A DNA stretch of 64,000 nt. Origin: Candidatus Sumerlaeota bacterium (GTDB taxonomy: Bacteria > Sumerlaeota > Sumerlaeia > MWCT01 > JAUWMI01). Below are positions 1 through 64,000 of the stretch, piece after piece. The DNA lies in NCBI GenBank assembly GCA_030613245.1, contig JAUWMI010000013.1, forward strand, positions 1 to 64,000. Direction: 5' to 3'. The position numbers and the translations under genes were made by a program. Position 1 is the first letter of the stretch. The number at the start of each line of letters is the position of its first letter. The notes below the pieces were generated by a model. The model searched no databases. It worked only from the letters and a program-made list of their open reading frames with translations, and was not told the origin of the DNA.

Positions 1-118
1 AGAAGAGAACAACAGAAAAAGGCCAAGCTTGGTCTGAAGGAAAAACGAAAATTGAAAAAAGAAAAGAAGAATAAATAATTGCCCGGTGGGAAGAAATATA
101 TTCCCTGTCCCCCGATTG
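1..118 (+). mobile_element. MITE-like repeat, copy A (right part)
   Basis: This is the right-hand part of the repeat described at 4090-4292, cut by the window edge. Positions 1-78 are the last 25 codons and stop of its lysine-rich small ORF, in the same frame as the full copies. The right terminal inverted repeat (TATTCCCTGTCCCCC) follows at about 98-115. Confidence 0.8.
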
Positions 119-152
119 TTCGTTATTGGTAATTTGGCTGAGGATTAATGAT

Positions 153-2351
153 ATGTTCATTCGCGTGGTGTACTTCTTCGTTCTGCAGGCTGTCGTCTGT
201 TCGCTGTTACCTGTCTTTGTCTGGGCGGACATAATCGTTGACAATGAACCCGGACCTCCCGTGTACACCGAGTCGGGGGTGTGGTCATTGAGCAGTGGAA
301 CCGGATACAGGGGCGGCGCGTACCGTTACTCCACCCAGGCAGGAGCTTTCGCGACGTGGACACCCTATCTACCCCACGACCGGCAATACGACGTGTACGC
401 GGTCTTTCGTACCGGGACCAACCGAGCCGAAGATGCCAACTACACAATTACGCACGCCGGCGGAACCACCGTTATCCAGGTAAGTCAGTACAGCAGTTCG
501 ACTTCCGTGGTGGAAGTCCACCTCGGTCCTTTCGATTTCAATGCCGGCGCGAACTCATCCGTGCGCCTGGATGCTGTCACGGACGGCAAGGTCTATGTCG
601 CCGACGCCATCATCTTTCGATCGTCCAGTGACGATCCTCCCATGATCTTTCCAGCTGATCGCTTCCCTGTCAGACCTTTGTTTTCGGATTCGGTGCAGGT
701 CACCGCGGTGATCACCGATGACGATGCCGTCGCTACCGCGTCGCTGACCTATACGACCACGCTGACCACTACCGCGCAGACGCTTCCGGCCTTTGACGAT
801 AGCACACACGGCGACGGTGCGGCTGGCGACGGCATGTACGGGGCAGTGATTCCGCCCCAATCCGGCGGCACAACCGTCACGTACTCATTCACTGCGCAGG
901 ACACCATCGGCCAGGAGTCCGGCAGTCCGACCCAATCCTACACGGTATCCGCAACACCTTTTCCGGAGTTCCGCGCGATATGGACAGCCTCCTGGTGGTC
1001 CGGCTTCCTGAACCAAGACGAGGCAAACGACTGGGTGGACACCTGTCGAGCGAACAATATCAATGCGCTTGTGCCCGAGGTACGCAAAATTGGCGACGCC
1101 TACTACGACTCGGCACTGGAGCCGCGCGCCAGCAATATCACCGGTGGCGCATCGTATGATCCACTCGGTTACACGCTGCAGATCGCACATGACACCAGCG
1201 GCGGGAAGAAACGGCTGCAGGTGCATGCCTGGTTTGTGACGCATCGCATCTGGATGAACTCGGTCGGCGACCTTCCTTCCGGCCACATCCTCCTCCAGCA
1301 TCCCGAGTACGAGATGATCAAGTATGATGGAGCAACGGACCCGGACAGCCGCTGGCTGGACCCCGGTCATCCGGGTACTGGTGAGCACAACGTGGCAGTG
1401 ATCCTGGACTGTCTTTCCAAGTACGACATCGATGGCGTGCACCTGGATTATATCCGCTATCCGGGGAAGGACTGGGGCTATAATCCCACGAGTGTCGAGC
1501 GCTTCAATACTCTTTACGGAAGATCAGGCACTCCCGCCACCACCGATACCCTCTGGAGCGATTGGCGGCGCGAATGCGTAAGCCTCGAGGTGAAAAAACT
1601 CTACATCAAGATGTGGATGATCAGGCCGAACGTTCTCCTCTCCGCTGCAACGCAGGCTTATGGAAATTATAACAACTTCGAGGAATCCGGGCCTTATGCA
1701 AGTACATTGCAGGACTGGGTCGGCTGGCTGCACGAAGGCATTATCGACTATAATATGATTATGAATTATAAAGATGAAACCCAGTGGGATAATTTCCAGG
1801 GCTGGGTCGATCGCACTCTTGCCGAAGACGATCGCCGGGGGAGCGTTCCCGGGGTCAGTGCAAGCAGGGTCACAACAGTGCAGGGGACCATGGACCAGCT
1901 GCTTTACATTCGCTCCCGGGGCGCGGATGGCATGAACATCTTCAGCTGGCGCGGCGAGGTCAGCGGTAATACGATCGGTGAAACGCGGGAGCAGTTCTAT
2001 GCCGCGTTGAAGAACCAGGTGTTCCCCACCTGGGTAGACCCCCCGGCCACGCCGTGGAAGGCCGATCCGACAACCGGCATCTTCGAGGGAACGGTGACGT
2101 TCCAGGGGCAGCCCGTTGATCACGCCGAGGTTTGGATCGAGGGGCACCCCGACACACGGACCGTCACGGACGGCAGCGGCTGGTATGGCATCCTGGACGT
2201 GCCTGTTGGCCACCAGACTCTTCACTTTGCAAAACAAGGGTTACGCGATGTGCTCGTGCCGTCCCCTATTCCAAATGCCGGCGATATTGTGACTGTGTAC
2301 ACCGAGCTGGAACAAGAGACTGGGACAGCTTCTTGGTGGCTTTTTGAGTGA
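153..2351 (+). CDS. Secreted GHL10 (DUF187) family glycoside hydrolase-like protein
   Basis: The 732-residue protein has a signal peptide (residues 1-24), then a golvesin/xanthan-lyase-like beta-sandwich (about 26-160), an Ig-like domain (about 165-275) and a TIM-barrel domain of the GHL10/DUF187 type (about 278-620). The barrel carries PEFRAIWTAS, ALVPEVRKIGDAYY and the strand motif GVHLDYIRYPG. The C-terminus is a carboxypeptidase-regulatory-like domain (about 650-725). Known family members act on cell-surface or extracellular polysaccharides; the substrate here is unknown. An in-frame TTG lies at 126, but ATG 153 has GAGGA eight bases upstream and opens directly into the signal peptide, so I chose it. 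The gene starts just after a MITE copy and has no operon partner. Confidence 0.85.
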   Translation: MFIRVVYFFVLQAVVCSLLPVFVWADIIVDNEPGPPVYTESGVWSLSSGTGYRGGAYRYSTQAGAFATWTPYLPHDRQYDVYAVFRTGTNRAEDANYTITHAGGTTVIQVSQYSSSTSVVEVHLGPFDFNAGANSSVRLDAVTDGKVYVADAIIFRSSSDDPPMIFPADRFPVRPLFSDSVQVTAVITDDDAVATASLTYTTTLTTTAQTLPAFDDSTHGDGAAGDGMYGAVIPPQSGGTTVTYSFTAQDTIGQESGSPTQSYTVSATPFPEFRAIWTASWWSGFLNQDEANDWVDTCRANNINALVPEVRKIGDAYYDSALEPRASNITGGASYDPLGYTLQIAHDTSGGKKRLQVHAWFVTHRIWMNSVGDLPSGHILLQHPEYEMIKYDGATDPDSRWLDPGHPGTGEHNVAVILDCLSKYDIDGVHLDYIRYPGKDWGYNPTSVERFNTLYGRSGTPATTDTLWSDWRRECVSLEVKKLYIKMWMIRPNVLLSAATQAYGNYNNFEESGPYASTLQDWVGWLHEGIIDYNMIMNYKDETQWDNFQGWVDRTLAEDDRRGSVPGVSASRVTTVQGTMDQLLYIRSRGADGMNIFSWRGEVSGNTIGETREQFYAALKNQVFPTWVDPPATPWKADPTTGIFEGTVTFQGQPVDHAEVWIEGHPDTRTVTDGSGWYGILDVPVGHQTLHFAKQGLRDVLVPSPIPNAGDIVTVYTELEQETGTASWWLFE

Positions 2352-2431
2352 AGAATCCCGTTACCCATTTCCCCCGGTAGCGACTGGTTTCCATAGCGGT
2401 ATAGACTTCCGTGTCCAGGATCTCGTTTCTG

Positions 2432-2460
2432 GGTAATATGGGGACAGGTTAAGAAATACA
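2432..2460 (+). repeat. MITE left-end remnant
   Basis: GGTAATATGGGGACAGG then TTAAGAAATACA matches the left terminus of the 4090-4292 element. The rest of the element is absent. Confidence 0.7.
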
Positions 2461-2462
2461 GA

Positions 2463-2503
2463 GTCCGGTCGATGGGCTTTGACCGCGGTTTATGCAGTCT
2501 ATA
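2463..2503. repeat. Two-copy repeat, copy 1
   Basis: This block (TCCGGTCGATGGGCTTTGACC, then CGGTTTATGCAG) recurs at 12981-13027 with few changes. In both places it lies upstream of a gene in the cassette-like region. Confidence 0.6.
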
Positions 2504-2579
2504 TAAGCCGGAATCCGTCATAGCGTGACAAGGGCACGAAATTTATTGACACGCAAGAGATTGGGCGAGTATTCAAGAA

Positions 2580-2619
2580 GCAACGGGAACTTCTTATACA
2601 GACTGTATAAGCATTGTTG
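2580..2619 (+). other. Possible degenerate attC site
   Basis: GGGAAC, then TTATACA-GAC-TGTATAA, then GCATT and GTTGGCC, has the order R''-stem-loop-stem-R' expected of a short attC. The same right half occurs at 13008-13036 and 13966-13995, each just before a gene. R' matches the consensus GTTRRRY imperfectly, so this is a suggestion only. Confidence 0.35.
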
Positions 2620-2661
2620 GCCAAGGAAACAATCTATCACCTCTTGATGGAGACCTGGATC

Positions 2662-4062
2662 ATGAAGATGTCACGCAGTGTTCTCGGCATAGCTGTGGTG
2701 GTGGCGGTTCTTGGGTCGGTGTACGTCGGTTGCGCCGAGACGAACACGCCGCCCGTCCCAGTATGGCGGGCAAATCCTGTAGGGGCTGGAGTCCGTTGCG
2801 CCGAGACGAACACGTCGCCCGTCCGCTCGTCCATTCCCTATGTGGCCACGCGCCACGATACCGTCCGGGACATGCTCTGGATGGCGAATGTTGGAAAGGA
2901 CGATGTGGTGTACGATCTTGGCTCGGGCGACGGGCGCATCGTGATTGCGGCAGTCCGCGATTTCGGCGCGCGTCGAGCCGTTGGGATCGAAATTGATCCC
3001 GAACTGATCCGCGAAAGCCGGGAAAACGCACACAAAGCCGGGGTGACGGATCGGGTCGAATTCATCCAGGGCGATTTGTTTACGAACGACTTCCGGCAAG
3101 CCAGCGTCGTTACTCTGTTTCTGGGCCACAAGCCGAACATCAGACTGCGCCCCAAGATGTTCAGCATTCTCAAGCCTGGCACGCGCATCGTTTCACACCA
3201 ATTCGGCATGGGCGAGTGGCAGCCGGACAAAACACTGACGGTGCGCACGGTTTTTCTTGGGATGGTGGGCGAGATGTGGAATCCGTTCATGGACAATCCG
3301 CACGTGCCCGACTACACGGGCAATGAGAGCCACTTCGGAAGAAGCGACACGCTTCTAATATGGATCGTGCCGGCTCCGGTCGCCGGCATCTGGCGGGGAA
3401 AGATTGAGACCTCGCAGGGGCCGCAGGATTGCCAATTGATTTTCCACCAGCGACTGTCACGGGTGGGCGGGACATTTCAAATTTCCGGTCAGACTAAGCT
3501 GGCAGGAGACGTACATGCTGACATATGGGGCAACCACGTGCGGTTTTGGTGTACCCTTGATGCCATGCCCATGCCCTATGGCCAGTTCGAAATGAGGTTC
3601 GACGGGCATGTTAATGGGGATACCATGCAGGGGACGCTGGCGGTGTCCGAGAAGGACCGGCTTCATGAGAGCGCATGGGAAGCCAAACGAGACAAGGCAA
3701 ACTTTGCCGGCACGTGGGAGTGGCCCTGTGCCTCTGGGACGCGTTCGGTCAAACTACGCATTGAGCGACGTGACAGTCATTTAGTGGCGACGTATCAGGA
3801 TCGGGATCAAGCAGTACCTGTCACTGATTTCTACGATTGCGGGGGAGGATTCTACTTCACCCTGCTGATCGGTCGCCAGGGAGACGGCGTCAGAATCACG
3901 GAGGACACAGGTTGGTTGATCGGCGAAGGTGTCCTCGATCATGGCGCGCTCAGAGGAACGATCGAGTTCTACCCATACGGAGACATGCACGGCGTGCCTG
4001 GGGGAAGAGAGGCATCCAGGCCAGTGATTCAGAATTGGGCGCCACGCTTGATTAAACCATGA
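2662..4062 (+). CDS. Lipoprotein SAM-dependent methyltransferase with a C-terminal accessory domain
   Basis: The 466-residue protein starts with a hydrophobic leader ending YVGC (Cys24), a likely lipobox. It continues into a class I methyltransferase domain (about 60-240) with motif I DLGSGDG (85-91), an acidic loop VGIEIDP and motif IQGDLF. The text LRPKMFSILKPGTRIVSHQF resembles small methyltransferases known from other environmental bacteria. The remaining 220 residues resemble no family I can name and are probably beta-rich. A 66-bp in-frame tandem duplication (2729-2824) repeats CAETNT right after the lipobox. I chose ATG 2662 over upstream TTG codons because it opens the signal peptide. 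The substrate is unknown. Confidence 0.75.
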   Translation: MKMSRSVLGIAVVVAVLGSVYVGCAETNTPPVPVWRANPVGAGVRCAETNTSPVRSSIPYVATRHDTVRDMLWMANVGKDDVVYDLGSGDGRIVIAAVRDFGARRAVGIEIDPELIRESRENAHKAGVTDRVEFIQGDLFTNDFRQASVVTLFLGHKPNIRLRPKMFSILKPGTRIVSHQFGMGEWQPDKTLTVRTVFLGMVGEMWNPFMDNPHVPDYTGNESHFGRSDTLLIWIVPAPVAGIWRGKIETSQGPQDCQLIFHQRLSRVGGTFQISGQTKLAGDVHADIWGNHVRFWCTLDAMPMPYGQFEMRFDGHVNGDTMQGTLAVSEKDRLHESAWEAKRDKANFAGTWEWPCASGTRSVKLRIERRDSHLVATYQDRDQAVPVTDFYDCGGGFYFTLLIGRQGDGVRITEDTGWLIGEGVLDHGALRGTIEFYPYGDMHGVPGGREASRPVIQNWAPRLIKP

Positions 4063-4089
4063 GGGGCCGGGACATGGAGAGAGGCCCTG

Positions 4090-4292
4090 TAATATGGGGA
4101 CGGGTTAAGAAATACAAGTCATTTGCAAGCAAGGAGAAACAGACATGGGTGATAAGGGGAAAAAAGATAAAGGCAAAAGAGAACAACAGAAAAAGGCCAA
4201 GCTTACTCAAAAGGAAAAACGAAAATTGAAAAAAGAAAAGAAGAATAAATAATTGCCCAGTGGGAAGGAATATATTCCCTGTCCTCCTATTG
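4090..4292 (+). mobile_element. MITE-like repeat, copy B (complete)
   Basis: The left end (TAATATGGGGACGGG) and right end (TTCCCTGTCCTCCTATTG) are imperfect inverted repeats. Between them lie a conserved leader with AAGGAG and a 35-codon ORF (4145-4252). No transposase is encoded, so movement would need one acting in trans. Termini with GGGGACAG/CTGTCCCC are reminiscent of elements mobilised by IS200/RAYT-type Y1 transposases, which is inference. Confidence 0.8.
4145..4252 (+). CDS. Lysine-rich 35-residue microprotein of the repeat, copy B
   Basis: ATG follows AAGGAG by about nine bases. The product starts MGDKGKKDKGKREQQ and ends KLKKEKKNK, about half Lys/Arg, with no hydrophobic segment; it is probably helical or disordered and might bind nucleic acid. 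The frame is intact in the three full copies. Most differences between copies are synonymous or conservative (GGT/GGC, GAT/GAC, CTA/CTG/TTA, Lys/Arg), which favours real coding. Function unknown. Confidence 0.6.
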   Translation: MGDKGKKDKGKREQQKKAKLTQKEKRKLKKEKKNK

Positions 4293-4318
4293 AATCATAG
4301 GTCAGGGAAGTGGATCCT

Positions 4319-7216
4319 ATGAAGAATTGCTCTCAGATTTGCTCAAAAATATTCCTATCGATCATACCGTGTGTGTTGCCATGGATTGCGGCTGCCGTCG
4401 AGACAGGTCCGCTGTGGAATTATAACACGGTCGGCGACGCTCCACTAACCTTGATAGCTTTGCCCGATGTCACCGGCGACGGTTCAATGGAACTACTGGT
4501 GGGGTATGACTCCGGTGCTTTGCTATGCCTGGATCTCGCTTCAGTAACCGCTCCGGCAGAAGTATGGGGCACGACGCTCGAAGGTTCGATTCTGGCATTG
4601 CTTGCAACACCGGACTCAGACGGTGACGGATTCCCGGAAGTAATCGTCGGGACCGACCTGGGACAGGTGGCGAAGATAAACGCCAGTGGGGCCACAGCAG
4701 GGCAGCAGATACTCTGGTCATTCTATTCCACCTGTAATGTTTCGAGTCTCGCTCTTATGGACGATACGGATGAGGACGGAGTTAACGAGGTGGCTGCGGG
4801 AGGGGCCGATCACCGGGTCCATATGTTGAGTGGAAAAACCGGCGCAAATCTTTGGTCCCGCTTTTTTGATGATGCCGGTAGTGGTCCAGCCTACGTAGAT
4901 AAAATTGTGAATGCCGGTGATCTGAACGGTGATCTGGTTAGCGACCTCTTCGTGAGAACCTGGGTCGGAGTCAGTATCCGTTGGGCGATCAGCGGAACCG
5001 ATGGCAGTGATGTGTGGGCGAGCAAATCGGGCAGCGGTCTAACCGGTGTTTTGGCTCGAACTGGCGACCTGAATGGCGACGGCCGTTCAGAATTTCTTAC
5101 CGGTGGAAACAACGGCATTCTTTATCTTTGTTCAGGAGGAGACGGTTCGACGATTTGGAGCTGTGCCTTGGGGAGGCCGCTTAGAGAGGTTCTGGTAACT
5201 GAGGACGTTACCGGTGACGGCATTTTCGACTGCTTTGCAGTAACAGCCGGCGGTCGGGTCGCATGTATTCCCGGAGCAGGTGCTGGAGGAGTCACACCCC
5301 ATTGGACGGCCGAGGTCGGCGATGTCTGCCGAAGCATTGTCTCTCCGGGAGACATCAACAAAGACGGCAAACCCGATGTGATTGCTTCAGCGGAAAACGG
5401 CACCGTCACGGCATTTTCAGGTCCAAGTGGTGAATTGCTCTGGCAGTGGACGGGTGGAGATGTCGTTCCAGTCCTGACGACTCTTGAGGACATTGATGGT
5501 GATGAAATTTCGGAAGTCGCTGCCGGACTGCTTAATGGGAATCTGGTCCTTCTTTCTGGTATTTCCAACGATCCAATTGAGTCGATCAGCCCTCATGCCC
5601 AAGAAGCAATAAGGTTCTATTCACCGAATCCCGTTGAATTGATGCAAACTGTGGAAGAGGTTCCAATCCTTCTCTATCACGATGTGCTGCCGGAAGCCTT
5701 TTTCTCTTGTTGTTCCATTTCCACGGCGAATTTTGAAGCTCAAATGGACGTGCTTGTCGAGGGAGGCTTCACAGCGGTATCGCTTGATGAGATTGCCGAC
5801 TGGATCGAAGGAAAGGGTACGCTGCCAAACAATCCCGTGTGCATTACCTTCGACGGGTCTTACGACGGGCACCACACGCATGTATTTCAGATCCTCCAGG
5901 AGCGGGAATTGTTTGCGATCAGCTATATCACAGCCGACTGGATCGGCACGGCCAATCATATTGACTGGCACCAGCTGAGGCAACTTGAAGAGGCAGGCGT
6001 GATGGACATCCAGAACCATACTCTCAACCATCCGAACCTGACTACGGTAAGCAGCGATGAAGTGATTCGACAGGTTTCAGGCTGCAATGAATCGATTTTC
6101 CGCCATCTTGGAGGGAAAGTCTCAGTGCATCATGCTTATCCAGGCGGCGCCCATAACAGTGCGGTTCGCCAGATTCTCAGGGATCTGGGGATGCGAACGG
6201 CTACGACGTGTACCGCGAGAAAGGCTAATCGTTCCGACGACCTAATGGCCCTGCCTCGTTATATGATTTCGAGAACGACTTCAATCGGGAGCTTCAAGCA
6301 AATGATAGGCTTTGAGGAACCACCTTTGCCCCCTTTGCCTTACGGGTTTGTCGGTACGGTGGGAAGCGGATGGATTTATCCCGGTTATGGCGACTTGGAC
6401 GCTGAAGGCAAACTGTGGATATGTGATTATTCGGCGGGAACCGTTCGTATTTTTTTGCAGGATGGCAGCGAGGCCCCCTTCTCTCCGATCACGCTAGGAT
6501 TAAAGCAAGACAACACCAGCCTTCGCATTGAAGCCCCTTCGGGGGTGGCTGTCACACCTGAAGGCGAGGTGATCGTTACAATCGCCGATTACTTGGGGCC
6601 AACCCTCTACTTCGGCCTGTTCCGGTATCGCGCTTCGGATGGCCAGGCGCTGACGGGAATCGACCTAACATTCAGACCGGGAGACGTCGATTGCGACGCG
6701 AATGGACTGATTTACCTGCTCGCCAAAGTTGTGGACGAATGGCACGTGTATACTCCCGATTTCGTGGAAATAGCAGGAAGTCCCTTTGGACCGGGAACGC
6801 TGAACCATGTACAAAGAGGAATCAGTGTGCGGCCTGATTCATCGAGAGTCTATGTGATCAGTGAGAGCAGCCGCAATGTAAGAGTATGGGCAGGCAGCGC
6901 GACGATCACATCTGTGAGTTACGTACGGGGTGATGACCTGGTGGATAATTTAAGCCCGAGCAGCGGTGGTGTGGACGTCATGAACGATGGCATCATCCTG
7001 ATCGGGTATGACGAAGAAGGATTGATTCGGGCTTTCGATGCTGATCACCATCCGTTCGGTGACTTGACAGGCGGGACACCTCCATTGAGCTCCCCCAGGG
7101 GAGTAGCCTTCACTCCGGATGGAAGCACCCTTTGGGTTATCAGCCGGTCTGGTTTCGTGCAACGCTGGGAGCGGACGGCTTCCTCAGAAATCGCAAACTG
7201 GAGTATTTATTATTAG
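4319..7216 (+). CDS. Secreted FG-GAP propeller / polysaccharide deacetylase-like / NHL-like propeller fusion
   Basis: After a signal peptide (residues 1-27) come repeats of the DVTGDGxxE/DxNGDG type (about 30-430), typical of FG-GAP or VCBS calcium-binding propellers. A NodB-type deacetylase domain follows (about 440-660: LLYHDVLP, CITFDG at 508-513, HTLNHP at 567-572, AYPGGAHN), and then an NHL/SMP-30-like propeller (about 670-965). The classical NodB motif TFDD reads TFDG here, so the Asp that normally joins the metal-binding triad is missing while the first Asp and both His remain; activity is uncertain. ATG 4319 is preferred to GTG 4310 because it opens the signal peptide. The gene lies between two MITE copies. 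Confidence 0.8.
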   Translation: MKNCSQICSKIFLSIIPCVLPWIAAAVETGPLWNYNTVGDAPLTLIALPDVTGDGSMELLVGYDSGALLCLDLASVTAPAEVWGTTLEGSILALLATPDSDGDGFPEVIVGTDLGQVAKINASGATAGQQILWSFYSTCNVSSLALMDDTDEDGVNEVAAGGADHRVHMLSGKTGANLWSRFFDDAGSGPAYVDKIVNAGDLNGDLVSDLFVRTWVGVSIRWAISGTDGSDVWASKSGSGLTGVLARTGDLNGDGRSEFLTGGNNGILYLCSGGDGSTIWSCALGRPLREVLVTEDVTGDGIFDCFAVTAGGRVACIPGAGAGGVTPHWTAEVGDVCRSIVSPGDINKDGKPDVIASAENGTVTAFSGPSGELLWQWTGGDVVPVLTTLEDIDGDEISEVAAGLLNGNLVLLSGISNDPIESISPHAQEAIRFYSPNPVELMQTVEEVPILLYHDVLPEAFFSCCSISTANFEAQMDVLVEGGFTAVSLDEIADWIEGKGTLPNNPVCITFDGSYDGHHTHVFQILQERELFAISYITADWIGTANHIDWHQLRQLEEAGVMDIQNHTLNHPNLTTVSSDEVIRQVSGCNESIFRHLGGKVSVHHAYPGGAHNSAVRQILRDLGMRTATTCTARKANRSDDLMALPRYMISRTTSIGSFKQMIGFEEPPLPPLPYGFVGTVGSGWIYPGYGDLDAEGKLWICDYSAGTVRIFLQDGSEAPFSPITLGLKQDNTSLRIEAPSGVAVTPEGEVIVTIADYLGPTLYFGLFRYRASDGQALTGIDLTFRPGDVDCDANGLIYLLAKVVDEWHVYTPDFVEIAGSPFGPGTLNHVQRGISVRPDSSRVYVISESSRNVRVWAGSATITSVSYVRGDDLVDNLSPSSGGVDVMNDGIILIGYDEEGLIRAFDADHHPFGDLTGGTPPLSSPRGVAFTPDGSTLWVISRSGFVQRWERTASSEIANWSIYY

Positions 7217-7292
7217 GTAATATGGGGTAATATGGGGGCAGACTACGAAATTAAGTTGAAAATGGGAAAATAAAATATACCATTAATTTATA
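7217..7292 (+). repeat. Two-copy repeat with GACTACGAAATTAAG, copy 1
   Basis: GGTAATATGGGG occurs twice in tandem, followed by GCAGACTACGAAATTAAG and an AT-rich tail ending CATTAATTTAT. The same string recurs at 15485-15556. It shares only the TAATATG start with the MITE family. Confidence 0.65.
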
Positions 7293-7500
7293 GGTAATAT
7301 GGGGACGGGTTAAGAAATACAAGTCATTTGCAAGCAAGGAGAAACTGATATGGGTGATAAGGAAAAAAAAGACAAAGGCAAAAGAGAACAACAGAAAAAG
7401 GCCAAGCTTAATTTAAAAGAAAAACGAAAATTGAAAAAAGAAAAAAAGAATAAATAAATGCCCGGTGGGAAGAAATATATTCCCGTCGCCCTATTATTGC
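7293..7500 (+). mobile_element. MITE-like repeat, copy C (complete)
   Basis: Complete left end, ORF and right end. The right flank (CCCGTCGCCCTATTATTG then CCCGCCTATTGCCCC) is shared with copy F at about 12585-12625, so this extended right end moved or was copied together with the element. Confidence 0.8.
7350..7457 (+). CDS. Lysine-rich 35-residue microprotein of the repeat, copy C
   Basis: Same length and frame as the ORF at 4145. It differs by Gly5 to Glu and by Asn-Leu in place of Thr-Gln near residue 21, plus synonymous changes. AAGGAG precedes the ATG. Function unknown. Confidence 0.55.
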   Translation: MGDKEKKDKGKREQQKKAKLNLKEKRKLKKEKKNK

Positions 7501-7561
7501 CCGCCTATTGCCCCTATTATCCCCCATCGCATTAGCCAGTAGGAAAGGATGGAGCGGAATC

Positions 7562-7618
7562 GCAGAACAATTGGTTCGAGGCGACACTTGACCGCGCGCC
7601 TCACCCGTGACGTTACGC
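7562..7618 (+). other. attC-like recombination site (degenerate)
   Basis: GCAGAAC and GTTACGC sit at the ends of an imperfect stem, GGT-tc-GAGGCG pairing with CGCCTC-ACC, with two unpaired bases on one strand. The stem closely resembles that of the better site at 8701-8760. It would bound the cassette carrying the gene at 7641. Confidence 0.5.
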
Positions 7619-7640
7619 TTTAATATCAGAGGATTGTATA

Positions 7641-8420
7641 ATGATAAGTGGACCTAAAATATTCCTTGAAGTAATTCTACTAATTTGGATCATTTTGGTC
7701 TTGAATAAAGAAGGCTGGAGAATTTCTAATAATAAATTCCTCTACTTATTTACTTTCATTTCATTAATATTAAACATAGGTTTTTACATATTTGGCGCAT
7801 GGCCTTTATATGTCTCATTTGGTGAGCAGCAAGGGATAACGAACCAATTATTATTTATCATTGTGATTTTTGATATCTTGAAATGGACAATTTTAGTCTA
7901 TTTTATCACAAGATTTGCTCTCAAAATTGAAAATAAAATTACGGGTGGGGGCTTTATAATTACACAAAAAAGATTTCCAATCTTAAGAACAATTCCAATC
8001 GGAATTGTTACTGGTATACTAATGGTAATAGCATTCTATGGGATTACTTATTTAATGTTTAAGGACGGCTTATTTGAAAAACTAAACGAAATGAGACAAA
8101 GCAATTTATATTTAAAATTGGGATTTTGGGGTGGATTTCGGAATTTGATTGGTGAAGAAGTTTTAGCCCGTCTGGGTGTTCAAACTTTAGTATTATACAT
8201 TTTAAGAAAAAAATCTTTTGGTGTTGTCCTTTCTATCATTTTATCATCATTATATTTCGAATTTTGGCACAATGGATTTAGGGAATTATATTTTCTAAAT
8301 TTTGGCGCTTCTGTTATTTTTGCTAGTGTTTATTATAAATATGGCTATGAAAGTGCTGCAGTTGGTCATTGTGTAGGGGATTGGTTAGCGCTGTGTATAG
8401 TTCCATATTTATTGATTTGA
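7641..8420 (+). CDS. CPBP (Abi/CAAX-type) intramembrane protease-like protein
   Basis: This 259-residue polytopic membrane protein has about seven hydrophobic segments. The C-terminal half carries the three CPBP motifs in order: EEVLAR (EExxxR), FEFWH (FxxxH) and HCVGD (HxxxD/N). Known members cleave prenylated or bacteriocin-related substrates or act in immunity; the target here is unknown. The gene is very AT-rich compared with its neighbours and its reading frame ends 24 bases before an attC site, which suggests an acquired integron cassette of about 885 bp. AGAGGA precedes the ATG. Confidence 0.8.
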   Translation: MISGPKIFLEVILLIWIILVLNKEGWRISNNKFLYLFTFISLILNIGFYIFGAWPLYVSFGEQQGITNQLLFIIVIFDILKWTILVYFITRFALKIENKITGGGFIITQKRFPILRTIPIGIVTGILMVIAFYGITYLMFKDGLFEKLNEMRQSNLYLKLGFWGGFRNLIGEEVLARLGVQTLVLYILRKKSFGVVLSIILSSLYFEFWHNGFRELYFLNFGASVIFASVYYKYGYESAAVGHCVGDWLALCIVPYLLI

Positions 8421-8444
8421 ATAATAAAAACATATTAAAAAAAA

Positions 8445-8503
8445 GCCTAACAAAAAAATGCAGCCGACCCGCCGCGGCGGGCGGCTGATTTTTAGCGTTC
8501 GGC
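8445..8503 (+). other. attC site
   Basis: R'' GCCTAAC (8445-8451) and R' GTTCGGC (8497-8503) flank a near-perfect stem: AGCCG (8462-8466) and CCCGCC (8468-8473) pair with GGCGGG (8476-8481) and CGGCT (8482-8486), leaving A8467 unpaired. A single extrahelical base on one arm is the hallmark used by integron integrases to choose the strand. R' differs from the complement of R'' at one base. Confidence 0.8.
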
Positions 8504-8520
8504 CACTGAAAGGAAATAGA

Positions 8521-8802
8521 ATGAAACTTCACGAGATTGGACTGTTGGCTAAGGATCCCAAGGCGAGCAAGAAGTTCTACCACGACACCCTTGGACTTCA
8601 TCTTCATCATGAGGAGGATGGCCTATCCGTTTTTGATGGTGGGTGGCCGAGCAACATTCGCTTTGACAGAGCGTCTCCTCGATATGAAACACAAGAAGAA
8701 TCCCAACAAGACGAGTCGAGGCGACGACCAATAGGCCGCGCCTCACTCCCAACGTTAAATGAAATAAATAATGAAATATTTACAAAAAAAAGGAGGCTAT
8801 GA
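8521..8802 (+). pseudogene. Truncated VOC (glyoxalase/bleomycin-resistance) family cassette gene
   Basis: The first 55 residues (MKLHEIGLLAKDPKASKKFY, then HDTLGL) are a clear VOC-superfamily N-terminal module including the usual AxxFYxxxLGL strand-helix text. After about residue 58 the frame runs through the next attC site and loses similarity. VOC proteins are normally 115-150 residues, so the second module and part of the metal site are missing. The cassette is only about 257 bp. It follows the previous attC by 18 bases. Confidence 0.6.
8701..8760 (+). other. attC site
   Basis: R'-type GTTAAAT (8754-8760) fits the GTTRRRY consensus; the left partner is TCCCAAC (8701-8707). The stem GAGT-C-GAGGCG (8713-8723) pairs with CGCCTC-ACTC (8739-8748), leaving C8717 unpaired. 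Confidence 0.75.
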
Positions 8803-8806
8803 AAAT

Positions 8807-9709
8807 ATGTTTATCAATAAACTTAAAATTCTGATCGCATGTTTAATATTAATTTCTTTCCCATTAGTTCTACGAGCTGAGACATTAAATTTACCCACTC
8901 GACCCCTTAACGCTATGGAGGGTAGCGTTTTTAAAACTTATATAGAAAATATGTCATTAACGGATAGGGAAAATGCTATTATTCAGGAAGTTACCGCGGG
9001 GAATATACCAAATTTTATGCGTAATTTGGTACCTGTTACAGTCAGCACGACGATTAACAGTCAATCGCATACTGCAATATATCATGTCATTCCCGATTAT
9101 CTGGCGGTTGGCTCAGATACGGATTATTTTCTGATGCCGATGACTCCATTGACAGCACAAAAAATTGCCGATGCTCTGGGTTGTAATTTGCCGACCAGGA
9201 AAATGGTTAATGATATATGGTCTAAAGCTTCGGTGAAATTATCACCAGCACCAATCCCACCCAGCCCTGAAATGACCACAGTACCGGTCTTTTGGGACCA
9301 TAATACGATTGTCCGGGTCCAGAGGGCTGCCTATTTGGGATCAAACCCTCTGGGACATCTGGTTGGTGGTGATAAAAAAGATGTGGTTGTTACAAAATTA
9401 TTGGCGACCAATACTGGAAAAGTTGCTATTTATGGTTGGCATTATACCAGTGGTACGCCGATCCAAAATTTATATCTCGGTCATGATGAATATTATGCAG
9501 ATTATAGTCATGGGATACGATTGGTTAAGTTGATTATGACTCTTGATGGTAATACCACCACAATTCCTAATATTCTTCAGGATACGACTTATAATGTTTT
9601 GCTGAGTGATGAAGGAGTCGTAACGACATACCGGTATCCTGTGCTATCACGCTTGAATTTTCCCGATCGGGACTCATTTCCATCCACACCTCATTGCCTC
9701 CAGCTGTAG
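8807..9709 (+). CDS. Secreted protein of unknown function
   Basis: The 300-residue product has a signal peptide (MFINKLKILIACLILIS to about residue 25) and no other membrane segment. The C-terminal part has a distinctive run: VGGDKKDVVVT, VAIYGWHYTSG, then YADYSHGIRLV. I recall similar hypothetical secreted proteins in environmental bacteria but no assigned function. AGGAGG at 8791-8796 is 10 bases from ATG 8807, which decides the start over the earlier in-frame ATG at 8771. The stop TAG (9707-9709) lies inside a GTAGGGG palindrome. Confidence 0.7.
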   Translation: MFINKLKILIACLILISFPLVLRAETLNLPTRPLNAMEGSVFKTYIENMSLTDRENAIIQEVTAGNIPNFMRNLVPVTVSTTINSQSHTAIYHVIPDYLAVGSDTDYFLMPMTPLTAQKIADALGCNLPTRKMVNDIWSKASVKLSPAPIPPSPEMTTVPVFWDHNTIVRVQRAAYLGSNPLGHLVGGDKKDVVVTKLLATNTGKVAIYGWHYTSGTPIQNLYLGHDEYYADYSHGIRLVKLIMTLDGNTTTIPNILQDTTYNVLLSDEGVVTTYRYPVLSRLNFPDRDSFPSTPHCLQL

Positions 9710-9729
9710 GGGCGTTCAATTGAACGCCC
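9706..9729. repeat. GTAGGGG palindrome, core GTTCAATTGAAC
   Basis: GTAGGGGCGTTCAATTGAAC then GCCC; the last few bases of the right arm are lost. It provides the stop codon of the gene ending at 9709. It is the only copy found in the first 19 kb. Confidence 0.75.
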
Positions 9730-9759
9730 GAACAAACCGTTCGCAGTTGACAATTTGAA

Positions 9760-9980
9760 TAATTTCGGGGACGGGTTAAGAAATACAAGTCATTTGCAAG
9801 CAAGGAGAAACAGACATGGGCGATAAGGGGAAAAAAGATAAAGGCAGAAGAGAACAACAGAAAAAGGCCAAGCTTGGTCTGAAGGAAAAACGAAAATTGA
9901 AAAGAGAAAAGAAGAATAAATAAATGCCCGGTGGGAAGAAATATATAAACTGTCCCTTAATCGCTCTTTCCCCCTATTGC
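9760..9980 (+). mobile_element. MITE-like repeat, copy D (complete, diverged right end)
   Basis: Contains the leader, AAGGAG, a 35-codon ORF and a right end altered to ATATAAACTGTCCC. Additional CCCCCTATTGC follows at 9970-9980. Confidence 0.75.
9816..9923 (+). CDS. Lysine-rich 35-residue microprotein of the repeat, copy D
   Basis: Same frame and length as the ORF at 4145, starting MGDKGKKDKGRREQQ. Changes are two Lys to Arg, Gly-Leu in place of Thr-Gln, and synonymous third positions. Function unknown. Confidence 0.55.
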   Translation: MGDKGKKDKGRREQQKKAKLGLKEKRKLKREKKNK

Positions 9981-9996
9981 TCTAGGAGTGGCCCAG

Positions 9997-11316
9997 ATGA
10001 GAAATGCGTGTATACGACTTGCTTGCTGTGCTTTCGCATGGATGTCTTCGTTCGCGGCTGGTGGGGAGGAAGAACCACGATTCGAGCCCATCCCCGAAGA
10101 GCAGTATCCCGCCTTGGTGTTCGTTCAAGAGGATATCAAGGCTGATGCACCTGACCGAAGCAGTCTAATGGTTGCGACCTTCGTCGGGGACAAACCTACT
10201 GTACAGAAGGTCATGACAGCGCAGAACGTCAAGGCAGTGCAGTTGAGTGATGCTGTATTTCTATTGGAAGCAGATCAGTACCCTAAAGATCGCGCCCTGT
10301 GGAGCCAGGCTCACTTCCTTGTCAATTTCCACACGGGTTCCAGCGTGTTACTCTCAAGAAGCAAGTCGCGCGACAAACTCGTGCACCTCCAGTGTCTCCT
10401 CAGTATGCCGAACAATGACGAAGCTATCATCCTTCGATATGGACAGGGAACAGAAGAAAGCACGTTGATACACGTGGATTTGAAGACACTCGAGACCACC
10501 CCACGATACACGCTGCCAAGAATTGATGCGACGCGCGAGTTCCATGGTCCCCACATCAAGATATCCCCGGACTTTAGACTGATTGCGGCCATGGTCCGCC
10601 GCGAGCAACGGGAGCCACGAACGGCATCTAGGCGGTCCTCCTTCTCACTCCGTGTGCTTGACCTAGAAACCATGAAGGCGACCGAACTTGATGACAAAGT
10701 CATGGTGGAGATCAGTCCGGCTTCTTCCTTTGGTTATGGAACGCCACCATTTGAGTGGATTAATGCTCAAGATATCCTATACCAGCACATGATTCCAGAG
10801 GATGTGGAAGAAGGCAGGTTCCGTCACAAGGCACAGTACGTGTTGCAGTGTGTCAACGTCAAGAGCAAGAAGATCACAGAATGGGATAGGAGGCGTCTGC
10901 CGCTGACCTTAGCGGGGGGCGATATTCGTCGTGATTGGCTTACCGGAGAACTGCGGTATCAGGACTTCATAGTAGACACACGCAGCCACAAAGTAATACC
11001 CTACCGCCCATGCTACTCCGTGAAGCTCGGCTCTGGCAGCACTGAGATACGTTTTCGCGACAAAGTGCTCCACCAACACAAGGGTGGCTACTCCTACGCC
11101 CAAGGATGCATTTCGCACTCGCGAGAGCAATTTGCCTACTTCGTACGCTTCGACAACAAGGCTGGTACTCCAACTGTCTTCGCAAAAATAAGAGACATGA
11201 AACAACAGGTGGTAGTTACAGAAGTGCCGTTCTACACCACGCTGCTGACGTGGATTGAGGACACAAGCAACTTACGAAAAAAACAGCCCAACAACTGGAT
11301 GAAGTCGGACGAGTAA
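9997..11316 (+). CDS. Secreted protein of unknown function (cassette gene)
   Basis: The 439-residue product begins with a signal peptide (MRNACIRLACCAFAWMSSFA) and shows alternating beta-strand-like segments through its length, possibly a propeller, but I recognise no family. TAGGAG at 9983-9988 favours ATG 9997 over GTG 9988. The last ten codons lie inside an attC site (11286-11356), a common arrangement for integron cassette genes. A MITE copy directly precedes the gene. Codon use looks different from the AT-rich cassettes upstream, consistent with separate origins. Confidence 0.65.
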   Translation: MRNACIRLACCAFAWMSSFAAGGEEEPRFEPIPEEQYPALVFVQEDIKADAPDRSSLMVATFVGDKPTVQKVMTAQNVKAVQLSDAVFLLEADQYPKDRALWSQAHFLVNFHTGSSVLLSRSKSRDKLVHLQCLLSMPNNDEAIILRYGQGTEESTLIHVDLKTLETTPRYTLPRIDATREFHGPHIKISPDFRLIAAMVRREQREPRTASRRSSFSLRVLDLETMKATELDDKVMVEISPASSFGYGTPPFEWINAQDILYQHMIPEDVEEGRFRHKAQYVLQCVNVKSKKITEWDRRRLPLTLAGGDIRRDWLTGELRYQDFIVDTRSHKVIPYRPCYSVKLGSGSTEIRFRDKVLHQHKGGYSYAQGCISHSREQFAYFVRFDNKAGTPTVFAKIRDMKQQVVVTEVPFYTTLLTWIEDTSNLRKKQPNNWMKSDE

Positions 11317-11356
11317 ACGCTGCGCGTTTACTCGCCGCTTATCCAGAACGTTAGCC
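11286..11356 (+). other. attC site
   Basis: R'' GCCCAAC (11286-11292) and R' GTTAGCC (11350-11356) flank a long stem. CTGGAT-G-AAG pairs with CTT-ATCCAG, leaving G11301 extrahelical, and an inner CGAGTAAACGC / GCGTTTACTCG hairpin forms the variable terminal structure. The gene ending at 11316 stops inside it. Confidence 0.8.
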
Positions 11357-11393
11357 TGCGCATCGCTGACTTTAAGCTTGACGCTTGCGGCTG

Positions 11394-11506
11394 GGTAATA
11401 TGGGGACGGGTTAAGAAATACAAGTCATTTGCAAACAAGGAGAAACAGAAAAGAAGAATAAATAAATGCCCGGTGAGAAGAAATATATTACCTGTCCCTC
11501 TATTGG
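11394..11506 (+). mobile_element. MITE-like repeat, copy E (internal deletion)
   Basis: Both ends are present but the ORF is removed: the leader GGAGAAACAG is joined directly to AAAAGAAGAATAAATAA. Exactly the same junction occurs in copy F at 12497. Confidence 0.75.
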
Positions 11507-11609
11507 CCTCCACCGGAGTGCGGCACAGCACCAGACCGGTTCTTTACCTGAAATTCTGTGGAATTCCTCAGGATGCCACCAAAAAGGGCTTGACTCTGCG
11601 GTTATCTAT

Positions 11610-11692
11610 GTTAACTTCATGAGTCGAGGTTAACTTGGGTTAACCATCGCCCAAGCGGTTAACTTCTCTTAAGCTAAGGGACTTGGGTTAAT
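11610..11692. promoter_or_regulatory. Cluster of GTTAAC boxes, probable operator of the toxin-antitoxin pair
   Basis: GTTAAC occurs at 11610-11615, 11629-11634, 11639-11644 and 11658-11663, with a partial box GGGTTAAT at 11685-11692. Two of them form the inverted repeat GGTTAACTTGGGTTAACC. Antitoxins commonly bind repeats in their own promoter, so autoregulation by the HTH protein downstream is the natural inference. Confidence 0.55.
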
Positions 11693-11713
11693 ATTGTGAG
11701 TGAAGGCAAAAAA

Positions 11714-11971
11714 ATGGCCAACGAGACCTATATCACTATCCCCAAACTGGCTGAACTTTTGGGGGTCAGTCGTATCGCGATCTACAAAAGGGTAAAGAAA
11801 GGACAGATCCCTGCCACAAAGATCGGTCGGACTTACGTCATTACCGACAAGACTATCGCACATATCCTTGGCAAGAGAGTGACAGAACGAGGTAAGAAGC
11901 ATATAGATGCCGCTATTCATAAGGTAGTACGAGAATACGGGGAAGTACTCAAGAAACTAGGCAAGGAATAG
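11714..11971 (+). CDS. HTH (excisionase/MerR-like) antitoxin partner of Doc
   Basis: The 85-residue protein opens with a winged-helix/excisionase-type fold: YITIPKLAELLGVSRIAIYK, then RVKKGQIPATKIGRTYVI. The C-terminal 40 residues (HIDAAIHKVVREYGEVLKKL) look helical and are positioned to neutralise the toxin. GAAGG lies seven bases before ATG 11714; an in-frame GTG at 11696 lacks a ribosome binding site. The stop overlaps the toxin start by one base (TAGTG), as in co-translated toxin-antitoxin pairs. This helix-turn-helix plus Doc pairing is known in outline from other bacteria. Confidence 0.75.
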   Translation: MANETYITIPKLAELLGVSRIAIYKRVKKGQIPATKIGRTYVITDKTIAHILGKRVTERGKKHIDAAIHKVVREYGEVLKKLGKE

Positions 11972-12387
11972 TGAAAATCATCTCTCTGAAAGAAGTCGAA
12001 TACCTTGCCTTCCGGCTTGCAAAAGAACATCTCTCTTTCAACGAGCCAATACCCGATTTTTCGACTCGGTTCCCAAAGATACTTGAAAGCTGTGTGGTGA
12101 CCCCTTTTCAGCGGTTCTCTGGCAAACGTCTGTATCCGTCGCTTGTTGCTAGGGCCAGTATTCTCTTCTACCTTATGATTAAGAACCATCCTTTCCAGAA
12201 TGGTAATAAGAGAATTGCAATAACCACTCTGCTTACGTTCCTGCATGGCAATAACAAATGGCTCAAAGTCGACACCCAAGAATTCTATAATTTGACAGTA
12301 TGGGTGGCACAAAGTCCGGCTGGATTCAACGAACAAGTTGTTGCGGCTATAGAAAAATTTATTCGAAGCCATTTGACAAATTTGTGA
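11971..12387 (+). CDS. Death-on-curing (Doc) family toxin
   Basis: The 138-residue protein has the Fic/Doc core HPFQNGNKR at residues 73-81; the Doc-type motif is HxFx(N/D)(A/G)NKR. Known Doc phosphorylates EF-Tu, whereas longer Fic proteins AMPylate. The Lys in NKR rather than Gly-Arg in the motif is typical of Doc, so phosphotransfer is inferred. Length fits the family (about 125-140). Start is GTG, translationally coupled to the antitoxin. Confidence 0.85.
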   Translation: MKIISLKEVEYLAFRLAKEHLSFNEPIPDFSTRFPKILESCVVTPFQRFSGKRLYPSLVARASILFYLMIKNHPFQNGNKRIAITTLLTFLHGNNKWLKVDTQEFYNLTVWVAQSPAGFNEQVVAAIEKFIRSHLTNL

Positions 12388-12496
12388 ACTGCTCCCCTCG
12401 TGCTTTCATGTTCAAGGAGCACACAAGAAAGATACAGTAATGAAGAAACGAGACTGGTTTGCGCAAGCAAGGCATTGAGCTAACCAAATGGATTCC

Positions 12497-12634
12497 GTGG
12501 ACGGGTTAAGAAATACAAGTCATTTTCAAGCAAGGGGAAACAGAAAAGAAGAATAAATAATTGCCCAGTGGGAAGAAATATATTCCCGTCGCCCTATTAT
12601 TGCCCGCCTATTGCCCCTATTGTCCCCTCTATTG
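12497..12634 (+). mobile_element. MITE-like repeat, copy F (internal deletion)
   Basis: Same deletion junction as copy E (AAACAG joined to AAAAGAAGAATAAAT), with GGGG replacing GGAG in the leader. The right end is extended by the same CCTATT/CCCGCC run seen after copy C. Confidence 0.75.
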
Positions 12635-12718
12635 TCATGACATGCTCTCAACGAGATTGGCACATTAAAAAAAAAGGACTCTTTTTCAAATGAGTTAGCA
12701 TTTCATAACGAAGGGAAT

Positions 12719-12768
12719 CCCCCTCACCTTTCTCCTCTCCCCTCAGGGGAGAGGGATGGGGTGAGGGG
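12719..12768. repeat. GC-rich palindromic repeat
   Basis: CCCCTCACC...GGTGAGGGG outer arms and CTCTCCCCT/AGGGGAGAG inner arms form a double-step hairpin. Repeats of this composition occur in many unrelated bacterial genomes. Confidence 0.65.
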
Positions 12769-12980
12769 AACATCAGGAGCAAACTGCTGTGAAGTTTCCG
12801 TTACCCTCGAAGCCCTAAACATTCTAGAGTTGCTCTATGTCTAAACAATTATTTTGCTAACCTTTCTGACAAAGAGCCAAAAAAAGATTGATAACGCATA
12901 CGGGATTAGGATAATTGGCCAAGGATGCTGGAACCATGATTTGTACTCGTGTTTTGAATTTGAGTAGAAAAGGAGCTCGC

Positions 12981-13036
12981 ACTCCGGTCGATAGGCTTTG
13001 ACCCGGTTTATTCAGATTGTATAATCATTGTTAGGT
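12981..13036 (+). other. Second copy of the 2463 repeat with attC-like end
   Basis: ACTCCGGTCGATAGGCTTTG, then an imperfect TTTATTCAGATTGTATAA hairpin and CATTGTTAGGT. GTTAGGT fits the R' consensus GTTRRRY, but no clear R'' partner is visible. Confidence 0.4.
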
Positions 13037-13047
13037 GAGGGATTTAG

Positions 13048-13815
13048 ATGAAGATACTCGGGATAGTTCTCATGATTGTGGCTGTCATAGGATTCTTTCT
13101 TTGGTTGAGTCGAAATAAGAATGAGACGAGCAGCTCCACAATGTTTGATATGTCTAAGCCTGATTTCCAAATCGACGCTACTCCAGACAGTCCATTAAGC
13201 TTTGGTTACAAGATATCCTGGTTGGCCATCAGAACTAGTGATATGGAGCAAGTTGCTGAAAAGCTTGAATTGGAAGACACACGCGAAGCAAACTGGCAAA
13301 CAGGGCTTCAGACAGCTTATGAGACTTATGATGGGACAGTATTTGTAACTCCCCCAATCAAGGAGTGGGTGTTTGTAGTCGGCATCATGCTTCCTGATGC
13401 TGGGGATTCAAACAATCCAGATAAGGCAAGTCCATTCTTAACACATGTTGGCACTACGTATGACTCGCTCTACTATTTTGCCACACATCGAGTAGTAGAA
13501 TATCACGCTTGGGCTAAAGTAGAAAATGGAGAGATCGTACGAGCATATGCCTATTCAGGTGAACAAGGCAAGACTTTTTGGAACAAAGGTGAAAAAACTG
13601 AAATAGAGCAGCAATTGAAGTTTAACTTTTTTGCTGATGAACCTCCAAGCGGCGAAGGGGATAAATATTGGGAAAGAGAGGATCTGCGGTTTCCAAACGA
13701 AGAAGATGTATTAAGGATATCTGGTGCATGGTGTTTAAATCCAATAGAAATAGAGAATATGAATCTTGAATCCAGCACGGGAATCATTGGAAAAGTTCCT
13801 GAGAAGTGGAAATAA
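13048..13815 (+). CDS. Membrane-anchored protein of unknown function
   Basis: The 255-residue protein has one N-terminal transmembrane segment (residues 3-20) followed by a soluble domain. The text GYKISWLAIRTSD, NWQTGLQTAYE and VFVTPPIKEWVFVVG resembles hypothetical proteins I recall from several phyla without assigned function. A TAAGG-free but purine-rich leader precedes ATG 13048. The stop codon overlaps the ATG of a truncated microprotein ORF created by MITE insertion (TAATG). It sits in the cassette-like region about 12 bases after GTTAGGT. Confidence 0.65.
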   Translation: MKILGIVLMIVAVIGFFLWLSRNKNETSSSTMFDMSKPDFQIDATPDSPLSFGYKISWLAIRTSDMEQVAEKLELEDTREANWQTGLQTAYETYDGTVFVTPPIKEWVFVVGIMLPDAGDSNNPDKASPFLTHVGTTYDSLYYFATHRVVEYHAWAKVENGEIVRAYAYSGEQGKTFWNKGEKTEIEQQLKFNFFADEPPSGEGDKYWEREDLRFPNEEDVLRISGAWCLNPIEIENMNLESSTGIIGKVPEKWK

Positions 13816-13901
13816 TGGCGGATTTCGGAGACAAACAGAAAAAGGCCAAGCTTAATCTAAAGGAAAAACGAAAATTGAAAAAAGAAAAGAAGAATAAATA
13901 A
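13815..13901 (+). CDS. Truncated lysine-rich microprotein with a new start
   Basis: The insertion of MITE copy G lost the element's own start, but ATG 13815 (overlapping the previous stop) reads in frame into the last 22 residues of the microprotein, giving MADFGDKQKKAKLNL and a KNK end (28 residues). Translational coupling is possible; whether it is made is unknown. Confidence 0.35.
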   Translation: MADFGDKQKKAKLNLKEKRKLKKEKKNK

Positions 13902-13941
13902 TTGCCCGGTGGGAAGAAATATATAACCTGTCCGCCTATTG
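13826..13941 (+). mobile_element. MITE-like repeat, copy G (left end missing)
   Basis: Only the 3' part of the ORF and the right end (ATATAACCTGTCCGCCTATTG) are present. The left boundary is immediately after the stop of the preceding gene. Confidence 0.75.
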
Positions 13942-13995
13942 CCTCAAACAGTCTGTGCTTCCCATTTTATACAGACTGTATAATTATTGTTAAAT
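13942..13995 (+). other. Possible attC site
   Basis: ACAGTCTGT (13948-13956) pairs with ACAGACTGT (13971-13979), and GTTAAAT (13989-13995) fits R'. The left simple site is unclear, perhaps destroyed by MITE copy G. The right half matches those at 2597 and 13008. Confidence 0.4.
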
Positions 13996-14138
13996 GCCAT
14001 GAAATAGAGGTGTTAAATGTTTAATGATATATATTGTTTATAAATTGCTGTAATGTAATAAGATACGAAAATATATGTTAAATGTTGTTGACTTCTGCTG
14101 CAAATAATAACACATTCTATTCTAAATGTGATCTGTAA

Positions 14139-15284
14139 ATGGATAACGAATTCAAACACTTTGATTTGAGGTTGATTACCCCTAAATTTGAATCTGGGGC
14201 AACAGATCTTATAATCGAACTGGACTTTCTACGCAGAAGTGTCCCTAGCGGGACAACACCTCGCCATATCTTCTTTCAAATCAAAGATATCTTTCATATG
14301 TTAGAGAGTATCGGCTCGGCACGTATTGAAGGTAATCGTACAACTATACTTGAATACATTGAAACTAAAATCGAGAGGCAAGAGGAACAGCCTGAACCAT
14401 TTAAAGAAATTGAAAACATGGAGCATGCTTTGACTTTTATCGACGATCACATAAATGATTATCCCTCAATCAATCGAGCCTTTTTAAGTGAATTACATAA
14501 AATAGTTGTTAAGGGTCTTTCAACGGAAGGCAGCAAGAACCCTGGAGATTATCGAAAAACTGCTGTGAGAATCCGTGGATCTAATCTTGTGAATCCTGAT
14601 TGCAACCAAGTTCCAATCTATATGGATGGACTATTAAATTTCATAAATCATAATGATCCCCCTAAATATGACCTATTAAAAACCGCTTTGGCTCACCATC
14701 GGTTTGCATGGATTCATCCTTTTGATAATGGTAACGGTAGAACTGTTCGCCTTCTTACCTACGCTATGCTTGTCAAACAAGGTTTTAGAGTTCACCTTGC
14801 ACGTATTCTAAATCCCACTGCTGTTTTTTGTCACGATAGAGAAAAATATTATGATTCACTAGCCCGTGCAGATGTGGGCGATGATAAAGGATTACTCGAT
14901 TGGTGTATGTATATGCTCAAGGGGCTAAAAAGAGAAATTACAAGGGTAGATCAATTAAGTGACTATACCTATATAAAATTGAAAATTCTAAATCCTACTC
15001 TTAATTTTGCCCTCGATAGAAAATTAATTACTGCTATGGAATATAAGATTCTGAAATTGGCTGTTGACAATGACGAAATCGCAAACTCTGACATTAAGAA
15101 GATTTTTCCCACTCGCAATACTGCTGATATATCCAGAATTATCAGAAATATCAAAAACAAAAAAATGATTGCTCCGAAAGTTGAGAAAGGGAGAAAATAT
15201 ATCCTCCGCTTTGATAGTAATTTTCTCTTACGAGGAATAATAAATGCTCTTGGAGAAAATAATTTTCTACCCATCAATGAGTAA
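14139..15284 (+). CDS. Fic family protein (class II, autoinhibited AMP transferase)
   Basis: The 381-residue protein has the catalytic motif HPFDNGNGR at 193-201 (HxFxxGNGR, the AMPylating type). Upstream, S60-A-R-I-E64-G65-N fits the inhibitory helix motif (S/T)xxxE(G/N), which places it in class II where an N-terminal helix blocks ATP binding. The C-terminal 100 residues look like a winged helix (SDIKKIFPTRNTADISRIIR), as in many Fic proteins of this length. The target is unknown. It lies directly before an attC site and in AT-rich DNA, so it is probably a cassette gene. Confidence 0.85.
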   Translation: MDNEFKHFDLRLITPKFESGATDLIIELDFLRRSVPSGTTPRHIFFQIKDIFHMLESIGSARIEGNRTTILEYIETKIERQEEQPEPFKEIENMEHALTFIDDHINDYPSINRAFLSELHKIVVKGLSTEGSKNPGDYRKTAVRIRGSNLVNPDCNQVPIYMDGLLNFINHNDPPKYDLLKTALAHHRFAWIHPFDNGNGRTVRLLTYAMLVKQGFRVHLARILNPTAVFCHDREKYYDSLARADVGDDKGLLDWCMYMLKGLKREITRVDQLSDYTYIKLKILNPTLNFALDRKLITAMEYKILKLAVDNDEIANSDIKKIFPTRNTADISRIIRNIKNKKMIAPKVEKGRKYILRFDSNFLLRGIINALGENNFLPINE

Positions 15285-15288
15285 AAGT

Positions 15289-15366
15289 ATTTAACATCTC
15301 GATTGAGCGGACCTTACCTACCCCGCTGGGCGGCTTCCTAGGGGCTGCTCATTTTGTGTGTTGGGC
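15289..15366 (+). other. attC site
   Basis: R'' ATTTAAC (15289-15295) and R' GTTGGGC (15360-15366) both fit consensus. TGAGC (15304-15308) pairs with GCTCA (15347-15351) and CCCC/GGGG pairs inside, with unpaired bases on the left arm. It starts two bases after the Fic stop codon. Confidence 0.65.
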
Positions 15367-15484
15367 GGCTTGAGCCGTTGCGTTATCCAAAATTTAGAAG
15401 ATGTTTTAATGTCACGTATTGTGATCTCAGTTCCAGACTATTTCAAATCACTCAGCCTGAAGTATCCTCCGCGAAAATCGTTGT

Positions 15485-15556
15485 GGTAATATGTAGACAG
15501 ACTACGAAATTAAGTTGAAAATGAAAAAAAATAAAACATATCATTAATTTATTGGG
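15485..15556 (+). repeat. Two-copy repeat with GACTACGAAATTAAG, copy 2
   Basis: Second copy of the element at 7217-7292, with a TAATATGTAGACAGACTACG start and the same AT-rich tail. It ends about 20 bases before the GH9 start codon and may carry its promoter or leader. Confidence 0.65.
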
Positions 15557-15574
15557 AGAATAGCGAGGGTATCC

Positions 15575-18514
15575 ATGTCACGATTTACACGATTTGCCTG
15601 TCTAGCAATTCTCACTTTCGTCGTGTTCGGGAATTCGGTTCCTGCCGAATCATCCAAAAACGCACCGCGACTTCCAATGAAAGACGAGTTTGTGAATTCA
15701 CTCCGCTATGTTTGGCTTAACAAGAAAGTGCATGAGTCTCGCCTTCTCCATGATATGGAGCGTCTATCCGGTTGGTCGGTGACAGGAATTGCTAAAATTG
15801 AGCTTACCCACGATCGTTCCATTGATGGTTCCACATCGCTCAGATTCCAGACCACCTTGCGGGATGACGAGCTGATTAAGCGGAGTCCGGGAAGAAGGAT
15901 GATGGGTTCGACGTCCGTAGTGCTGAAATTCCCCAAGCCACAAGACTGGAGCGACTACAACCGAATAGCGCTCTGGGTGTACATCCATCCTTCCGACGTT
16001 CGTGCTCATACCTTTTATCTGCGCTTTACCTGTCTGGATGCCCCTTCCGAAATCACCGATCCCAAATACGCCACGGTAATCCAGGGTCTTACGCCTGGAC
16101 AATGGAGTTACGTCCTGTGGGAGATCCCTAATCTGCGTCGGGATCAGGTTACGCAATTCGCAATCATGAAGCTGCTCACGGGTCACGCTGCGGAAGAAAA
16201 CGTGAGTGCAACGTATGATTTTGATCGTCTCGAACTACAGCGTGTGGATGCGGAAAAGTATGAAGGGTGGGAAGTCGCGCCAGGAAAAATCGCCTATAAC
16301 CACGTGGGGTACAAACAGAACCACTCAAAAGTAGCGTTGGCCAGCGGTTTATCGGCTTCGCTATTCCAGCTCAGAGATGCGCGCTCTGGAAAGGTAGTTT
16401 TGACCAAGCCGGTCAAAACTGTGCTAAATAATCGTGGCGAGTTTCAAGTACTCGACTTTTCAGAAGTTCGGGAACCGGGAGAATACGTCATTTGGGCAGG
16501 TGACCGCACAAGCCGGCCTTTTGTGATTTCCGACACGTTATGGCTCAACACAATTCGCAAAGTGCTGAACTGTTACTATTCACTAAGATGCGGGTTTGAC
16601 GTGCCTGGCGTACACCCCGAATGCCACAAAGATTGGCAGGGAATCCACGACGGCAAGAAAAAGATTATCAACGGTGGATGGCATGATGCCGGCGACCTCT
16701 CCCAGGGATCTTTTCGAACCGGCATGTCGGTTTACGCGATGCTGCAACTCATGCAGCAGCTCGAGCGGCGCAATTTGGACCAAGCATTACAGGAGCGCAT
16801 TCTGGAAGAGGCACTGTGGGGGTTGGACTGGCTGCTCAAAACCCGATTTGGCGACGGCTATCGCATGACATGGAGCGGTATGCAAATATATACGGATGGC
16901 ATAGTCGGCACGCTTGACGACGTGGTAAGATCGGCGCAGAATAATCCCTGGGAAAACTTCATCGCTTCCAGTGTCGAGACGCTTGCTTACATTGTATTGA
17001 AAGAACGGAATCCCGACCTGGCCCGACAATGTCTTAAGGCGGCTGAGGAGGACTGGGAAGCGGCGGTGAAGCTCCAGCCTCAGTGGTTGGACGCTGGAAA
17101 GGTCGTTCTCACCGGCGGTGGAATCATAGATAACCGGGTGCCATTTTCCCATCGGTGGTTTTCCGGCGGAATGTATGTGACGCTCTCCTGGGGGATCGTG
17201 TCTTCCATTCATCTTTACGAAGCCACAGGGCGGAGTGCGTATGCCGAACGGGCGGTGGAATACGGACGTCTTCTGATGCAATGTCAGCAGCGAGAGTTTC
17301 TCGACAACATTCCGCTCACGGGCTTTTTCTATACGAGTCCAGAGAAGCTGGCCATTGTAAACCATCGTCATGCGGCGTTTGAGGAGTCGCCGTTGCTTGC
17401 GTTCATGGCTTTGTGCAGAGCATTTCCCGATCATGAGGATTGGATAGACTGGTACGGTGCGACGACCCTTCATTCTGAATATTTTCTGGAACGAGGAGCT
17501 CAGTTTACTGCCCCATACGCTGTTCTTCCGAACGCTGTTTTTCGGAAAGCTGACATACTGAGTGTGCCGAATCCTGAGTTGCGGAAAGCCATGCTTCGCC
17601 AATTCGAGGAGGGAACGCGCCTGACCGATGAATATCATTTGCGCATGTTTCCTATCTGGAGCACAAAAACCCATCACGGGAATACGGCGGTGCTGCTGTC
17701 GCAGACTTTGGCGCTGGCTGCTGCGTCGCAGATCAGGAATAATCTATCTTCGGAAGACCTCGCGGCAAGACAGCTTCAATGGGTGATGGGCGGCAATCCC
17801 TTCTCACAGAGTTTCATGTACGGAGAAGGATACGACTATCCGCCGCTATATGCCTACAATCCCGATGACATTGTCGGCTCGCTCCCCGTTGGCATGGACT
17901 GCGTTAGAAACGACGAGCCTTTCTGGTCCGGCTCGAACCATGCGACATTCAAGGAAATATGGATTGTTCCGGTTAGCCGGTTTCTCTGGAATACTGTTTA
18001 CCTGGCGGTGCCGGCGTCGGTTAAGGGAGAGTTGAGAGGTGCAGAGAGCGACACGATCGTATTTTGCGACCGAGCAACTGAGAAATGCAAGGATGTCAAA
18101 GTGGATGCTGCGGGAAAGTTTCAAACGGAGCTGCCAGCAGGAAAATATGAGATAAGATTCGGCGCCGCTTCCCGGAACCTTACAGTGGTTTCCGGCGGGA
18201 ACTACAATCTCACATTGAACCCGGAGCAGAGTGTTGATTTTATTGCTGGCGTGAAAAGCCAGGACTTGGGAAGGAAGATTGTTCGGGTTCAGATTACGGC
18301 TGCGGGGAAAGGCCGCCATGATTTCTCCATTCGAGTTTTCAATGGTGCGGTGTCGGAGCACGAAAAGCCGGTGAATCTCAAAGCTGGGCAGAAGCTAGAA
18401 ATCATTTGGGATATTGCCGTAACAAATCCAAAGGTGCCTTGGGTGGCAGTTATCCTACCCGATGGCGATCTTACATTGAAGCAGGAACTGACCGGAACAC
18501 TGGAAAGCCTATGA
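15575..18514 (+). CDS. Secreted glycoside hydrolase family 9 protein
   Basis: The 979-residue protein has a signal peptide (1-24), an N-terminal carbohydrate-binding-like beta domain (about 50-220) and a CelD-type Ig domain (IAYNHVGYKQNHSKVALAS, about 235-315). The GH9 (alpha/alpha)6 barrel occupies about 325-800. GGWHDAGD at 367-374 holds the catalytic-base aspartates; E794 in FKEIW is a candidate acid, less certain because the usual NEV context is absent. A C-terminal beta domain follows (about 810-979). GH9 enzymes are inverting beta-glucanases or exo-glucosaminidases; the substrate here is unknown. A tiny ORF (18511-18579) overlaps the stop and is not convincing. Confidence 0.88.
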   Translation: MSRFTRFACLAILTFVVFGNSVPAESSKNAPRLPMKDEFVNSLRYVWLNKKVHESRLLHDMERLSGWSVTGIAKIELTHDRSIDGSTSLRFQTTLRDDELIKRSPGRRMMGSTSVVLKFPKPQDWSDYNRIALWVYIHPSDVRAHTFYLRFTCLDAPSEITDPKYATVIQGLTPGQWSYVLWEIPNLRRDQVTQFAIMKLLTGHAAEENVSATYDFDRLELQRVDAEKYEGWEVAPGKIAYNHVGYKQNHSKVALASGLSASLFQLRDARSGKVVLTKPVKTVLNNRGEFQVLDFSEVREPGEYVIWAGDRTSRPFVISDTLWLNTIRKVLNCYYSLRCGFDVPGVHPECHKDWQGIHDGKKKIINGGWHDAGDLSQGSFRTGMSVYAMLQLMQQLERRNLDQALQERILEEALWGLDWLLKTRFGDGYRMTWSGMQIYTDGIVGTLDDVVRSAQNNPWENFIASSVETLAYIVLKERNPDLARQCLKAAEEDWEAAVKLQPQWLDAGKVVLTGGGIIDNRVPFSHRWFSGGMYVTLSWGIVSSIHLYEATGRSAYAERAVEYGRLLMQCQQREFLDNIPLTGFFYTSPEKLAIVNHRHAAFEESPLLAFMALCRAFPDHEDWIDWYGATTLHSEYFLERGAQFTAPYAVLPNAVFRKADILSVPNPELRKAMLRQFEEGTRLTDEYHLRMFPIWSTKTHHGNTAVLLSQTLALAAASQIRNNLSSEDLAARQLQWVMGGNPFSQSFMYGEGYDYPPLYAYNPDDIVGSLPVGMDCVRNDEPFWSGSNHATFKEIWIVPVSRFLWNTVYLAVPASVKGELRGAESDTIVFCDRATEKCKDVKVDAAGKFQTELPAGKYEIRFGAASRNLTVVSGGNYNLTLNPEQSVDFIAGVKSQDLGRKIVRVQITAAGKGRHDFSIRVFNGAVSEHEKPVNLKAGQKLEIIWDIAVTNPKVPWVAVILPDGDLTLKQELTGTLESL

Positions 18515-18593
18515 AGAAACACAATGCGTCCCAAGCCGTTGGGCATGATGTCACGCTGAACCTGAATCCGGCACAGTGAAAGCGAAATAGCAC

Positions 18594-21500
18594 ATGACCC
18601 TGACGATTGACCAGTTGCAAGCACACGGATTTTCGCCTCGCGTGATTGACCTGTGGAAGGCAACCTACGCTGAGACTCTCCTTCCACTTCAAGAGGAAGC
18701 CGTTACCCGCTACGGTTTTCTCCAGGGCAAAAATCTGATCGTGTTTGCCCCAACCTCGTCAGGCAAAACATTTCTGGCTGAACTTGCAGCCGTGAAACAC
18801 CTGGAAGCAAATCGCCGTGTAATCTTTCTCGTCCCGCCCAAAGCCCTGGCAGAAGAGAAGTATAGCGCATTCACCAGCCTCTATGGCCCCCTTAGCCTCC
18901 GCATTGTGATCTCCACAAGGGAACGCCCCGAAGCAGATGCCCTTGTCCTTGACGGCCGCTATGATTTGCTGATCGCGGTCTATGAAAAAATGAAATCCTA
19001 CCTGGTATTGCGTCCCGAGATATTGCAACAAGTCGGTCTGGTCATAGTTGACGAAATTCAGATGATGGGCGATAGCACGCGCGGTGACATTCTCGATCTG
19101 CTTCTCACCAAAATTACGCAGTCTCCCTCTCAGACACAATTCATCGGGCTGTCAGCAGCTCTGGGCAACCCTGAGCGCATTGCCTCATGGCTCAGCTGCG
19201 ATCTGCTGAACTTCAATAAACGACCCGTGGAACTACGCGAAGGCGTCTTTAACCTGGCCGACAATTACTTCCATTATCGCTGCTTCAATTCAGGCAAAGA
19301 AGGCCGCGAACGCCTCTTTGTAGGAGGGGATAATGTAGGGGCGGTTAGCGAACCGCCCCTACTCCTGCCTGAAGGCGACGAAGCGTTCGCGCGCGAACCC
19401 ATCCTGGGTCTCGCACAGTACCTGGCCGAACAAAAGAACGAACAGGTACTCATCTTTGCCCCCACCCGTGCCGTGACACGGGATTGGGCATATCAGATTT
19501 CCCAGCGTGTCCGCCTCCCGGCAGTCGACGCAGCCCTCCAGGCCTTAAGCGTCTTCGAAGATTGCCATTCGAAAGAGCTGCTTGCCGCATGTTTCCAGGT
19601 CGGCGTTGCCTTCCACAACGCGGAACTCTCGTGGGACTTGCGCCAGATGGTTGAAGACCATTACAATAGCGGAGCCATTCGTATCCTCATCTCCACCTCC
19701 ACTCTTGGCCAGGGTGTTAACTTAACCGGCAGAAATGTAATTAATTGCCTGCAGATGGTAGACACCGATCCATGGACAGGGTCGTACACCTTCGTTCCTC
19801 TTAGCCGTCACCGCTTTAGAAACCAGGGAGGACGGTCGGCACGCTATCTGAAGGAGGAGAAGTTTGGCCGCTCAATTCTGATGGGCCGAAATGCCGCTGA
19901 AGTCGAACGGCTGATGCACGACTACGTTGCCGCTGAGCTGGAGTCCATTGCGCCCCCCATGTCACTGAAGAAACTCGACCGCTACCTGCTGGATCTCGTC
20001 TCCTCAAAAATCGCTCTAACACGCCGCACCTTGCTCGAGTTCTTCCAGCGTACCTACACCGGCTCTATAGAGACAGATTATGATCTGTCCCTACCGTTCC
20101 AATCATGGACTCGCCGGACCGACGCCTCATCCGGCCGAGATGCCGAAACGAGGAGTCGTGCCGATAAATCGGAGGTTCTGCGTGAATGGATTGACAAAGC
20201 AGTGGCGCAATGCCTCGCGGGCAATCTGCTGATTCAATCTGGAATTCAAGAAGGAATTAGCACTGAGGACGAAGAGATCGAAACCACGGGCCTCGGTACC
20301 ATTGTCGCCACTACTGGTCTAAATCCCACTACTGTACAGCGCTTTCATCGCTGGCTGCAATCTAACCCTGGCCCTGACGTCAGCCCCCTGGCCATATTGC
20401 TTGTTGCTACCTTTACCCCTGATGCCTACGACTTCCCGATACCTCTCTCCTATCGCGAGAGAACTTCAGCCAATTACATTACACAGGTTCGCACCTTACT
20501 CGGCTATGACGATTCGTCTCAGGCAGACACGGCCAGAACCGATGAAACTCCTGTGCAGGGTCTTGACGACTCCGAAGATACACGGACGCGTACCGTCAGT
20601 ACAGACAAGCCCGGCAGTGCGGGCAAGCCCATGACCACAGCAGACGACTACGTTCGTGGACTGATTGAAAAGAAAGGTGGGTATCGCGTTGAGGATCTTG
20701 AGGCACTAAAAAAGGCACTTCTTCTGGACATCTGGATTCAGAAAACTGATACGATGACCATCGAAAATACATACCATCTTTTTTCAGGCACCATAGGAAA
20801 TCTAGCTTCACACTTCCAGTGGCTTCTCCAAAGCCTCGCATCAATGATCGCCTCGCTTGGTCTTGCACCTACATTGCGGCAGCGAGTTGCCAATCTTGCG
20901 GAACGGCTAATCTACGGCGTGGACGAGGACGGAGTTGGGTTGACCAGGCTGCGCGTCGAGGGACTCTCGCGAGCATATATCCAGGCGCTCATCCGCGAAG
21001 GATATAACACGCCCCAGAGCCTTGCCGAAGCACAGGTGGCCGGTCTGGAGCAGTGGATCCCAACGCGCGTGGCACAACTACTAATTCAAGAGGCAAAGGC
21101 ATTCACTCAGCGTGCCTACCAGAAAGACAGGGTCGTTACAGAATCCATGATTCAGACGAGGCCCGCCAGGGCGGGTCGCCCAGAGCGCATACAAGTGCCG
21201 CTCGGACGAGTCCCAGCACAACCAAAGGCCGTCCCAAAAGGCAGACCCGCAAAGCCTAAAAAACGCGCAAAGCCCGGCCAGGAACCAGTAACTCTGGAGA
21301 TTGACTGTAATGCACCTGGCACGATTCTATTTTGCGGAAAGAAGGTTCAGCTCACCCGGCTTCCTTACAAACTGCTTCTCCTGCTCGCCTCCAGGCCAAT
21401 GGTCGGCATCCGATACGAAGATCTGGACGACAGCCTGTGGGAAGATGCGAAAGTGGAACGCCAGCAGGTCTCTGCGCATAAGTCAGCCATTATCAAAGCT

Positions 21501-21626
21501 TTTGCAACTATCATTGGCAAGCGGCAGGCCTCACGGCTTATCAAAACCCACAGCGGATTTGGCCTTTCCTTGCAGATCAACTCCCAGGATATCCACATCA
21601 CCCCTATTTGTAGGGAAGGATCATAA
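18594..21626 (+). CDS. Ski2-like DExH helicase fused to an OmpR-type winged helix
   Basis: The 1010-residue protein has helicase motif I PTSSGKT (Lys58), motif II DEIQ (153-156), motif III SAA, a STSTLGQGVNL motif and a motif VI variant NQGGRSARY. That order fits superfamily 2 Hel308/Brr2/Ski2-like enzymes. Residues about 790-870 look like the helical domain with a helix-hairpin-helix. The last 100 residues (LLLLLASRPMVGIRYEDLDD to SGFGLSL) are a transcriptional-regulator C-terminal winged helix, an unusual fusion. Palindromic repeats are translated inside it at residues 248-257, 492-501, about 672-678 and 856-863, and its last codons and stop come from another copy. Probably DNA or RNA unwinding in repair; unproven. 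Confidence 0.8.
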   Translation: MTLTIDQLQAHGFSPRVIDLWKATYAETLLPLQEEAVTRYGFLQGKNLIVFAPTSSGKTFLAELAAVKHLEANRRVIFLVPPKALAEEKYSAFTSLYGPLSLRIVISTRERPEADALVLDGRYDLLIAVYEKMKSYLVLRPEILQQVGLVIVDEIQMMGDSTRGDILDLLLTKITQSPSQTQFIGLSAALGNPERIASWLSCDLLNFNKRPVELREGVFNLADNYFHYRCFNSGKEGRERLFVGGDNVGAVSEPPLLLPEGDEAFAREPILGLAQYLAEQKNEQVLIFAPTRAVTRDWAYQISQRVRLPAVDAALQALSVFEDCHSKELLAACFQVGVAFHNAELSWDLRQMVEDHYNSGAIRILISTSTLGQGVNLTGRNVINCLQMVDTDPWTGSYTFVPLSRHRFRNQGGRSARYLKEEKFGRSILMGRNAAEVERLMHDYVAAELESIAPPMSLKKLDRYLLDLVSSKIALTRRTLLEFFQRTYTGSIETDYDLSLPFQSWTRRTDASSGRDAETRSRADKSEVLREWIDKAVAQCLAGNLLIQSGIQEGISTEDEEIETTGLGTIVATTGLNPTTVQRFHRWLQSNPGPDVSPLAILLVATFTPDAYDFPIPLSYRERTSANYITQVRTLLGYDDSSQADTARTDETPVQGLDDSEDTRTRTVSTDKPGSAGKPMTTADDYVRGLIEKKGGYRVEDLEALKKALLLDIWIQKTDTMTIENTYHLFSGTIGNLASHFQWLLQSLASMIASLGLAPTLRQRVANLAERLIYGVDEDGVGLTRLRVEGLSRAYIQALIREGYNTPQSLAEAQVAGLEQWIPTRVAQLLIQEAKAFTQRAYQKDRVVTESMIQTRPARAGRPERIQVPLGRVPAQPKAVPKGRPAKPKKRAKPGQEPVTLEIDCNAPGTILFCGKKVQLTRLPYKLLLLLASRPMVGIRYEDLDDSLWEDAKVERQQVSAHKSAIIKAFATIIGKRQASRLIKTHSGFGLSLQINSQDIHITPICREGS
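19335..19362. repeat. GTAGGGG palindrome, core GGTTAGCGAACC (in coding sequence)
   Basis: Inserted in frame in the helicase between motifs III and IV, read as VGAVSEPPLL. Confidence 0.85.
20067..20094. repeat. GTAGGGA palindrome, core GATTATGATC (in coding sequence)
   Basis: Diverged left arm (ATAGAGACA). Read in the helicase as IETDYDLSLP. Confidence 0.8.
20606..20629. repeat. GC-rich palindrome in helicase gene
   Basis: AAGCCCGGCAGTGCGGGCAA: arms GCCCG/CGGGC. Read as KPGSAGK, next to a low-complexity linker. Confidence 0.5.
21158..21183. repeat. GC-rich palindrome in helicase gene
   Basis: GGCCCGCCAGGGCGGGTC: arms CCCGCC/GGCGGG. Read as RPARAGRP in the linker before the winged helix. Confidence 0.55.
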
Positions 21627-21637
21627 TCTGTCCCTAC
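21610..21637. repeat. GTAGGGA palindrome supplying a stop codon
   Basis: Left arm GTAGGGAAGGATC, right arm ATAATCTGTCCCTAC. The helicase frame runs into it and terminates at TAA 21624-21626, so the last five residues are repeat-derived. Confidence 0.75.
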
Positions 21638-21715
21638 TGCTTCCGAAACACAGGTTTACCCTCGGCAACTAGAGCTTATTGCAGTAAACGTCCCTACCAT
21701 AAATCTCTATTCCAA

Positions 21716-21744
21716 TTGCCAAAAAATCAGGAATTGACTATAAT
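21716..21744 (+). promoter_or_regulatory. Sigma-70-type promoter candidate for the kinase gene
   Basis: TTGCCA (21716-21721), 17 bases, TATAAT (21739-21744). A palindrome GACTAT-AATATTA-ATAGTC overlaps the -10 box and could be an operator. Confidence 0.5.
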
Positions 21745-21867
21745 ATTAATAGTCACGACAGCAGGGGGTTTAATGCGCCTGAGGCGCGTTAAGTCATGTT
21801 AAACCCCTATATTTGTGACGTGGCAATCAGGGAAGGCCTGTCTGCTACAGACAGAGATTTCCAACTT

Positions 21868-21894
21868 GTAGAGGCAGTTCACGAACTGCCCTGC
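21868..21894. repeat. GTAGAGGC palindrome, core AGTTCACGAACT
   Basis: Lies just upstream of, or within, the 5' end of the kinase frame; if translated from ATG 21796 it reads VEAVHELPC. Confidence 0.8.
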
Positions 21895-21909
21895 AATCCA
21901 AAGTCGAAA

Positions 21910-23610
21910 ATGGACTCTGAAGAAAAACAGTATTTACGGAAAATCGGGTCATACCACCTGATTTTTTTACTGGGCAGGGGCGGAACCGGAGAGGTCTACA
22001 AGGCCTTCGATCCTGGACGTAACCTCTATGTAGCAATCAAACTATACTCCACTGCCATTATGTCCGACGAAGAGGCCCACAAGGTCAGGCTGCGCCAAGC
22101 TGTAAGCTCTTTTGAGCGAGAGGCGCGGGCCATTTCCGCTCTGACCCACCAAAATGTGGCAAAGATCTATACCGTCAGATCTACTGACGATGGCATACCC
22201 TACCTCGTAATGGAGTACGTTGATGGCCCGTCCTTGTCTGATCTGATCCGCAACAAAGCGGAACTCACGTACTCACAAATTGCGGATCTAATGGCACAAG
22301 CTGCAATGGGACTCCAAGCCGCGTATCAGCTCAAGATTCTTCATCTCGACATCAAGCCGGGCAACATCATGCTCACCTCTGATAACGTGGTAAAACTGGT
22401 TGATTTTGGCCAGGCAAAGTTCCTCATGCACGAAACAGGGCCAGCAGGCGGCCCCATGGATCCGGAAACGCCTAGTACGGGCGAACGGCCGGTCACCCCT
22501 ACACTCGGTACCCCCCGTTATATGTCACCTGAACAGGGGCTTGGACAAACTGCAGGACACCCAGCTGCCCCGTCGGGTGACCATCGCTCCGACATCTACT
22601 CGCTCGGTGCAACATTCTACCATCTCCTCGCCGGTCAACCTCCCTATGATGCTACAACCGCGCAGGAACTCATCCAGCAACATGTCGTTGGCACCTACGT
22701 CCCAATTTACCTGGTCAACCCCAAGGTGCCAGGTGGCCTGTGCGAAATTGTCGCAAAGATGATGGCCAGGGATCCCAATGATCGCTATCAGGACTACGAT
22801 GAACTCATTCACGATCTTAACCAGGAAAAACTGACTCTTCTATCTAAGGAAGAAGGCGATTTTGTTCCCTACACTGCATCTTCTGACGATTCGTTCCAGA
22901 CTCACTCTGATACCGACTTTGTAGAGACAGATCATGATCTGTCCGTGCCGCCCCCATTGAGCGCACAGCAATTCTCCAAACACTCACGACTGGCACCAGA
23001 GAAACTGCGCAGGATTCTGGATGTACAGGTTGGGCCACCTGCGAAAAGTCCCGTGGGGCGCTCTATATTCATCGGCTTCGGCGTACTGCTGATGTTGTTA
23101 GGCTTCTGTACTGTTGTGTGGCCACATTGGTGGAGCTATTCTACTCCTGATTCTTTACGGCCAGGCACGGCACTTAAGCCGCTCGCCTTGTTTGTAGATC
23201 GGCTGAAACAATTGGGCGTTCCCCATAGAGATGGCTCTTCGCGAGAATCTTATTTGGCCCAAATTGCAGCAACGAAAAAGCGAATGCAGAAACTGCGCAA
23301 CGCCTTCCTGACGTACGAAGCCGAAATGGGAAAGGCTGCCAATTCACTTAAGGAACTCGCTCGAGCCCGCTATGTTGAGCCAGATGCTCTTGCAGACACG
23401 TGGGGCAATAACATCGTGCTGCTGCGGTTTGAGCGCAAATTCTTTTCATACGGATTGGACGGCACAGAAAATACAACTGACGATATCTTGCTCGACTCCT
23501 CGGGCCGTTTCCTCAAACTCCCCGCTGAAGACATCATCCATACCATGGAATCTCAGACACGGCAAATAGAGTCTGATTCGGCACCTATGACAGCACAACC
23601 TTTCCAGTAA
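21910..23610 (+). CDS. Membrane Ser/Thr protein kinase with a pseudopilin-like C-terminal domain
   Basis: The eukaryotic-type kinase domain shows the glycine loop LGRGGTGEVYKA, VAIK, the catalytic loop HLDIKPGN, VDFGQA and GTPRYMSPEQ. After a linker carrying a translated palindrome (VETDHDLSVP) there is one transmembrane segment (IGFGVLLMLLGFCTVVW). The outer part (RMQKLRNAFLTYEAEMGKAA to FSYGLDGTENTTDDI) resembles the C-terminal half of type II secretion G pseudopilins. The frame is open from ATG 21796, but residues before 21910 come from repeat DNA, so I prefer the ATG here (567 residues); neither start has a strong ribosome binding site. Substrate unknown. Confidence 0.8.
   Translation: MDSEEKQYLRKIGSYHLIFLLGRGGTGEVYKAFDPGRNLYVAIKLYSTAIMSDEEAHKVRLRQAVSSFEREARAISALTHQNVAKIYTVRSTDDGIPYLVMEYVDGPSLSDLIRNKAELTYSQIADLMAQAAMGLQAAYQLKILHLDIKPGNIMLTSDNVVKLVDFGQAKFLMHETGPAGGPMDPETPSTGERPVTPTLGTPRYMSPEQGLGQTAGHPAAPSGDHRSDIYSLGATFYHLLAGQPPYDATTAQELIQQHVVGTYVPIYLVNPKVPGGLCEIVAKMMARDPNDRYQDYDELIHDLNQEKLTLLSKEEGDFVPYTASSDDSFQTHSDTDFVETDHDLSVPPPLSAQQFSKHSRLAPEKLRRILDVQVGPPAKSPVGRSIFIGFGVLLMLLGFCTVVWPHWWSYSTPDSLRPGTALKPLALFVDRLKQLGVPHRDGSSRESYLAQIAATKKRMQKLRNAFLTYEAEMGKAANSLKELARARYVEPDALADTWGNNIVLLRFERKFFSYGLDGTENTTDDILLDSSGRFLKLPAEDIIHTMESQTRQIESDSAPMTAQPFQ
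22921..22948. repeat. GTAGAGACA palindrome, core GATCATGATC (in coding sequence)
   Basis: In frame in the juxtamembrane linker of the kinase, read as VETDHDLSV. Confidence 0.8.
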
Positions 23611-23640
23611 CCAATGGCGCCATAATGCTGCCGTGAATCA

Positions 23641-23668
23641 GTAGGGACAAATTGTAATCTGCCCCTAC
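23641..23668. repeat. GTAGGGACA palindrome, core AATTGTAATC
   Basis: Mixed arms: left GTAGGGACA, right CTGCCCCTAC. Intergenic. Confidence 0.75.
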
Positions 23669-23684
23669 TGTCCCAGGCTGGTTT

Positions 23685-23702
23685 GTCTGCCTCAGGCGGA
23701 TC
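23685..23702. repeat. TCTGCCTCAGGCGGAT palindrome
   Basis: A second small palindrome family; relatives lie at 47713-47728 and 48831-48846. Confidence 0.55.
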
Positions 23703-23718
23703 TTAACAGCGAAAACTA

Positions 23719-23747
23719 TTGACAATTCTCACGTGAGACTCTTATTA
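23719..23747 (+). promoter_or_regulatory. Sigma-70-type promoter candidate for the sugar transferase gene
   Basis: TTGACA (23719-23724), 17 bases, TTATTA (23742-23747). The spacer contains the palindrome CTCACGTGAG. Confidence 0.5.
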
Positions 23748-23797
23748 ATAAAAGGTTAGAAGATGCTAACAGCGAGTTCGTTTTCGCGAAAAGTAAC

Positions 23798-25264
23798 ATG
23801 CTAAGAGAAAAAGATTACATATTTAAGCGCGTAAATATGCTGTTGGATTTCCTGCTTGCCGCCCTCGCTTTTCTTGCAGCGCATCTTCTCAAGAACCGCA
23901 TTCTTTCACCCTATATCGCTCCAACCATGCTCCGCTGGAGCCCACTGTCGCACTACTACTGGCTCCTCTTTCTTATCCCACCCCTGACCGTGCTCATGCT
24001 CTACCTGAATGGCTATTACGAGGCCCAGCGGATCCGTAAGGCCCTTGATACCATCAAGATTATCCTGCTCAGCGTGGCCGAGACAACGTTGATCTGTGTG
24101 ATGATCATCTATATAATATACAGGGGCGACATTATCAGCCGAGGTCAGATTCTTCTGACCCCAATTATTCTTGTTAGTCTACTCCTAATAAAGACGTTCG
24201 CCGTGAGACGCGTGCTCTTGCGGCTTCGTCAGCAAGGCTACAACTTCAGTACCCTACTGCTCGTTGGCGGGGGAGAGAAGATGCGGCAATTCATTGACCT
24301 TCTCGAGAGCCATCCCTTCTGGGGCTTTCGCATCGCCGGTATTATAAGTGACAACCCAAAAATGACCCCTGGCTCTCTATTAACCCAGACCACGTCAGGC
24401 AAAACCAGGCATTACCCAATCGTCGGCTCACTGGACGAGACACTGATCTACCTCGAACAGCATACTGTGGATGAAGTCATTTTTATTCCCTCAGTGGCAT
24501 CCCTGGACCGGATCGTCCCTTTGCTCGAAGGATGTGAGGAGATGGGAATTCGCACGCGGCTGGCCCTGAACTTTTTCAATCACAGGATCGCCTGGCCCTC
24601 ACTCGATAAATTTGAGAACACTGCGCTCATCACCTATAATCCAGTGCGCGAATTGAACATGGCCCTCCTGTTGAAGTACACATTCGACCGCATTACCGCC
24701 TGTCTCCTGCTTATTCTATGCTCGCCGATCCTGATTGCTACTGCCCTCGCAATTAAGATCACCTCCAAAACCGGCGATCCCATCTTTTACCGCCAGACCC
24801 GCTGCGGCCTGAATGGACGCACATTTACCCTCTGGAAATTTCGCTCTATGAAAGTAGGTGCCGATCAGGAGCTGAAAAATCTGCGGGCCCTGAGCGAGGT
24901 GGACGGCCCGGTGTTCAAAATTCGTAAGGATCCTCGTATCACGCCGGTTGGCCGCTTGATCCGGCGATTCAGCATCGACGAGCTCCCGCAACTCGGCAAC
25001 GTCCTGCACGGCGAGATGAGCCTGGTAGGTCCGCGTCCCCCCATCCCAGAGGAAGTGAAAAAATACGACCGCTGGCAGCGCCGCCGCCTTAGCATGAAGC
25101 CTGGCATTACCTGCCTGTGGCAGGTCAAAGGCCGTAGTCGGCTGAACTTTGATACCTGGATGAAACTTGACCTGGAATATATTGATAACTGGTCTCTATT
25201 CCTCGATTTCAAGATCCTCTTAAGAACCATCCTCGTCGTGACTACAGGCTACGGCGCAATGTAG
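23798..25264 (+). CDS. Polyprenyl-phosphate sugar-1-phosphate transferase (WcaJ/EpsE-like)
   Basis: The 488-residue protein has four N-terminal membrane helices (about 10-125), a CoA-binding-like cytosolic domain (LLLVGGGEKMRQFIDLL, about 150-260), a fifth membrane segment (about 295-315) and the catalytic sugar-transferase domain. That domain carries KFRSMKVGAD, RRFSIDELPQLGNVL, LVGPRPP and the C-terminal PGITCLWQVKGRSRL. The family transfers a hexose phosphate to undecaprenyl phosphate, starting exopolysaccharide or O-antigen synthesis at the inner membrane. No other polysaccharide cluster genes are adjacent, apart from the membrane kinase upstream, which may or may not be related. Confidence 0.9.
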   Translation: MLREKDYIFKRVNMLLDFLLAALAFLAAHLLKNRILSPYIAPTMLRWSPLSHYYWLLFLIPPLTVLMLYLNGYYEAQRIRKALDTIKIILLSVAETTLICVMIIYIIYRGDIISRGQILLTPIILVSLLLIKTFAVRRVLLRLRQQGYNFSTLLLVGGGEKMRQFIDLLESHPFWGFRIAGIISDNPKMTPGSLLTQTTSGKTRHYPIVGSLDETLIYLEQHTVDEVIFIPSVASLDRIVPLLEGCEEMGIRTRLALNFFNHRIAWPSLDKFENTALITYNPVRELNMALLLKYTFDRITACLLLILCSPILIATALAIKITSKTGDPIFYRQTRCGLNGRTFTLWKFRSMKVGADQELKNLRALSEVDGPVFKIRKDPRITPVGRLIRRFSIDELPQLGNVLHGEMSLVGPRPPIPEEVKKYDRWQRRRLSMKPGITCLWQVKGRSRLNFDTWMKLDLEYIDNWSLFLDFKILLRTILVVTTGYGAM

Positions 25265-25280
25265 CCGCACAATCATTCTA

Positions 25281-25309
25281 ATAGGGGCAAGTTCATAAAC
25301 TACCCCTAC
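25281..25309. repeat. ATAGGGGC palindrome, core AGTTCATAAACT
   Basis: Sits 17 bases after the stop of the sugar transferase. Between convergent genes, where it could also act as a weak hairpin. Confidence 0.7.
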
Positions 25310-25362
25310 AAAAACACCTATTGCCAAAAAATAGGGATTGAGTCAGGGACTTGAAGTGAGAT

Positions 25363-26595
25363 TCAGAACAGCTCGAGCTGTTCGTGAGTAGCCTTGTCTT
25401 TGGGGAAAATAGTGATGGTGCCAAACTCGCCGTCATAGCCGGGCAGGATGTGCAGTTGCCCCTTGCGGACGCGGAGAATTGCTTCGATGACGCGCGGCGA
25501 AAGGCCCGTGCGCTGCATTGTTTCTTCCTCGGCATCAAGCAGTAGCGCAAATTCGCTACCGAATTGCCCCACCAGATTCTTGTACATCTTCTGTACACCA
25601 ACCGTATCTGCATCTCTCCCCAGCACCTCGCCCAAAATCTCCCGCAGTGGCACCAGGTTTCGATACGGAATAGTGTTCGGCAGACGCGTTCCTTCTGGCC
25701 GATCCGCCAGCTGTTCAACACGATGCATCACGCCACGCGTTAAAGGCCTTCCGCAGCTGGGACAGATATTCTTCAGCCGCATCGTTTCTTTCGGGGATAA
25801 CCGCTGGTTACAATTGCGATGGCCATCGTAGTGGTACTTGCCTTCTTCAGGGAAAAACTCGATGGTGTACAGAAATTTCTGGGGATCTTTTGACCGTATC
25901 GCATCAACGATGGCCGGATAGTTGAGCTCCGTATCAAAGACGTTTGCTTCGCGGCCGAGCCGGGAGCAGGAGTGCGCATCAGAATTCGAGATCAGCGCCA
26001 CACGATCCAGAGCTGAGAGGCGCCAGTTCATCGCCGGATCGCTACTCAGGCCTGTCTCGATTGCAAAAATGTACTTCGTGTATTTGCCAAAACACTCTTC
26101 CAAGCTGTCAAAGCCCGAATTCGAGCCAAACACGGAATACCATGGGGTCCAGGCATGTGCCGGAATGAGGACGCACTCGCTCGAGATTCCGAGAACAATA
26201 TCCACCAGGTCTTCTGCCGCCAGTCCGAGCATAGGCCGCCCATCTGATCGTAACTTACCGTACGTTGACAGCCGATCGTTAATTTTCTCCACCACTTCGA
26301 TGGTCGGCGCAAAAATGAGCATATGTACCCGCCGACCACGGCCACGCACCTGAAAAATGTTCGACACCTCGCTAGTCAACATTAACGTGGTTCCGTTATA
26401 TTCATAAAGTCCCTTAGCCGCAGGCTGGAGCTTTTGCTTCATCTCGCTGAGCCACATAGGGTGCGTGAAATCGCCGGTGCCGAGCAGCGTGATGCCTTTC
26501 CATTTTGCCCACTGGCTCAGGCTATCGAGGTTCATGTCGCTACTGGTTGCGCGGCTATATTTTGAGTGAATATGCAAATCGGCAATTATACGCAT
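25363..26595 (-). CDS. Endonuclease Q-like PHP-domain protein
   Basis: The 410-residue protein begins MRIIADLHIHSKYSRATS, the PHP metal-binding motif DLHIHS. It continues with GTGDFTHP, VLIPAHAWTPW and a SNSDAHSCSRLGREAN motif that completes the trinuclear metal site. The C-terminal half has the Cys cluster CPSCGRPLTRGV expected for EndoQ. Family members cut DNA 5' of deaminated bases, mainly in Thermococcales and some Bacillus; presence here suggests a deamination-repair role. The helicase two genes away might share DNA-repair function, but nothing in the layout proves it. Confidence 0.85.
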   Translation of the reverse strand: MRIIADLHIHSKYSRATSSDMNLDSLSQWAKWKGITLLGTGDFTHPMWLSEMKQKLQPAAKGLYEYNGTTLMLTSEVSNIFQVRGRGRRVHMLIFAPTIEVVEKINDRLSTYGKLRSDGRPMLGLAAEDLVDIVLGISSECVLIPAHAWTPWYSVFGSNSGFDSLEECFGKYTKYIFAIETGLSSDPAMNWRLSALDRVALISNSDAHSCSRLGREANVFDTELNYPAIVDAIRSKDPQKFLYTIEFFPEEGKYHYDGHRNCNQRLSPKETMRLKNICPSCGRPLTRGVMHRVEQLADRPEGTRLPNTIPYRNLVPLREILGEVLGRDADTVGVQKMYKNLVGQFGSEFALLLDAEEETMQRTGLSPRVIEAILRVRKGQLHILPGYDGEFGTITIFPKDKATHEQLELF

Positions 26596-26773
26596 GCCTG
26601 TGTGCTCCGCGTATCACGCCTGGAATAAGAGAACCGACAAATTTAGGTGTTTAAACATCTGAACGAGTGCTACCAGCCATAGGTTGTGGCGCACAGCGCT
26701 ATGTCCCGTCCGCTGGGAGTATTTGTTGGATCACTCCAATGATGTTCACGAAGGACAACTTTCTGATACTCAG

Positions 26774-27382
26774 TCAGCCTCCCTCGTTCTTCATCCGAAG
26801 GATATTGCGCACTTCCTTTCGGACCGTCTTGGGATAGCGAGGTGAGACTTGAGAAATCTGGGAGTCGTCAAACCGTTCCAAATTACGAAGCGTGACTATT
26901 GTTTTCGGGTCAACACCTTTCCGGCGCATTAAATATACGAAATCGAACATTGCTTGCTCTGGTGAAGCAATGGCCTTTCCCATGGGTTTAGAATAGATCG
27001 ATTTACTAACGCATACGAATACATATAGTCCCAAAGGTGTCATGCGTTCACGCGAGCGGTTGTGCCGCCTGTTCGTAAAACACGTAAATTGCTTGGGAAT
27101 CTGAGTTATCAATTGGTGATAATGCAATGCAGAAGCGCAGGTTATGTACGCGTGAGAATCAAGGCTCTTCACCAGATCTTCTGGGGTTACCATGTTCGGC
27201 AGTCCATACTTCCCGCGAGTATATCGCTGGATCACTCCGCGCTCCACGAGTCTTGCCAGTTCGACATTTAGGGCGTGCGCAGACGTGTGGGCAATATTAG
27301 CAAGCTCAGTGACGGTAAAAATGGTTTTGCCCTGGACTCGGCTTTGTTCAGCAAGATACTCTTGCCATTTCAATGCCTTCAT
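26774..27382 (-). CDS. AbiEi-like antitoxin/transcriptional regulator
   Basis: The 202-residue protein has an N-terminal winged helix (TVTELANIAHTSAHALNVEL, then ARLVERGVIQRYTRGKYGL). The central region ASALHYHQLITQIP resembles the AbiEi C-terminal family. ATG 27382 overlaps the upstream toxin stop in ATGA, so the pair is translationally coupled. In classical AbiE loci the antitoxin comes first; here it is second. A TTG at 27394 would add four residues and is less likely. Confidence 0.7.
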   Translation of the reverse strand: MKALKWQEYLAEQSRVQGKTIFTVTELANIAHTSAHALNVELARLVERGVIQRYTRGKYGLPNMVTPEDLVKSLDSHAYITCASALHYHQLITQIPKQFTCFTNRRHNRSRERMTPLGLYVFVCVSKSIYSKPMGKAIASPEQAMFDFVYLMRRKGVDPKTIVTLRNLERFDDSQISQVSPRYPKTVRKEVRNILRMKNEGG

Positions 27383-28176
27383 GATGACTCGCAATCCAGT
27401 CGGAGTTTCAGCCTATTGTGTAGAACCTTCAGGATATCTTCAAAAACCATTGCTGCTCCCCCCGCCTCACGAATACGATCGGCAACCTGGAGATCAAGTT
27501 GAGTGTCAATTACCTCCCCTATATTGCGGATATGATAGTCTCTCGAGCTTACGATCTTCTTCAGTCTGTCGGACACGACTGACCGATCGAGGGAAATCTT
27601 CGCCAGTTTTTGATCTATTCTACCGGCCGAATCTGATGTCAGTCGATCCCCGAACAAGAAGATGTCTACGAGGTCTCGCTCTTCAATATACGTGCGATTG
27701 AACAATGCGATAATCTTGCTTTCTATCATATCTTCATCTGAAGCCGTTAGATAAACGACACCGCCTTTGGTGCGTACGATTGGTTTGTCGAGACATTCAA
27801 TCCGCGTGATATCCACATTGATTTCGATTCCACTGTGCGGTACGTCGCTTCGATAGAACACTAGTTTAACAATCTTAACCATAGGCGAATCGGCGTCCTG
27901 GCCAGTCGCTGGGGCAACGGTCCCATCGTATCCGAGCCGCTCTTTCACCTCGGGAAGCAGTTTTCTTCTTAATAATGACACAATCTCCTCCTGCTTCTCA
28001 TCGAGATCCTTCTCCCAGTGATAGTCCAGATCGACTGACAATCGGGGGCTGTCGTCCAATAGCCGAAATCGAAAGCCACCAATTAAGGACAGACTGTGGC
28101 CAGCCGGGCTGGTCGCAAGAATCGCTGCGACAAGTCGCTGGATGTCCTCGGAAATTTTTGCTTTATTATTTTTCAT
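27379..28176 (-). CDS. AbiEii-family nucleotidyltransferase toxin
   Basis: The 265-residue protein has the nucleotidyltransferase signature SLIGGFRFRLLDD followed by SVDLDYHW, giving the G-G...D-x-D metal site. The later motif DMIESKIIALFNRTYIEERDLVDIF is typical of AbiEii proteins. Known AbiEii enzymes use nucleotides to modify tRNA or other targets and give phage abortive infection or plasmid stability. It is upstream of its partner and overlaps it by four bases. Upstream, AT-rich DNA (about 28180-28230) may hold the promoter. Confidence 0.8.
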   Translation of the reverse strand: MKNNKAKISEDIQRLVAAILATSPAGHSLSLIGGFRFRLLDDSPRLSVDLDYHWEKDLDEKQEEIVSLLRRKLLPEVKERLGYDGTVAPATGQDADSPMVKIVKLVFYRSDVPHSGIEINVDITRIECLDKPIVRTKGGVVYLTASDEDMIESKIIALFNRTYIEERDLVDIFLFGDRLTSDSAGRIDQKLAKISLDRSVVSDRLKKIVSSRDYHIRNIGEVIDTQLDLQVADRIREAGGAAMVFEDILKVLHNRLKLRLDCESS

Positions 28177-28664
28177 GTAATATTATACAACATTTCTGTT
28201 ATAGAAAGTTACTCGGGTCTAATATTTTGTCAAGCAAAAAGATCACTTGCGTAATTTTCTACAACAAATCGGCTGTAATAACGTGCCCATGTGAGGCTGC
28301 TTACGGAAACATTAAAGGCATAGATGAACCATACGCTTTGTGGCGACGATTGGGAAATTCCGGGGACAGAGAGGCTGTCCGACAATTCCAAATCATCCTA
28401 ATTTAACTCGACGGTAAACTTTGCGGAAATTCTGGGACGGGCTGCGAAATTCTTAGCGGTACATGATACTGTTCTCGATTTTCATCCACGATAAGAACAT
28501 CTTAATAACCCCCAGGCGTATAAAATTTCACGCAAAGAAAGGACTTGGCTTGTCTGTCTCAGGTAGGTCGGACCCACGTTGATCGTTCTCTCTTGCAGCA
28601 TGCCATTGAATGTTAGCTCTGCAGTTGCAGTTGAGCTCAGTTAAATCAATTTGGGAAATCTGCG
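28177..28664. other. Intergenic stretch between divergent ends
   Basis: No convincing gene. GGGGACAG at 28362-28369 and GGGACGGGCTGCGAAATTC at about 28433 resemble decayed MITE ends, and a TCTGTCTCAGGTAGG palindrome lies near 28553. The remainder shows nothing recognisable. Confidence 0.45.
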
Positions 28665-29858
28665 CTAGAACTCGACGGTGTTAAAGTAAATACCGCCGTC
28701 GCCACCGTCAAGGGCATTGGAGCTCCAGATCACGTACGCCGTACTGGTGCCCTGGACAGCTACCTGAGGATGGGAATAAAAGAGAGGTTCACCATTGGAG
28801 GCCATAATACTGGGCGAGAACTCTTCGCCATTGCCCTGAAGAACAAAGACCTGGTTACCGTAAAGCGTATCACCACACCAGCAGATGTAGATCGTTCCGT
28901 CCTCAGCAATGGTCCCGCTCGGCAACCGATTTGGGCGTACAGGATTATCATCTGCTATTCGTCCTTCACCCAGGGTCTCGGAATCCTGGACTCCCAGAAA
29001 AATCCGCTCGCCGGACCGCTCTGCATCATACCAGAGCCCGAAAAACTTCGCGTCATCATCCGCCAGAATATAAGGCAACCGATTCGCGGCCATGCGGTCG
29101 AAATCCGCAATCGCCTCAGACACCCAACTGAAGTTGCCAATGTGAAAACTCGCTTTGCGCAATACAAAGTCCGTATTTATGGCTTCATACCAGACCAGGC
29201 ATGGTATCTCAAAAATAAAGATTTCAGGATAGAGATTGTAGTGGTCAGCCTGTCTACCGGCTACCACGCTGATTGCGAAATCACCCCCACGGTTCTGCGT
29301 GGCACACAGAATGTCATAATCCGTGCCCCGGCCCTCCTGCCAGGCAATCAACACCCGCGTATCCGGCGCAACCGCAATCACCGGAAATTCACTGTTGCGA
29401 TCGCTATTAGGATTAATCCCCCCTTGAACAATCCACTCCTGCCCAATACGGTAGGCATACATCACGGTTGTGCGCTCGCCATCTGTCCCCACCGGCTGTT
29501 TCCTTACCCATACAATGTGGGGATTCCCTTTGATGTCCAGGGCAATAGCCGGATCAATATCATCAACATCCGCAACCTGATTGAGCATGAGCTCCTCTTG
29601 CCACTCGCCATCGCGGTTTTCACGGAAGAAGATGCGTGAGTGCCGCTCGTACAGGCCCTCCCATACCGCATAAACTCGGCCATCTGCTGTAACAGCTATC
29701 TTAGGATTGGTGTTCTGCGTGGAGAGCACACTGATCTTAACTGCCTTTTCCCCGACTTCATTCTGGGCAAAAAGAGCGCCTCCCGAAAGACAGAGAAATA
29801 CCGCCAGTGCGAATACTGCACATGCAATCTCTCGATATGTGGCTCGGTATACCATCAT
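28665..29858 (-). CDS. Secreted beta-propeller-like protein of unknown function
   Basis: The 397-residue protein has a signal peptide (about residues 1-31, ending GGALFAQ) and repeated strands of the form NPKIAVTADGRVYAVWE, DPAIALDIKGNPHIVW, FPVIAVAPDTRVLIAW and HPQVAVQGTSTAYVIW. These periodic [DN]PxIA...xVxW motifs are sialidase/BNR-like propeller blades, probably six. No catalytic residues could be assigned. The frame is open 34 codons upstream of ATG 29858, but GAAGG a few bases before the ATG pair and the signal peptide mark this start. Confidence 0.7.
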   Translation of the reverse strand: MMVYRATYREIACAVFALAVFLCLSGGALFAQNEVGEKAVKISVLSTQNTNPKIAVTADGRVYAVWEGLYERHSRIFFRENRDGEWQEELMLNQVADVDDIDPAIALDIKGNPHIVWVRKQPVGTDGERTTVMYAYRIGQEWIVQGGINPNSDRNSEFPVIAVAPDTRVLIAWQEGRGTDYDILCATQNRGGDFAISVVAGRQADHYNLYPEIFIFEIPCLVWYEAINTDFVLRKASFHIGNFSWVSEAIADFDRMAANRLPYILADDDAKFFGLWYDAERSGERIFLGVQDSETLGEGRIADDNPVRPNRLPSGTIAEDGTIYICWCGDTLYGNQVFVLQGNGEEFSPSIMASNGEPLFYSHPQVAVQGTSTAYVIWSSNALDGGDGGIYFNTVEF

Positions 29859-29963
29859 TCTGCGACCTTCACGAACAATATTATGCAATGCCCTTCCCCG
29901 AATGCAAGCCTTTTCTTCCTCTGCAGGGATCAAGCGGGTTTGTTCTAATCCGCAAGTCACCGT

Positions 29964-29991
29964 GTAGAAGCGTTCAATTGAACGTCCCTAC
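29964..29991. repeat. GTAGAAGC palindrome, core GTTCAATTGAAC
   Basis: Left arm slightly diverged, right arm GTCCCTAC. Lies upstream of the propeller gene in the divergent intergenic region. Confidence 0.75.
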
Positions 29992-30166
29992 CACAATTAA
30001 TAATTTATAGCATTATGCGAAAAGCGACATCCCTTACTTGACGAGAACTACGCTACGGTAGGTTAAGACCTTGAGTTTTCAATATTTTGCCGCCTATAAT
30101 ATCACGAAAAAAGACTTGATTGATATGCAAAGACTCTGATAAATATTAATGCACGCATTCAGAAAA

Positions 30167-30193
30167 GTGGGGCGTTAAATTTAGCGCCTCTGC
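30167..30193. repeat. GTGGGGC palindrome, core GTTAAATTTAGC
   Basis: One base short in the left arm. Ends 17 bases before the TPR gene start, so its right arm forms part of the mRNA leader. Confidence 0.7.
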
Positions 30194-30210
30194 AATGGAA
30201 AAGAATTCGC

Positions 30211-31065
30211 ATGGCAAAAGGGAAAATCACCAGAAGGCAACTGAAGGAAGACGAAATCCGGACCTTCGGGATGAAACTGTACACCTTCATCCGTGAGAAC
30301 ATTCGGTTGTGTCTTATTATACTGGCAGCCTTAGTGGTCGTAATCATCTCTGTAAAGATATATAGCTATCGTCAGGATATGGTTCTGCGGGAATCCAACC
30401 AGCTGTTCACGTGGGCTATAAATATCTTCGAAAATGGCCTGATGGAAACTGACCAAACGAAACGCGAAGCTGAACTGAGGCAGGCAATTGGCTATGCCGA
30501 GCAGCTCGTAGACGAATTCCCCAAGTCCAAAGCTGCCCGACAGGCTCGGTACCTTCAGGGAAATGCCTACTACTTTATGAGTGATTTCGATCGTGCCATC
30601 AGTTCCTTCCAGCACTACATCGACACAGCACAAACCAATGAGGATCGCGCCAAGGGCTACGTCGCCCTGGGATACTCATTTGAAGACAGATTCTTTTACA
30701 ATGAACAAGACCAGAGCATCCTGCGCCAGGCTGAAAAGGCCTACGACCAGGCAATCGAGTTAGGAAAAGAAACTTATATTGAATATCAGGCATTGCTCTG
30801 CAAGGCACGTCTGCTGGAACTCCGCTATAAGAATACCGAAGCTATGGAAATCTACGAAAAGATTATTGCAGACCGTGAACAGCTTAAACTGAAGATGGCA
30901 AAGACCTCTTCTGTTCAGGATTCTGGAACGGACGAGCCGACTCAATGGTCGCAGAAATCCCAGGCAGAGATGCTCTCGCAGCAGATTAAAATGTTGATGG
31001 ATCTATTTAGCTTTGCCAAAACTGCCGAGTTGAATCTTGACCGCTTGAAAGGAGAAAAAATCTAG
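30211..31065 (+). CDS. Membrane-anchored TPR protein
   Basis: The 284-residue protein has a basic N-terminus, one transmembrane segment (ICLIILAALVVVIISVKIY-like, about residues 31-50) and about four tetratricopeptide repeats (about 85-235: AIGYAEQLVDEFPKSKAARQ, QGNAYYFMSDFDRAISSFQ, GYVALGYSF). The topology resembles YfgM/YbgF-like periplasmic scaffold proteins. Partner unknown. It ends 30 bases before the FMN riboswitch and is likely a separate transcription unit. Confidence 0.7.
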   Translation: MAKGKITRRQLKEDEIRTFGMKLYTFIRENIRLCLIILAALVVVIISVKIYSYRQDMVLRESNQLFTWAINIFENGLMETDQTKREAELRQAIGYAEQLVDEFPKSKAARQARYLQGNAYYFMSDFDRAISSFQHYIDTAQTNEDRAKGYVALGYSFEDRFFYNEQDQSILRQAEKAYDQAIELGKETYIEYQALLCKARLLELRYKNTEAMEIYEKIIADREQLKLKMAKTSSVQDSGTDEPTQWSQKSQAEMLSQQIKMLMDLFSFAKTAELNLDRLKGEKI

Positions 31066-31096
31066 CAAGATAGTCAACGCTCTAAAAGACAACACA

Positions 31097-31206
31097 CTTT
31101 TGGGGACAGGTGGAATTCCGTACCGGCGGTAAAGCCCGCGAGCCTCCACCAGGGGTTGATTCGGTGCAATTCCGAAGCCGACTGTAACAGTCAGGATGGG
31201 AAAAAG
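31097..31206 (+). promoter_or_regulatory. FMN riboswitch (RFN element)
   Basis: Conserved RFN blocks appear in order: ACAGGTGGAATTCCGTACCG, GCGGTAAAGCCCGCGAGCC, GGTTGATTCGGTGCAATTCC, GAAGCCGACTGTAACAGTC and AGGATGGGAAAAAGC. Closing stem CTTTT/AAAAG pairs the ends. It controls the riboflavin genes that follow by FMN binding; the terminator 33 bases downstream indicates transcriptional control. Confidence 0.93.
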
Positions 31207-31238
31207 CTGTGCAGTCTTAATCCTGTTAAATACGTACG

Positions 31239-31271
31239 ATCCCCAAGAGTGTACGCTCTTGGGGATTTTTC
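31239..31271 (+). terminator. Rho-independent terminator of the FMN riboswitch
   Basis: ATCCCCAAGAG (31239-31249) pairs with CTCTTGGGGAT (31256-31266), followed by TTTTT. It would form when FMN is bound, ending transcription before ribE. Confidence 0.9.
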
Positions 31272-31325
31272 TCCATCAGAGTCAGCTGCCGTCTGTACAA
31301 TCGGTAGGATATTGCGAGGCGATGT

Positions 31326-32021
31326 ATGTTCACTGGAATTATTGAAGCTATTGGCACAATTGAATCTTTCACACTCGGAATGGCCCACAAGGCCAGGCTG
31401 GGGCATGCAGGTGCGCGACTGGCCATTCGATGCGATAGCGTGATACCATCAATTGCAGTGGGCGACAGTCTGGCGATTGACGGTGCATGCCTGACCATCG
31501 AAGAGGCGAGGGGCCCTGTGTGCCAGGTGTTCGCGTCCCAAGAAACTCTGGACAGAACAACCTTAGGCCACAAGCGGCGTGGTGACAGGGTAAATCTCGA
31601 ACGGCCTCTGAGTATAGACGGCCGGTTCGGCGGGCATATCGTCAGCGGCCACGTTGATGGGGTTGGCTGTGTTAAATCCATCAAGCTGCAGGGCGAGACC
31701 CGCATTGTAACCATCGCTTTTCCTCCCATGCTGCGGCATTTTATCATTTCCAAAGGCTCGATCTGCATAGATGGGATCAGCCTGACCATCATCAATCTGC
31801 ATGAGGAAATGTTTAGCGTCTGCATCATCCCGCATACGTGGAAGACCACGACGATACAGTGGAAAAGGCCTGGAGGTCCGGTCAATCTCGAATGCGACAT
31901 TGTGGCCAAATACCTGTATGCGTGGACGCATGGAAAGAATGTAGAGGCAGTTCGCGAACTGCGCCTACAAAAAGGTATGGAGGTGACACGGCAGCTCCTC
32001 GAACGGACAGGATTTGTCTAG
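31326..32021 (+). CDS. ribE: Riboflavin synthase alpha subunit
   Basis: The 231-residue protein starts MFTGIIEAIGTIESF and contains the second-barrel repeat FGGHIVSGHVDGVG, the two lumazine-binding domains of riboflavin synthase. It converts two 6,7-dimethyl-8-ribityllumazine molecules to riboflavin in the cytosol. GAGG lies seven bases before the ATG. Near the C-terminus a palindrome (31941-31968) is translated as VEAVRELRLQ, slightly lengthening the tail compared with the usual 200-220 residues; catalysis should be unaffected because the active site is in the barrels. Confidence 0.93.
   Translation: MFTGIIEAIGTIESFTLGMAHKARLGHAGARLAIRCDSVIPSIAVGDSLAIDGACLTIEEARGPVCQVFASQETLDRTTLGHKRRGDRVNLERPLSIDGRFGGHIVSGHVDGVGCVKSIKLQGETRIVTIAFPPMLRHFIISKGSICIDGISLTIINLHEEMFSVCIIPHTWKTTTIQWKRPGGPVNLECDIVAKYLYAWTHGKNVEAVRELRLQKGMEVTRQLLERTGFV
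31941..31968. repeat. GTAGAGGC palindrome, core AGTTCGCGAACT (in coding sequence)
   Basis: In frame near the 3' end of ribE. Confidence 0.85.
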
Positions 32022-32028
32022 GACGCCT

Positions 32029-32057
32029 GTAGGGGGCGTTAAATTTAACTCCCCTAC
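32029..32057. repeat. GTAGGGGGC palindrome, core GTTAAATTTAAC
   Basis: Fills most of the gap between ribE and ribBA; it must be transcribed with the operon. Confidence 0.8.
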
Positions 32058-32098
32058 TTTTGCTGTGCGCCAGAAGTACCGAATATAAGGAGGAGTAC

Positions 32099-33337
32099 TT
32101 GCATCGTATGATCGGATCAGTTGAAGAGGGCATTAAAGAATTCCAGGCCGGCAAAATGCTGATCATGGTGGACGACGAGAATCGCGAGAACGAGGGTGAC
32201 CTGGTGATTGCGGCATCATTCGCTGATGCGAAGGCGATTAACTTCATGGTGACGCACGGGCGCGGGCTCGTTTGTCTCCCGGCCACGCCCCAGCGTCTGC
32301 GCGAGCTCGATCTGGCTCCCATGGTTCATTATAACACGGCCAAAATGGGCACAAATTTCGCAGTCTCGATTGATGCGAGTGACCAGACCACTACCGGCAT
32401 TTCCGCTGCAGATCGCGCAGAAACCGTTCGCGTGTTTATTGACCCGGCAAGCAAGCCTTCAGACCTCGCGCGACCTGGCCACGTTTTCCCCCTGGAGGCT
32501 AGAGAGGGTGGTGTGCTTCAACGAGCAGGCCATACTGAAGGGGTTGTGGATCTGGCACGTCTCGCACGTCTCTACCCAGCAGGAGTGCTCTGCGAAATCT
32601 TAAATGACGACGGCACGATGGCGCGCTTGCCTGACCTGGAAAAGATGGCCGTAAAGTTTGGCTTGAAAATCGTCACCATCAAAGACCTCATCGCCTATCG
32701 CATGCGGAAAGAAAAACTGGTGCACCGGGTCGCCTCAACAAAGATCCCGAATAGGCATGGCATCTGGGACCTTCATCTCTACGAGGATAGCATAAGTGGA
32801 GAGACGCATATTGTGCTGGCCATGGGCAACATTGCAGAAAGCGAGAGTGTGCTGGTGCGTGTCCATTCGCAGTGTTTTACCGGCGACACGCTCGGTTCGC
32901 TCCGTTGTGATTGCGGGCCGCAATTGGACAAAGCAATGGAAAAAATTGCCGCAGAAGGCCATGGCGTGATCATCTACCTTCAACAGGAAGGCCGCGGAAT
33001 TGGCTTAAAAAATAAACTCATTGCCTATGAGCTACAGGATCAGGGCAAAGACACTGTAGAAGCGAATGAAGCCCTTGGATTTCAACCTGATTTGCGCGAG
33101 TACGGAATTGGAGCGCAGATTCTAGCTGATCTCGGACTGCACAAAATACGCCTTATGACCAATAATCCAAAGAAATTGATCGGCCTCGCAGGCTATGATC
33201 TTCAGGTTGTGGGTCGTGTGCCGCTCGTGATCCCCGAGCATGAGTATAATAAAGACTATCTACGCATTAAAGAGGAAAAATTGGGCCATATTTTTAAAGA
33301 CGATCTCAAGGAGGAGACAAATGGTAAAGACGATTGA
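32099..33337 (+). CDS. ribBA: Bifunctional 3,4-dihydroxy-2-butanone-4-phosphate synthase / GTP cyclohydrolase II
   Basis: The N-terminal DHBP synthase domain (about 1-205) has [11 protein letters not shown] and [11 protein letters not shown]. The C-terminal GTP cyclohydrolase II domain (about 210-410) has the zinc site [23 protein letters not shown] and [12 protein letters not shown] with LMTNNPKK. Together they supply both precursors for lumazine. AAGGAGGAG lies five bases before TTG 32099, whereas ATG 32108 is about 14 bases away, so I take the TTG; the difference is three residues. Product of the FMN-riboswitch operon. Confidence 0.93.
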
Positions 33338-33803
33338 AGGGAATCTCACGGCCAAAGGACTAAGAGTCGCTCTTCTCGCCAGCCGGTTTAATGAATTCAT
33401 TACTGCCAAACTTCTTGATGGGGCTCTCGATTGCCTGCGCCGCCATGAAATCAGCGAAGATGATGTGACAATCATCTGGGTTCCAGGTTCGTTCGAAATT
33501 CCCTATCTCGCCTCCAAGCTCGCGAAAACCAACGATTACGATGTCATTATCGCTCTGGGCGCCGTAATTAAGGGCGATACGGAACACTATCACTACATTG
33601 CTACAGAAGTCACCAAGGGCATCGCGACCATCTCGCTGCAGACCGGTGTCCCTGTCATCCTTGGTGTGCTTACCACCGATACTATTGAGCAGGCCATTGA
33701 GCGTGCTGGCACCAAGGCAGGGAACAAAGGCTTTCAAGCAGCCCTCTCAGCTATTGAAATGGCGAATCTATACAAAGCTATTGAAGTGCGGTCCAAAAAA
33801 TAG
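33321..33803 (+). CDS. ribH: 6,7-dimethyl-8-ribityllumazine synthase
   Basis: The 160-residue protein (usual size about 155) has [45 protein letters not shown] and [19 protein letters not shown] with the substrate-binding His in EHYHY. It condenses ribityl-aminouracil with dihydroxybutanone phosphate and forms icosahedral or pentameric shells. AAGGAGGAG precedes ATG 33321 and the gene overlaps ribBA by 17 bases. No ribD follows, so the deaminase/reductase must be encoded elsewhere. Confidence 0.95.
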
Positions 33804-33812
33804 CCATCCCTT

Positions 33813-33843
33813 GTGGGGGCGTTCAACTGAACGAGCGCCCATG
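33813..33843. repeat. GTGGGGGC palindrome, core GTTCAACTGAAC
   Basis: Right arm disrupted (GAGCGCCCATGC). Ten bases after the ribH stop. Confidence 0.65.
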
Positions 33844-33981
33844 CTCTTGGGACGACCGTATGAGTTTATGTTTGACATGGCGAGTAGAGTTTGAAGAAAA
33901 TAGGTAAAAGTCACAGGAGAAAATCAATTTTCTCCTTTCTGGCCTGACACTTTATCTCGTAAGACGATAAGAGTACGTTCG

Positions 33982-34938
33982 ATGCCCAAGAAAAAATCAG
34001 TTCCTGCTCCTCCAGCGGCAATTGCTGCCACCCGGGCAAAGCAACTTCTTGCTGGAGGCGAGCCACGGTATGCGCTCGTTCGTGAAAACGAAGAAGTGCT
34101 TCAGCTTATTACCCTCTTCTACAAAGCGGTGCTGCGTTTCAAGGATCTCTACGGACGCTATACCACTGAACACCACCTGACGTTTGAGGATCTCGATGAT
34201 TTTATCGAAGCCAACCTGCGCGGGATTAAGGACATAGCCCACAAGCTCTTCCGCACCAGCACCCGCTCGGAAAGCGATCAGATTCTCCAGATCTGCTTCG
34301 ATATGTACTTTGGCTCTATGTTCCACATCCTGCTCAAGGCCAAGGAGAACCTGCGCCTTCAGGAGAACTACAACCTGGAGAGCATTGAGCCAGCGTTGAC
34401 AGAGCGCCTAAGCACTCATGCCAGGAACAGTGTCTCGGGCAGTGTAATGGAACTCTTTCAGTATCTCAAGGAAGACTACCTCCAGGGGAAAAAGGAACTT
34501 GAGATTGAGATTCTCAAGACGAGATTTATCTTCGAACGATTGGTAGACCTATTTCAAGATATTGTACACATCTATGCCAAAAACCCAGACATTATCCGTA
34601 AGCTCTATTTCGAGGAATCGTTATTTCGGGAAGTCTATCCTGATGGGGGACTGGAGCGCTTTTTCGCATACGTTTATCCAAAAAACGGGGCGTTAGAAGC
34701 ATACGTAGTGCTGGGGTTTGATTTCATTCGCTCAGGGCACGAGGTCGAGGCGCTAAAGGTCTTTAAGCGAGGCTACGAGCTGACGAAGCGCGATGGAGCG
34801 GCGTGCAAAAAGTGGGACTCCCTCTTTAAGACTTATAAACAAAAGGCCTTTACCGTGTATCCGACAGGAACACCGCAGGCCCAAAAGATTTCCGATCTCA
34901 CCGCCTCGATTGAAACACGTCTATGTTCGGCCCCCTGA
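33982..34938 (+). CDS. Cytosolic helical protein of unknown function
   Basis: This 318-residue protein has no signal or membrane segment and appears largely alpha-helical (LQLITLFYKAVLRFKDLYGR, LKARFIFERLVDLF-like stretches), ending in a TPR-like segment (EVEALKVFKRGYELTKRDG). The first 25 residues are Lys/Ala/Pro-rich. I recognise no family; a role with the preceding riboflavin genes is not indicated because a palindrome and 180 bases separate them. A hairpin-like AAAATCAATTTTCTCC precedes it at about 33919. Confidence 0.6.
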   Translation: MPKKKSVPAPPAAIAATRAKQLLAGGEPRYALVRENEEVLQLITLFYKAVLRFKDLYGRYTTEHHLTFEDLDDFIEANLRGIKDIAHKLFRTSTRSESDQILQICFDMYFGSMFHILLKAKENLRLQENYNLESIEPALTERLSTHARNSVSGSVMELFQYLKEDYLQGKKELEIEILKTRFIFERLVDLFQDIVHIYAKNPDIIRKLYFEESLFREVYPDGGLERFFAYVYPKNGALEAYVVLGFDFIRSGHEVEALKVFKRGYELTKRDGAACKKWDSLFKTYKQKAFTVYPTGTPQAQKISDLTASIETRLCSAP

Positions 34939-34941
34939 GTA

Positions 34942-34969
34942 GTAGGGACAGATTATAATCTGTCCCTAA
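34942..34969. repeat. GTAGGGACA palindrome, core GATTATAATC
   Basis: Nearly perfect; last base C to A. Four bases after the preceding stop codon. Confidence 0.85.
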
Positions 34970-35005
34970 ATCCGTCGCCACCAGTAGTTGGCTTAAGAGG
35001 TGCGC

Positions 35006-35998
35006 ATGTCAGATTGGGAATGGCTGCAGGAACTGATTCGGGCAACGCAGCAGAGTGATGGCGTCGAGCGTTGGAATGGCCGCATTGCCAAGGAGCGTGA
35101 GAAAAGCCCAAACCACGTCGTTGATCTCTCCAAAATGAATCGCGAAATGATTCATCTGGAGGGATTTGATCTACGCCGTATCGTATTTTCCGGCTCAAGC
35201 ATAGACTATGCGACAATGAACGGGTGCGACCTGAGACAATCGAATTTCACGGGTGTCCAGCTGCAAAGCGGCTCGCTGCGCAAAGCTAATCTGGCAAACG
35301 TGAGCTTCGAGAATGCGATGCTCTGCCACACCCATTTCGACGAAGCGCTCATGGGCCCGACGAAATTCACCGGTGCAGATTTGCGTGGAACCTCCTTTGC
35401 CAAATGCAACTGCACGAAAGCAATTTTTAGAAATGCCAACCTCTCCGGCGCAGTGTTTCAGGAAGCCGTGTTGAACGGCATGGATCTCAGTAGCTGCTCC
35501 TTGCAGGAAGCCAGAATGATCCTCTGTGAGGCAAACCGGGCAAAATTCCTGGGGCGAAAATTGGTCAACAATAGCTTCCAGCAGTCGCAGCTTGTCGAGG
35601 CCGATTTTACTGGCTCCCAGATGGTTGACGTCACTTTCCAGAAGGCCATTCTGCGCTCTGCCTGCTTTGCCAATACTGACCTTAACAATGTTTCGTTCCA
35701 GGACGCTGATCTCAGCAATGCGGACTTTAGTGGTGCTACGCTGACAAAGGTTCTTTTTGCCGGTGCTATTCTTCATGGTGTGAAATTCGACGGGGTCGCG
35801 CTGGACGGTGCAGTCTTTTTCATCGGCGATGGCCCTAAGCTAGAGCCTCTCAAAAAATGCAGTAACCCGGCTCGAATGTCCGCCGAGGTAGTGGAAGCCC
35901 TTGCCATAGCGCCTAAACGTAAGGCTCATCTTAAGACCCTACTCGGTTATGTGCCGGAAGGTGGCCTGTTAAGGAAATTCTTTCCGAAGCGACGCTGA
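35006..35998 (+). CDS. Pentapeptide-repeat protein
   Basis: Of 330 residues, about 55-265 consist of tandem A(D/N)LxX-like pentapeptides (FTGADLRGTSFAKCNC, ANLSGAVFQEAVLNGMDLSS, ADLSNADFSGATLTKVLFAG), giving a right-handed quadrilateral beta-helix. No gyrase-binding or toxin features can be inferred. The C-terminal 55 residues are basic (KRKAHLKTLLGYVPEG, FFPKRR). I chose ATG 35006 (AAGAGG upstream) over GTG 35000. No signal peptide, so cytosolic. Confidence 0.85.
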   Translation: MSDWEWLQELIRATQQSDGVERWNGRIAKEREKSPNHVVDLSKMNREMIHLEGFDLRRIVFSGSSIDYATMNGCDLRQSNFTGVQLQSGSLRKANLANVSFENAMLCHTHFDEALMGPTKFTGADLRGTSFAKCNCTKAIFRNANLSGAVFQEAVLNGMDLSSCSLQEARMILCEANRAKFLGRKLVNNSFQQSQLVEADFTGSQMVDVTFQKAILRSACFANTDLNNVSFQDADLSNADFSGATLTKVLFAGAILHGVKFDGVALDGAVFFIGDGPKLEPLKKCSNPARMSAEVVEALAIAPKRKAHLKTLLGYVPEGGLLRKFFPKRR

Positions 35999-36211
35999 GA
36001 GCACCCCTCAAACACTCTTGCCCTGTATGGATTCGTCATGTTGAACATCCATTGCCCCGTAACGGTCAAAAGCATTTGACTTCACCAGGAGTGCGTGATT
36101 ACATTGATACTGGCTGCGTGCTTGATACCATTATGTTCTAATGGCTTTGGCTCTTGTATTTGTCAGGGTTCAACATTTTATTTTGACACGAAGTGAAATT
36201 CCGGAGGATCG

Positions 36212-36976
36212 ATGGGCGCAGGAAAACCAATTCGACTGATCGTTGCAGATATTGATGGCTGCCTGATCCCAGGCCAGGGCGAGACCTTTGACCTGGAAAT
36301 CTTTCAGGCGGTGCAAGAGGTCAATCGGCAGGCCCAGTCTGATTCGCATATTCCCGCCATAACGCTTTGCTCGGGTCGTCCGCAGCCTTACGTCGAAGCC
36401 ATAATCCAGCTGTGCGCTACCCCCTATCCGGTGGTGTGCGAAAGTGGTGGTGTGTTCTACTCATTGAAAGGTCGGTACCTCGAAGTTCATCCCAATTTCG
36501 ATAGTGCAACACAGAATGCACTTCGTGCAATCACCATTGCAGCAAAGACTCAATTGGCTGATCGCCTGCCAGTGGTGATTGAACCAGGAAAGATTACGCA
36601 GCTAACGCTGATCCCCATAGCGCCGTTGACTGTCGAGGAAATTTTACCTACGGCACAGCAAATTCTGCAGACCTCAAATGGACTCTACAGCTTTGACCAT
36701 ACATCAATCTGTATTAACTTCTCCCCTCGGACAATCAACAAGGGAGTCGGACTGCAGTGGCTGGCCGAGAAAACCGGAATCCGTACCGACGAAATGGCTG
36801 GAATCGGTGATGCGCCAGCTGATCGAGATTTTCTCGAGCTCGTTCAGTTGGCCGGGGCAGTACAAAACGCCGCAGAGCCAGTGACGCAGATCGCACACTA
36901 TGTATCGCCTTACGCGTACGGCCGCGGTGTGCTTGATTTTGTCCACTATTGCATCGCGCAAAACAAGCGACTGTGA
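36212..36976 (+). CDS. HAD-superfamily phosphatase (Cof/type IIB-like)
   Basis: The 254-residue protein has HAD motif I DIDGCLIPG (usual DxDGT; Thr replaced by Cys), motif II TLCSGRP, a motif III Lys in NKGVGLQWLAEKTGI and motif IV GIGDAPADRDFL. The cap is of the IIB type seen in Cof-like, sucrose-phosphatase-like and archaeal phosphoglycolate phosphatases. Substrate is probably a small sugar phosphate, not determinable here. GGAGG precedes the ATG by about six bases. Monocistronic. Confidence 0.85.
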   Translation: MGAGKPIRLIVADIDGCLIPGQGETFDLEIFQAVQEVNRQAQSDSHIPAITLCSGRPQPYVEAIIQLCATPYPVVCESGGVFYSLKGRYLEVHPNFDSATQNALRAITIAAKTQLADRLPVVIEPGKITQLTLIPIAPLTVEEILPTAQQILQTSNGLYSFDHTSICINFSPRTINKGVGLQWLAEKTGIRTDEMAGIGDAPADRDFLELVQLAGAVQNAAEPVTQIAHYVSPYAYGRGVLDFVHYCIAQNKRL

Positions 36977-36981
36977 CCCAG

Positions 36982-37003
36982 TAGGGGTTCAGAATTTTGA
37001 ACA
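36982..37003. repeat. Half GTAGGGG palindrome, core TTCAGAATTTTGAA
   Basis: GTAGGGGTTCAGAATTTTGA then AC, without the CCCCTAC arm. A decayed copy, six bases after the HAD stop. Confidence 0.5.
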
Positions 37004-37092
37004 GCAACAACCGTTCTTAAAACTTCTGAGGCGTTGCACAAGTCAGTATAAAGGGTTCTAGTACTTACGCCAAACCAGGGCACTTAAACACA

Positions 37093-38163
37093 ATGATCCG
37101 CTTGCATAACCACTGCTACTCGTGGCTTCTTTTCCTGCTGATTACGCGGGCTACCTTAGCCCAACCCCAAACCAACCTGGATCTCCTCGCTGCGCACAAC
37201 ATTGCACCTTCCGCATCGGGAATAATCAGCTTTCTCCACTCCGGATGGGCCGTTTTGCCCAGCAAGGCTACCATGCCAGAATTCCCTACCGAAAAAACCC
37301 AGCTCCTTATTCTGGCCATTGAAGAGCTCGGCAAGGCCCGCGAACGCCGGGCAGTTGACGTGCTCCTGAATATCGCACAAGGCAAGCTGAGCGATGGTGT
37401 TGAGGAGCTCATCCAGCACGATCTCGCCAGACTACCACTCGAACGGCAGGCGACCCAGCGTCAGTTCATGCTCGCTCTGCTCCGCTACAATGCGGTGAAC
37501 GCTCTTGGACTGATTGGCGACGCGCGTGCCCTACCTGTTGTTCAGCAGTTGGCCACCGAGGAGACCAATGCGCGCCTCAAGTGCCGCTATATACTTGCCC
37601 TAGCTTGCCTTGGCGGTGCTCCGGATATTAACTTTTTAGCCGCACAAATTAAGCGCGCCAACCAGGCCGAGTCGGTCACCGCCGCCCAGATATTTTACCT
37701 CATCACCGGTGTTTCGTACCGGCTCACACCCACCACACCGCTGAAAGCCCGCAGGCTTGCTGCCGAGAAGTACGAAACATGGTGGAGGCAAAACCGTGAG
37801 ACGTTCAGCGTAAATCCCGGCGCAGTAATTCGCCGTCGCCTTACACCCTCCGTGGAGGCGAAAAGACCTCTCACCTCGCTGCGCAATCTGCTCGATGCCG
37901 CTGGCCACATTCTTGACATCAACGGCCAATACCAGAGTTACGAAGCGCGCCAGCAGCTGGAGACACTCGGCCCCTCTATGTTGCCCGACCTCGAAAAGAT
38001 AGTGTGGGATGAAATGGAAGATCTGCGCATCCGGCGCCAGGCCATCATCTATTATGCGCAGCTATGCGGCAAGAAGGCCAAAAGAACCCTCAAAAAGCTC
38101 CGGAAGGACAAGAACCCCGAAATCTCGCAATTGGCAAGATCACTGCTCCTCAATCTACGGTAG
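37093..38163 (+). CDS. Secreted HEAT-like repeat protein
   Basis: The 356-residue protein has a signal peptide (to about residue 23, ATLAQ) and helical repeats resembling HEAT/PBS repeats: ALGLIGDARALPVVQQLATE, YILALACLGGAPDINFLAAQ and LRIRRQAIIYYAQLCGKKAK. It probably acts as a periplasmic or surface scaffold. No catalytic motif. Neighbours do not suggest a partner. Confidence 0.65.
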   Translation: MIRLHNHCYSWLLFLLITRATLAQPQTNLDLLAAHNIAPSASGIISFLHSGWAVLPSKATMPEFPTEKTQLLILAIEELGKARERRAVDVLLNIAQGKLSDGVEELIQHDLARLPLERQATQRQFMLALLRYNAVNALGLIGDARALPVVQQLATEETNARLKCRYILALACLGGAPDINFLAAQIKRANQAESVTAAQIFYLITGVSYRLTPTTPLKARRLAAEKYETWWRQNRETFSVNPGAVIRRRLTPSVEAKRPLTSLRNLLDAAGHILDINGQYQSYEARQQLETLGPSMLPDLEKIVWDEMEDLRIRRQAIIYYAQLCGKKAKRTLKKLRKDKNPEISQLARSLLLNLR

Positions 38164-38194
38164 CCCTGGCCTCGTCTTTATTTGGGAAAACTGA

Positions 38195-38230
38195 GTAGGG
38201 GTTCATCCGCCGCGGCGGATGAATCCCTAC
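38195..38230. repeat. GTAGGGG palindrome with long core TTCATCCGCCGCGGCGGATGAA
   Basis: Constant GTAGGG/CCCTAC arms enclose a CATCCGCC-GGCGGATG core that resembles the separate GCCTAGGC palindrome family at 48831. Lies between convergent genes and could also terminate. Confidence 0.8.
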
Positions 38231-38249
38231 AAATGCGAGCCGCCGGATA

Positions 38250-39245
38250 TTATCCTACTTCCACTGCGGTAATTGCTGCCACCAGGACAATATCTTCAGC
38301 CGTACATCCGCGGGAGAGATCGTTCACAGGCAGTGCCAAGCCCTGAATTATCGGACCGTAAGCCTCAGCCTTCGCAAGACGCTCAGTCAACTTGTAAGCG
38401 ATATTCCCAGCATTTAGGTCCGGGAAAATCAATACATTGGCTTTACCGACGACAGGGCTCCCTGGCGCTTTCTTTTTACCAATCGCTTCTACCAGCGCTG
38501 CATCGCCCTGAATCTCACCATCAACTATCAAATCCGGACATTTCGTTCGGGCAAGTTCCGTTGCCTCTTTCATTCGCTGAGCAGCTGGATGCTCTGCGCT
38601 TCCGTAAGTCGAAAAAGCCAGCATGGCAACGTACGGCGTGACCTGCAGGAGCATGCGTGCAGAGTCGGCCGAAGCAATCGCAATATCCGCCAGCTGCTCA
38701 ACCGTCGGCTCTGGGATTACAGCGCAATCCGCGTAAATAAATGCACCGTTTGCTCCGTACGGACAATCCGGCACGATCATAATAAAGCAGCTCGAAACGG
38801 TCTTTATTCCCGGTTTGCATCCTATGATTTTAATGCTCGCGCGCAGCACATTGGCCGTTGTATTCACTGCGCCCGCGGTCATGCCATCCGCCAGGCCTTT
38901 TTTGACCATCATCGCTCCGAAATAAAGCGGATCCTCAAAAATCTTGCGAACCTGTTCATCTGTCAGATTGTCCTTTTTGCGCAACTTCTGGTAGCTGGCA
39001 ACAAAATCGCCAATCTTTTCATACGACAGGTGATCAATGGTCTCAATGTCGTCCAATTTCACGCTCGCCTCTTGCGCTTTTCTTGAGAGTTCCTGCTTCG
39101 GCCCAAGCACAATTGGGTTGGCAATCCCTTGATCTTTCACTTTACGTACAGCGATGCACGTTCGGCTATCCAGCACAGCTTCTGGAAACACAACACGCCG
39201 CTGCGCCGCTTTAGCTCGTTCAAGAATACTGGCGATTATGCTCAT
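38250..39245 (-). CDS. pta: Phosphate acetyltransferase
   Basis: The 331-residue protein matches the short Pta/EutD form: [77 protein letters not shown] and [20 protein letters not shown]. It interconverts acetyl-CoA and acetyl phosphate. Length fits (about 325-340). The start is ATG 39245 with GAAGGGATAGAGAAG before it; an upstream ATG at 39305 adds an unlikely extension. No acetate kinase gene is next to it. Confidence 0.93.
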
Positions 39246-39378
39246 CTTCTCTATCCCTTCCCAAGATTTTCCGCTTATGACCTGAAAAAAATGCAAGATG
39301 ATCAATAGGTGATGAAACCCACAGAATCAAGGAAATTCTTAGTTATGGTGACGGACAGCTCGAGATGAAAAATATGTA

Positions 39379-39420
39379 TTTATTAGTAGGGGCGTATTGC
39401 AATACGCCCCTACTAATAAA
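39379..39420. repeat. 42-nt perfect palindrome, GTAGGGGC arms with core GTATTGCAATAC
   Basis: The standard 28-mer (39386-39413) is extended on both sides by a complementary TTTATTA/TAATAAA, so the full palindrome is perfect over 42 bases. Intergenic between pta and the small membrane protein. Confidence 0.85.
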
Positions 39421-39544
39421 GCAAGCCGTCCATATAGACGCACGTTGTAACGCATTGACCCGTAAAGAGGTTTTGCATGATAACTTTGGCTTGCAGTACA
39501 ACCCTGCATCTTATAAGATAGCACATGATAATATGGAGGAAGCA

Positions 39545-40033
39545 ATGAACTTATTCAAATTCGTTCTATTTCCAATCATACTACTTGCTATTGCGATGCT
39601 TGGGATTAAAGAGTACACTACGTACGTCTCAGCAAAGGCCCGAGGCGAGGAGATTTTGTATTTCAGGCGACGAGTGATTCGTCGCCTGGTAGGGCTTGGG
39701 CTTCTCATTGTCATTGTGGTGCTAATCTCGCTCCATAATAAAGTCTCAGCTTTTCTGGGATCTGCAGGCATGAATCTCCTTTATCTGCTCGGATGTTTGG
39801 CCTTAACGTTAGTAATCTTTGTGCTTGCTATTATTGACCTGAAGGAAACGGGCGAGATGGTTGTGAAAAAGCAGCGCGACCTTGCCCGCGATTCTATCTC
39901 TTCCCTTCAGCAGCGAGTCAGAGAATTTCAGAAGACTGACGCAGAACAGCAGGCTTGCCACGGCGGCACCGCTAAAGGTGGCAGACAGACCGACGCCCAC
40001 ACACAGAGCGAAGACTCACGAAGTGCCTCATAA
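39545..40033 (+). CDS. Small membrane protein of unknown function
   Basis: The 162-residue protein has three hydrophobic segments (about 4-21, 46-64 and 72-95), then a coiled-coil-like polar tail (KQRDLARDSISSLQQRVREF). GGAGGA lies six bases before ATG 39545. It immediately precedes, and its frame overlaps the leader of, the sensor kinase gene, so it may belong to the same transcription unit. No family recognised. Confidence 0.6.
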   Translation: MNLFKFVLFPIILLAIAMLGIKEYTTYVSAKARGEEILYFRRRVIRRLVGLGLLIVIVVLISLHNKVSAFLGSAGMNLLYLLGCLALTLVIFVLAIIDLKETGEMVVKKQRDLARDSISSLQQRVREFQKTDAEQQACHGGTAKGGRQTDAHTQSEDSRSAS

Positions 40034-40082
40034 AAGTGACCCTATTGGCGGCCTTATCAATGTTAAGGTGCGTGATAACACC

Positions 40083-41453
40083 ATGAAACGAAGCGTCTCG
40101 CTAAAGACCAAAACGGTGCTTCTCTGCATCTGTGCGCTGGTGCTGCTGGGTTTTGTCACCACGCTCATCGGCCTCTACTACGTCAACGTGCTCAAGGAGA
40201 ATATCGTCAAGGACGCCCTGCTGCTTGCCGAAGAACAGGGCAAGCAGATCTCACAAGAGATTCATGCGCTTATGGCAGAGGAAGAACATGCTCAGCTGCA
40301 GGATTTGTGCAATCTTCCCGTATTCAACGCGAAGCTCGAAATCCTGATCAAGCGCAACGAGAACATTGTGGGGGCAGCGTTCGTTGATCCTGAGGGAAAT
40401 GTAGTTGTGGCTCACTATCGCGATTCATCCGATGACATCAAGATGCTGCAGCCTGATTCGTCGTATCAGATTGACCTGTCGGATACTGCACAGACACGCT
40501 GGGAAATTCTGATTAACAGGCCTCTCGACCTACACCGGATCACGCTCCCGATCAGAAATGGTGAAGTAGCGCTTGGCCATCTTGAGTACGGGGTCTCTGA
40601 GAGCTCAATCTTTCGCCGTATCTCGGCAACCAGCCAGCTCTTCACAGCACGCATTATCATGATGGTCGCTATTCTTGTAATCTTGGTAGGAGCAACATTT
40701 CTCTTCCTCTGGAAAATGTTCAGCCACCACCTGGCCCTGTTGAAAGAGAAAGACCAGCTCGATAAGATGGCCTATGTGGGCACCCTGGCCTCGGGGCTCG
40801 CCCACGAAATCCGCAATCCGCTGAACGCAATGAGTGTAAATCTGGCAGTAATTGAGGAGGAAATTGAAGAGCAGCCCAGTGAAATGACAAGACGCCATAA
40901 GGGTGTCATTGGATCGCTGCAAAGGCAAATCGCGCAGCTTAACACCACGCTCACAAACTTCCTGCGATTTGCTCTGCCAGCTAAAATCCAACTCGTGCAA
41001 ATCAGTCTCATCGAACTGCTGCGCGACACACTCGCACTGCTCGAACCAGAAATGCGCCGGAAGGGAATCCGCTACGCGCTCCAAGCCCCAGAAACGTGCG
41101 ATCTTGTTGCCGACCCAAATGCCTTACGCCAGGTGCTCATGAACGTACTGCTCAATGCCATACAAGCCTTGAGTCGCGGAGAAAAGCGCATTGACATAAC
41201 CGTGGATGTGCACGATAAGCACTGTCGCGTTGCCATAACTGATACAGGCGAAGGTATTCCGGAGGAGCAGCTGGAAAGCATCTTCGAGGTGTTTCATTCA
41301 ACAAAACCAGGAGGATCAGGATTTGGCCTGGCCATTGCGCGGCGTATCGTGTCGGATCATCGAGGTAGAATCTGGGCTGAAAACGTCAATGGTGCTGGAG
41401 CCCGAATCGTCATCGAGTTGCCGCTGAACCCTGTGGCTCAGAGGCCAGAGTGA
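40083..41453 (+). CDS. Sensor histidine kinase (NtrB-like)
   Basis: The 456-residue protein has two membrane segments (about 10-32 and 185-207) bounding a periplasmic sensor of about 150 residues. A HisKA domain follows with GLAHEIRNPLNAM and a HATPase domain with N-box NVLLNAIQAL, DTGEGIPEE and GGSGFGLAIARRI. Its partner is very probably the NtrC-type regulator at 42263, with a DUF502 gene between. The longer open frame from 39882 overlaps the preceding gene and is not used; ATG 40083 starts the membrane segment but has a weak ribosome binding site. Confidence 0.88.
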   Translation: MKRSVSLKTKTVLLCICALVLLGFVTTLIGLYYVNVLKENIVKDALLLAEEQGKQISQEIHALMAEEEHAQLQDLCNLPVFNAKLEILIKRNENIVGAAFVDPEGNVVVAHYRDSSDDIKMLQPDSSYQIDLSDTAQTRWEILINRPLDLHRITLPIRNGEVALGHLEYGVSESSIFRRISATSQLFTARIIMMVAILVILVGATFLFLWKMFSHHLALLKEKDQLDKMAYVGTLASGLAHEIRNPLNAMSVNLAVIEEEIEEQPSEMTRRHKGVIGSLQRQIAQLNTTLTNFLRFALPAKIQLVQISLIELLRDTLALLEPEMRRKGIRYALQAPETCDLVADPNALRQVLMNVLLNAIQALSRGEKRIDITVDVHDKHCRVAITDTGEGIPEEQLESIFEVFHSTKPGGSGFGLAIARRIVSDHRGRIWAENVNGAGARIVIELPLNPVAQRPE

Positions 41454-41475
41454 GTCCGCACAATCGGTCTAAGCA

Positions 41476-41503
41476 GTAGGAAAGTTTAATTGAACGCCCC
41501 CAC
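41476..41503. repeat. Diverged GTAGGAAA palindrome, core GTTTAATTGAAC
   Basis: Left arm mutated. It overlaps the leader of the DUF502 gene and ends nine bases before the ribosome binding site AAGGAG. Confidence 0.6.
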
Positions 41504-41519
41504 CAAGGAGACGAGCAAA

Positions 41520-42203
41520 ATGGGATTCTTAAAATCTGTCTGGGTTATGATTAAGAACAGCATTATCGCCGGTATCATTACCATTATCCCCATAGCTATT
41601 ACGTATCTTGTGGTCAAATTTCTGTTCGAAAAAATCCATCGGATCTTCGAGCCGGTGGTCGCGAATGTCTTTAACATCCAGAGCTCCATCATCGGAATCG
41701 GACTTTCCCTGTTTCTTGCATTTGCGTTCGTCTACATTATAGGGCTCCTGTCAGCTGCCCTGGTTTTTCGGCGTTGGCTGGCAAAGGCCGAGACGATCCT
41801 TGCGAAGATTCCATTTGTCAAATTTCTCTACAGCACTACCAAGCAAGTGATTGATTCACTGGCAATGCCCAAGCGCAAGGCCTTCAAGCGAGTAGTCTTT
41901 ATTGAGTACCCGCGAAAAGGTATCCGCAGCCTCGCGTTCGCTACCGGGGAGATTCGAGTCAAAAAGAGCAACGAACTGTTTGTCAGTGTATTCCTCCCTA
42001 CTACGCCGAATCCAACGTCTGGCTTTCTCCTGTATCTTCCGATAGACCAGATTCAGGATACGAATCTCACAATTGAAGAAGGTATGAAAATCGTCATTTC
42101 CGCTGGAATTCTCGCGCCCATGGGAATAGAAACATATGAACACGATTCCACACCGCTTCCAGCCAGTGAACCATCCGCATCCACGGAACCCAAGGTAACC
42201 TGA
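41520..42203 (+). CDS. DUF502 family membrane protein
   Basis: The 227-residue protein has two N-terminal membrane segments (about 11-34 and 55-85) with the family text GIITIIPIAITYLVVKFLF and IPFVKFLYSTTKQVIDSL, followed by VVFIEYPRKGIRSLAFATGE and LFVSVFLPTTPNPTSGFLLY. These match DUF502 proteins, conserved but without known function. AAGGAG lies before ATG 41520; the earlier TTG at 41490 lies in repeat DNA. Confidence 0.85.
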   Translation: MGFLKSVWVMIKNSIIAGIITIIPIAITYLVVKFLFEKIHRIFEPVVANVFNIQSSIIGIGLSLFLAFAFVYIIGLLSAALVFRRWLAKAETILAKIPFVKFLYSTTKQVIDSLAMPKRKAFKRVVFIEYPRKGIRSLAFATGEIRVKKSNELFVSVFLPTTPNPTSGFLLYLPIDQIQDTNLTIEEGMKIVISAGILAPMGIETYEHDSTPLPASEPSASTEPKVT

Positions 42204-42262
42204 CTTCTTTCAGGCTGCGTTATCGCAGGGCGGTCTGGAATAAGGATAAGGACGGAATCTAC

Positions 42263-43618
42263 ATGGCAAATACGGTACTCATTGTTGACGACAATCCCGA
42301 CAATCTGAAGAGCCTGGAGCTTGGGCTATCGCGCTTGGAGTATCATATATTGACGGCTGACGGCGGTCCAGCGGCCCTGGAGCGGCTGAAAAATGACGAC
42401 GTGGACGTTGTTATCACCGACCTCAAGATGCCAGAGATTGATGGCATGGAAGTTTTGCGCTTCGCCGGACAACTTACTCCCCCACCTGATGTGATCGTGC
42501 TGACAGCATATGGGACTGTTGAATCGGCAGTTAATGCCATGAAACAAGGAGCCTATGATTACCTCGGCAAGCCGGTCAACATTAATGAGCTGCGCGTTAA
42601 AGTTGACAAGGCCATGGCGCACCAGAGCCTCCTGCAAGAGAACATATACCTGCATACACAGATTGATAAGCGCTATGGATTTGAGGAGATGATTGCCGAA
42701 ACACAGGAGATGCAAAACATCTTTGAACAAGTCCGTCTCATTGCGAAAAGTAAGGCGACTGTACTGATTTCTGGAGAGAGTGGAACAGGAAAAGAACTTC
42801 TGGCAAAGGCCATCCATTATAATAGCCCTCGCGGCAAGAACCGCTTCCTCCCGGTGCACTGTGCCGCCCTGACCGAGACCCTGATAGAGAGTGAACTTTT
42901 CGGCCATGAACGTGGAGCCTTTACCGGCGCTGTATCGCGCAAACAGGGACGATTCGAACTGGCAAGCGGCGGCACCCTGTTCCTTGATGAAATCGCTGAC
43001 ATCCCTCCGTCTATGCAGGTAAAGCTCCTGCGCGTGCTGGAAACAAAAGAATTCATGCGCGTGGGCGGGGTCACGTCCATCCATGTTGACGTGCGCATTA
43101 TTGCTGCCACCAACCGCAATCTCCAGGAAGAGGTGGATGAAGGACGATTTCGGGAAGATCTCTTCTACCGCCTCAAAGTCATCGTATTTGAGCTACCGCC
43201 GTTGCGCAATCGTAAGGCAGACATCCCCATCCTGGTGAAGAAATTCGTTGATGAGTTTGCGCGAGAAAACCAAAAACCCGTCCACTCGATTTCCCACAAA
43301 GCGATGGCCCGCCTGATTGCCTACCATTGGCCGGGAAACATCCGTGAGCTGCGAAATTGCATTGAGAATACCGTCGTCTTTCTCGACAAGGACACAATTG
43401 ATGTCGAAGACCTCCCGCCAAACTTACAGGAAACCGACACTTCCTCAGACACTTTCTCTATGCCTGTGGGCCAACCCCTTGAGCTGATTGAAAAGCAGTA
43501 CATCCAGCAAACTCTTATGATAGTTGATGGCAACCGAACAAAAGCCGCCCAGCTGCTGGGAATCAGCCGGCGCACACTTCAGAGAAAACTGAAAGAACTG
43601 GGGATAGATACGGGTTAA
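42263..43618 (+). CDS. NtrC-family sigma-54-dependent response regulator
   Basis: The 451-residue protein has a receiver domain (phosphoacceptor Asp in VVITDLKMPEIDG, about residue 54), an AAA+ domain with GESGTGKE, the sigma-54 contact loop GAFTGA, FLDEI and the R-finger region, and a Fis-type helix-turn-helix (TKAAQLLGISRRTLQRKL). It activates sigma-54 promoters after phosphorylation, most likely by the kinase at 40083. AAGGATAAGGACGG precedes the ATG. Confidence 0.93.
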   Translation: MANTVLIVDDNPDNLKSLELGLSRLEYHILTADGGPAALERLKNDDVDVVITDLKMPEIDGMEVLRFAGQLTPPPDVIVLTAYGTVESAVNAMKQGAYDYLGKPVNINELRVKVDKAMAHQSLLQENIYLHTQIDKRYGFEEMIAETQEMQNIFEQVRLIAKSKATVLISGESGTGKELLAKAIHYNSPRGKNRFLPVHCAALTETLIESELFGHERGAFTGAVSRKQGRFELASGGTLFLDEIADIPPSMQVKLLRVLETKEFMRVGGVTSIHVDVRIIAATNRNLQEEVDEGRFREDLFYRLKVIVFELPPLRNRKADIPILVKKFVDEFARENQKPVHSISHKAMARLIAYHWPGNIRELRNCIENTVVFLDKDTIDVEDLPPNLQETDTSSDTFSMPVGQPLELIEKQYIQQTLMIVDGNRTKAAQLLGISRRTLQRKLKELGIDTG

Positions 43619-44018
43619 TGTGACAATTTTGCCCATCCCCGAGGGCATTCGCCCTTTGCTGCGACATTTTGTCCCACATGCTCTCTCTCGCCGCCCTTTA
43701 CCTGGTTCTCGCTTGGCAATAGGTCTCTTCTAGCACTTGAACAGAGTAGGGACAGATTATAATCTGTACTTGCTTGTACACCTTTGATATTACAAATGAT
43801 AAGATAACAAGGCGTGCCAATTCCAGTGAAGCCTCAATGGCTTTCGATAAGTTGGCTCATTGTAATCCTGAAGATTGTGCTAAACTGGTATGATTCTTGT
43901 ATTGAAATAGTCAGTCTCATTATAAGCATTCAACACTCCCGCATAATCCGAGTGCCGGTAATGGCCTGCAAAGGGCCCAGACAAAAGTAAAAATACCAAG
44001 AAAGGGAGGACTTTAAGA
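43619..44018. other. Intergenic stretch before htrA
   Basis: 400 bases without a gene. Contains a small hairpin AGGGCATTCGCCCT (43642-43655, no T-run) and one palindrome at 43746. The region 43780-43990 presumably carries the htrA promoter; I see no clear consensus. Confidence 0.5.
43746..43773. repeat. GTAGGGACA palindrome, core GATTATAATC
   Basis: Right arm partly decayed (TGTACTTGC). Confidence 0.75.
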
Positions 44019-45527
44019 ATGGAACTTTTCACTCAACGCATCATCAGAGGATTCTTCATTTCGCTTATTGTGCTGGCCATGGTGATTCTTCCCTCTGCAA
44101 GTTTCTCATTGGATAAGAACAAGCCTCTAACTTCTCAGACGTTTATTGACGTAGCCAAAGCGACCCTACCAACTGTAGTCAGCATTCACGCAAAAGGTCA
44201 TCTGGATGCTCCTAAAATCATTTTCAAGCGTGAAGGCAAGGAGAAAGCCCCGCCCAAAGAGAAACTGCCAGGCCCTGAGGAGTTCTTTCGCCGATTTTTC
44301 TTCCATTTCGGTGAGCCTTTTGAGTTACCTTTCCATGAGGAACTGGAATTTACCACCGCTGGCTCAGGGATCATTATTCGCCCCAACGGATATATTCTGA
44401 CAAACTATCACGTGATCCGACAGGCCGAAGATGATGGGATAGAAATAACACTACACGACGCGCGTTCCTTTTCAGGCGACGATGTGAAAATCGTCGGTGT
44501 TGACGAGTTCACTGATCTCGCTCTGCTCAAAATCAACGTTGATGATCTTCCCACCGCTGAGTGGGGTAATTCCGACGAAACCCAGGTTGGCGAATGGGTG
44601 CTGGCCCTCGGTGATCCCTTGCAGTTTAACAATTCCGTAACACAAGGCATCATTAGCGCCAAGCATCGTGTCATCGGCAAAGCCCTGATTGAGGATCTGC
44701 TCCAGACCACAGCGATCATCAATCCGGGTAACAGCGGCGGGCCACTGGTCAACCTGGATGGAAGGGTTATTGGCGTCAACATGGCGATTGCCTCCAATGT
44801 TGCACGCTGGCAGGGTATCGGCTTTGCCATCCCATCCAATGAGGCGAAGAAAATCAGCGATGCGCTCATTGAAAAAGGAGCGGTGGCGCGCGGCTATATT
44901 GGCGTCGGCATGGATGCGCTCACCCACCGAATTGCATCTTACTACGGATTAGAAGAGCCTAAGGGAATTGTCGTCTCCTACGTACAACCTGATGGTCCGG
45001 CAGAGAAAGCAGGGATTAAGCGCTATGACGTCGTTACAGAGGTTGACGGCAAACCAATTGAAAATCAGTATGACATGCTCCGCAGCATTGCCAGCAAAGA
45101 CGTTGGCGAAAAGGTCAAGCTCACGCTCCACCGCGAAGAAGACGGCAAGGTAAAGGAATTGACTTTAACCGTGACCACCACGGAGCGGCCGAGCGAAGAA
45201 GAGATGCAAGAGTTGAAGCAGAGAGAAACGGTCGAGAAGGAGACGTACGACAAGTTGGGGCTAAAGCTGGACAACATTGTGCGCGAAACAGAGACTGGCA
45301 AGGTCAATGCTGGGGTGGAAGTGAAGGGAGTCAAACCAAACAGTCCGGCAGCAAAGTCCGGCTTGCAGCCCGGCGACATTATCGCTGAGGTTAATAAGAT
45401 CGACATTAAGAGCATTGACGACTACCGCACTGCACTGCGCAAAGTCCAGAAAGACAAAGACCATCTGGTCATGTTCGAGCGCGATGGGGTCATGCGCATT
45501 ACGACTATTCCACAGCAAGAAAAATAG
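44019..45527 (+). CDS. Periplasmic HtrA/DegP-type serine protease
   Basis: The 502-residue protein has a signal peptide (to about 30), a trypsin-like domain with the triad His in LTNYHVI, Asp in FTDLALLKI and Ser in NPGNSGGPL, and two PDZ domains (about 285-375 and 410-495, each with a GLQPGDII-like or GIKRYDVV carboxylate loop). It degrades or refolds damaged envelope proteins. A Gly/Pro/charged insert (EKAPPKEKLPGPEEFFRRFF) is typical of DegP loop LA. GGGAGG lies nine bases before the ATG. It lies at the head of the Bat region, separated by a palindrome. Confidence 0.93.
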   Translation: MELFTQRIIRGFFISLIVLAMVILPSASFSLDKNKPLTSQTFIDVAKATLPTVVSIHAKGHLDAPKIIFKREGKEKAPPKEKLPGPEEFFRRFFFHFGEPFELPFHEELEFTTAGSGIIIRPNGYILTNYHVIRQAEDDGIEITLHDARSFSGDDVKIVGVDEFTDLALLKINVDDLPTAEWGNSDETQVGEWVLALGDPLQFNNSVTQGIISAKHRVIGKALIEDLLQTTAIINPGNSGGPLVNLDGRVIGVNMAIASNVARWQGIGFAIPSNEAKKISDALIEKGAVARGYIGVGMDALTHRIASYYGLEEPKGIVVSYVQPDGPAEKAGIKRYDVVTEVDGKPIENQYDMLRSIASKDVGEKVKLTLHREEDGKVKELTLTVTTTERPSEEEMQELKQRETVEKETYDKLGLKLDNIVRETETGKVNAGVEVKGVKPNSPAAKSGLQPGDIIAEVNKIDIKSIDDYRTALRKVQKDKDHLVMFERDGVMRITTIPQQEK

Positions 45528-45566
45528 GACCCGAATACTATTAGCCTGTTCTTCTGCCACAGAATT

Positions 45567-45594
45567 GTAGGGGCGTATTGCAATACGTCCCTAC
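45567..45594. repeat. GTAGGGGC palindrome, core GTATTGCAATAC
   Basis: Right arm GTCCCTAC. Lies 25 bases before the first Bat-region gene. Confidence 0.85.
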
Positions 45595-45619
45595 CGATAG
45601 AAGCACGGATCACACTGAT

Positions 45620-46672
45620 ATGAGACGGCACCGACGGCATTTGCTGGCGTTTATGGTCATGGGCCTGGCCTTTGCCAGCATGGCCATGCGCGAAGAAGAT
45701 AACCCAGATGTCTTTGGCAGCCTGAGATCCCCCTCAGAATCCCAGACAGGTATTCTTCCAATTTCCACCCTCGCATTCGATACGGTTTCCACGCAGGGCA
45801 TACCCGTTGCGCGGCCAAGCGCTGCGTTGCCGCTAGAGCGATTTGAGATTACCGCCAGCGCCTTCGTTAAACAGGCTGAACAGCCCATTCACCTCAACGA
45901 TACTGTTTCATTTATAATCCGTGTCAGCTGGAAAGGCGCCATTGGTGACGTTACGGTTGAGAATCCCGAACATCCCATATTGACCGGGCTCGAGCTGCTC
46001 AGCGTGCAGCCATCGAACAAAACCAGCCCGGAATCGGGCAAGACAGTAGCGGAGTTTCTCTACCTCTTGCGTCCCACGCAAAAGGGGACAGCAACCGTTG
46101 GTCCTGTTGATATACATTATAGACTTCGTCAATCGGGTGAGGAAGGAACGCTCCGCACTACGAGCCAGGCGCTTGCCATTCTGCCAGTGCCCATCAACTG
46201 GGGGAAAATCCTCCTGGTGGCTCTGGCCATAATCACAGCAGTCATTATCGCCTTGTGCGTGGTGGCCAGTGTGATACGACGCCGCAGCCGCAAGGCCATG
46301 CTCGAAGAAGAGGCCAAACCTTCGCCTTATGAACGGATTCTGGGAGAGCTCTCATCCACGCGACTGCTCCTGATTGAGGGCGAACTTAAGAACTTCTACC
46401 ATAAGATCGCCCAGCTGACCAAGGGCTTCCTGTCGGTCACTGAGGGGAAGCAGGTTATGAATATGACGTCTGAAGAACTCGCCACGTACCTGGAGAGCCG
46501 CGATATTGATCAGCAAATGCGGGCAAAAGTGCTCTCAATTCTGTCGCGCTGCGACAATGTCCGGTATGCCGGCTCTGTGCCTACTGAAGCGGAGCACAAC
46601 GACATTATGGCAGATCTGAAAACTTTGATTGATGCCAAAACACGACAAGAGAAAACAGGAGGTCAGGAATGA
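45620..46672 (+). CDS. BatD-like/DUF4381-like membrane protein
   Basis: The 350-residue protein has an N-terminal signal anchor (LLAFMVMGLAFASMAM), a beta-sandwich domain (ITASAFVKQAEQPIHLNDTV, LLRPTQKGTATVGPV, about 85-200), a transmembrane segment (about 205-228) and a helical cytosolic tail (ELKNFYHKIAQLTKGFL, MTSEELATYLESRDID). The tail resembles those of DUF4381 and BatD proteins. It overlaps the MoxR gene in ATGA, so it is translationally coupled to it. ATG 45620 chosen over 45578, which lies in repeat DNA. Confidence 0.7.
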   Translation: MRRHRRHLLAFMVMGLAFASMAMREEDNPDVFGSLRSPSESQTGILPISTLAFDTVSTQGIPVARPSAALPLERFEITASAFVKQAEQPIHLNDTVSFIIRVSWKGAIGDVTVENPEHPILTGLELLSVQPSNKTSPESGKTVAEFLYLLRPTQKGTATVGPVDIHYRLRQSGEEGTLRTTSQALAILPVPINWGKILLVALAIITAVIIALCVVASVIRRRSRKAMLEEEAKPSPYERILGELSSTRLLLIEGELKNFYHKIAQLTKGFLSVTEGKQVMNMTSEELATYLESRDIDQQMRAKVLSILSRCDNVRYAGSVPTEAEHNDIMADLKTLIDAKTRQEKTGGQE

Positions 46673-47655
46673 ATCCCGAAATAGCGTCTATTAATGAGCG
46701 CGTGAAAGAAGAAAGTCAATTCGTCGAGTCACTTGTCAGCGAGGTAGGCAAGGTCATTGTGGGGCAACGCTACATGATCGAGCGCCTGCTCATTGGCCTT
46801 CTGAGTAATGGGCACGTCCTGCTCGAAGGCGTACCCGGACTGGCAAAGACCATGACCGTGAAAACCCTGGCCGCGGCCATTGACGCGAAATTTCAACGCA
46901 TTCAATTTACTCCCGACCTTCTGCCAGCTGATCTGATCGGCACCATGATTTACAACCAAAAGGACCAAACATTCGTGCCCAAGAAAGGGCCGATCTTTGC
47001 CAATTTCATTCTCGCCGATGAAATCAACCGCGCACCCGCAAAGGTCCAGAGTGCCTTGCTCGAAGCCATGCAAGAACATCAGGTAACTATTAGCGATCAC
47101 ACTTTTGTGCTCGACGAGCCGTTCCTGGTCATGGCCACCCAGAATCCCATAGAACAGGAAGGTACGTATCCACTCCCAGAAGCTCAGATTGACCGCTTTA
47201 TGCTGAAACTCAAAATTACATATCCCAACAAGAAGGAGGAGCGCGAGATCCTGGAACGGATGACTACCTCGAATGATTTCCACATCGACCGTGTGGTCTC
47301 GCCTGCTGACATCATGAAAGTACGTCGGGTGGTCAACCAGATTTATATGGATGAGAAGATTAAGAATTACATTATTGATATTGTGTTTGCTTCGCGAAAT
47401 CCAGAACACTATAAAATTGACGTTGCCGACTATATCCAGTACGGCGCATCACCGCGCGCTAGCATTTACCTCACACTCGCTGCCAAGGCGCACGCATTCC
47501 TTCGCCACCGCGGCCACGTGACGCCCGACGACGTCAAGGCCATTGGCATGGACGTCCTGCGCCACCGCATCATCATCACTTACGAAGCCGAAGCCGAAGA
47601 ATTAACCTCTGAGGATATCGTTAAGAAGATCTTCGACGAGGTCGAGGTACCATAG
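46669..47655 (+). CDS. MoxR-family AAA+ ATPase
   Basis: The 328-residue protein has Walker A GVPGLAKT, Walker B ILADEINRAPAK, sensor and arginine motifs (MATQNPIEQEGTYPLPEAQ, DRFMLK) and the C-terminal helical lid (YGASPRASIYL). MoxR proteins act as chaperones for maturation or assembly of complexes containing VWA-domain proteins, which fits the two VWA genes downstream. Its stop TAG overlaps a palindrome (47655-47682). Confidence 0.93.
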   Translation: MNPEIASINERVKEESQFVESLVSEVGKVIVGQRYMIERLLIGLLSNGHVLLEGVPGLAKTMTVKTLAAAIDAKFQRIQFTPDLLPADLIGTMIYNQKDQTFVPKKGPIFANFILADEINRAPAKVQSALLEAMQEHQVTISDHTFVLDEPFLVMATQNPIEQEGTYPLPEAQIDRFMLKLKITYPNKKEEREILERMTTSNDFHIDRVVSPADIMKVRRVVNQIYMDEKIKNYIIDIVFASRNPEHYKIDVADYIQYGASPRASIYLTLAAKAHAFLRHRGHVTPDDVKAIGMDVLRHRIIITYEAEAEELTSEDIVKKIFDEVEVP

Positions 47656-47682
47656 TAGGGGCGTAATGCAATACGCCCATAC
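47655..47682. repeat. GTAGGGGC palindrome, core GTAATGCAATAC
   Basis: Its first base is the last base of the moxR stop codon. Right arm GCCCATAC. Confidence 0.8.
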
Positions 47683-47712
47683 CGCCTCTGCCGAAGCAGG
47701 TCGTTCCCAGCT

Positions 47713-47728
47713 TGTCTGCCTCAGGCAT
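47713..47728. repeat. TCTGCCTCAGGCATGG palindrome
   Basis: Related to 23685 and 48831; right arm diverged. Lies 28 bases before the DUF58 start. Confidence 0.5.
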
Positions 47729-47754
47729 GGCGTGCGTGAACCAGGAGAATACGG

Positions 47755-48630
47755 ATGATCCCGAAGGAGCTCCTGAAGAAAATTCGCCGTATCGAGATCG
47801 TTACCAGCCGGCTGGTGAACGATTTCATGGCTGGTGAATATCATAGTGTGTTTAAAGGCCGGGGTATGGAATTCAATGAAGTGCGCCATTACGAGCAGGG
47901 CGACGACATTCGGTTCATTGACTGGAACGTGACGGCACGTACCGGCTTTCCCCACGTGAAACGCTACGTGGAGGAGCGCGAGCTGACAGTTATGCTGGTG
48001 GTGGATGCGAGTTCTTCGGGCGAATTTGGCTCGACCGAGCAGATGAAGGGCGAAATTGCAGCTGAGCTGTGTGCACTCCTTGCCTTCGCAGCCATCAAGA
48101 ACAATGACCGCATTGGTTTGCTTATCTTCACGGACGAGGTGGAAAAATTCATTCCCCCGAAAAAGGGACGCATACACGTGCTGCGCGTCATTCGTGAACT
48201 CCTGTATTTTAAACCTGAGCATCAGCGAACCGATATCCCGATTGCACTCGAATTCATAAACAAGGTGCTGCGGCGCAAAAGTGTCGTGTTCCTGGGCTCC
48301 GACTTCCTATCCGAAAATTTCAAACACGCATTGAACATCGCCAATAATCGGCACGACCTGATTGCCATCAAAATAACCGATCCCCGCGAACTCGCACTGC
48401 CAGCCATTGGCATGATAGAGCTGCAAGACGCTGAAACAGGCGAACGCGTACTGATTGATACGTATGATCGCTCTGTCCGGAGCAACTTTGCAAAGGCCAG
48501 TCGTCAGGAAAATACCGCTCTGGCCACGATGTTGAAGTCGCTCAACATTGACTTTATTGATATCGCAACGGATCGGCCGTACGTTGATCCGTTGGTCAAG
48601 TTCTTCAGACAACGGGCAAAACGGCTGTAG
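47755..48630 (+). CDS. DUF58 domain protein of the Bat cluster
   Basis: The 291-residue protein has the DUF58 signature GMEFNEVRHYEQGDDIRFID with NVTART and the VWA-like text LVVDASSSGEFG (DxSxS-type motif DASSS). It is expected to associate with the MoxR ATPase encoded upstream and the BatA/B VWA proteins downstream. Cytosolic, no membrane segment. The 99-base gap from moxR is occupied by two palindromes rather than regulatory signals I can name. Confidence 0.9.
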   Translation: MIPKELLKKIRRIEIVTSRLVNDFMAGEYHSVFKGRGMEFNEVRHYEQGDDIRFIDWNVTARTGFPHVKRYVEERELTVMLVVDASSSGEFGSTEQMKGEIAAELCALLAFAAIKNNDRIGLLIFTDEVEKFIPPKKGRIHVLRVIRELLYFKPEHQRTDIPIALEFINKVLRRKSVVFLGSDFLSENFKHALNIANNRHDLIAIKITDPRELALPAIGMIELQDAETGERVLIDTYDRSVRSNFAKASRQENTALATMLKSLNIDFIDIATDRPYVDPLVKFFRQRAKRL

Positions 48631-48641
48631 GTGAATGAAAT

Positions 48642-48669
48642 GTGGGGACGTATTGCAATACGCCCCTAC
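48642..48669. repeat. GTGGGGAC palindrome, core GTATTGCAATAC
   Basis: Left arm diverged at two positions, right arm GCCCCTAC intact. Confidence 0.8.
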
Positions 48670-48830
48670 ATAATGGGTTGCGATATCTTATTGCTTTTCG
48701 CATAAATAAAGAAACAGCCAAAGCCGCTGAAGGCCTTGTTTTTGTGCGAATGTTTGGCCTTCAACTGTGTCATTCAACGTGGCACGGGCATCACGCCACA
48801 GGCGCATTTTCAACTTGCCCGTGTAGATTC

Positions 48831-48846
48831 ATCTGCCTAGGCGGAT
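48831..48846. repeat. ATCTGCCTAGGCGGAT palindrome
   Basis: One mismatch over 16 bases; related to 23685. Confidence 0.6.
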
Positions 48847-48859
48847 GCCACGCATAGTT

Positions 48860-48887
48860 GTAGGGGCGTTTAATTAAACGCCCCTAC
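48860..48887. repeat. GTAGGGGC palindrome, core GTTTAATTAAAC
   Basis: Perfect over all 28 bases. Confidence 0.9.
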
Positions 48888-48928
48888 TATAGAAAGCTCA
48901 ATAAGACTGATTTTCATGATAGCGACTT

Positions 48929-48956
48929 GTAGGGACAGATTATAATCTGTCCCTAC
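48929..48956. repeat. GTAGGGACA palindrome, core GATTATAATC
   Basis: Perfect over all 28 bases; ends four bases before the ribosome binding site AAGGAG of the next gene. Confidence 0.9.
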
Positions 48957-48974
48957 TCCGAAGGAGAGTTGGCT

Positions 48975-50252
48975 ATGGCGAACAAGACTGCAGCTGTCGT
49001 TCTCTGGCTGATTTTGATTTGTGGACTAGGAGGTCTGGTTCTTGGCGTGTTCCCACTTTCAAAGACAAAAGGTCAGGAGAAGCAGGACATTCAGGAGCAT
49101 ATAGCCATGGCCAATGCTCTGCGGCGAGAAGGACTTGCGCAGGAAGCTATCCGGGAATTTGACCTTGCGCTCCAGAGCAACGAGCTTGCCAAGAGCAAAA
49201 AGGCAAATATCTCCTATCTGGTAGCGAATCTTTACTTCGAGGAACTAAAAGACTACAAAAAGGCCCTGGCCTATTACGTGAGGGCCAAGCATTTCAATCC
49301 CCAGAGTAGCGAGCGTCAGAAGATTGAGCAGCGCACCGTGGAATGTCTCGAAAATCTCGGCCGCTCCGCTGATGCCCAGTACAAACTGTCAGAGGCAACC
49401 TACCTGGCTGGAGAAAAGGCCGCAAAGTATCCCGGCCGCGTAGTGGCTAAGCTTGGGGACCGCGAAATTACGATGGGCGAGCTCGAAGCGGAAATCCAGA
49501 AGCTGCCGCCCTTTCAGCGCGAGCAGTATCAAGACGACGACACGAAATTGGAACTTCTGAAGATGTACATAGCGAATGAATTGATGCACACTGCGGCTCT
49601 GCGCAAAGGATATCAAGATGACACGTCGCTACGCGAGCAAGTCAGCCAGCTTCAGAAAATGCTGATGATTCGCAAACTCTATGACGAGCAGGTCAAGAAC
49701 GCCATTTCGATCACCCCAACTGAAATGGATCTCTATTACCAGGCGCATAAACAAGAGTTCACGATTCCTGAGAAGCTCAAGGTTGCCCACATCCTGCTCG
49801 CCAATGATGCAGATGCTCAGCAAGTGCACACTGCACTTCAGAATGGTGCCGATTTTGCCACCTTGGTAAAAGAACGATCTCTTGATGAACAAACGAAAAC
49901 GCGCGGCGGAGATCTCGGGTTCGTGAACACCAGTACTGGCGTCATTCCGACCATTGGAAAAAACGAAGCCCTCGTCAATCAGCTCAAATCACTGGGCCAA
50001 GGCGAATACAGCGAGATCGTCAGCTCTGACCGTGGCTACCATATCTTCAAAATCCTTGAAGTTCAGCCAGAACGCCCGCAACGCTTTGACGAAGTGAAAA
50101 GCCAGATTGAAGGCGCTCTTCGCCAGGTCAAAGAACAAGAGCGCGAACATCAACTGATAGAAAACCTGATGAAAACGCAGAACGTGATCATTTACGAGGG
50201 GGAATTTGCAAAATCTCCGGCATCGCCAGGCACGCCGGAGCTTACTGAATAA
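48975..50252 (+). CDS. TPR-linked PpiC/SurA-type peptidyl-prolyl isomerase
   Basis: The 425-residue protein has a signal anchor (VVLWLILICGLGGLVLGVF), two or three TPR-like repeats (about 40-125), a SurA-like helical region (about 150-240) and a parvulin domain (about 250-360: LKVAHILLANDADAQQVHT, GGDLGFVNTSTGVIP, GYHIFKILEV). It should fold envelope proteins in the periplasm. AAGGAGAG precedes ATG 48975. Its place inside the Bat cluster suggests it helps fold the secreted Bat proteins; that is inference. Confidence 0.87.
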   Translation: MANKTAAVVLWLILICGLGGLVLGVFPLSKTKGQEKQDIQEHIAMANALRREGLAQEAIREFDLALQSNELAKSKKANISYLVANLYFEELKDYKKALAYYVRAKHFNPQSSERQKIEQRTVECLENLGRSADAQYKLSEATYLAGEKAAKYPGRVVAKLGDREITMGELEAEIQKLPPFQREQYQDDDTKLELLKMYIANELMHTAALRKGYQDDTSLREQVSQLQKMLMIRKLYDEQVKNAISITPTEMDLYYQAHKQEFTIPEKLKVAHILLANDADAQQVHTALQNGADFATLVKERSLDEQTKTRGGDLGFVNTSTGVIPTIGKNEALVNQLKSLGQGEYSEIVSSDRGYHIFKILEVQPERPQRFDEVKSQIEGALRQVKEQEREHQLIENLMKTQNVIIYEGEFAKSPASPGTPELTE

Positions 50253-50324
50253 GGGCCTGGACAGCCTCTCTCCATTGGCCCGCGAGAGACCGGACCCGAG
50301 AGGCAACTGCCAGGAGGAGACTCT

Positions 50325-51362
50325 GTGTTCTACCGCCGCCACAACGTTTTTCTGATCGCCATGAGCATGTGGATCGCTCTCGCAGCTCTTGCGCAGTCTG
50401 CTGAAGAGCCAATTACCATTACGGCCAGCAGCAGCAAGCAAGAAATGCTGATCGGCGACTCCCTGCGATACACCGTGACCGTGGAATGGCAAAGAGGCAT
50501 TGAGCTCAAGAAGGTGGAGCCGGGAGCGACAATCGGAGTCTTTGAAATCCAGGACGTGCAAACGACCGAACAAAAGGCCCTCAAGGGCGAACGGTTTGAG
50601 AAATCGTATACCTATGTACTCTCAACGTTTGACACCGGGGAATTCGAGATTCCACCCTTTACCGTCGAATACCAAACAGCATCGGGTGAAGTAAAAACTG
50701 CTCAATCGCAACCAATCAAGATTACGGTGAAGCACGTTCCCCACACCAGCACAGATCGCAACGACGTGCGCGACATTAAACCGCCGCTTTCGATTCCCGC
50801 AGACACGCAGTTACGCAACATCCTGCTGGCCAGTCTGGCTGCTCTCCTGGTGCTGGGCGCACTGGGCGGATTCCTGGCGAGAAAATGGCTCCTCAGCCGG
50901 CGCGCCGCTTCGGCTCAAGAGTGGATTCCGCCAAAACCGATCGAGGAATTGGCCTATGACGACCTGAATGCATTGGCACATTCCAACCTGTTGTCAGAAG
51001 GAAAAATTAAGAAATACCATATCCGCCTGTCGGAGATCATACGGATTTATCTGGGACGTCGCTACAAGCTCGCGGCAATTGATATGACCAGCTATGAGCT
51101 GATGTATCGCCTGGAAGAACGTGTTGTAGAAAAACCCACGCTGAGTGTGATCGAGGATTTTCTCGACCACTGCGATATGGTTAAATTCGCTAAATACGTC
51201 CCTGAGCACACTCAGTGCGTTGCAAAACTAGACAAGGCGAGAAAAATTGTGGAGCAGACTACGCCTAGGCCGCTTGTGCCTGTGGAAGATGAACACGGTG
51301 GTGTTCCTCCTGCGGACATTGCACGGCAAGAGAGCAAGCCAGAGAAAGAGGTGACGGTATGA
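50325..51362 (+). CDS. Second BatD-like/DUF4381-like membrane protein
   Basis: The 345-residue protein has a signal peptide (to about 26), a beta-sandwich domain (ITASSSKQEMLIGDSLRYTV, FDTGEFEIPPFTVEY), one membrane segment (about 164-186) and a helical tail (YDDLNALAHSNLLSEGKIKK, YHIRLSEIIRIYLGRRYKL) that resembles DUF4381. It is about half the length of BatD at 54262 and parallels the protein at 45620. AGGAGGAG precedes the GTG start. It overlaps batA in ATGA. Confidence 0.75.
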   Translation: MFYRRHNVFLIAMSMWIALAALAQSAEEPITITASSSKQEMLIGDSLRYTVTVEWQRGIELKKVEPGATIGVFEIQDVQTTEQKALKGERFEKSYTYVLSTFDTGEFEIPPFTVEYQTASGEVKTAQSQPIKITVKHVPHTSTDRNDVRDIKPPLSIPADTQLRNILLASLAALLVLGALGGFLARKWLLSRRAASAQEWIPPKPIEELAYDDLNALAHSNLLSEGKIKKYHIRLSEIIRIYLGRRYKLAAIDMTSYELMYRLEERVVEKPTLSVIEDFLDHCDMVKFAKYVPEHTQCVAKLDKARKIVEQTTPRPLVPVEDEHGGVPPADIARQESKPEKEVTV

Positions 51363-52345
51363 GATTCGCCAGCCCTCTCTATCTCCTTCTGCTGGCTGTT
51401 TTGCCCCTGTTAGGCTATTATTTCTGGCGGCTGGAGAAACGACGGGGAGGAGCCGTGAGGTTCTCCGACATTCGCCACGCCCGTGCGCTGGCTCCCTCAC
51501 GTATGCTTCGTTTTCGGCCAATCCTCTGGGTTTTGCGCCTCCTGGTGTTGGCTTTGCTGATCCTGGCGATGGCGCGTCCTCAGCATGGATGGGTAGAGCG
51601 GAGCGTGAGTTCGCACGGTATTGACATCGTGCTCGTCCTCGACGTTTCCTACAGCATGAAGGCTGCAGATTTTCAGCCCAATCGCCTTGAAGCGGCAAAA
51701 AAGGTCGTCAGTAACTTTGTTAGCGCACGCGAAGCTGATCGCATCAGTATCATAACCTTCGCAACCACGTATTTTACCCTCTGTCCCCTAACGCTCGATT
51801 ACGGCGTACTCCAGGAATTTCTCGACCAGGTGGATTTCGGAATTGTGGATGGTAATTCCACGGCGATCGGTATGGCGCTCGCCAATTCTGTTAACAAGCT
51901 CAAAGACAGTGAAGCAAAGAAAAAGGTCATTATCCTCCTGACCGACGGGGAGAATAACGCGGGGAAAATTGAGCCTGCGACTGCGGCAGAAATCGCCCGA
52001 ACATTCGATATCAAGGTCTACACTATCGGCGTAGGCAGTCGTGGCACGGCCCTTGTTCCCGTAGACACCGTCTTCGGCCTGCAGTACGTGCCGCAGCGTG
52101 TATCGATTGACGAAGACACGCTACGCGAAATTGCAGGCACTACCGGCGGAAAGTATTTCCGCGCAACGGATGAAAAAAAATTGGCTAACATCTATGATGA
52201 GATCGACCGCCTTGAGAAGACAAAGTATGAATACACTGAACACCATAATTATGACGAGCTCATGGCCTATGCGGCTATTCCGGCGCTGGCATTTTTATTG
52301 ATTGCAGTGCTTCTGGCGTATACGCGATTTCTGAAACTGCCCTAG
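51359..52345 (+). CDS. batA: VWA-domain membrane protein BatA
   Basis: The 328-residue protein has two N-terminal membrane segments (about 5-22 and 57-77), a VWA domain with MIDAS text LDVSYSM (DxSxS) and LLTDGENN, and a C-terminal membrane segment (about 302-324). BatA of the aerotolerance cluster sits in the inner membrane with its VWA domain in the periplasm. The partner BatB follows 20 bases downstream. It starts at an ATGA overlap with the preceding gene. Confidence 0.9.
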   Translation: MRFASPLYLLLLAVLPLLGYYFWRLEKRRGGAVRFSDIRHARALAPSRMLRFRPILWVLRLLVLALLILAMARPQHGWVERSVSSHGIDIVLVLDVSYSMKAADFQPNRLEAAKKVVSNFVSAREADRISIITFATTYFTLCPLTLDYGVLQEFLDQVDFGIVDGNSTAIGMALANSVNKLKDSEAKKKVIILLTDGENNAGKIEPATAAEIARTFDIKVYTIGVGSRGTALVPVDTVFGLQYVPQRVSIDEDTLREIAGTTGGKYFRATDEKKLANIYDEIDRLEKTKYEYTEHHNYDELMAYAAIPALAFLLIAVLLAYTRFLKLP

Positions 52346-52365
52346 ACTCGCAAAGGAATTGATAG

Positions 52366-53382
52366 ATGAATTTCGGAAATCCCAATTTTTTGATTGCTCT
52401 GGTCATCGTACCGATTCTGCTGAGCTTTTTCTTGCTGGTCTTCAAGCGGAAACGGCGTTTACTGCAAAAATTCGGTAACTACCGAGTACTGCAGAAATTG
52501 ATAAAAAACACCAGTGTCAAGGCGCAGTACCTGAAGATCGGCCTTGTGTGTTTAGTAGTGGCATTGATCGTCGTCGCTATTGCGCGGCCTCAATACGGTG
52601 CTATTGAACGGCCTCTTGTGCGTAAAGGCGTTGACATCATGATTGCCATTGACACGTCACTCAGCATGCGCGCCCAGGACATTGAGCCCAGCCGGCTGGC
52701 GCGCGCCAAGGAGCAGCTACGCGGCCTGCTGTATCGCCTCCGCGGCGACCGCGTCGGAATTATCACCTTTGCCGGAACGGCGTTCGTGCAGTGCCCACTA
52801 ACCCTTGACTATGGCATCGCCTTAGACATTCTCGACACCATTGATACCAATTCTGTCCCCGTGCAGGGTACGGCAATCGGCGCAGCTATTCGCAAAGCAA
52901 CTGATGCGTTCAAGCACACCGAAAAAGGCTATCGCGTGCTCATTCTGCTAACCGACGGAGAAGATCAAGGATCCGATCCTATTGACGCTGCGAAAAAAGC
53001 GGCAAAGGAGGGCATCAAAATCTACTGCATTGGTATTGGATCAACTCAGGGCATGCCAATACCTGTTGAAGGAGCTGGTTACAAAGAAGACAAGCAGGGT
53101 CACAAGGTGAATAGCCGCCTGGACTTTACCACACTGGAAAAGATCGCCCTGGCTACTGGTGGAAAGGCTGTCAAAGCCAACCCTCACGGTGAACTCGAAC
53201 TCGATCAGGTCTATGGTGATATCAATACAATGCAAAAGAAGCTCCAGGAATCCCGCATCTATACAATTTACGAAGACCGGTTTCAATATGTCTTGCTGCC
53301 AGCTATTATTCTGCTGATCCTGGAAGGGATCAAATCAGATCGCAAACGGAAACGCAAGGAATGGACCGGACGGTTTGAATAA
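52366..53382 (+). CDS. batB: VWA-domain membrane protein BatB
   Basis: The 338-residue protein has the same architecture as BatA: membrane segments at about 10-26 and 60-75, MIDAS IDTSLSM, LLTDGEDQG, and a final membrane segment (about 305-320) with a basic tail (SDRKRKRKEW). Known BatA/BatB form complexes in Bacteroides and Leptospira, where loss of the cluster affects oxidative-stress tolerance. AAAGGA precedes the ATG. Confidence 0.9.
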   Translation: MNFGNPNFLIALVIVPILLSFFLLVFKRKRRLLQKFGNYRVLQKLIKNTSVKAQYLKIGLVCLVVALIVVAIARPQYGAIERPLVRKGVDIMIAIDTSLSMRAQDIEPSRLARAKEQLRGLLYRLRGDRVGIITFAGTAFVQCPLTLDYGIALDILDTIDTNSVPVQGTAIGAAIRKATDAFKHTEKGYRVLILLTDGEDQGSDPIDAAKKAAKEGIKIYCIGIGSTQGMPIPVEGAGYKEDKQGHKVNSRLDFTTLEKIALATGGKAVKANPHGELELDQVYGDINTMQKKLQESRIYTIYEDRFQYVLLPAIILLILEGIKSDRKRKRKEWTGRFE

Positions 53383-53385
53383 GGA

Positions 53386-53414
53386 GTAGGTGCGTATTAC
53401 AATACGCCCCTCAC
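53386..53414. repeat. GTAGGTGC palindrome, core GTATTACAATAC
   Basis: Diverged copy in the 44-base gap between batB and batC, including a right arm GCCCCTCAC. Confidence 0.75.
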
Positions 53415-53426
53415 AAGGCAGAAAGT

Positions 53427-54272
53427 ATGAACATGCGTAAGAGACAATTCTACATATGCCACTGGCCCCATATATGTATCCTTGTCGTAGTCCTTCCAGT
53501 CATCTGCGGTTTTGGCAGTCCACTTAGCCGTCTGACTGAACAGGGCAACACAGCCTTCAACCAGAAGCGCTACGACGAAGCGCTGGAGAACTACAAGAAC
53601 GCCCAGGTGGAATCGCCGGAAGCACCCGAGCTCCATTTCAATATCGGCAATGTCCTATTTCGCCATAAGAAATACGACAAATCAATCGAAGAATTCCAGA
53701 AGCTCCCCGGGAGCACGAACAACGCACTCATGGAGGCCGAAGCCTATTATAATATCGGGGTCGCACAGTATCGCATTGCCGAACAGCACGAATCTCTAGG
53801 CAAGATCAGCGAGGCGTTGAAAAGTCTTGAGGATTGCATGGAGTCAAATCGCATTGCCATGCGCAAAAATCCTGATGACCCGGATCCGAAATTCAACTTT
53901 GAACAGGCAAAGCGAAAGTGGAAGGAACTCTACGCAAAATATAAAGACCAGCAGGAACAGCAAGAGCAACAACAAGAGCAGGCAGAACAAGAGCAACAAG
54001 CCGAATCTGAAGAGCAGAAACAGGAACAGGCCCAGCAGGAACAACAAGAGCAGGAATCACAACAACAGGAACAGGCTCAAGAAGATGAACAACAAGAAGA
54101 CCAACAAGCAGCGCAGGAACAAGGGGACCAACAAGAGCAAGAGACGGGCGAGATGACCAAAGCCGATGCCATGCGCCTGCTAAATAGCCTGGCTGAGGAA
54201 GATCAACAGCAATACCGCAAGCTATTTAATCAACGCTTTCGCGGCCCATTAGATATGGAAAATGACTGGTAA
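53427..54272 (+). CDS. batC: TPR protein BatC with a Gln/Glu-rich tail
   Basis: The 281-residue protein has a signal peptide (about 1-30), TPRs (about 38-150: EQGNTAFNQKRYDEALENYK, LHFNIGNVLFRHKKYDKSIE) and a low-complexity region of almost only Gln and Glu (about 172-240). The last 40 residues (MTKADAMRLLNSLAEEDQQQ) are the usual BatC C-terminal box. Gln/Glu-rich repeats are probably length-variable by slippage. It overlaps batD by 11 bases. Confidence 0.88.
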   Translation: MNMRKRQFYICHWPHICILVVVLPVICGFGSPLSRLTEQGNTAFNQKRYDEALENYKNAQVESPEAPELHFNIGNVLFRHKKYDKSIEEFQKLPGSTNNALMEAEAYYNIGVAQYRIAEQHESLGKISEALKSLEDCMESNRIAMRKNPDDPDPKFNFEQAKRKWKELYAKYKDQQEQQEQQQEQAEQEQQAESEEQKQEQAQQEQQEQESQQQEQAQEDEQQEDQQAAQEQGDQQEQETGEMTKADAMRLLNSLAEEDQQQYRKLFNQRFRGPLDMENDW

Positions 54273-56244
54273 ACTATTTCCTAAACCCAAACGTCACGCC
54301 ATTGGTCTGCTCCGGCGAGCATTTGTAGGGGCAGTTCATGAACTGCCCCTGCTGGCCGTGTGTTTCGTTTTTCTGGCGAGCATTACATACGCACAAGATA
54401 TTCAGATCACAGCCAGCGTAAACCAGACGAAAGTGGAGCTCGGCGACTATATCACTTACACGGTGAAAATTTCCGGATCCAGCCAGAACCTTCCCTACCC
54501 TCAGCTCCCGTCATTTGACCAATTCAGAGTTGTCAGACCGCCGTCGCAAAGTAGCCAAATTATTCATGCTCAGAATCAGATGACGGTGAGTATGCTTTAC
54601 ACTGTCGTCCTTCAGCCAAAGGAGATCGGTCGGTTCACCATCGTGCCAGCCGCAGTCGAGTCTCGCGGTCTCCGGCTCGAAAGCGACCCTATCACTATCG
54701 AGGTCGTAAAGGAAGTGCTCGCAACACTCCCGGCAAGCCTGAGCAGCGAAAATATTATCTCTGCCAGAACGGCCTCTCCGGAACTCAACAAACAGCTTAA
54801 AGGGAAGCTATTTCTCCGGCCCACAATAAACAATACCACCCCTTATGTGGGTGAACAAATCGTGGTCTCCTACTATCTCTATAACACCCGCCTGAAAGTG
54901 GGAAATTTGGGGTTCGCATACGAACGGATAACTTACAAGGACTTCCTGAAAGAGGATCTCTACACCGCCAAGTCACTCAATTACAGAGAAAAGGCCATCG
55001 AAAACGTCTTCTACCAAATAGCATTGATCAAAAAAATTGCCCTGGTTCCGACCAAGACCGGCACATGCATGATCGATGCGATAACCTTAACCGGTACCCT
55101 GGAGGTTGAAAGGCCAACGCGCCAGCGTCGTTCCTCTCGCGATTTCTTCAGAGATCCGTTTCCACGTGATCCCTTCGGCGACTCCTTCTTCGACAGCTTC
55201 TTTGGCAAAAACACAGTCAGGGTCAACATTCCCTCTTCGCCAATTGAAATTAGCGTCCGACCGCTGCCTGAGCCTAAGCCGGATGAATTCTCCGGTTCCA
55301 TAGGCAAGTATAAATTGGAGGCTAAGGTTGATAGAACGTCCGCGTCGCAGGACGACCTGATCACCCTTAACCTGGAATTCCAAGGAACAGGCTACGTTGA
55401 GGCAATTGCCGAGCCGAAGCTGCCGCCTCTGGACGGTTTTCAGCTCTACGAGTCAAAGGCCACGGCAAAGCCGCGCATCGTCGGGGACAACCTCGGAGGT
55501 GAGAAAACCTTTGAGTACGTGCTGCGGCCCACGAAAACTGGTATCCAGACCATCCCCCCGATTCACTACACAATTTTTGATCCTGAGACGGAGCAATACA
55601 GAACGCTCACAACCAAAGAAGTCGCTCTTAAGATTACGCCAGGCAAGACTCCTGAGATGCCGGTTGTCGTAGGTCCCAGCGAACAAGCAAAGCCTGAGGA
55701 AGTCGTCCAACTCGGACGAGAGATCAATTACATCAAAACCCGCGGCTTCGCCGGCGCTACTCAGTACAAACTGCTCATACAAGAGACCCCATTTCTGCTG
55801 TTACAGACGATTCCACTCGGTGCACTGGCGCTCGGATTCTGGATGAAGCGCCGCCGTGAGATGATGGAAAGCGACCTTGGCCGAGCCAGAAAGCTCAAGG
55901 CACGTGGCATTGCGGCCAGACGTCTCAATACTGCAGCGAAATTCTTGCGTCAGCACAATCACGATCAATTTTTTGCTGAACTCTCCAATGCTCTGCGTGG
56001 CTATCTCGCGGATAAGCTGAATCGGCAGGCAGCTGGGCTGACCACTGACGACATCGTAGATGCACTTGCGGAAAGAGGCATCAGCCCAGAGGTCTATAAA
56101 CAGATCGCAGCGCTGCTTGATGAATCCGATAGCGCCCGCTATGCCAAATCTACACAGCACTCAGCCGATGAGATGCGTGCCGCGTATCAGGCATCCCTGC
56201 GCCTGATCAACCAGCTGGAGAAGCTGTTGCGCCAATCGCCATGA
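54262..56244 (+). CDS. batD: BatD (oxygen tolerance) protein
   Basis: The 660-residue protein has a signal sequence (about 18-47), three or more beta-sandwich repeats (ITASVNQTKVELGDYITYTV; FLRPTINNTTPYVGEQIVVS; KVDRTSASQDDLITLNLEFQ), a Phe/Asp/Arg-rich loop (DFFRDPFPRDPFG-like), a membrane segment (about 510-530) and a helical cytosolic tail. A palindrome (54325-54352) is translated at residues 22-31 as VGAVHELPLL, just before the hydrophobic core of the signal, lengthening its N-region. The start is the only ATG before the signal and overlaps batC. Confidence 0.9.
   Translation: MTGKLFPKPKRHAIGLLRRAFVGAVHELPLLAVCFVFLASITYAQDIQITASVNQTKVELGDYITYTVKISGSSQNLPYPQLPSFDQFRVVRPPSQSSQIIHAQNQMTVSMLYTVVLQPKEIGRFTIVPAAVESRGLRLESDPITIEVVKEVLATLPASLSSENIISARTASPELNKQLKGKLFLRPTINNTTPYVGEQIVVSYYLYNTRLKVGNLGFAYERITYKDFLKEDLYTAKSLNYREKAIENVFYQIALIKKIALVPTKTGTCMIDAITLTGTLEVERPTRQRRSSRDFFRDPFPRDPFGDSFFDSFFGKNTVRVNIPSSPIEISVRPLPEPKPDEFSGSIGKYKLEAKVDRTSASQDDLITLNLEFQGTGYVEAIAEPKLPPLDGFQLYESKATAKPRIVGDNLGGEKTFEYVLRPTKTGIQTIPPIHYTIFDPETEQYRTLTTKEVALKITPGKTPEMPVVVGPSEQAKPEEVVQLGREINYIKTRGFAGATQYKLLIQETPFLLLQTIPLGALALGFWMKRRREMMESDLGRARKLKARGIAARRLNTAAKFLRQHNHDQFFAELSNALRGYLADKLNRQAAGLTTDDIVDALAERGISPEVYKQIAALLDESDSARYAKSTQHSADEMRAAYQASLRLINQLEKLLRQSP
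54325..54352. repeat. GTAGGGGC palindrome, core AGTTCATGAACT (in coding sequence)
   Basis: In frame at the start of batD, between the charged N-region and the hydrophobic part of the signal peptide. Confidence 0.88.
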
Positions 56245-56274
56245 CACCTGGCTTCGGCCCATGAAGGGAGTTAT

Positions 56275-57057
56275 ATGCGTTGGTTTGCACTTTTTATCTT
56301 GATGATCGGCCTACTTGCCGGGGGTGCAAGTGCGAGCAACGAGGCCACCGCAGCTATGCAGGCAGATGACCAATCTGCTCACAGCCTCTTTGCCAAGGCT
56401 AATGCGCTCTACAAGCAAAATAAATATGAAGAGGCACTCGCCCTATATGAACAGCTCCTGGCCCAAGGCACTGTAGACCCGGTGCTCTATTATAACACTG
56501 GCAATGCATATGCCCAGCTCCACCGACCGGGACCCGCAGTGCTGATGTACGAACGTGCCCTGCATCTCGACCCGCGCGATGCAGACGCACAGGAGAATCT
56601 GGCCGAAATTGCTCCGGCTATAAACAGCCCGCGTGTCTTTATACTCCTGCGCCCATTGTATCAAGTCAAAGAGGCATTCACACTGAACGAATTAACGCTC
56701 GCGCTGGATCTGGTCTATCTTCTGTTTGTCACTGCAATGTTGTGGGTATTCCTGGCTCGCAGGGCCGCATGGCACCGCGTCTGGAAACGTGCAGCTCGCA
56801 TCAGTGCAGTACTGCTGTTCTTTGTGGCATGCTTCTTCGGTGTCAAACTATACGAAACACTTGCTGTGAAAGAAGCTGTAGTCATGCAAGAGACGAGCGC
56901 CCGGAGCGGACCGAGCACAAGCTTCAGTGATATTCTGAAATTGCCTGCTGGAACCAAGGTACGCCTCGTGGAGCAATCGGAAGAGGGCTGGGCGCGAATT
57001 CGATTGCGCACCGGCCAAAGCGGCTACCTCCCCGCATCGGCGTTCGAGATAATTTGA
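56275..57057 (+). CDS. batE: BatE-like TPR and SH3b membrane protein
   Basis: The 260-residue protein has a signal peptide (to about 20), TPRs (about 36-105: LFAKANALYKQNKYEEALAL, YYNTGNAYAQLHRPGPAVLM), two membrane segments (about 140-160 and 170-190) and a C-terminal bacterial SH3 domain (ARSGPSTSFSDILKLPAGTK, about 198-260). That matches BatE and closes the cluster. AAGGGAG precedes the ATG. Confidence 0.88.
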   Translation: MRWFALFILMIGLLAGGASASNEATAAMQADDQSAHSLFAKANALYKQNKYEEALALYEQLLAQGTVDPVLYYNTGNAYAQLHRPGPAVLMYERALHLDPRDADAQENLAEIAPAINSPRVFILLRPLYQVKEAFTLNELTLALDLVYLLFVTAMLWVFLARRAAWHRVWKRAARISAVLLFFVACFFGVKLYETLAVKEAVVMQETSARSGPSTSFSDILKLPAGTKVRLVEQSEEGWARIRLRTGQSGYLPASAFEII

Positions 57058-57091
57058 GCAGTCGGGGAGTTTTCTATAACGCCGACTGCTC
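57056..57091. terminator. Hairpin after batE
   Basis: GAGCAGTCGG pairs with CCGACTGCTC across a 16-base loop, starting in the batE stop codon. There is no T-run after it, so it may instead be a palindromic repeat; a similar hairpin is at 57412-57443. Confidence 0.4.
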
Positions 57092-57130
57092 ATCCTGAGG
57101 AGCGAAACGACGAAGGATCTTACTCCTATA

Positions 57131-57292
57131 ATGACTAACGATATGAGAAATAGATTAGGATATGTATATGTTCTTACAAACAAGAATAATCGTGTGTTAT
57201 ATGTAGGGTCAAGTAGTAACCTGGTGAGACGAATCAAGTTCCATAAAAAGGCATACCTTGGAGGATTTACTAAGAATTATAATGTAAATGAG
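57131..57292 (+). pseudogene. Truncated GIY-YIG nuclease domain protein
   Basis: GYVYVLTNKNNRVLYVGSSS, then NLVRRIKFHKKAYLGGF, is the N-terminal two-thirds of a single-domain GIY-YIG protein (normally 80-100 residues), including the GIY-like GYVYV, YVG and the catalytic Arg. After YNVN the frame enters a repeat and the C-terminal part with the metal-binding Glu is lost. AT-rich DNA and the repeat on both sides suggest insertion damage. Confidence 0.65.
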
Positions 57293-57592
57293 CCATCGGG
57301 AGGTTTTTGCATAATTTCCCGATGGGTCATTCTGAGCGAAGCCGCCGTAGACGGAGAGCGAAGAATCTTAATAATGAGATCCCTCCCCTTTACTTTGTTC
57401 AGGGTCGGGATGAGGGGTCGGAGGTAAAACTCCCCGACCCCTCAGATAATTTAAGACCGCCCGCCTCAACATTGATCTCATTCCATCGCGTTCTTTCACC
57501 TCGCGAGGTTGCTGCTTGCTCTCGCCCACCAAGAGCATGCAATGGCGTCTACTCCAGTGGTCTGGAATCAACCCCTCATTCTAACTGCCGAT

Positions 57593-57620
57593 GTAGGGGC
57601 AGATTATAATCTGTCCCTAC
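57593..57620. repeat. GTAGGGGCA palindrome, core GATTATAATC
   Basis: Hybrid arms: left GTAGGGGC, right GTCCCTAC. Confidence 0.85.
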
Positions 57621-57747
57621 GAACGTGGCGACATTAACAATCTTATTGACTCCATAGCTCTTTTTCCATAAATAAGAGGTTGTTGTTTTGAAAAGACAGC
57701 AGAAGAAAAATATTCTTCGCGCTACCCTGCTTTATGCGGATCCGGAT

Positions 57748-57778
57748 GTAGTATAGGCATATTGCAATACGTCACTAC
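57748..57778. repeat. Decayed GTAG palindrome, core ATATTGCAATAC
   Basis: Insertions in the left arm; core still recognisable. Upstream of the sensor kinase gene. Confidence 0.55.
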
Positions 57779-57804
57779 TGCCATCTGACGGAGGTCCCGT
57801 TCTT

Positions 57805-59340
57805 GTGGTGAATAAGCGCCTGCTGAGGCGTCCGGAGCCAAAGAAACAATCTGACCGGATACGGCCCTCTGAATCTTTGATGCACGATGTCAAGCAGATC
57901 GAGCGCCGTCGGCTGCGTCTGGTCATCGCCATCCCCACACTGGTTGTCCTCTTCACCATTGGTGTGGGGATTTTGAACTATCAGGTGGCAGATTACTACG
58001 CCGGCAAAGCCGACAATCAGGCTCTCAAGTCGGTGCTCGATGTCGTGGCCGTCAGGATTCTATTATTCTCGCTCGTGGTATCTATTGTTGCCCTGGCATT
58101 TGGCATGGGCCTCGCCTACTCGATTATTCATCCGATCAGGCGCATGACAGAAACCGCCCGCTCGATCGCCACGGGCGACCTCTCGCTTAAGGTCGAAATC
58201 CCCTACACCAACGAGATTGGCGAGCTCGGCAAGAGCTTCAACACCATGATCGACTATCTCAACGATATCTTCCAGGAGCGCAACCGATATATCCTTGAAA
58301 GCTTCTCTGGCGGGCTGATCACCACCGACATCCGGGGCAATATTACGACCATGAACTCCGCAGCGGAAAAAGTGTTGTGCAGCTCCGTGGATACTGCGGT
58401 CGGACGTAACCTGTTGGAGATCGTGAAAAAATGGGACGAGGAGGGCGCGTTTTACGAGATACTCTCTGACATTATCAAAGAGCAACGCCCAACATCGTCG
58501 CGAGAAATCCTCTTCACCTCTCCCCGGCAAGAAATCTACTCTCTATCCGTGTCAACTTCCCTCCTGAAGGACAAGTCGGGAAATCCCTTCGGCTGCGTCG
58601 TAAATTTCCGAGATCTTTCGGCGTTGAAATCCTTCCACACACAGATGCAACGCGCCGACCATCTGGCAGCCATTGGAACCTTTGCCACTGGGATTGCTCA
58701 CGAAATTCGTAATCCCCTCAGCTCCATTAGAGGCATTGCCCAGCTCCTCGCGGAAGATTTCGCAGAAGGCGAAAAGGGGAAACAGTACGTTAATCAGATC
58801 GTCCGAGAGGTTGACCGCCTGGAAAAAGTTATTCGCTCCATCCTTGACTTCTCTCAGCCCGAGTCCACACGACCCGTACCGTGCGACGTCAACCAGCTCC
58901 TCGCCGGAGCACTCTCCCTGTGTAAGAGCCGCTTCGGGTCCGAGAATAATTGCGATTTCAGGATCAGGGAAACCTACGGCGTCCTTCCCCTCTGCAGGCT
59001 CCAGGCCGATAAAATCACCCAGGCGTTTCTGAACATTATCCTTAATGCCTTCGAAGCTACCCCACCCCAGGGTACTATCATCCTGCGCACCTATTTCGAT
59101 GAACGCGAAAAGAAAGGCAAATCCATTACTATTGAGATTGCCAATACCGGCTCCACTATTCCTGAAAGTGAAATCGAGCGCATCTTCGAGCCTTTCTACA
59201 CAACAAAGGATACCGGCACTGGTCTTGGCCTTCCTATCGCCTATCAGATTGTCTCCTATAATCAGGGAACCATCGAAGTCAGAAGTATTCAAGACTGGAC
59301 GAAAGTCATTATGAAATTCCCGGCGATTGAAGATCGCTAG
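57805..59340 (+). CDS. HAMP-PAS sensor histidine kinase
   Basis: The 511-residue protein has two membrane segments (about 37-56 and 78-108), a HAMP domain (IHPIRRMTETARSIATGDLS), a PAS domain (about 175-285: GGLITTDIRGNITTMNSAAE), HisKA GIAHEIRNPLSSI and HATPase DTGTGLGLPIAYQI. There is almost no periplasmic loop of known type (about 20 residues), so sensing may be by PAS or membrane. Its regulator is probably the sigma-54 protein at 61332, beyond the opposite-strand gene. GGAGG precedes the GTG start by 10 bases. Confidence 0.88.
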   Translation: MVNKRLLRRPEPKKQSDRIRPSESLMHDVKQIERRRLRLVIAIPTLVVLFTIGVGILNYQVADYYAGKADNQALKSVLDVVAVRILLFSLVVSIVALAFGMGLAYSIIHPIRRMTETARSIATGDLSLKVEIPYTNEIGELGKSFNTMIDYLNDIFQERNRYILESFSGGLITTDIRGNITTMNSAAEKVLCSSVDTAVGRNLLEIVKKWDEEGAFYEILSDIIKEQRPTSSREILFTSPRQEIYSLSVSTSLLKDKSGNPFGCVVNFRDLSALKSFHTQMQRADHLAAIGTFATGIAHEIRNPLSSIRGIAQLLAEDFAEGEKGKQYVNQIVREVDRLEKVIRSILDFSQPESTRPVPCDVNQLLAGALSLCKSRFGSENNCDFRIRETYGVLPLCRLQADKITQAFLNIILNAFEATPPQGTIILRTYFDEREKKGKSITIEIANTGSTIPESEIERIFEPFYTTKDTGTGLGLPIAYQIVSYNQGTIEVRSIQDWTKVIMKFPAIEDR

Positions 59341-59442
59341 GTCCTGCCGACCAACGGGCGGTCAGCCGACCGCAATTCTGTAACAAACCACAAGTACATA
59401 ATTGCGCCTTGGTGCTACGAGCAAATAGTTCGTCGGCGAGCT

Positions 59443-59461
59443 GTAGGGCCAGCGCCCCTAC
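59443..59461. repeat. Coreless GTAGGGCC palindrome
   Basis: GTAGGGCCAGCGCCCCTAC: constant arms with almost no core. It is the shortest form in the window. Confidence 0.55.
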
Positions 59462-59487
59462 ATGCAACAAGGCCAACCCCTGGTATG

Positions 59488-61146
59488 TCAGGAGTGAGGG
59501 GCCTCGACCCCATGTTGCTCAATCTCTTGAATTACTGATTGTGGTATGGGATGATGGTAGGCACGAGCCAGCTGAAGATGCTGAGCTGCACGACGATAGT
59601 CTGGAGGGTCGAGCCGAGCGTAGCAGAGCGCCAGGTTGTAATGCGCATTTGCATACCCAGAATTTTCCCACAGCGCTTTGCGCAGCTCAAGGATTGCGCG
59701 TGCATAATCGTGCTGTTGCATGTAGATGACACCCAGATTATTGCGCGCAACGTAATTATGAGGCATGTACCCGATAGCTTGCTCAAACAGCTCGCGAGCC
59801 CTGGCCAGCTCGCCCTGGCGCAGATACAAGGCCCCCAGATTGGTTAAGGTTGACGTACCCCGCGGCTCGCATGCGTAGGTGGCAGGCCAGAGCGTCTCGT
59901 CCCGACTCCAGATAGGATTCCTATGAATGGTCAAATACGTGTAGGCAAGGAGCTGAATACAACACATGCTGATAATCACGGTGCAGGCCTGTCTGGCACG
60001 AGATGTTCCGTTCGCAACATGAAACTTCTTTAGAATATACTGCAGAACAATGGCCGCCAACAGTGCAAACCCGACCATTGGAAAGTAGAGATAGCGTTCA
60101 GCCACAGGATTAGCAAAAGGCAGGAGCTGAGCCACTGGCAGTATCGCAACAATCACCCACAGCAGGGCAAGGGCCTGCAGTGCCATTTTGCGGCGTACCA
60201 GAAGCACAATCAGTGCCAGATAAACGCCAAGTCCGACCATCCCAAGCAGAAGCACTGGATGGCTAAGCCGCACAATCGGCTGAAACGCATATTCTGCACA
60301 TAATTGAATAGGCAATAGCAGCAACGACCAGTAAAAGAGAAAAAAACGCGGGAAATTCATCTGAGCAATAGCAAAGCTGCCTCCAAAATACGCATAGCGC
60401 GTTGGGTAGTAGGGAACCATAACGAGAAACCGGATAATCCCATAGAGCATAAGCGCGCATGCGAAGGCAAAGGCGATCCAGAAGCGCGATCGCGCAGAAA
60501 GCAATGGCAGGTCAAGCAGCTTGCGGAACAGATTCAACTCAAGCAGTCCAATCAGCACGGGCAGCACAATAGCGGATTCCTTGGCAAAAACAGCTGCCAG
60601 ATAACAGAGAATCGGCACTGCAGCAAGCGGAAGGCGCATCTGTGCACCTTTGCGCAGCAGGATATAGCTCAGCATCGCCAAGACGCAGAAGCCCGTCGCC
60701 AGCAGATCTTCGCGGTAGGAAATCACATTTACTGCTTCCGTCTGGACCGGGTGTAGAGCGAAGACGATTGCACCATACAGAGCCAAGCCGCGCTCACCAA
60801 GGAACTCTCGCAGCAGCAAAAAGACTGCGATCACAGTTGCAAGATGCAGCAGCACGTTGGTCAGGTGGTAGCCGAAGGGCAGCTTTCCCCAGAGAGAAAA
60901 ATCAGCGAAGTAGCTCAGCGTCACAACAGGCCGATAGCTGATTTCAATCCCCTGATCAAAATAGTGGCGCGAGAGCAAAAGCGGTAGATTTCCCGGTGAG
61001 GTAATCAGGCGGTTGAATTCAATGGTGTCATGGTCATCAAAGACAAACTTGTGAAACAGTGTGTTGCCATAAGCCACCCAGACGAGCAGAATGAGCAGCA
61101 AGATTTGGTTGACAGGCTTTGCCAGAATCCTCTCTAATAGAGCCAT
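59488..61146 (-). CDS. TMTC-like GT-C glycosyltransferase with C-terminal TPRs
   Basis: The 552-residue protein has about 10 membrane segments (residues 10-400) and an N-terminal loop with the acidic pair FDDHDTI typical of GT-C mannosyltransferases (DD/DxD type), plus ISYRPVVTLSYFADF and LHPVQTEAVN, which match the PMT/TMTC-like family. The C-terminus holds three TPRs (LTNLGALYLRQGELARAREL, ARNNLGVIYMQQHDYARAIL, YNLALCYARL). Such proteins transfer sugars from polyprenyl-phosphate donors to secreted proteins, with the TPRs presenting substrate. Acceptor unknown. Confidence 0.85.
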   Translation of the reverse strand: MALLERILAKPVNQILLLILLVWVAYGNTLFHKFVFDDHDTIEFNRLITSPGNLPLLLSRHYFDQGIEISYRPVVTLSYFADFSLWGKLPFGYHLTNVLLHLATVIAVFLLLREFLGERGLALYGAIVFALHPVQTEAVNVISYREDLLATGFCVLAMLSYILLRKGAQMRLPLAAVPILCYLAAVFAKESAIVLPVLIGLLELNLFRKLLDLPLLSARSRFWIAFAFACALMLYGIIRFLVMVPYYPTRYAYFGGSFAIAQMNFPRFFLFYWSLLLLPIQLCAEYAFQPIVRLSHPVLLLGMVGLGVYLALIVLLVRRKMALQALALLWVIVAILPVAQLLPFANPVAERYLYFPMVGFALLAAIVLQYILKKFHVANGTSRARQACTVIISMCCIQLLAYTYLTIHRNPIWSRDETLWPATYACEPRGTSTLTNLGALYLRQGELARARELFEQAIGYMPHNYVARNNLGVIYMQQHDYARAILELRKALWENSGYANAHYNLALCYARLDPPDYRRAAQHLQLARAYHHPIPQSVIQEIEQHGVEAPHS

Positions 61147-61331
61147 GATTCAGTCGAGAAAGAGGGTGAGAAACCGACTTGTTCAGATTTCAGCTATGAC
61201 ATCATTTCTCTGACACTAAAGTCAATACGAATTTCGGTGCGGCGATCCCAGTAGTCAGGTGACCAGCTGGCGTGTAACAGAAAGATCCTGCTCATGATAA
61301 GCACATATTCCAGAGGGAGAGGTGACTCACG

Positions 61332-62717
<1,386 letters not shown>

Positions 62718-62961
62718 TGCCAGTAACAGAAATTGTGAAGTTCGTTACACAATAACAGCCAAAAGCCCCATTCCGATCTCTACGCAGGTGAGAGATCACC
62801 ACGCGCACAGAATTTGTATTCGCTCTAACCCCTGAAAAATGAATCCTCTATGTCCGGTATGGCGCTTGCCTGCATAACGCTTATGCTATGGCTGGTTTCT
62901 GGCACCCATATTGCTCCACTCACATAATGAACATTTAATCACGCAGAGGAGGTGAATCAGT

Positions 62962-63342
62962 ATGAAGCGGAAGAAAACAAAAGGTTTTACCCTGGTCGAG
63001 ATCATGATCGTCGTAGCAATCATCGGCATTCTGATCGCGATTGCCGTACCGGGATTTCTGAGAGCAAGAGAGAATTCCCGTGGAAGGGCCTGCCAGGAAA
63101 ACCTGCAGAAAATTGATGGTGCTAAGGAGCAATGGGCGCTGGAAAACCGGCTGTCGAACGCCAGTACTGTCCCTTCCGGTTGGTTGGACGACGTGGACAT
63201 TTGTGGTCCCAATGGTTATATTAAGCGGACTCCCAACTGTCCATCCGGCGGAAGCTATACGCCGAATAACATCGGAACCGATCCGACCTGCTCGATCGGA
63301 ACAAGCAATTCGCCATTTACTGCGCACACTCTTCCTAACTAA
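62962..63342 (+). CDS. Type II secretion/type IV pilus pseudopilin
   Basis: The 126-residue protein has a short basic leader and cleavage/methylation site K-GFTLVEIMIVVAIIGILIA, the N-terminal hydrophobic helix, and a globular domain with CQENLQKIDGAKEQWALENR and the loop DICGPNGYIKRTPNC. The prepilin peptidase would cut after Gly8. A conserved pair of Cys (CGPNG and NC) and a Gly/Ser-rich tail match pseudopilins of PVC and Omnitrophota-like genomes. GAGGAGGTGA precedes the ATG by eight bases. Confidence 0.9.
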   Translation: MKRKKTKGFTLVEIMIVVAIIGILIAIAVPGFLRARENSRGRACQENLQKIDGAKEQWALENRLSNASTVPSGWLDDVDICGPNGYIKRTPNCPSGGSYTPNNIGTDPTCSIGTSNSPFTAHTLPN

Positions 63343-63430
63343 GAATGGCACATAGGCAATCAGCGGGATGGGCGATAAATCGGGCACCCTGTTTTATCGC
63401 CCATTTTTCTTCACGCTCGTACAGAAACCC

Positions 63431-63871
63431 ATGGAAAGCACAATGACAAATGGCATAATACAGGCGCTGCCCCGAACACTGTGTGGAAAGCGACGTGCCC
63501 ATTACCATGGCTTTACCCTCGTTGAGATTATGATTGTCTCTGGCATCTTTTCGATCATCCTTGCCATTGCACTGCCCACGTGGCTCAGGCAGCGCGAAAA
63601 CAGCCGCAGCAGAGCCTGCCAGGAAAATCTCGCGAAAATTGATGGCGCGAAGGAGCAATGGGCACTGGAGAATCGGCTGTCGAACGGCACTACTGTCCCT
63701 TCCGGTTGGTTGAGCAATACGGACATTTGTGGTCCCAATGGCTATATTAAGCGCGAGCCCAACTGTCCAGCCGGTGGAACCTATACGCCAAACGCAATCG
63801 GGTCTCCTCCTTCGTGCTCCTACTACGGTTTAGAGCTATATGGGATGCCAAAGCACCAAATACAACAATGA
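63431..63871 (+). CDS. Second pseudopilin, paralogue of the preceding gene
   Basis: The 146-residue protein has a long leader (about 28 residues before GFTLVEIMIVSGIFS), a hydrophobic helix and a globular domain nearly identical to that of the preceding gene (AKIDGAKEQWALENRLSN, STDICGPNGYIKREPNC-like). The two genes share high identity only downstream of the helix, which points to duplication or gene conversion. The start could also be ATG 63443; both lack a strong ribosome binding site. Confidence 0.85.
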   Translation: MESTMTNGIIQALPRTLCGKRRAHYHGFTLVEIMIVSGIFSIILAIALPTWLRQRENSRSRACQENLAKIDGAKEQWALENRLSNGTTVPSGWLSNTDICGPNGYIKREPNCPAGGTYTPNAIGSPPSCSYYGLELYGMPKHQIQQ

Positions 63872-64000
63872 GATGGAGACCCTGCCTACAAAGTCCAGTC
63901 CCCATTAGAGACGCAAGCAGACTGCCCGCATCCAGGCCGTACCTGTATTCTTTCCTTGCATTCTTTCCCACTCTCCCGTATATGCCTCATTATTAGTTTT

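Follow-up and report, generated by a model that had tools for sequence, protein, structure and literature searches.

A membrane Ser/Thr kinase from a Sumerlaeota bacterium with a GspG-like extracytoplasmic head and a predicted calcium site

Introduction

The outer domains described for bacterial receptor kinases form, to our knowledge, a limited set. A gene in a 64,000-nucleotide stretch of DNA from a Candidatus Sumerlaeota bacterium (contig JAUWMI010000013.1, hereafter the window) raises the question of whether the head of a pseudopilin, a component of type II secretion machines, can serve as such a domain on a protein kinase. A previous sequence-only reading of this locus described a Hanks-type kinase followed by one membrane span and an outer domain resembling GspG, and proposed that the kinase could sense or join a secretion or pilus machine. 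In a search of open-access literature, no description of a kinase bearing a pseudopilin-like domain of this sort was found. Here we report an analysis of the kinase, of the homology of its outer domain, and of the distribution and genomic context of its relatives within the class and beyond.

Results

Domain organization of the window kinase

The 566-aa protein is organized as a Hanks-type kinase domain, a single membrane span and a GspG-head-like extracytoplasmic domain, in this order. The same frame is also open from an upstream ATG at 21796, giving 604 aa, and the versions starting at ATG 21796 and at ATG 21910 both end at 23610. The features of the gene are as follows.

21910..23610, + strand: membrane Ser/Thr kinase with GspG-like outer head, 566 aa plus stop; homologues found
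21952..22791, + strand: Hanks-type kinase domain, Pfam Pkinase over residues 15-294 (E 7.5e-41)
23056..23124, + strand: single membrane span, about residues 383-405, from hydrophobicity; prepilin-peptidase motif absent alongside
23269..23532, + strand: GspG-head-like extracytoplasmic domain, about residues 454-541, from sequence profiles
23446..23487, + strand: calcium-loop motif SYGLDGTENTTDDI, residues 513-526, exact PERCAL match and predicted Ca2+ site

The layout proposed by the sequence-only reading was thus borne out by the Pkinase match for the kinase, by hydrophobicity for the span and by the family profiles described below for the outer domain, and the motif texts that it had quoted for the latter are present in the protein. 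All features by which Hanks-type kinases are recognized are found in the window kinase, namely the glycine loop (from residue 22), the VAIK lysine (residue 44), the catalytic aspartate (residue 147) and DFG (residue 165). Its HRD motif reads HLD, with the arginine replaced by leucine, and in one relative (L129) HRD is missing altogether. The one strongly hydrophobic stretch, at about residues 383-405, is preceded by a stretch rich in Lys and Arg, which is consistent with a cytoplasmic location of the kinase domain, and the C-terminal 160 residues would be outside the membrane.

A cytoplasmic Hanks kinase joined through one span to an extracytoplasmic input domain is also the arrangement of the PknB/Stk1-type PASTA kinases (NF033483). 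The window kinase differs from them in that no PASTA family was detected in its Pfam scan, in that the NF033483 model gives 228.5 bits on residues 15-354 against an equivalog cut-off of 450, and in that its ectodomain is pseudopilin-like. Matches were also obtained with 34 PADLOC families, the PD-T4-6 models spanning residues 12-309 with a best E of 3.4e-67, as would be expected if the protein were an anti-phage defence kinase of the PD-T4-6 or MADS type on which the head is incidental. We hold this explanation to be very improbable, since the best PADLOC matches cover the kinase domain common to such kinases and not the head, the window kinase follows the family structure across the class in the kinase tree, and its Pfam-scanned neighbours show no defence theme.

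Homology of the outer head to GspG

Compared on its own with the Pfam family T2SSG, the head gave marginal matches (E 0.053 in one scan; E 0.012 and 16.1 bits, at a cut-off of 21 bits, in another). Used as a single query against PDB sequences it found no match better than E 1.2, and it was absent from the 32 matches of T2SSG over its own genome at E up to 1. A single head sequence is insufficient to prove a match to GspG; at the level of sequence comparison, the profile of its family does prove it.

To collect that family, a search with the outer part and the span was run, and 19 of 99 genomes matched, the own genome included. Among the 18 other matches, 13 have the kinase-span-head order, three break off at the end of a contig, one (L019) lacks a kinase, and one from another phylum (L023, E 5.5e-4) is of pilin type, its start resembling that of a prepilin. 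When a profile built from 17 heads was run against all PDB sequences, 13 chains were hit at E up to 10, and eight of these are GspG. The top five hits are all GspG (E 2.1e-5 to 0.0044), while the remaining three GspG chains, at E 0.41-0.54, are interspersed with unrelated chains, the five non-GspG hits having E values of at least 0.43. T2SSG itself is matched by 13 of the 17 heads at E up to 1, with a best E of 9.6e-5. Alignment of the head profile with 16 GspG proteins of the class by hhalign gave 98.4% (E 7.2e-15, score 82.75) and covered the helix, the DxWG strand and the calcium loop; in the controls the reversed profile scored 13.5 and 40 column shuffles at most 15.9.

The match is more than the loop, because a score of 53.9 survives removal of the loop, as compared with at most 14.8 over 40 shuffles. 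This result bears on the explanation that the calcium loop arose by convergence on an unrelated domain. The PERCAL motif, to which the loop belongs, is present in unrelated proteins (PMC3396595), but a match that survives without the loop and spans the helix and the DxWG strand leaves convergence scarcely credible. The resemblance to GspG noticed earlier is supported as homology by the PDB profile hits, the T2SSG matches of family members and the hhalign comparison with its shuffles, and the outer domain is a homologue of the GspG head, GspG being the major pseudopilin of type II secretion. AlphaFold2 models from single-sequence input were poor (mean pLDDT 42 and 52 in two runs), so that the fold match rests on sequence profiles.

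GspG has a prepilin peptidase site, G-F-x-x-x-E, together with an N-terminal pilin helix. In a regular-expression test, this motif was absent next to the span from the window kinase and from 21 other kinase-head entries, and the window kinase is therefore predicted not to be a pilus subunit. Shared with GspG/EpsG/PulG/XcpT (Pfam T2SSG PF08334; PDB 3G20) are the C-terminal part of the long helix, the DxWG strand and the loop SxGxDGxxxTxDD. Unlike GspG, the window kinase has no prepilin peptidase motif, its span follows a kinase domain, it is not encoded beside secretion genes, and the stretch from the helix to DxWG is shorter, as the profile alignment shows for the kinase heads.

A predicted calcium-binding loop

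The loop GLDGTENTTDD is an exact match to the PERCAL consensus, G-x-D-G-x-x-[GN]-[TN]-x-D-D. In the pseudopilin 3G20, this motif coordinates calcium via P114, D117, V119, T122 and D125, where T122 is counted twice, for a side-chain and a main-chain contact (PMC3396595). Three of these ligands, D117, T122 and D125, align with D517, T522 and D525 of the window kinase. Asp 496, 517, 524 and 525 and Gly 515 are invariant across the 17 aligned heads, and Thr 522 is kept in 82%. When nine more heads were compared by eye, D517 and D525, the positions of calcium contacts in 3G20, were kept in all 26; the penultimate aspartate of the loop is lost in two members (L101, L140). The exact loop motif is common to the PERCAL proteins, which include PepA peroxidases and pseudopilins (PMC3396595); the PepA peroxidases share the loop with the window kinase, not the head. 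According to a review, secretion is strongly impaired when the aspartates through which GspG coordinates calcium are altered (PMC10574481). The conserved ligand positions suggest that the head is probably ordered by calcium.

A stricter explanation would make the head a Ca2+ sensor whose loop loses its ion when external calcium drops, so that the head unfolds and the kinase is switched. It would account for the invariance of the Ca2+-ligand aspartates, and a designed PERCAL-motif peptide has a Ca2+ affinity in the tens of micromolar (33-79 uM; PMC3396595). We nevertheless consider strict sensing improbable, as we infer that the site would be full at usual external calcium, as similar loops are kept on proteins without a signalling domain, and as the ion is described as stabilising in pseudopilins (PMC5131608). 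Because the affinity of the motif is micromolar, Ca2+ may be a permanent structural ion and not a signal.

Distribution and phylogeny within the class

Of the 39 class genomes, 23, representing 10 of 14 families, encode kinase and head as a single frame; the kinase domain is cut short in two of these (G030 and G035), and in three further genomes (G001, G003 and G038) the contig ends within the head. In the kinase tree, 21 head bearers make up one side of a branch (support 93/95). After the addition of headless paralogues, one side (88/91) is composed of 22 head bearers and L191, a headless kinase from G022 that is nested among them, and a tree constrained to keep the head bearers as a group of their own is worse by 12.35 log units (AU p 0.064). 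The head bearers are thus not strictly one clade once headless paralogues are included. One gain of the head and one loss would explain L191, provided that the root lies on the other side. The head profile detected no credible head in five headless class paralogues (L188-L191 and L197) and four kinase relatives from the genome contig scan, the best E being 0.095, for a 61-aa frame on the opposite strand of L190. The tree of the heads (58 heads, 83 columns) is poorly resolved and leaves room for differing numbers of head acquisitions.

Outside the class, the head profile matched at least 36 of 347 genomes at E up to 1e-8, a count that may miss some since at most 13 candidates per genome were scored. 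The kinase is absent from 20 stretches of 19 of these 36 genomes, which include every matched frame of at least 400 aa.

The head on other proteins

Beyond the kinases of the window type, related heads occur on other proteins, among them the following.

L110, L113, L115-L118, L120-L122: likely pseudokinases with span and GspG-like head, HRD aspartate lost
L150, L151, L152, L153, L162: DUF4388 (by Pfam), one span and GspG-like head (by profile), in five genomes outside the phylum

Eight divergent kinases, plus fragments, bear the head and are without the HRD aspartate and without DFG at its usual place (in three entries the DFG flag falls elsewhere, as judged by eye); their motif losses mark them as likely pseudokinases. 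The complete ones form a clade apart from the window kinase in the kinase tree. The five DUF4388 proteins have in common with the window kinase an inner signalling-type domain, one span and the same kind of head, and differ from it in having no kinase and in belonging to other phyla; T2SSG passes its own cut-off in two of them. DUF4388 is, we assume, the PATAN domain. Eight kinase-less membrane proteins with the head have a long inner part that looks disordered by eye. The prepilin motif was not seen near the span in 22 kinase, nine pseudokinase, eight kinase-less and five DUF4388 entries.

A GspG-like head also lies within an alpha-2-macroglobulin identified by Pfam (L157, about residues 771-854), and other carriers are a DUF3352 protein, a FecR protein and a sulfatase-modifying-factor protein. 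Two proteins of the own genome, one spermidine-synthase-like and one DUF3352-like, match the profile up to position 76, not reaching the loop. Judged by this range of carriers, the head seems to be a mobile module of the extracytoplasmic side.

Two side observations concern these and similar proteins. A GspG-like head occurs at about residues 796-877 of L158, which resembles L157 by eye. The FecR, spermidine-synthase-like and (weakly) DUF3352-like proteins of the own genome (L030, L032 and L038) resemble T2SSG in their C-terminal part.

Genomic context and the link to secretion and pilus machines

No secretion or pilus family was detected by Pfam among 39 genes adjacent to the kinase in 20 regions (two in the window, 37 in the 19 other regions), where 13 of 34 genes in a scanned subset had no family match whatever at E up to 1e-8. 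The neighbours of the window kinase are a helicase and a sugar transferase. A prepilin-like start was seen in one of 267 frames across the 20 regions. Gene content next to the kinase is not conserved; leaving the kinase aside, the commonest neighbour cluster is present in six of the 20 regions, at varying distance. The context thus gave no support to the earlier proposal of a kinase that could sense, or be part of, a secretion or pilus machine. The sequence-only reading had also placed pseudopilins at 62962; the genes there are pilin-like, as 62962 and 63368 match N_methyl, but N_methyl is their only family in Pfam and they fall below the GspG cut-off. They lie 39 kb from the kinase.

As a separate observation, the region 57805-63871 of the window encodes a histidine kinase with PAS and HAMP domains, a sigma-54 response regulator and the two N_methyl pilin-like proteins, and looks like a pilus locus of the PilS/PilR type.

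Secretin homologues match in all 39 class genomes (nine pass the GspD cut-off) and strong GspG (E up to 1e-15) in 35 of 39, with two strong GspG genes (C86, C84) in the own genome, and co-occurrence with type II secretion therefore cannot discriminate. The four genomes without GspG at E up to 1e-15 include two that bear the kinase, G031 and G036 (each 80% complete).

These data bear on the explanation that the head is a decoy pseudopilin, which would attach to the assembly machine of type II secretion or of type IV pili, or to the pseudopilus as it grows, so that the kinase would report or control the activity of the machine. Such docking would fit the likeness of the head to GspG in the profiles, the same head type joined through one span to DUF4388 in five genomes outside the phylum, and the secretin homologues throughout the class. 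PATAN response regulators have been linked to the type IV pilus in cyanobacteria, where the motor PilB1 is the proposed binding partner of PixE (PMC7690835). We regard the decoy explanation as doubtful, however, given the lack of secretion or pilus families among the adjacent genes, the single prepilin-like start, the absent prepilin motif, the helix-to-DxWG stretch shorter than that of GspG, the kinase bearers G031 and G036 lacking GspG at E up to 1e-15, and the similar heads on proteins with no evident tie to a machine.

In three of the 20 regions, from three families, a TPR protein recognized by Pfam is encoded directly upstream of the kinase, and these related proteins make a possible, weak partner candidate.

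L129, 3201-4946: related TPR protein, directly upstream of the kinase
L133, 5298-7211: related TPR protein, directly upstream of the kinase
L137, 10382-12049: related TPR protein, directly upstream of the kinase

Separately, an FHA-GGDEF protein (L142, 8078-8989) adjoins the kinase of G036. FHA domains bind phosphothreonine, and this protein could be a target of the kinase.

Proposed role of the head-bearing kinase

We propose, with a probability of about 0.68, that the window gene encodes a receptor-type Ser/Thr kinase that crosses the membrane once and has, as its extracytoplasmic input domain, a trimmed GspG head lacking the pilin N-terminus, the Ca2+-ordered head controlling the kinase. 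The role of the head as the input domain is inferred from the topology. In the proposed mechanism, the head would fold around bound Ca2+ in the periplasm and, once ordered, would bind a periplasmic partner or report the loss of Ca2+; binding would alter dimerisation or posture through the span and thereby change the activity of the cytoplasmic kinase. The head-bearing kinase would not act as a pilus subunit.

Retention of a pseudopilin-derived head by a kinase in 10 of 14 families of the class would add a new type to the input domains of receptor kinases, and the heads on pseudokinases and DUF4388 proteins make a link between pilus-type machines and signalling directly testable. More speculatively, freed heads of major pseudopilins might constitute a general Ca2+-ordered periplasmic docking module on kinases, pseudokinases and PATAN proteins, which would read, from the membrane, the state of a machine that builds a pseudopilus and so provide secretion or pilus machines with a feedback of their own through phosphorylation.

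Finally, a dispersed 28-bp palindrome, GTAGGGACAGATTATAATCTGTCCCTAC, is present on both sides of the kinase gene, at 21610-21637 and 23641-23668, and occurs in the window also at 20067, 34942, 43746, 48929 and 57593. Against a backward control with 0 matches, the genome contains 44 forward and 45 reverse matches to this palindrome with up to 3 mismatches.
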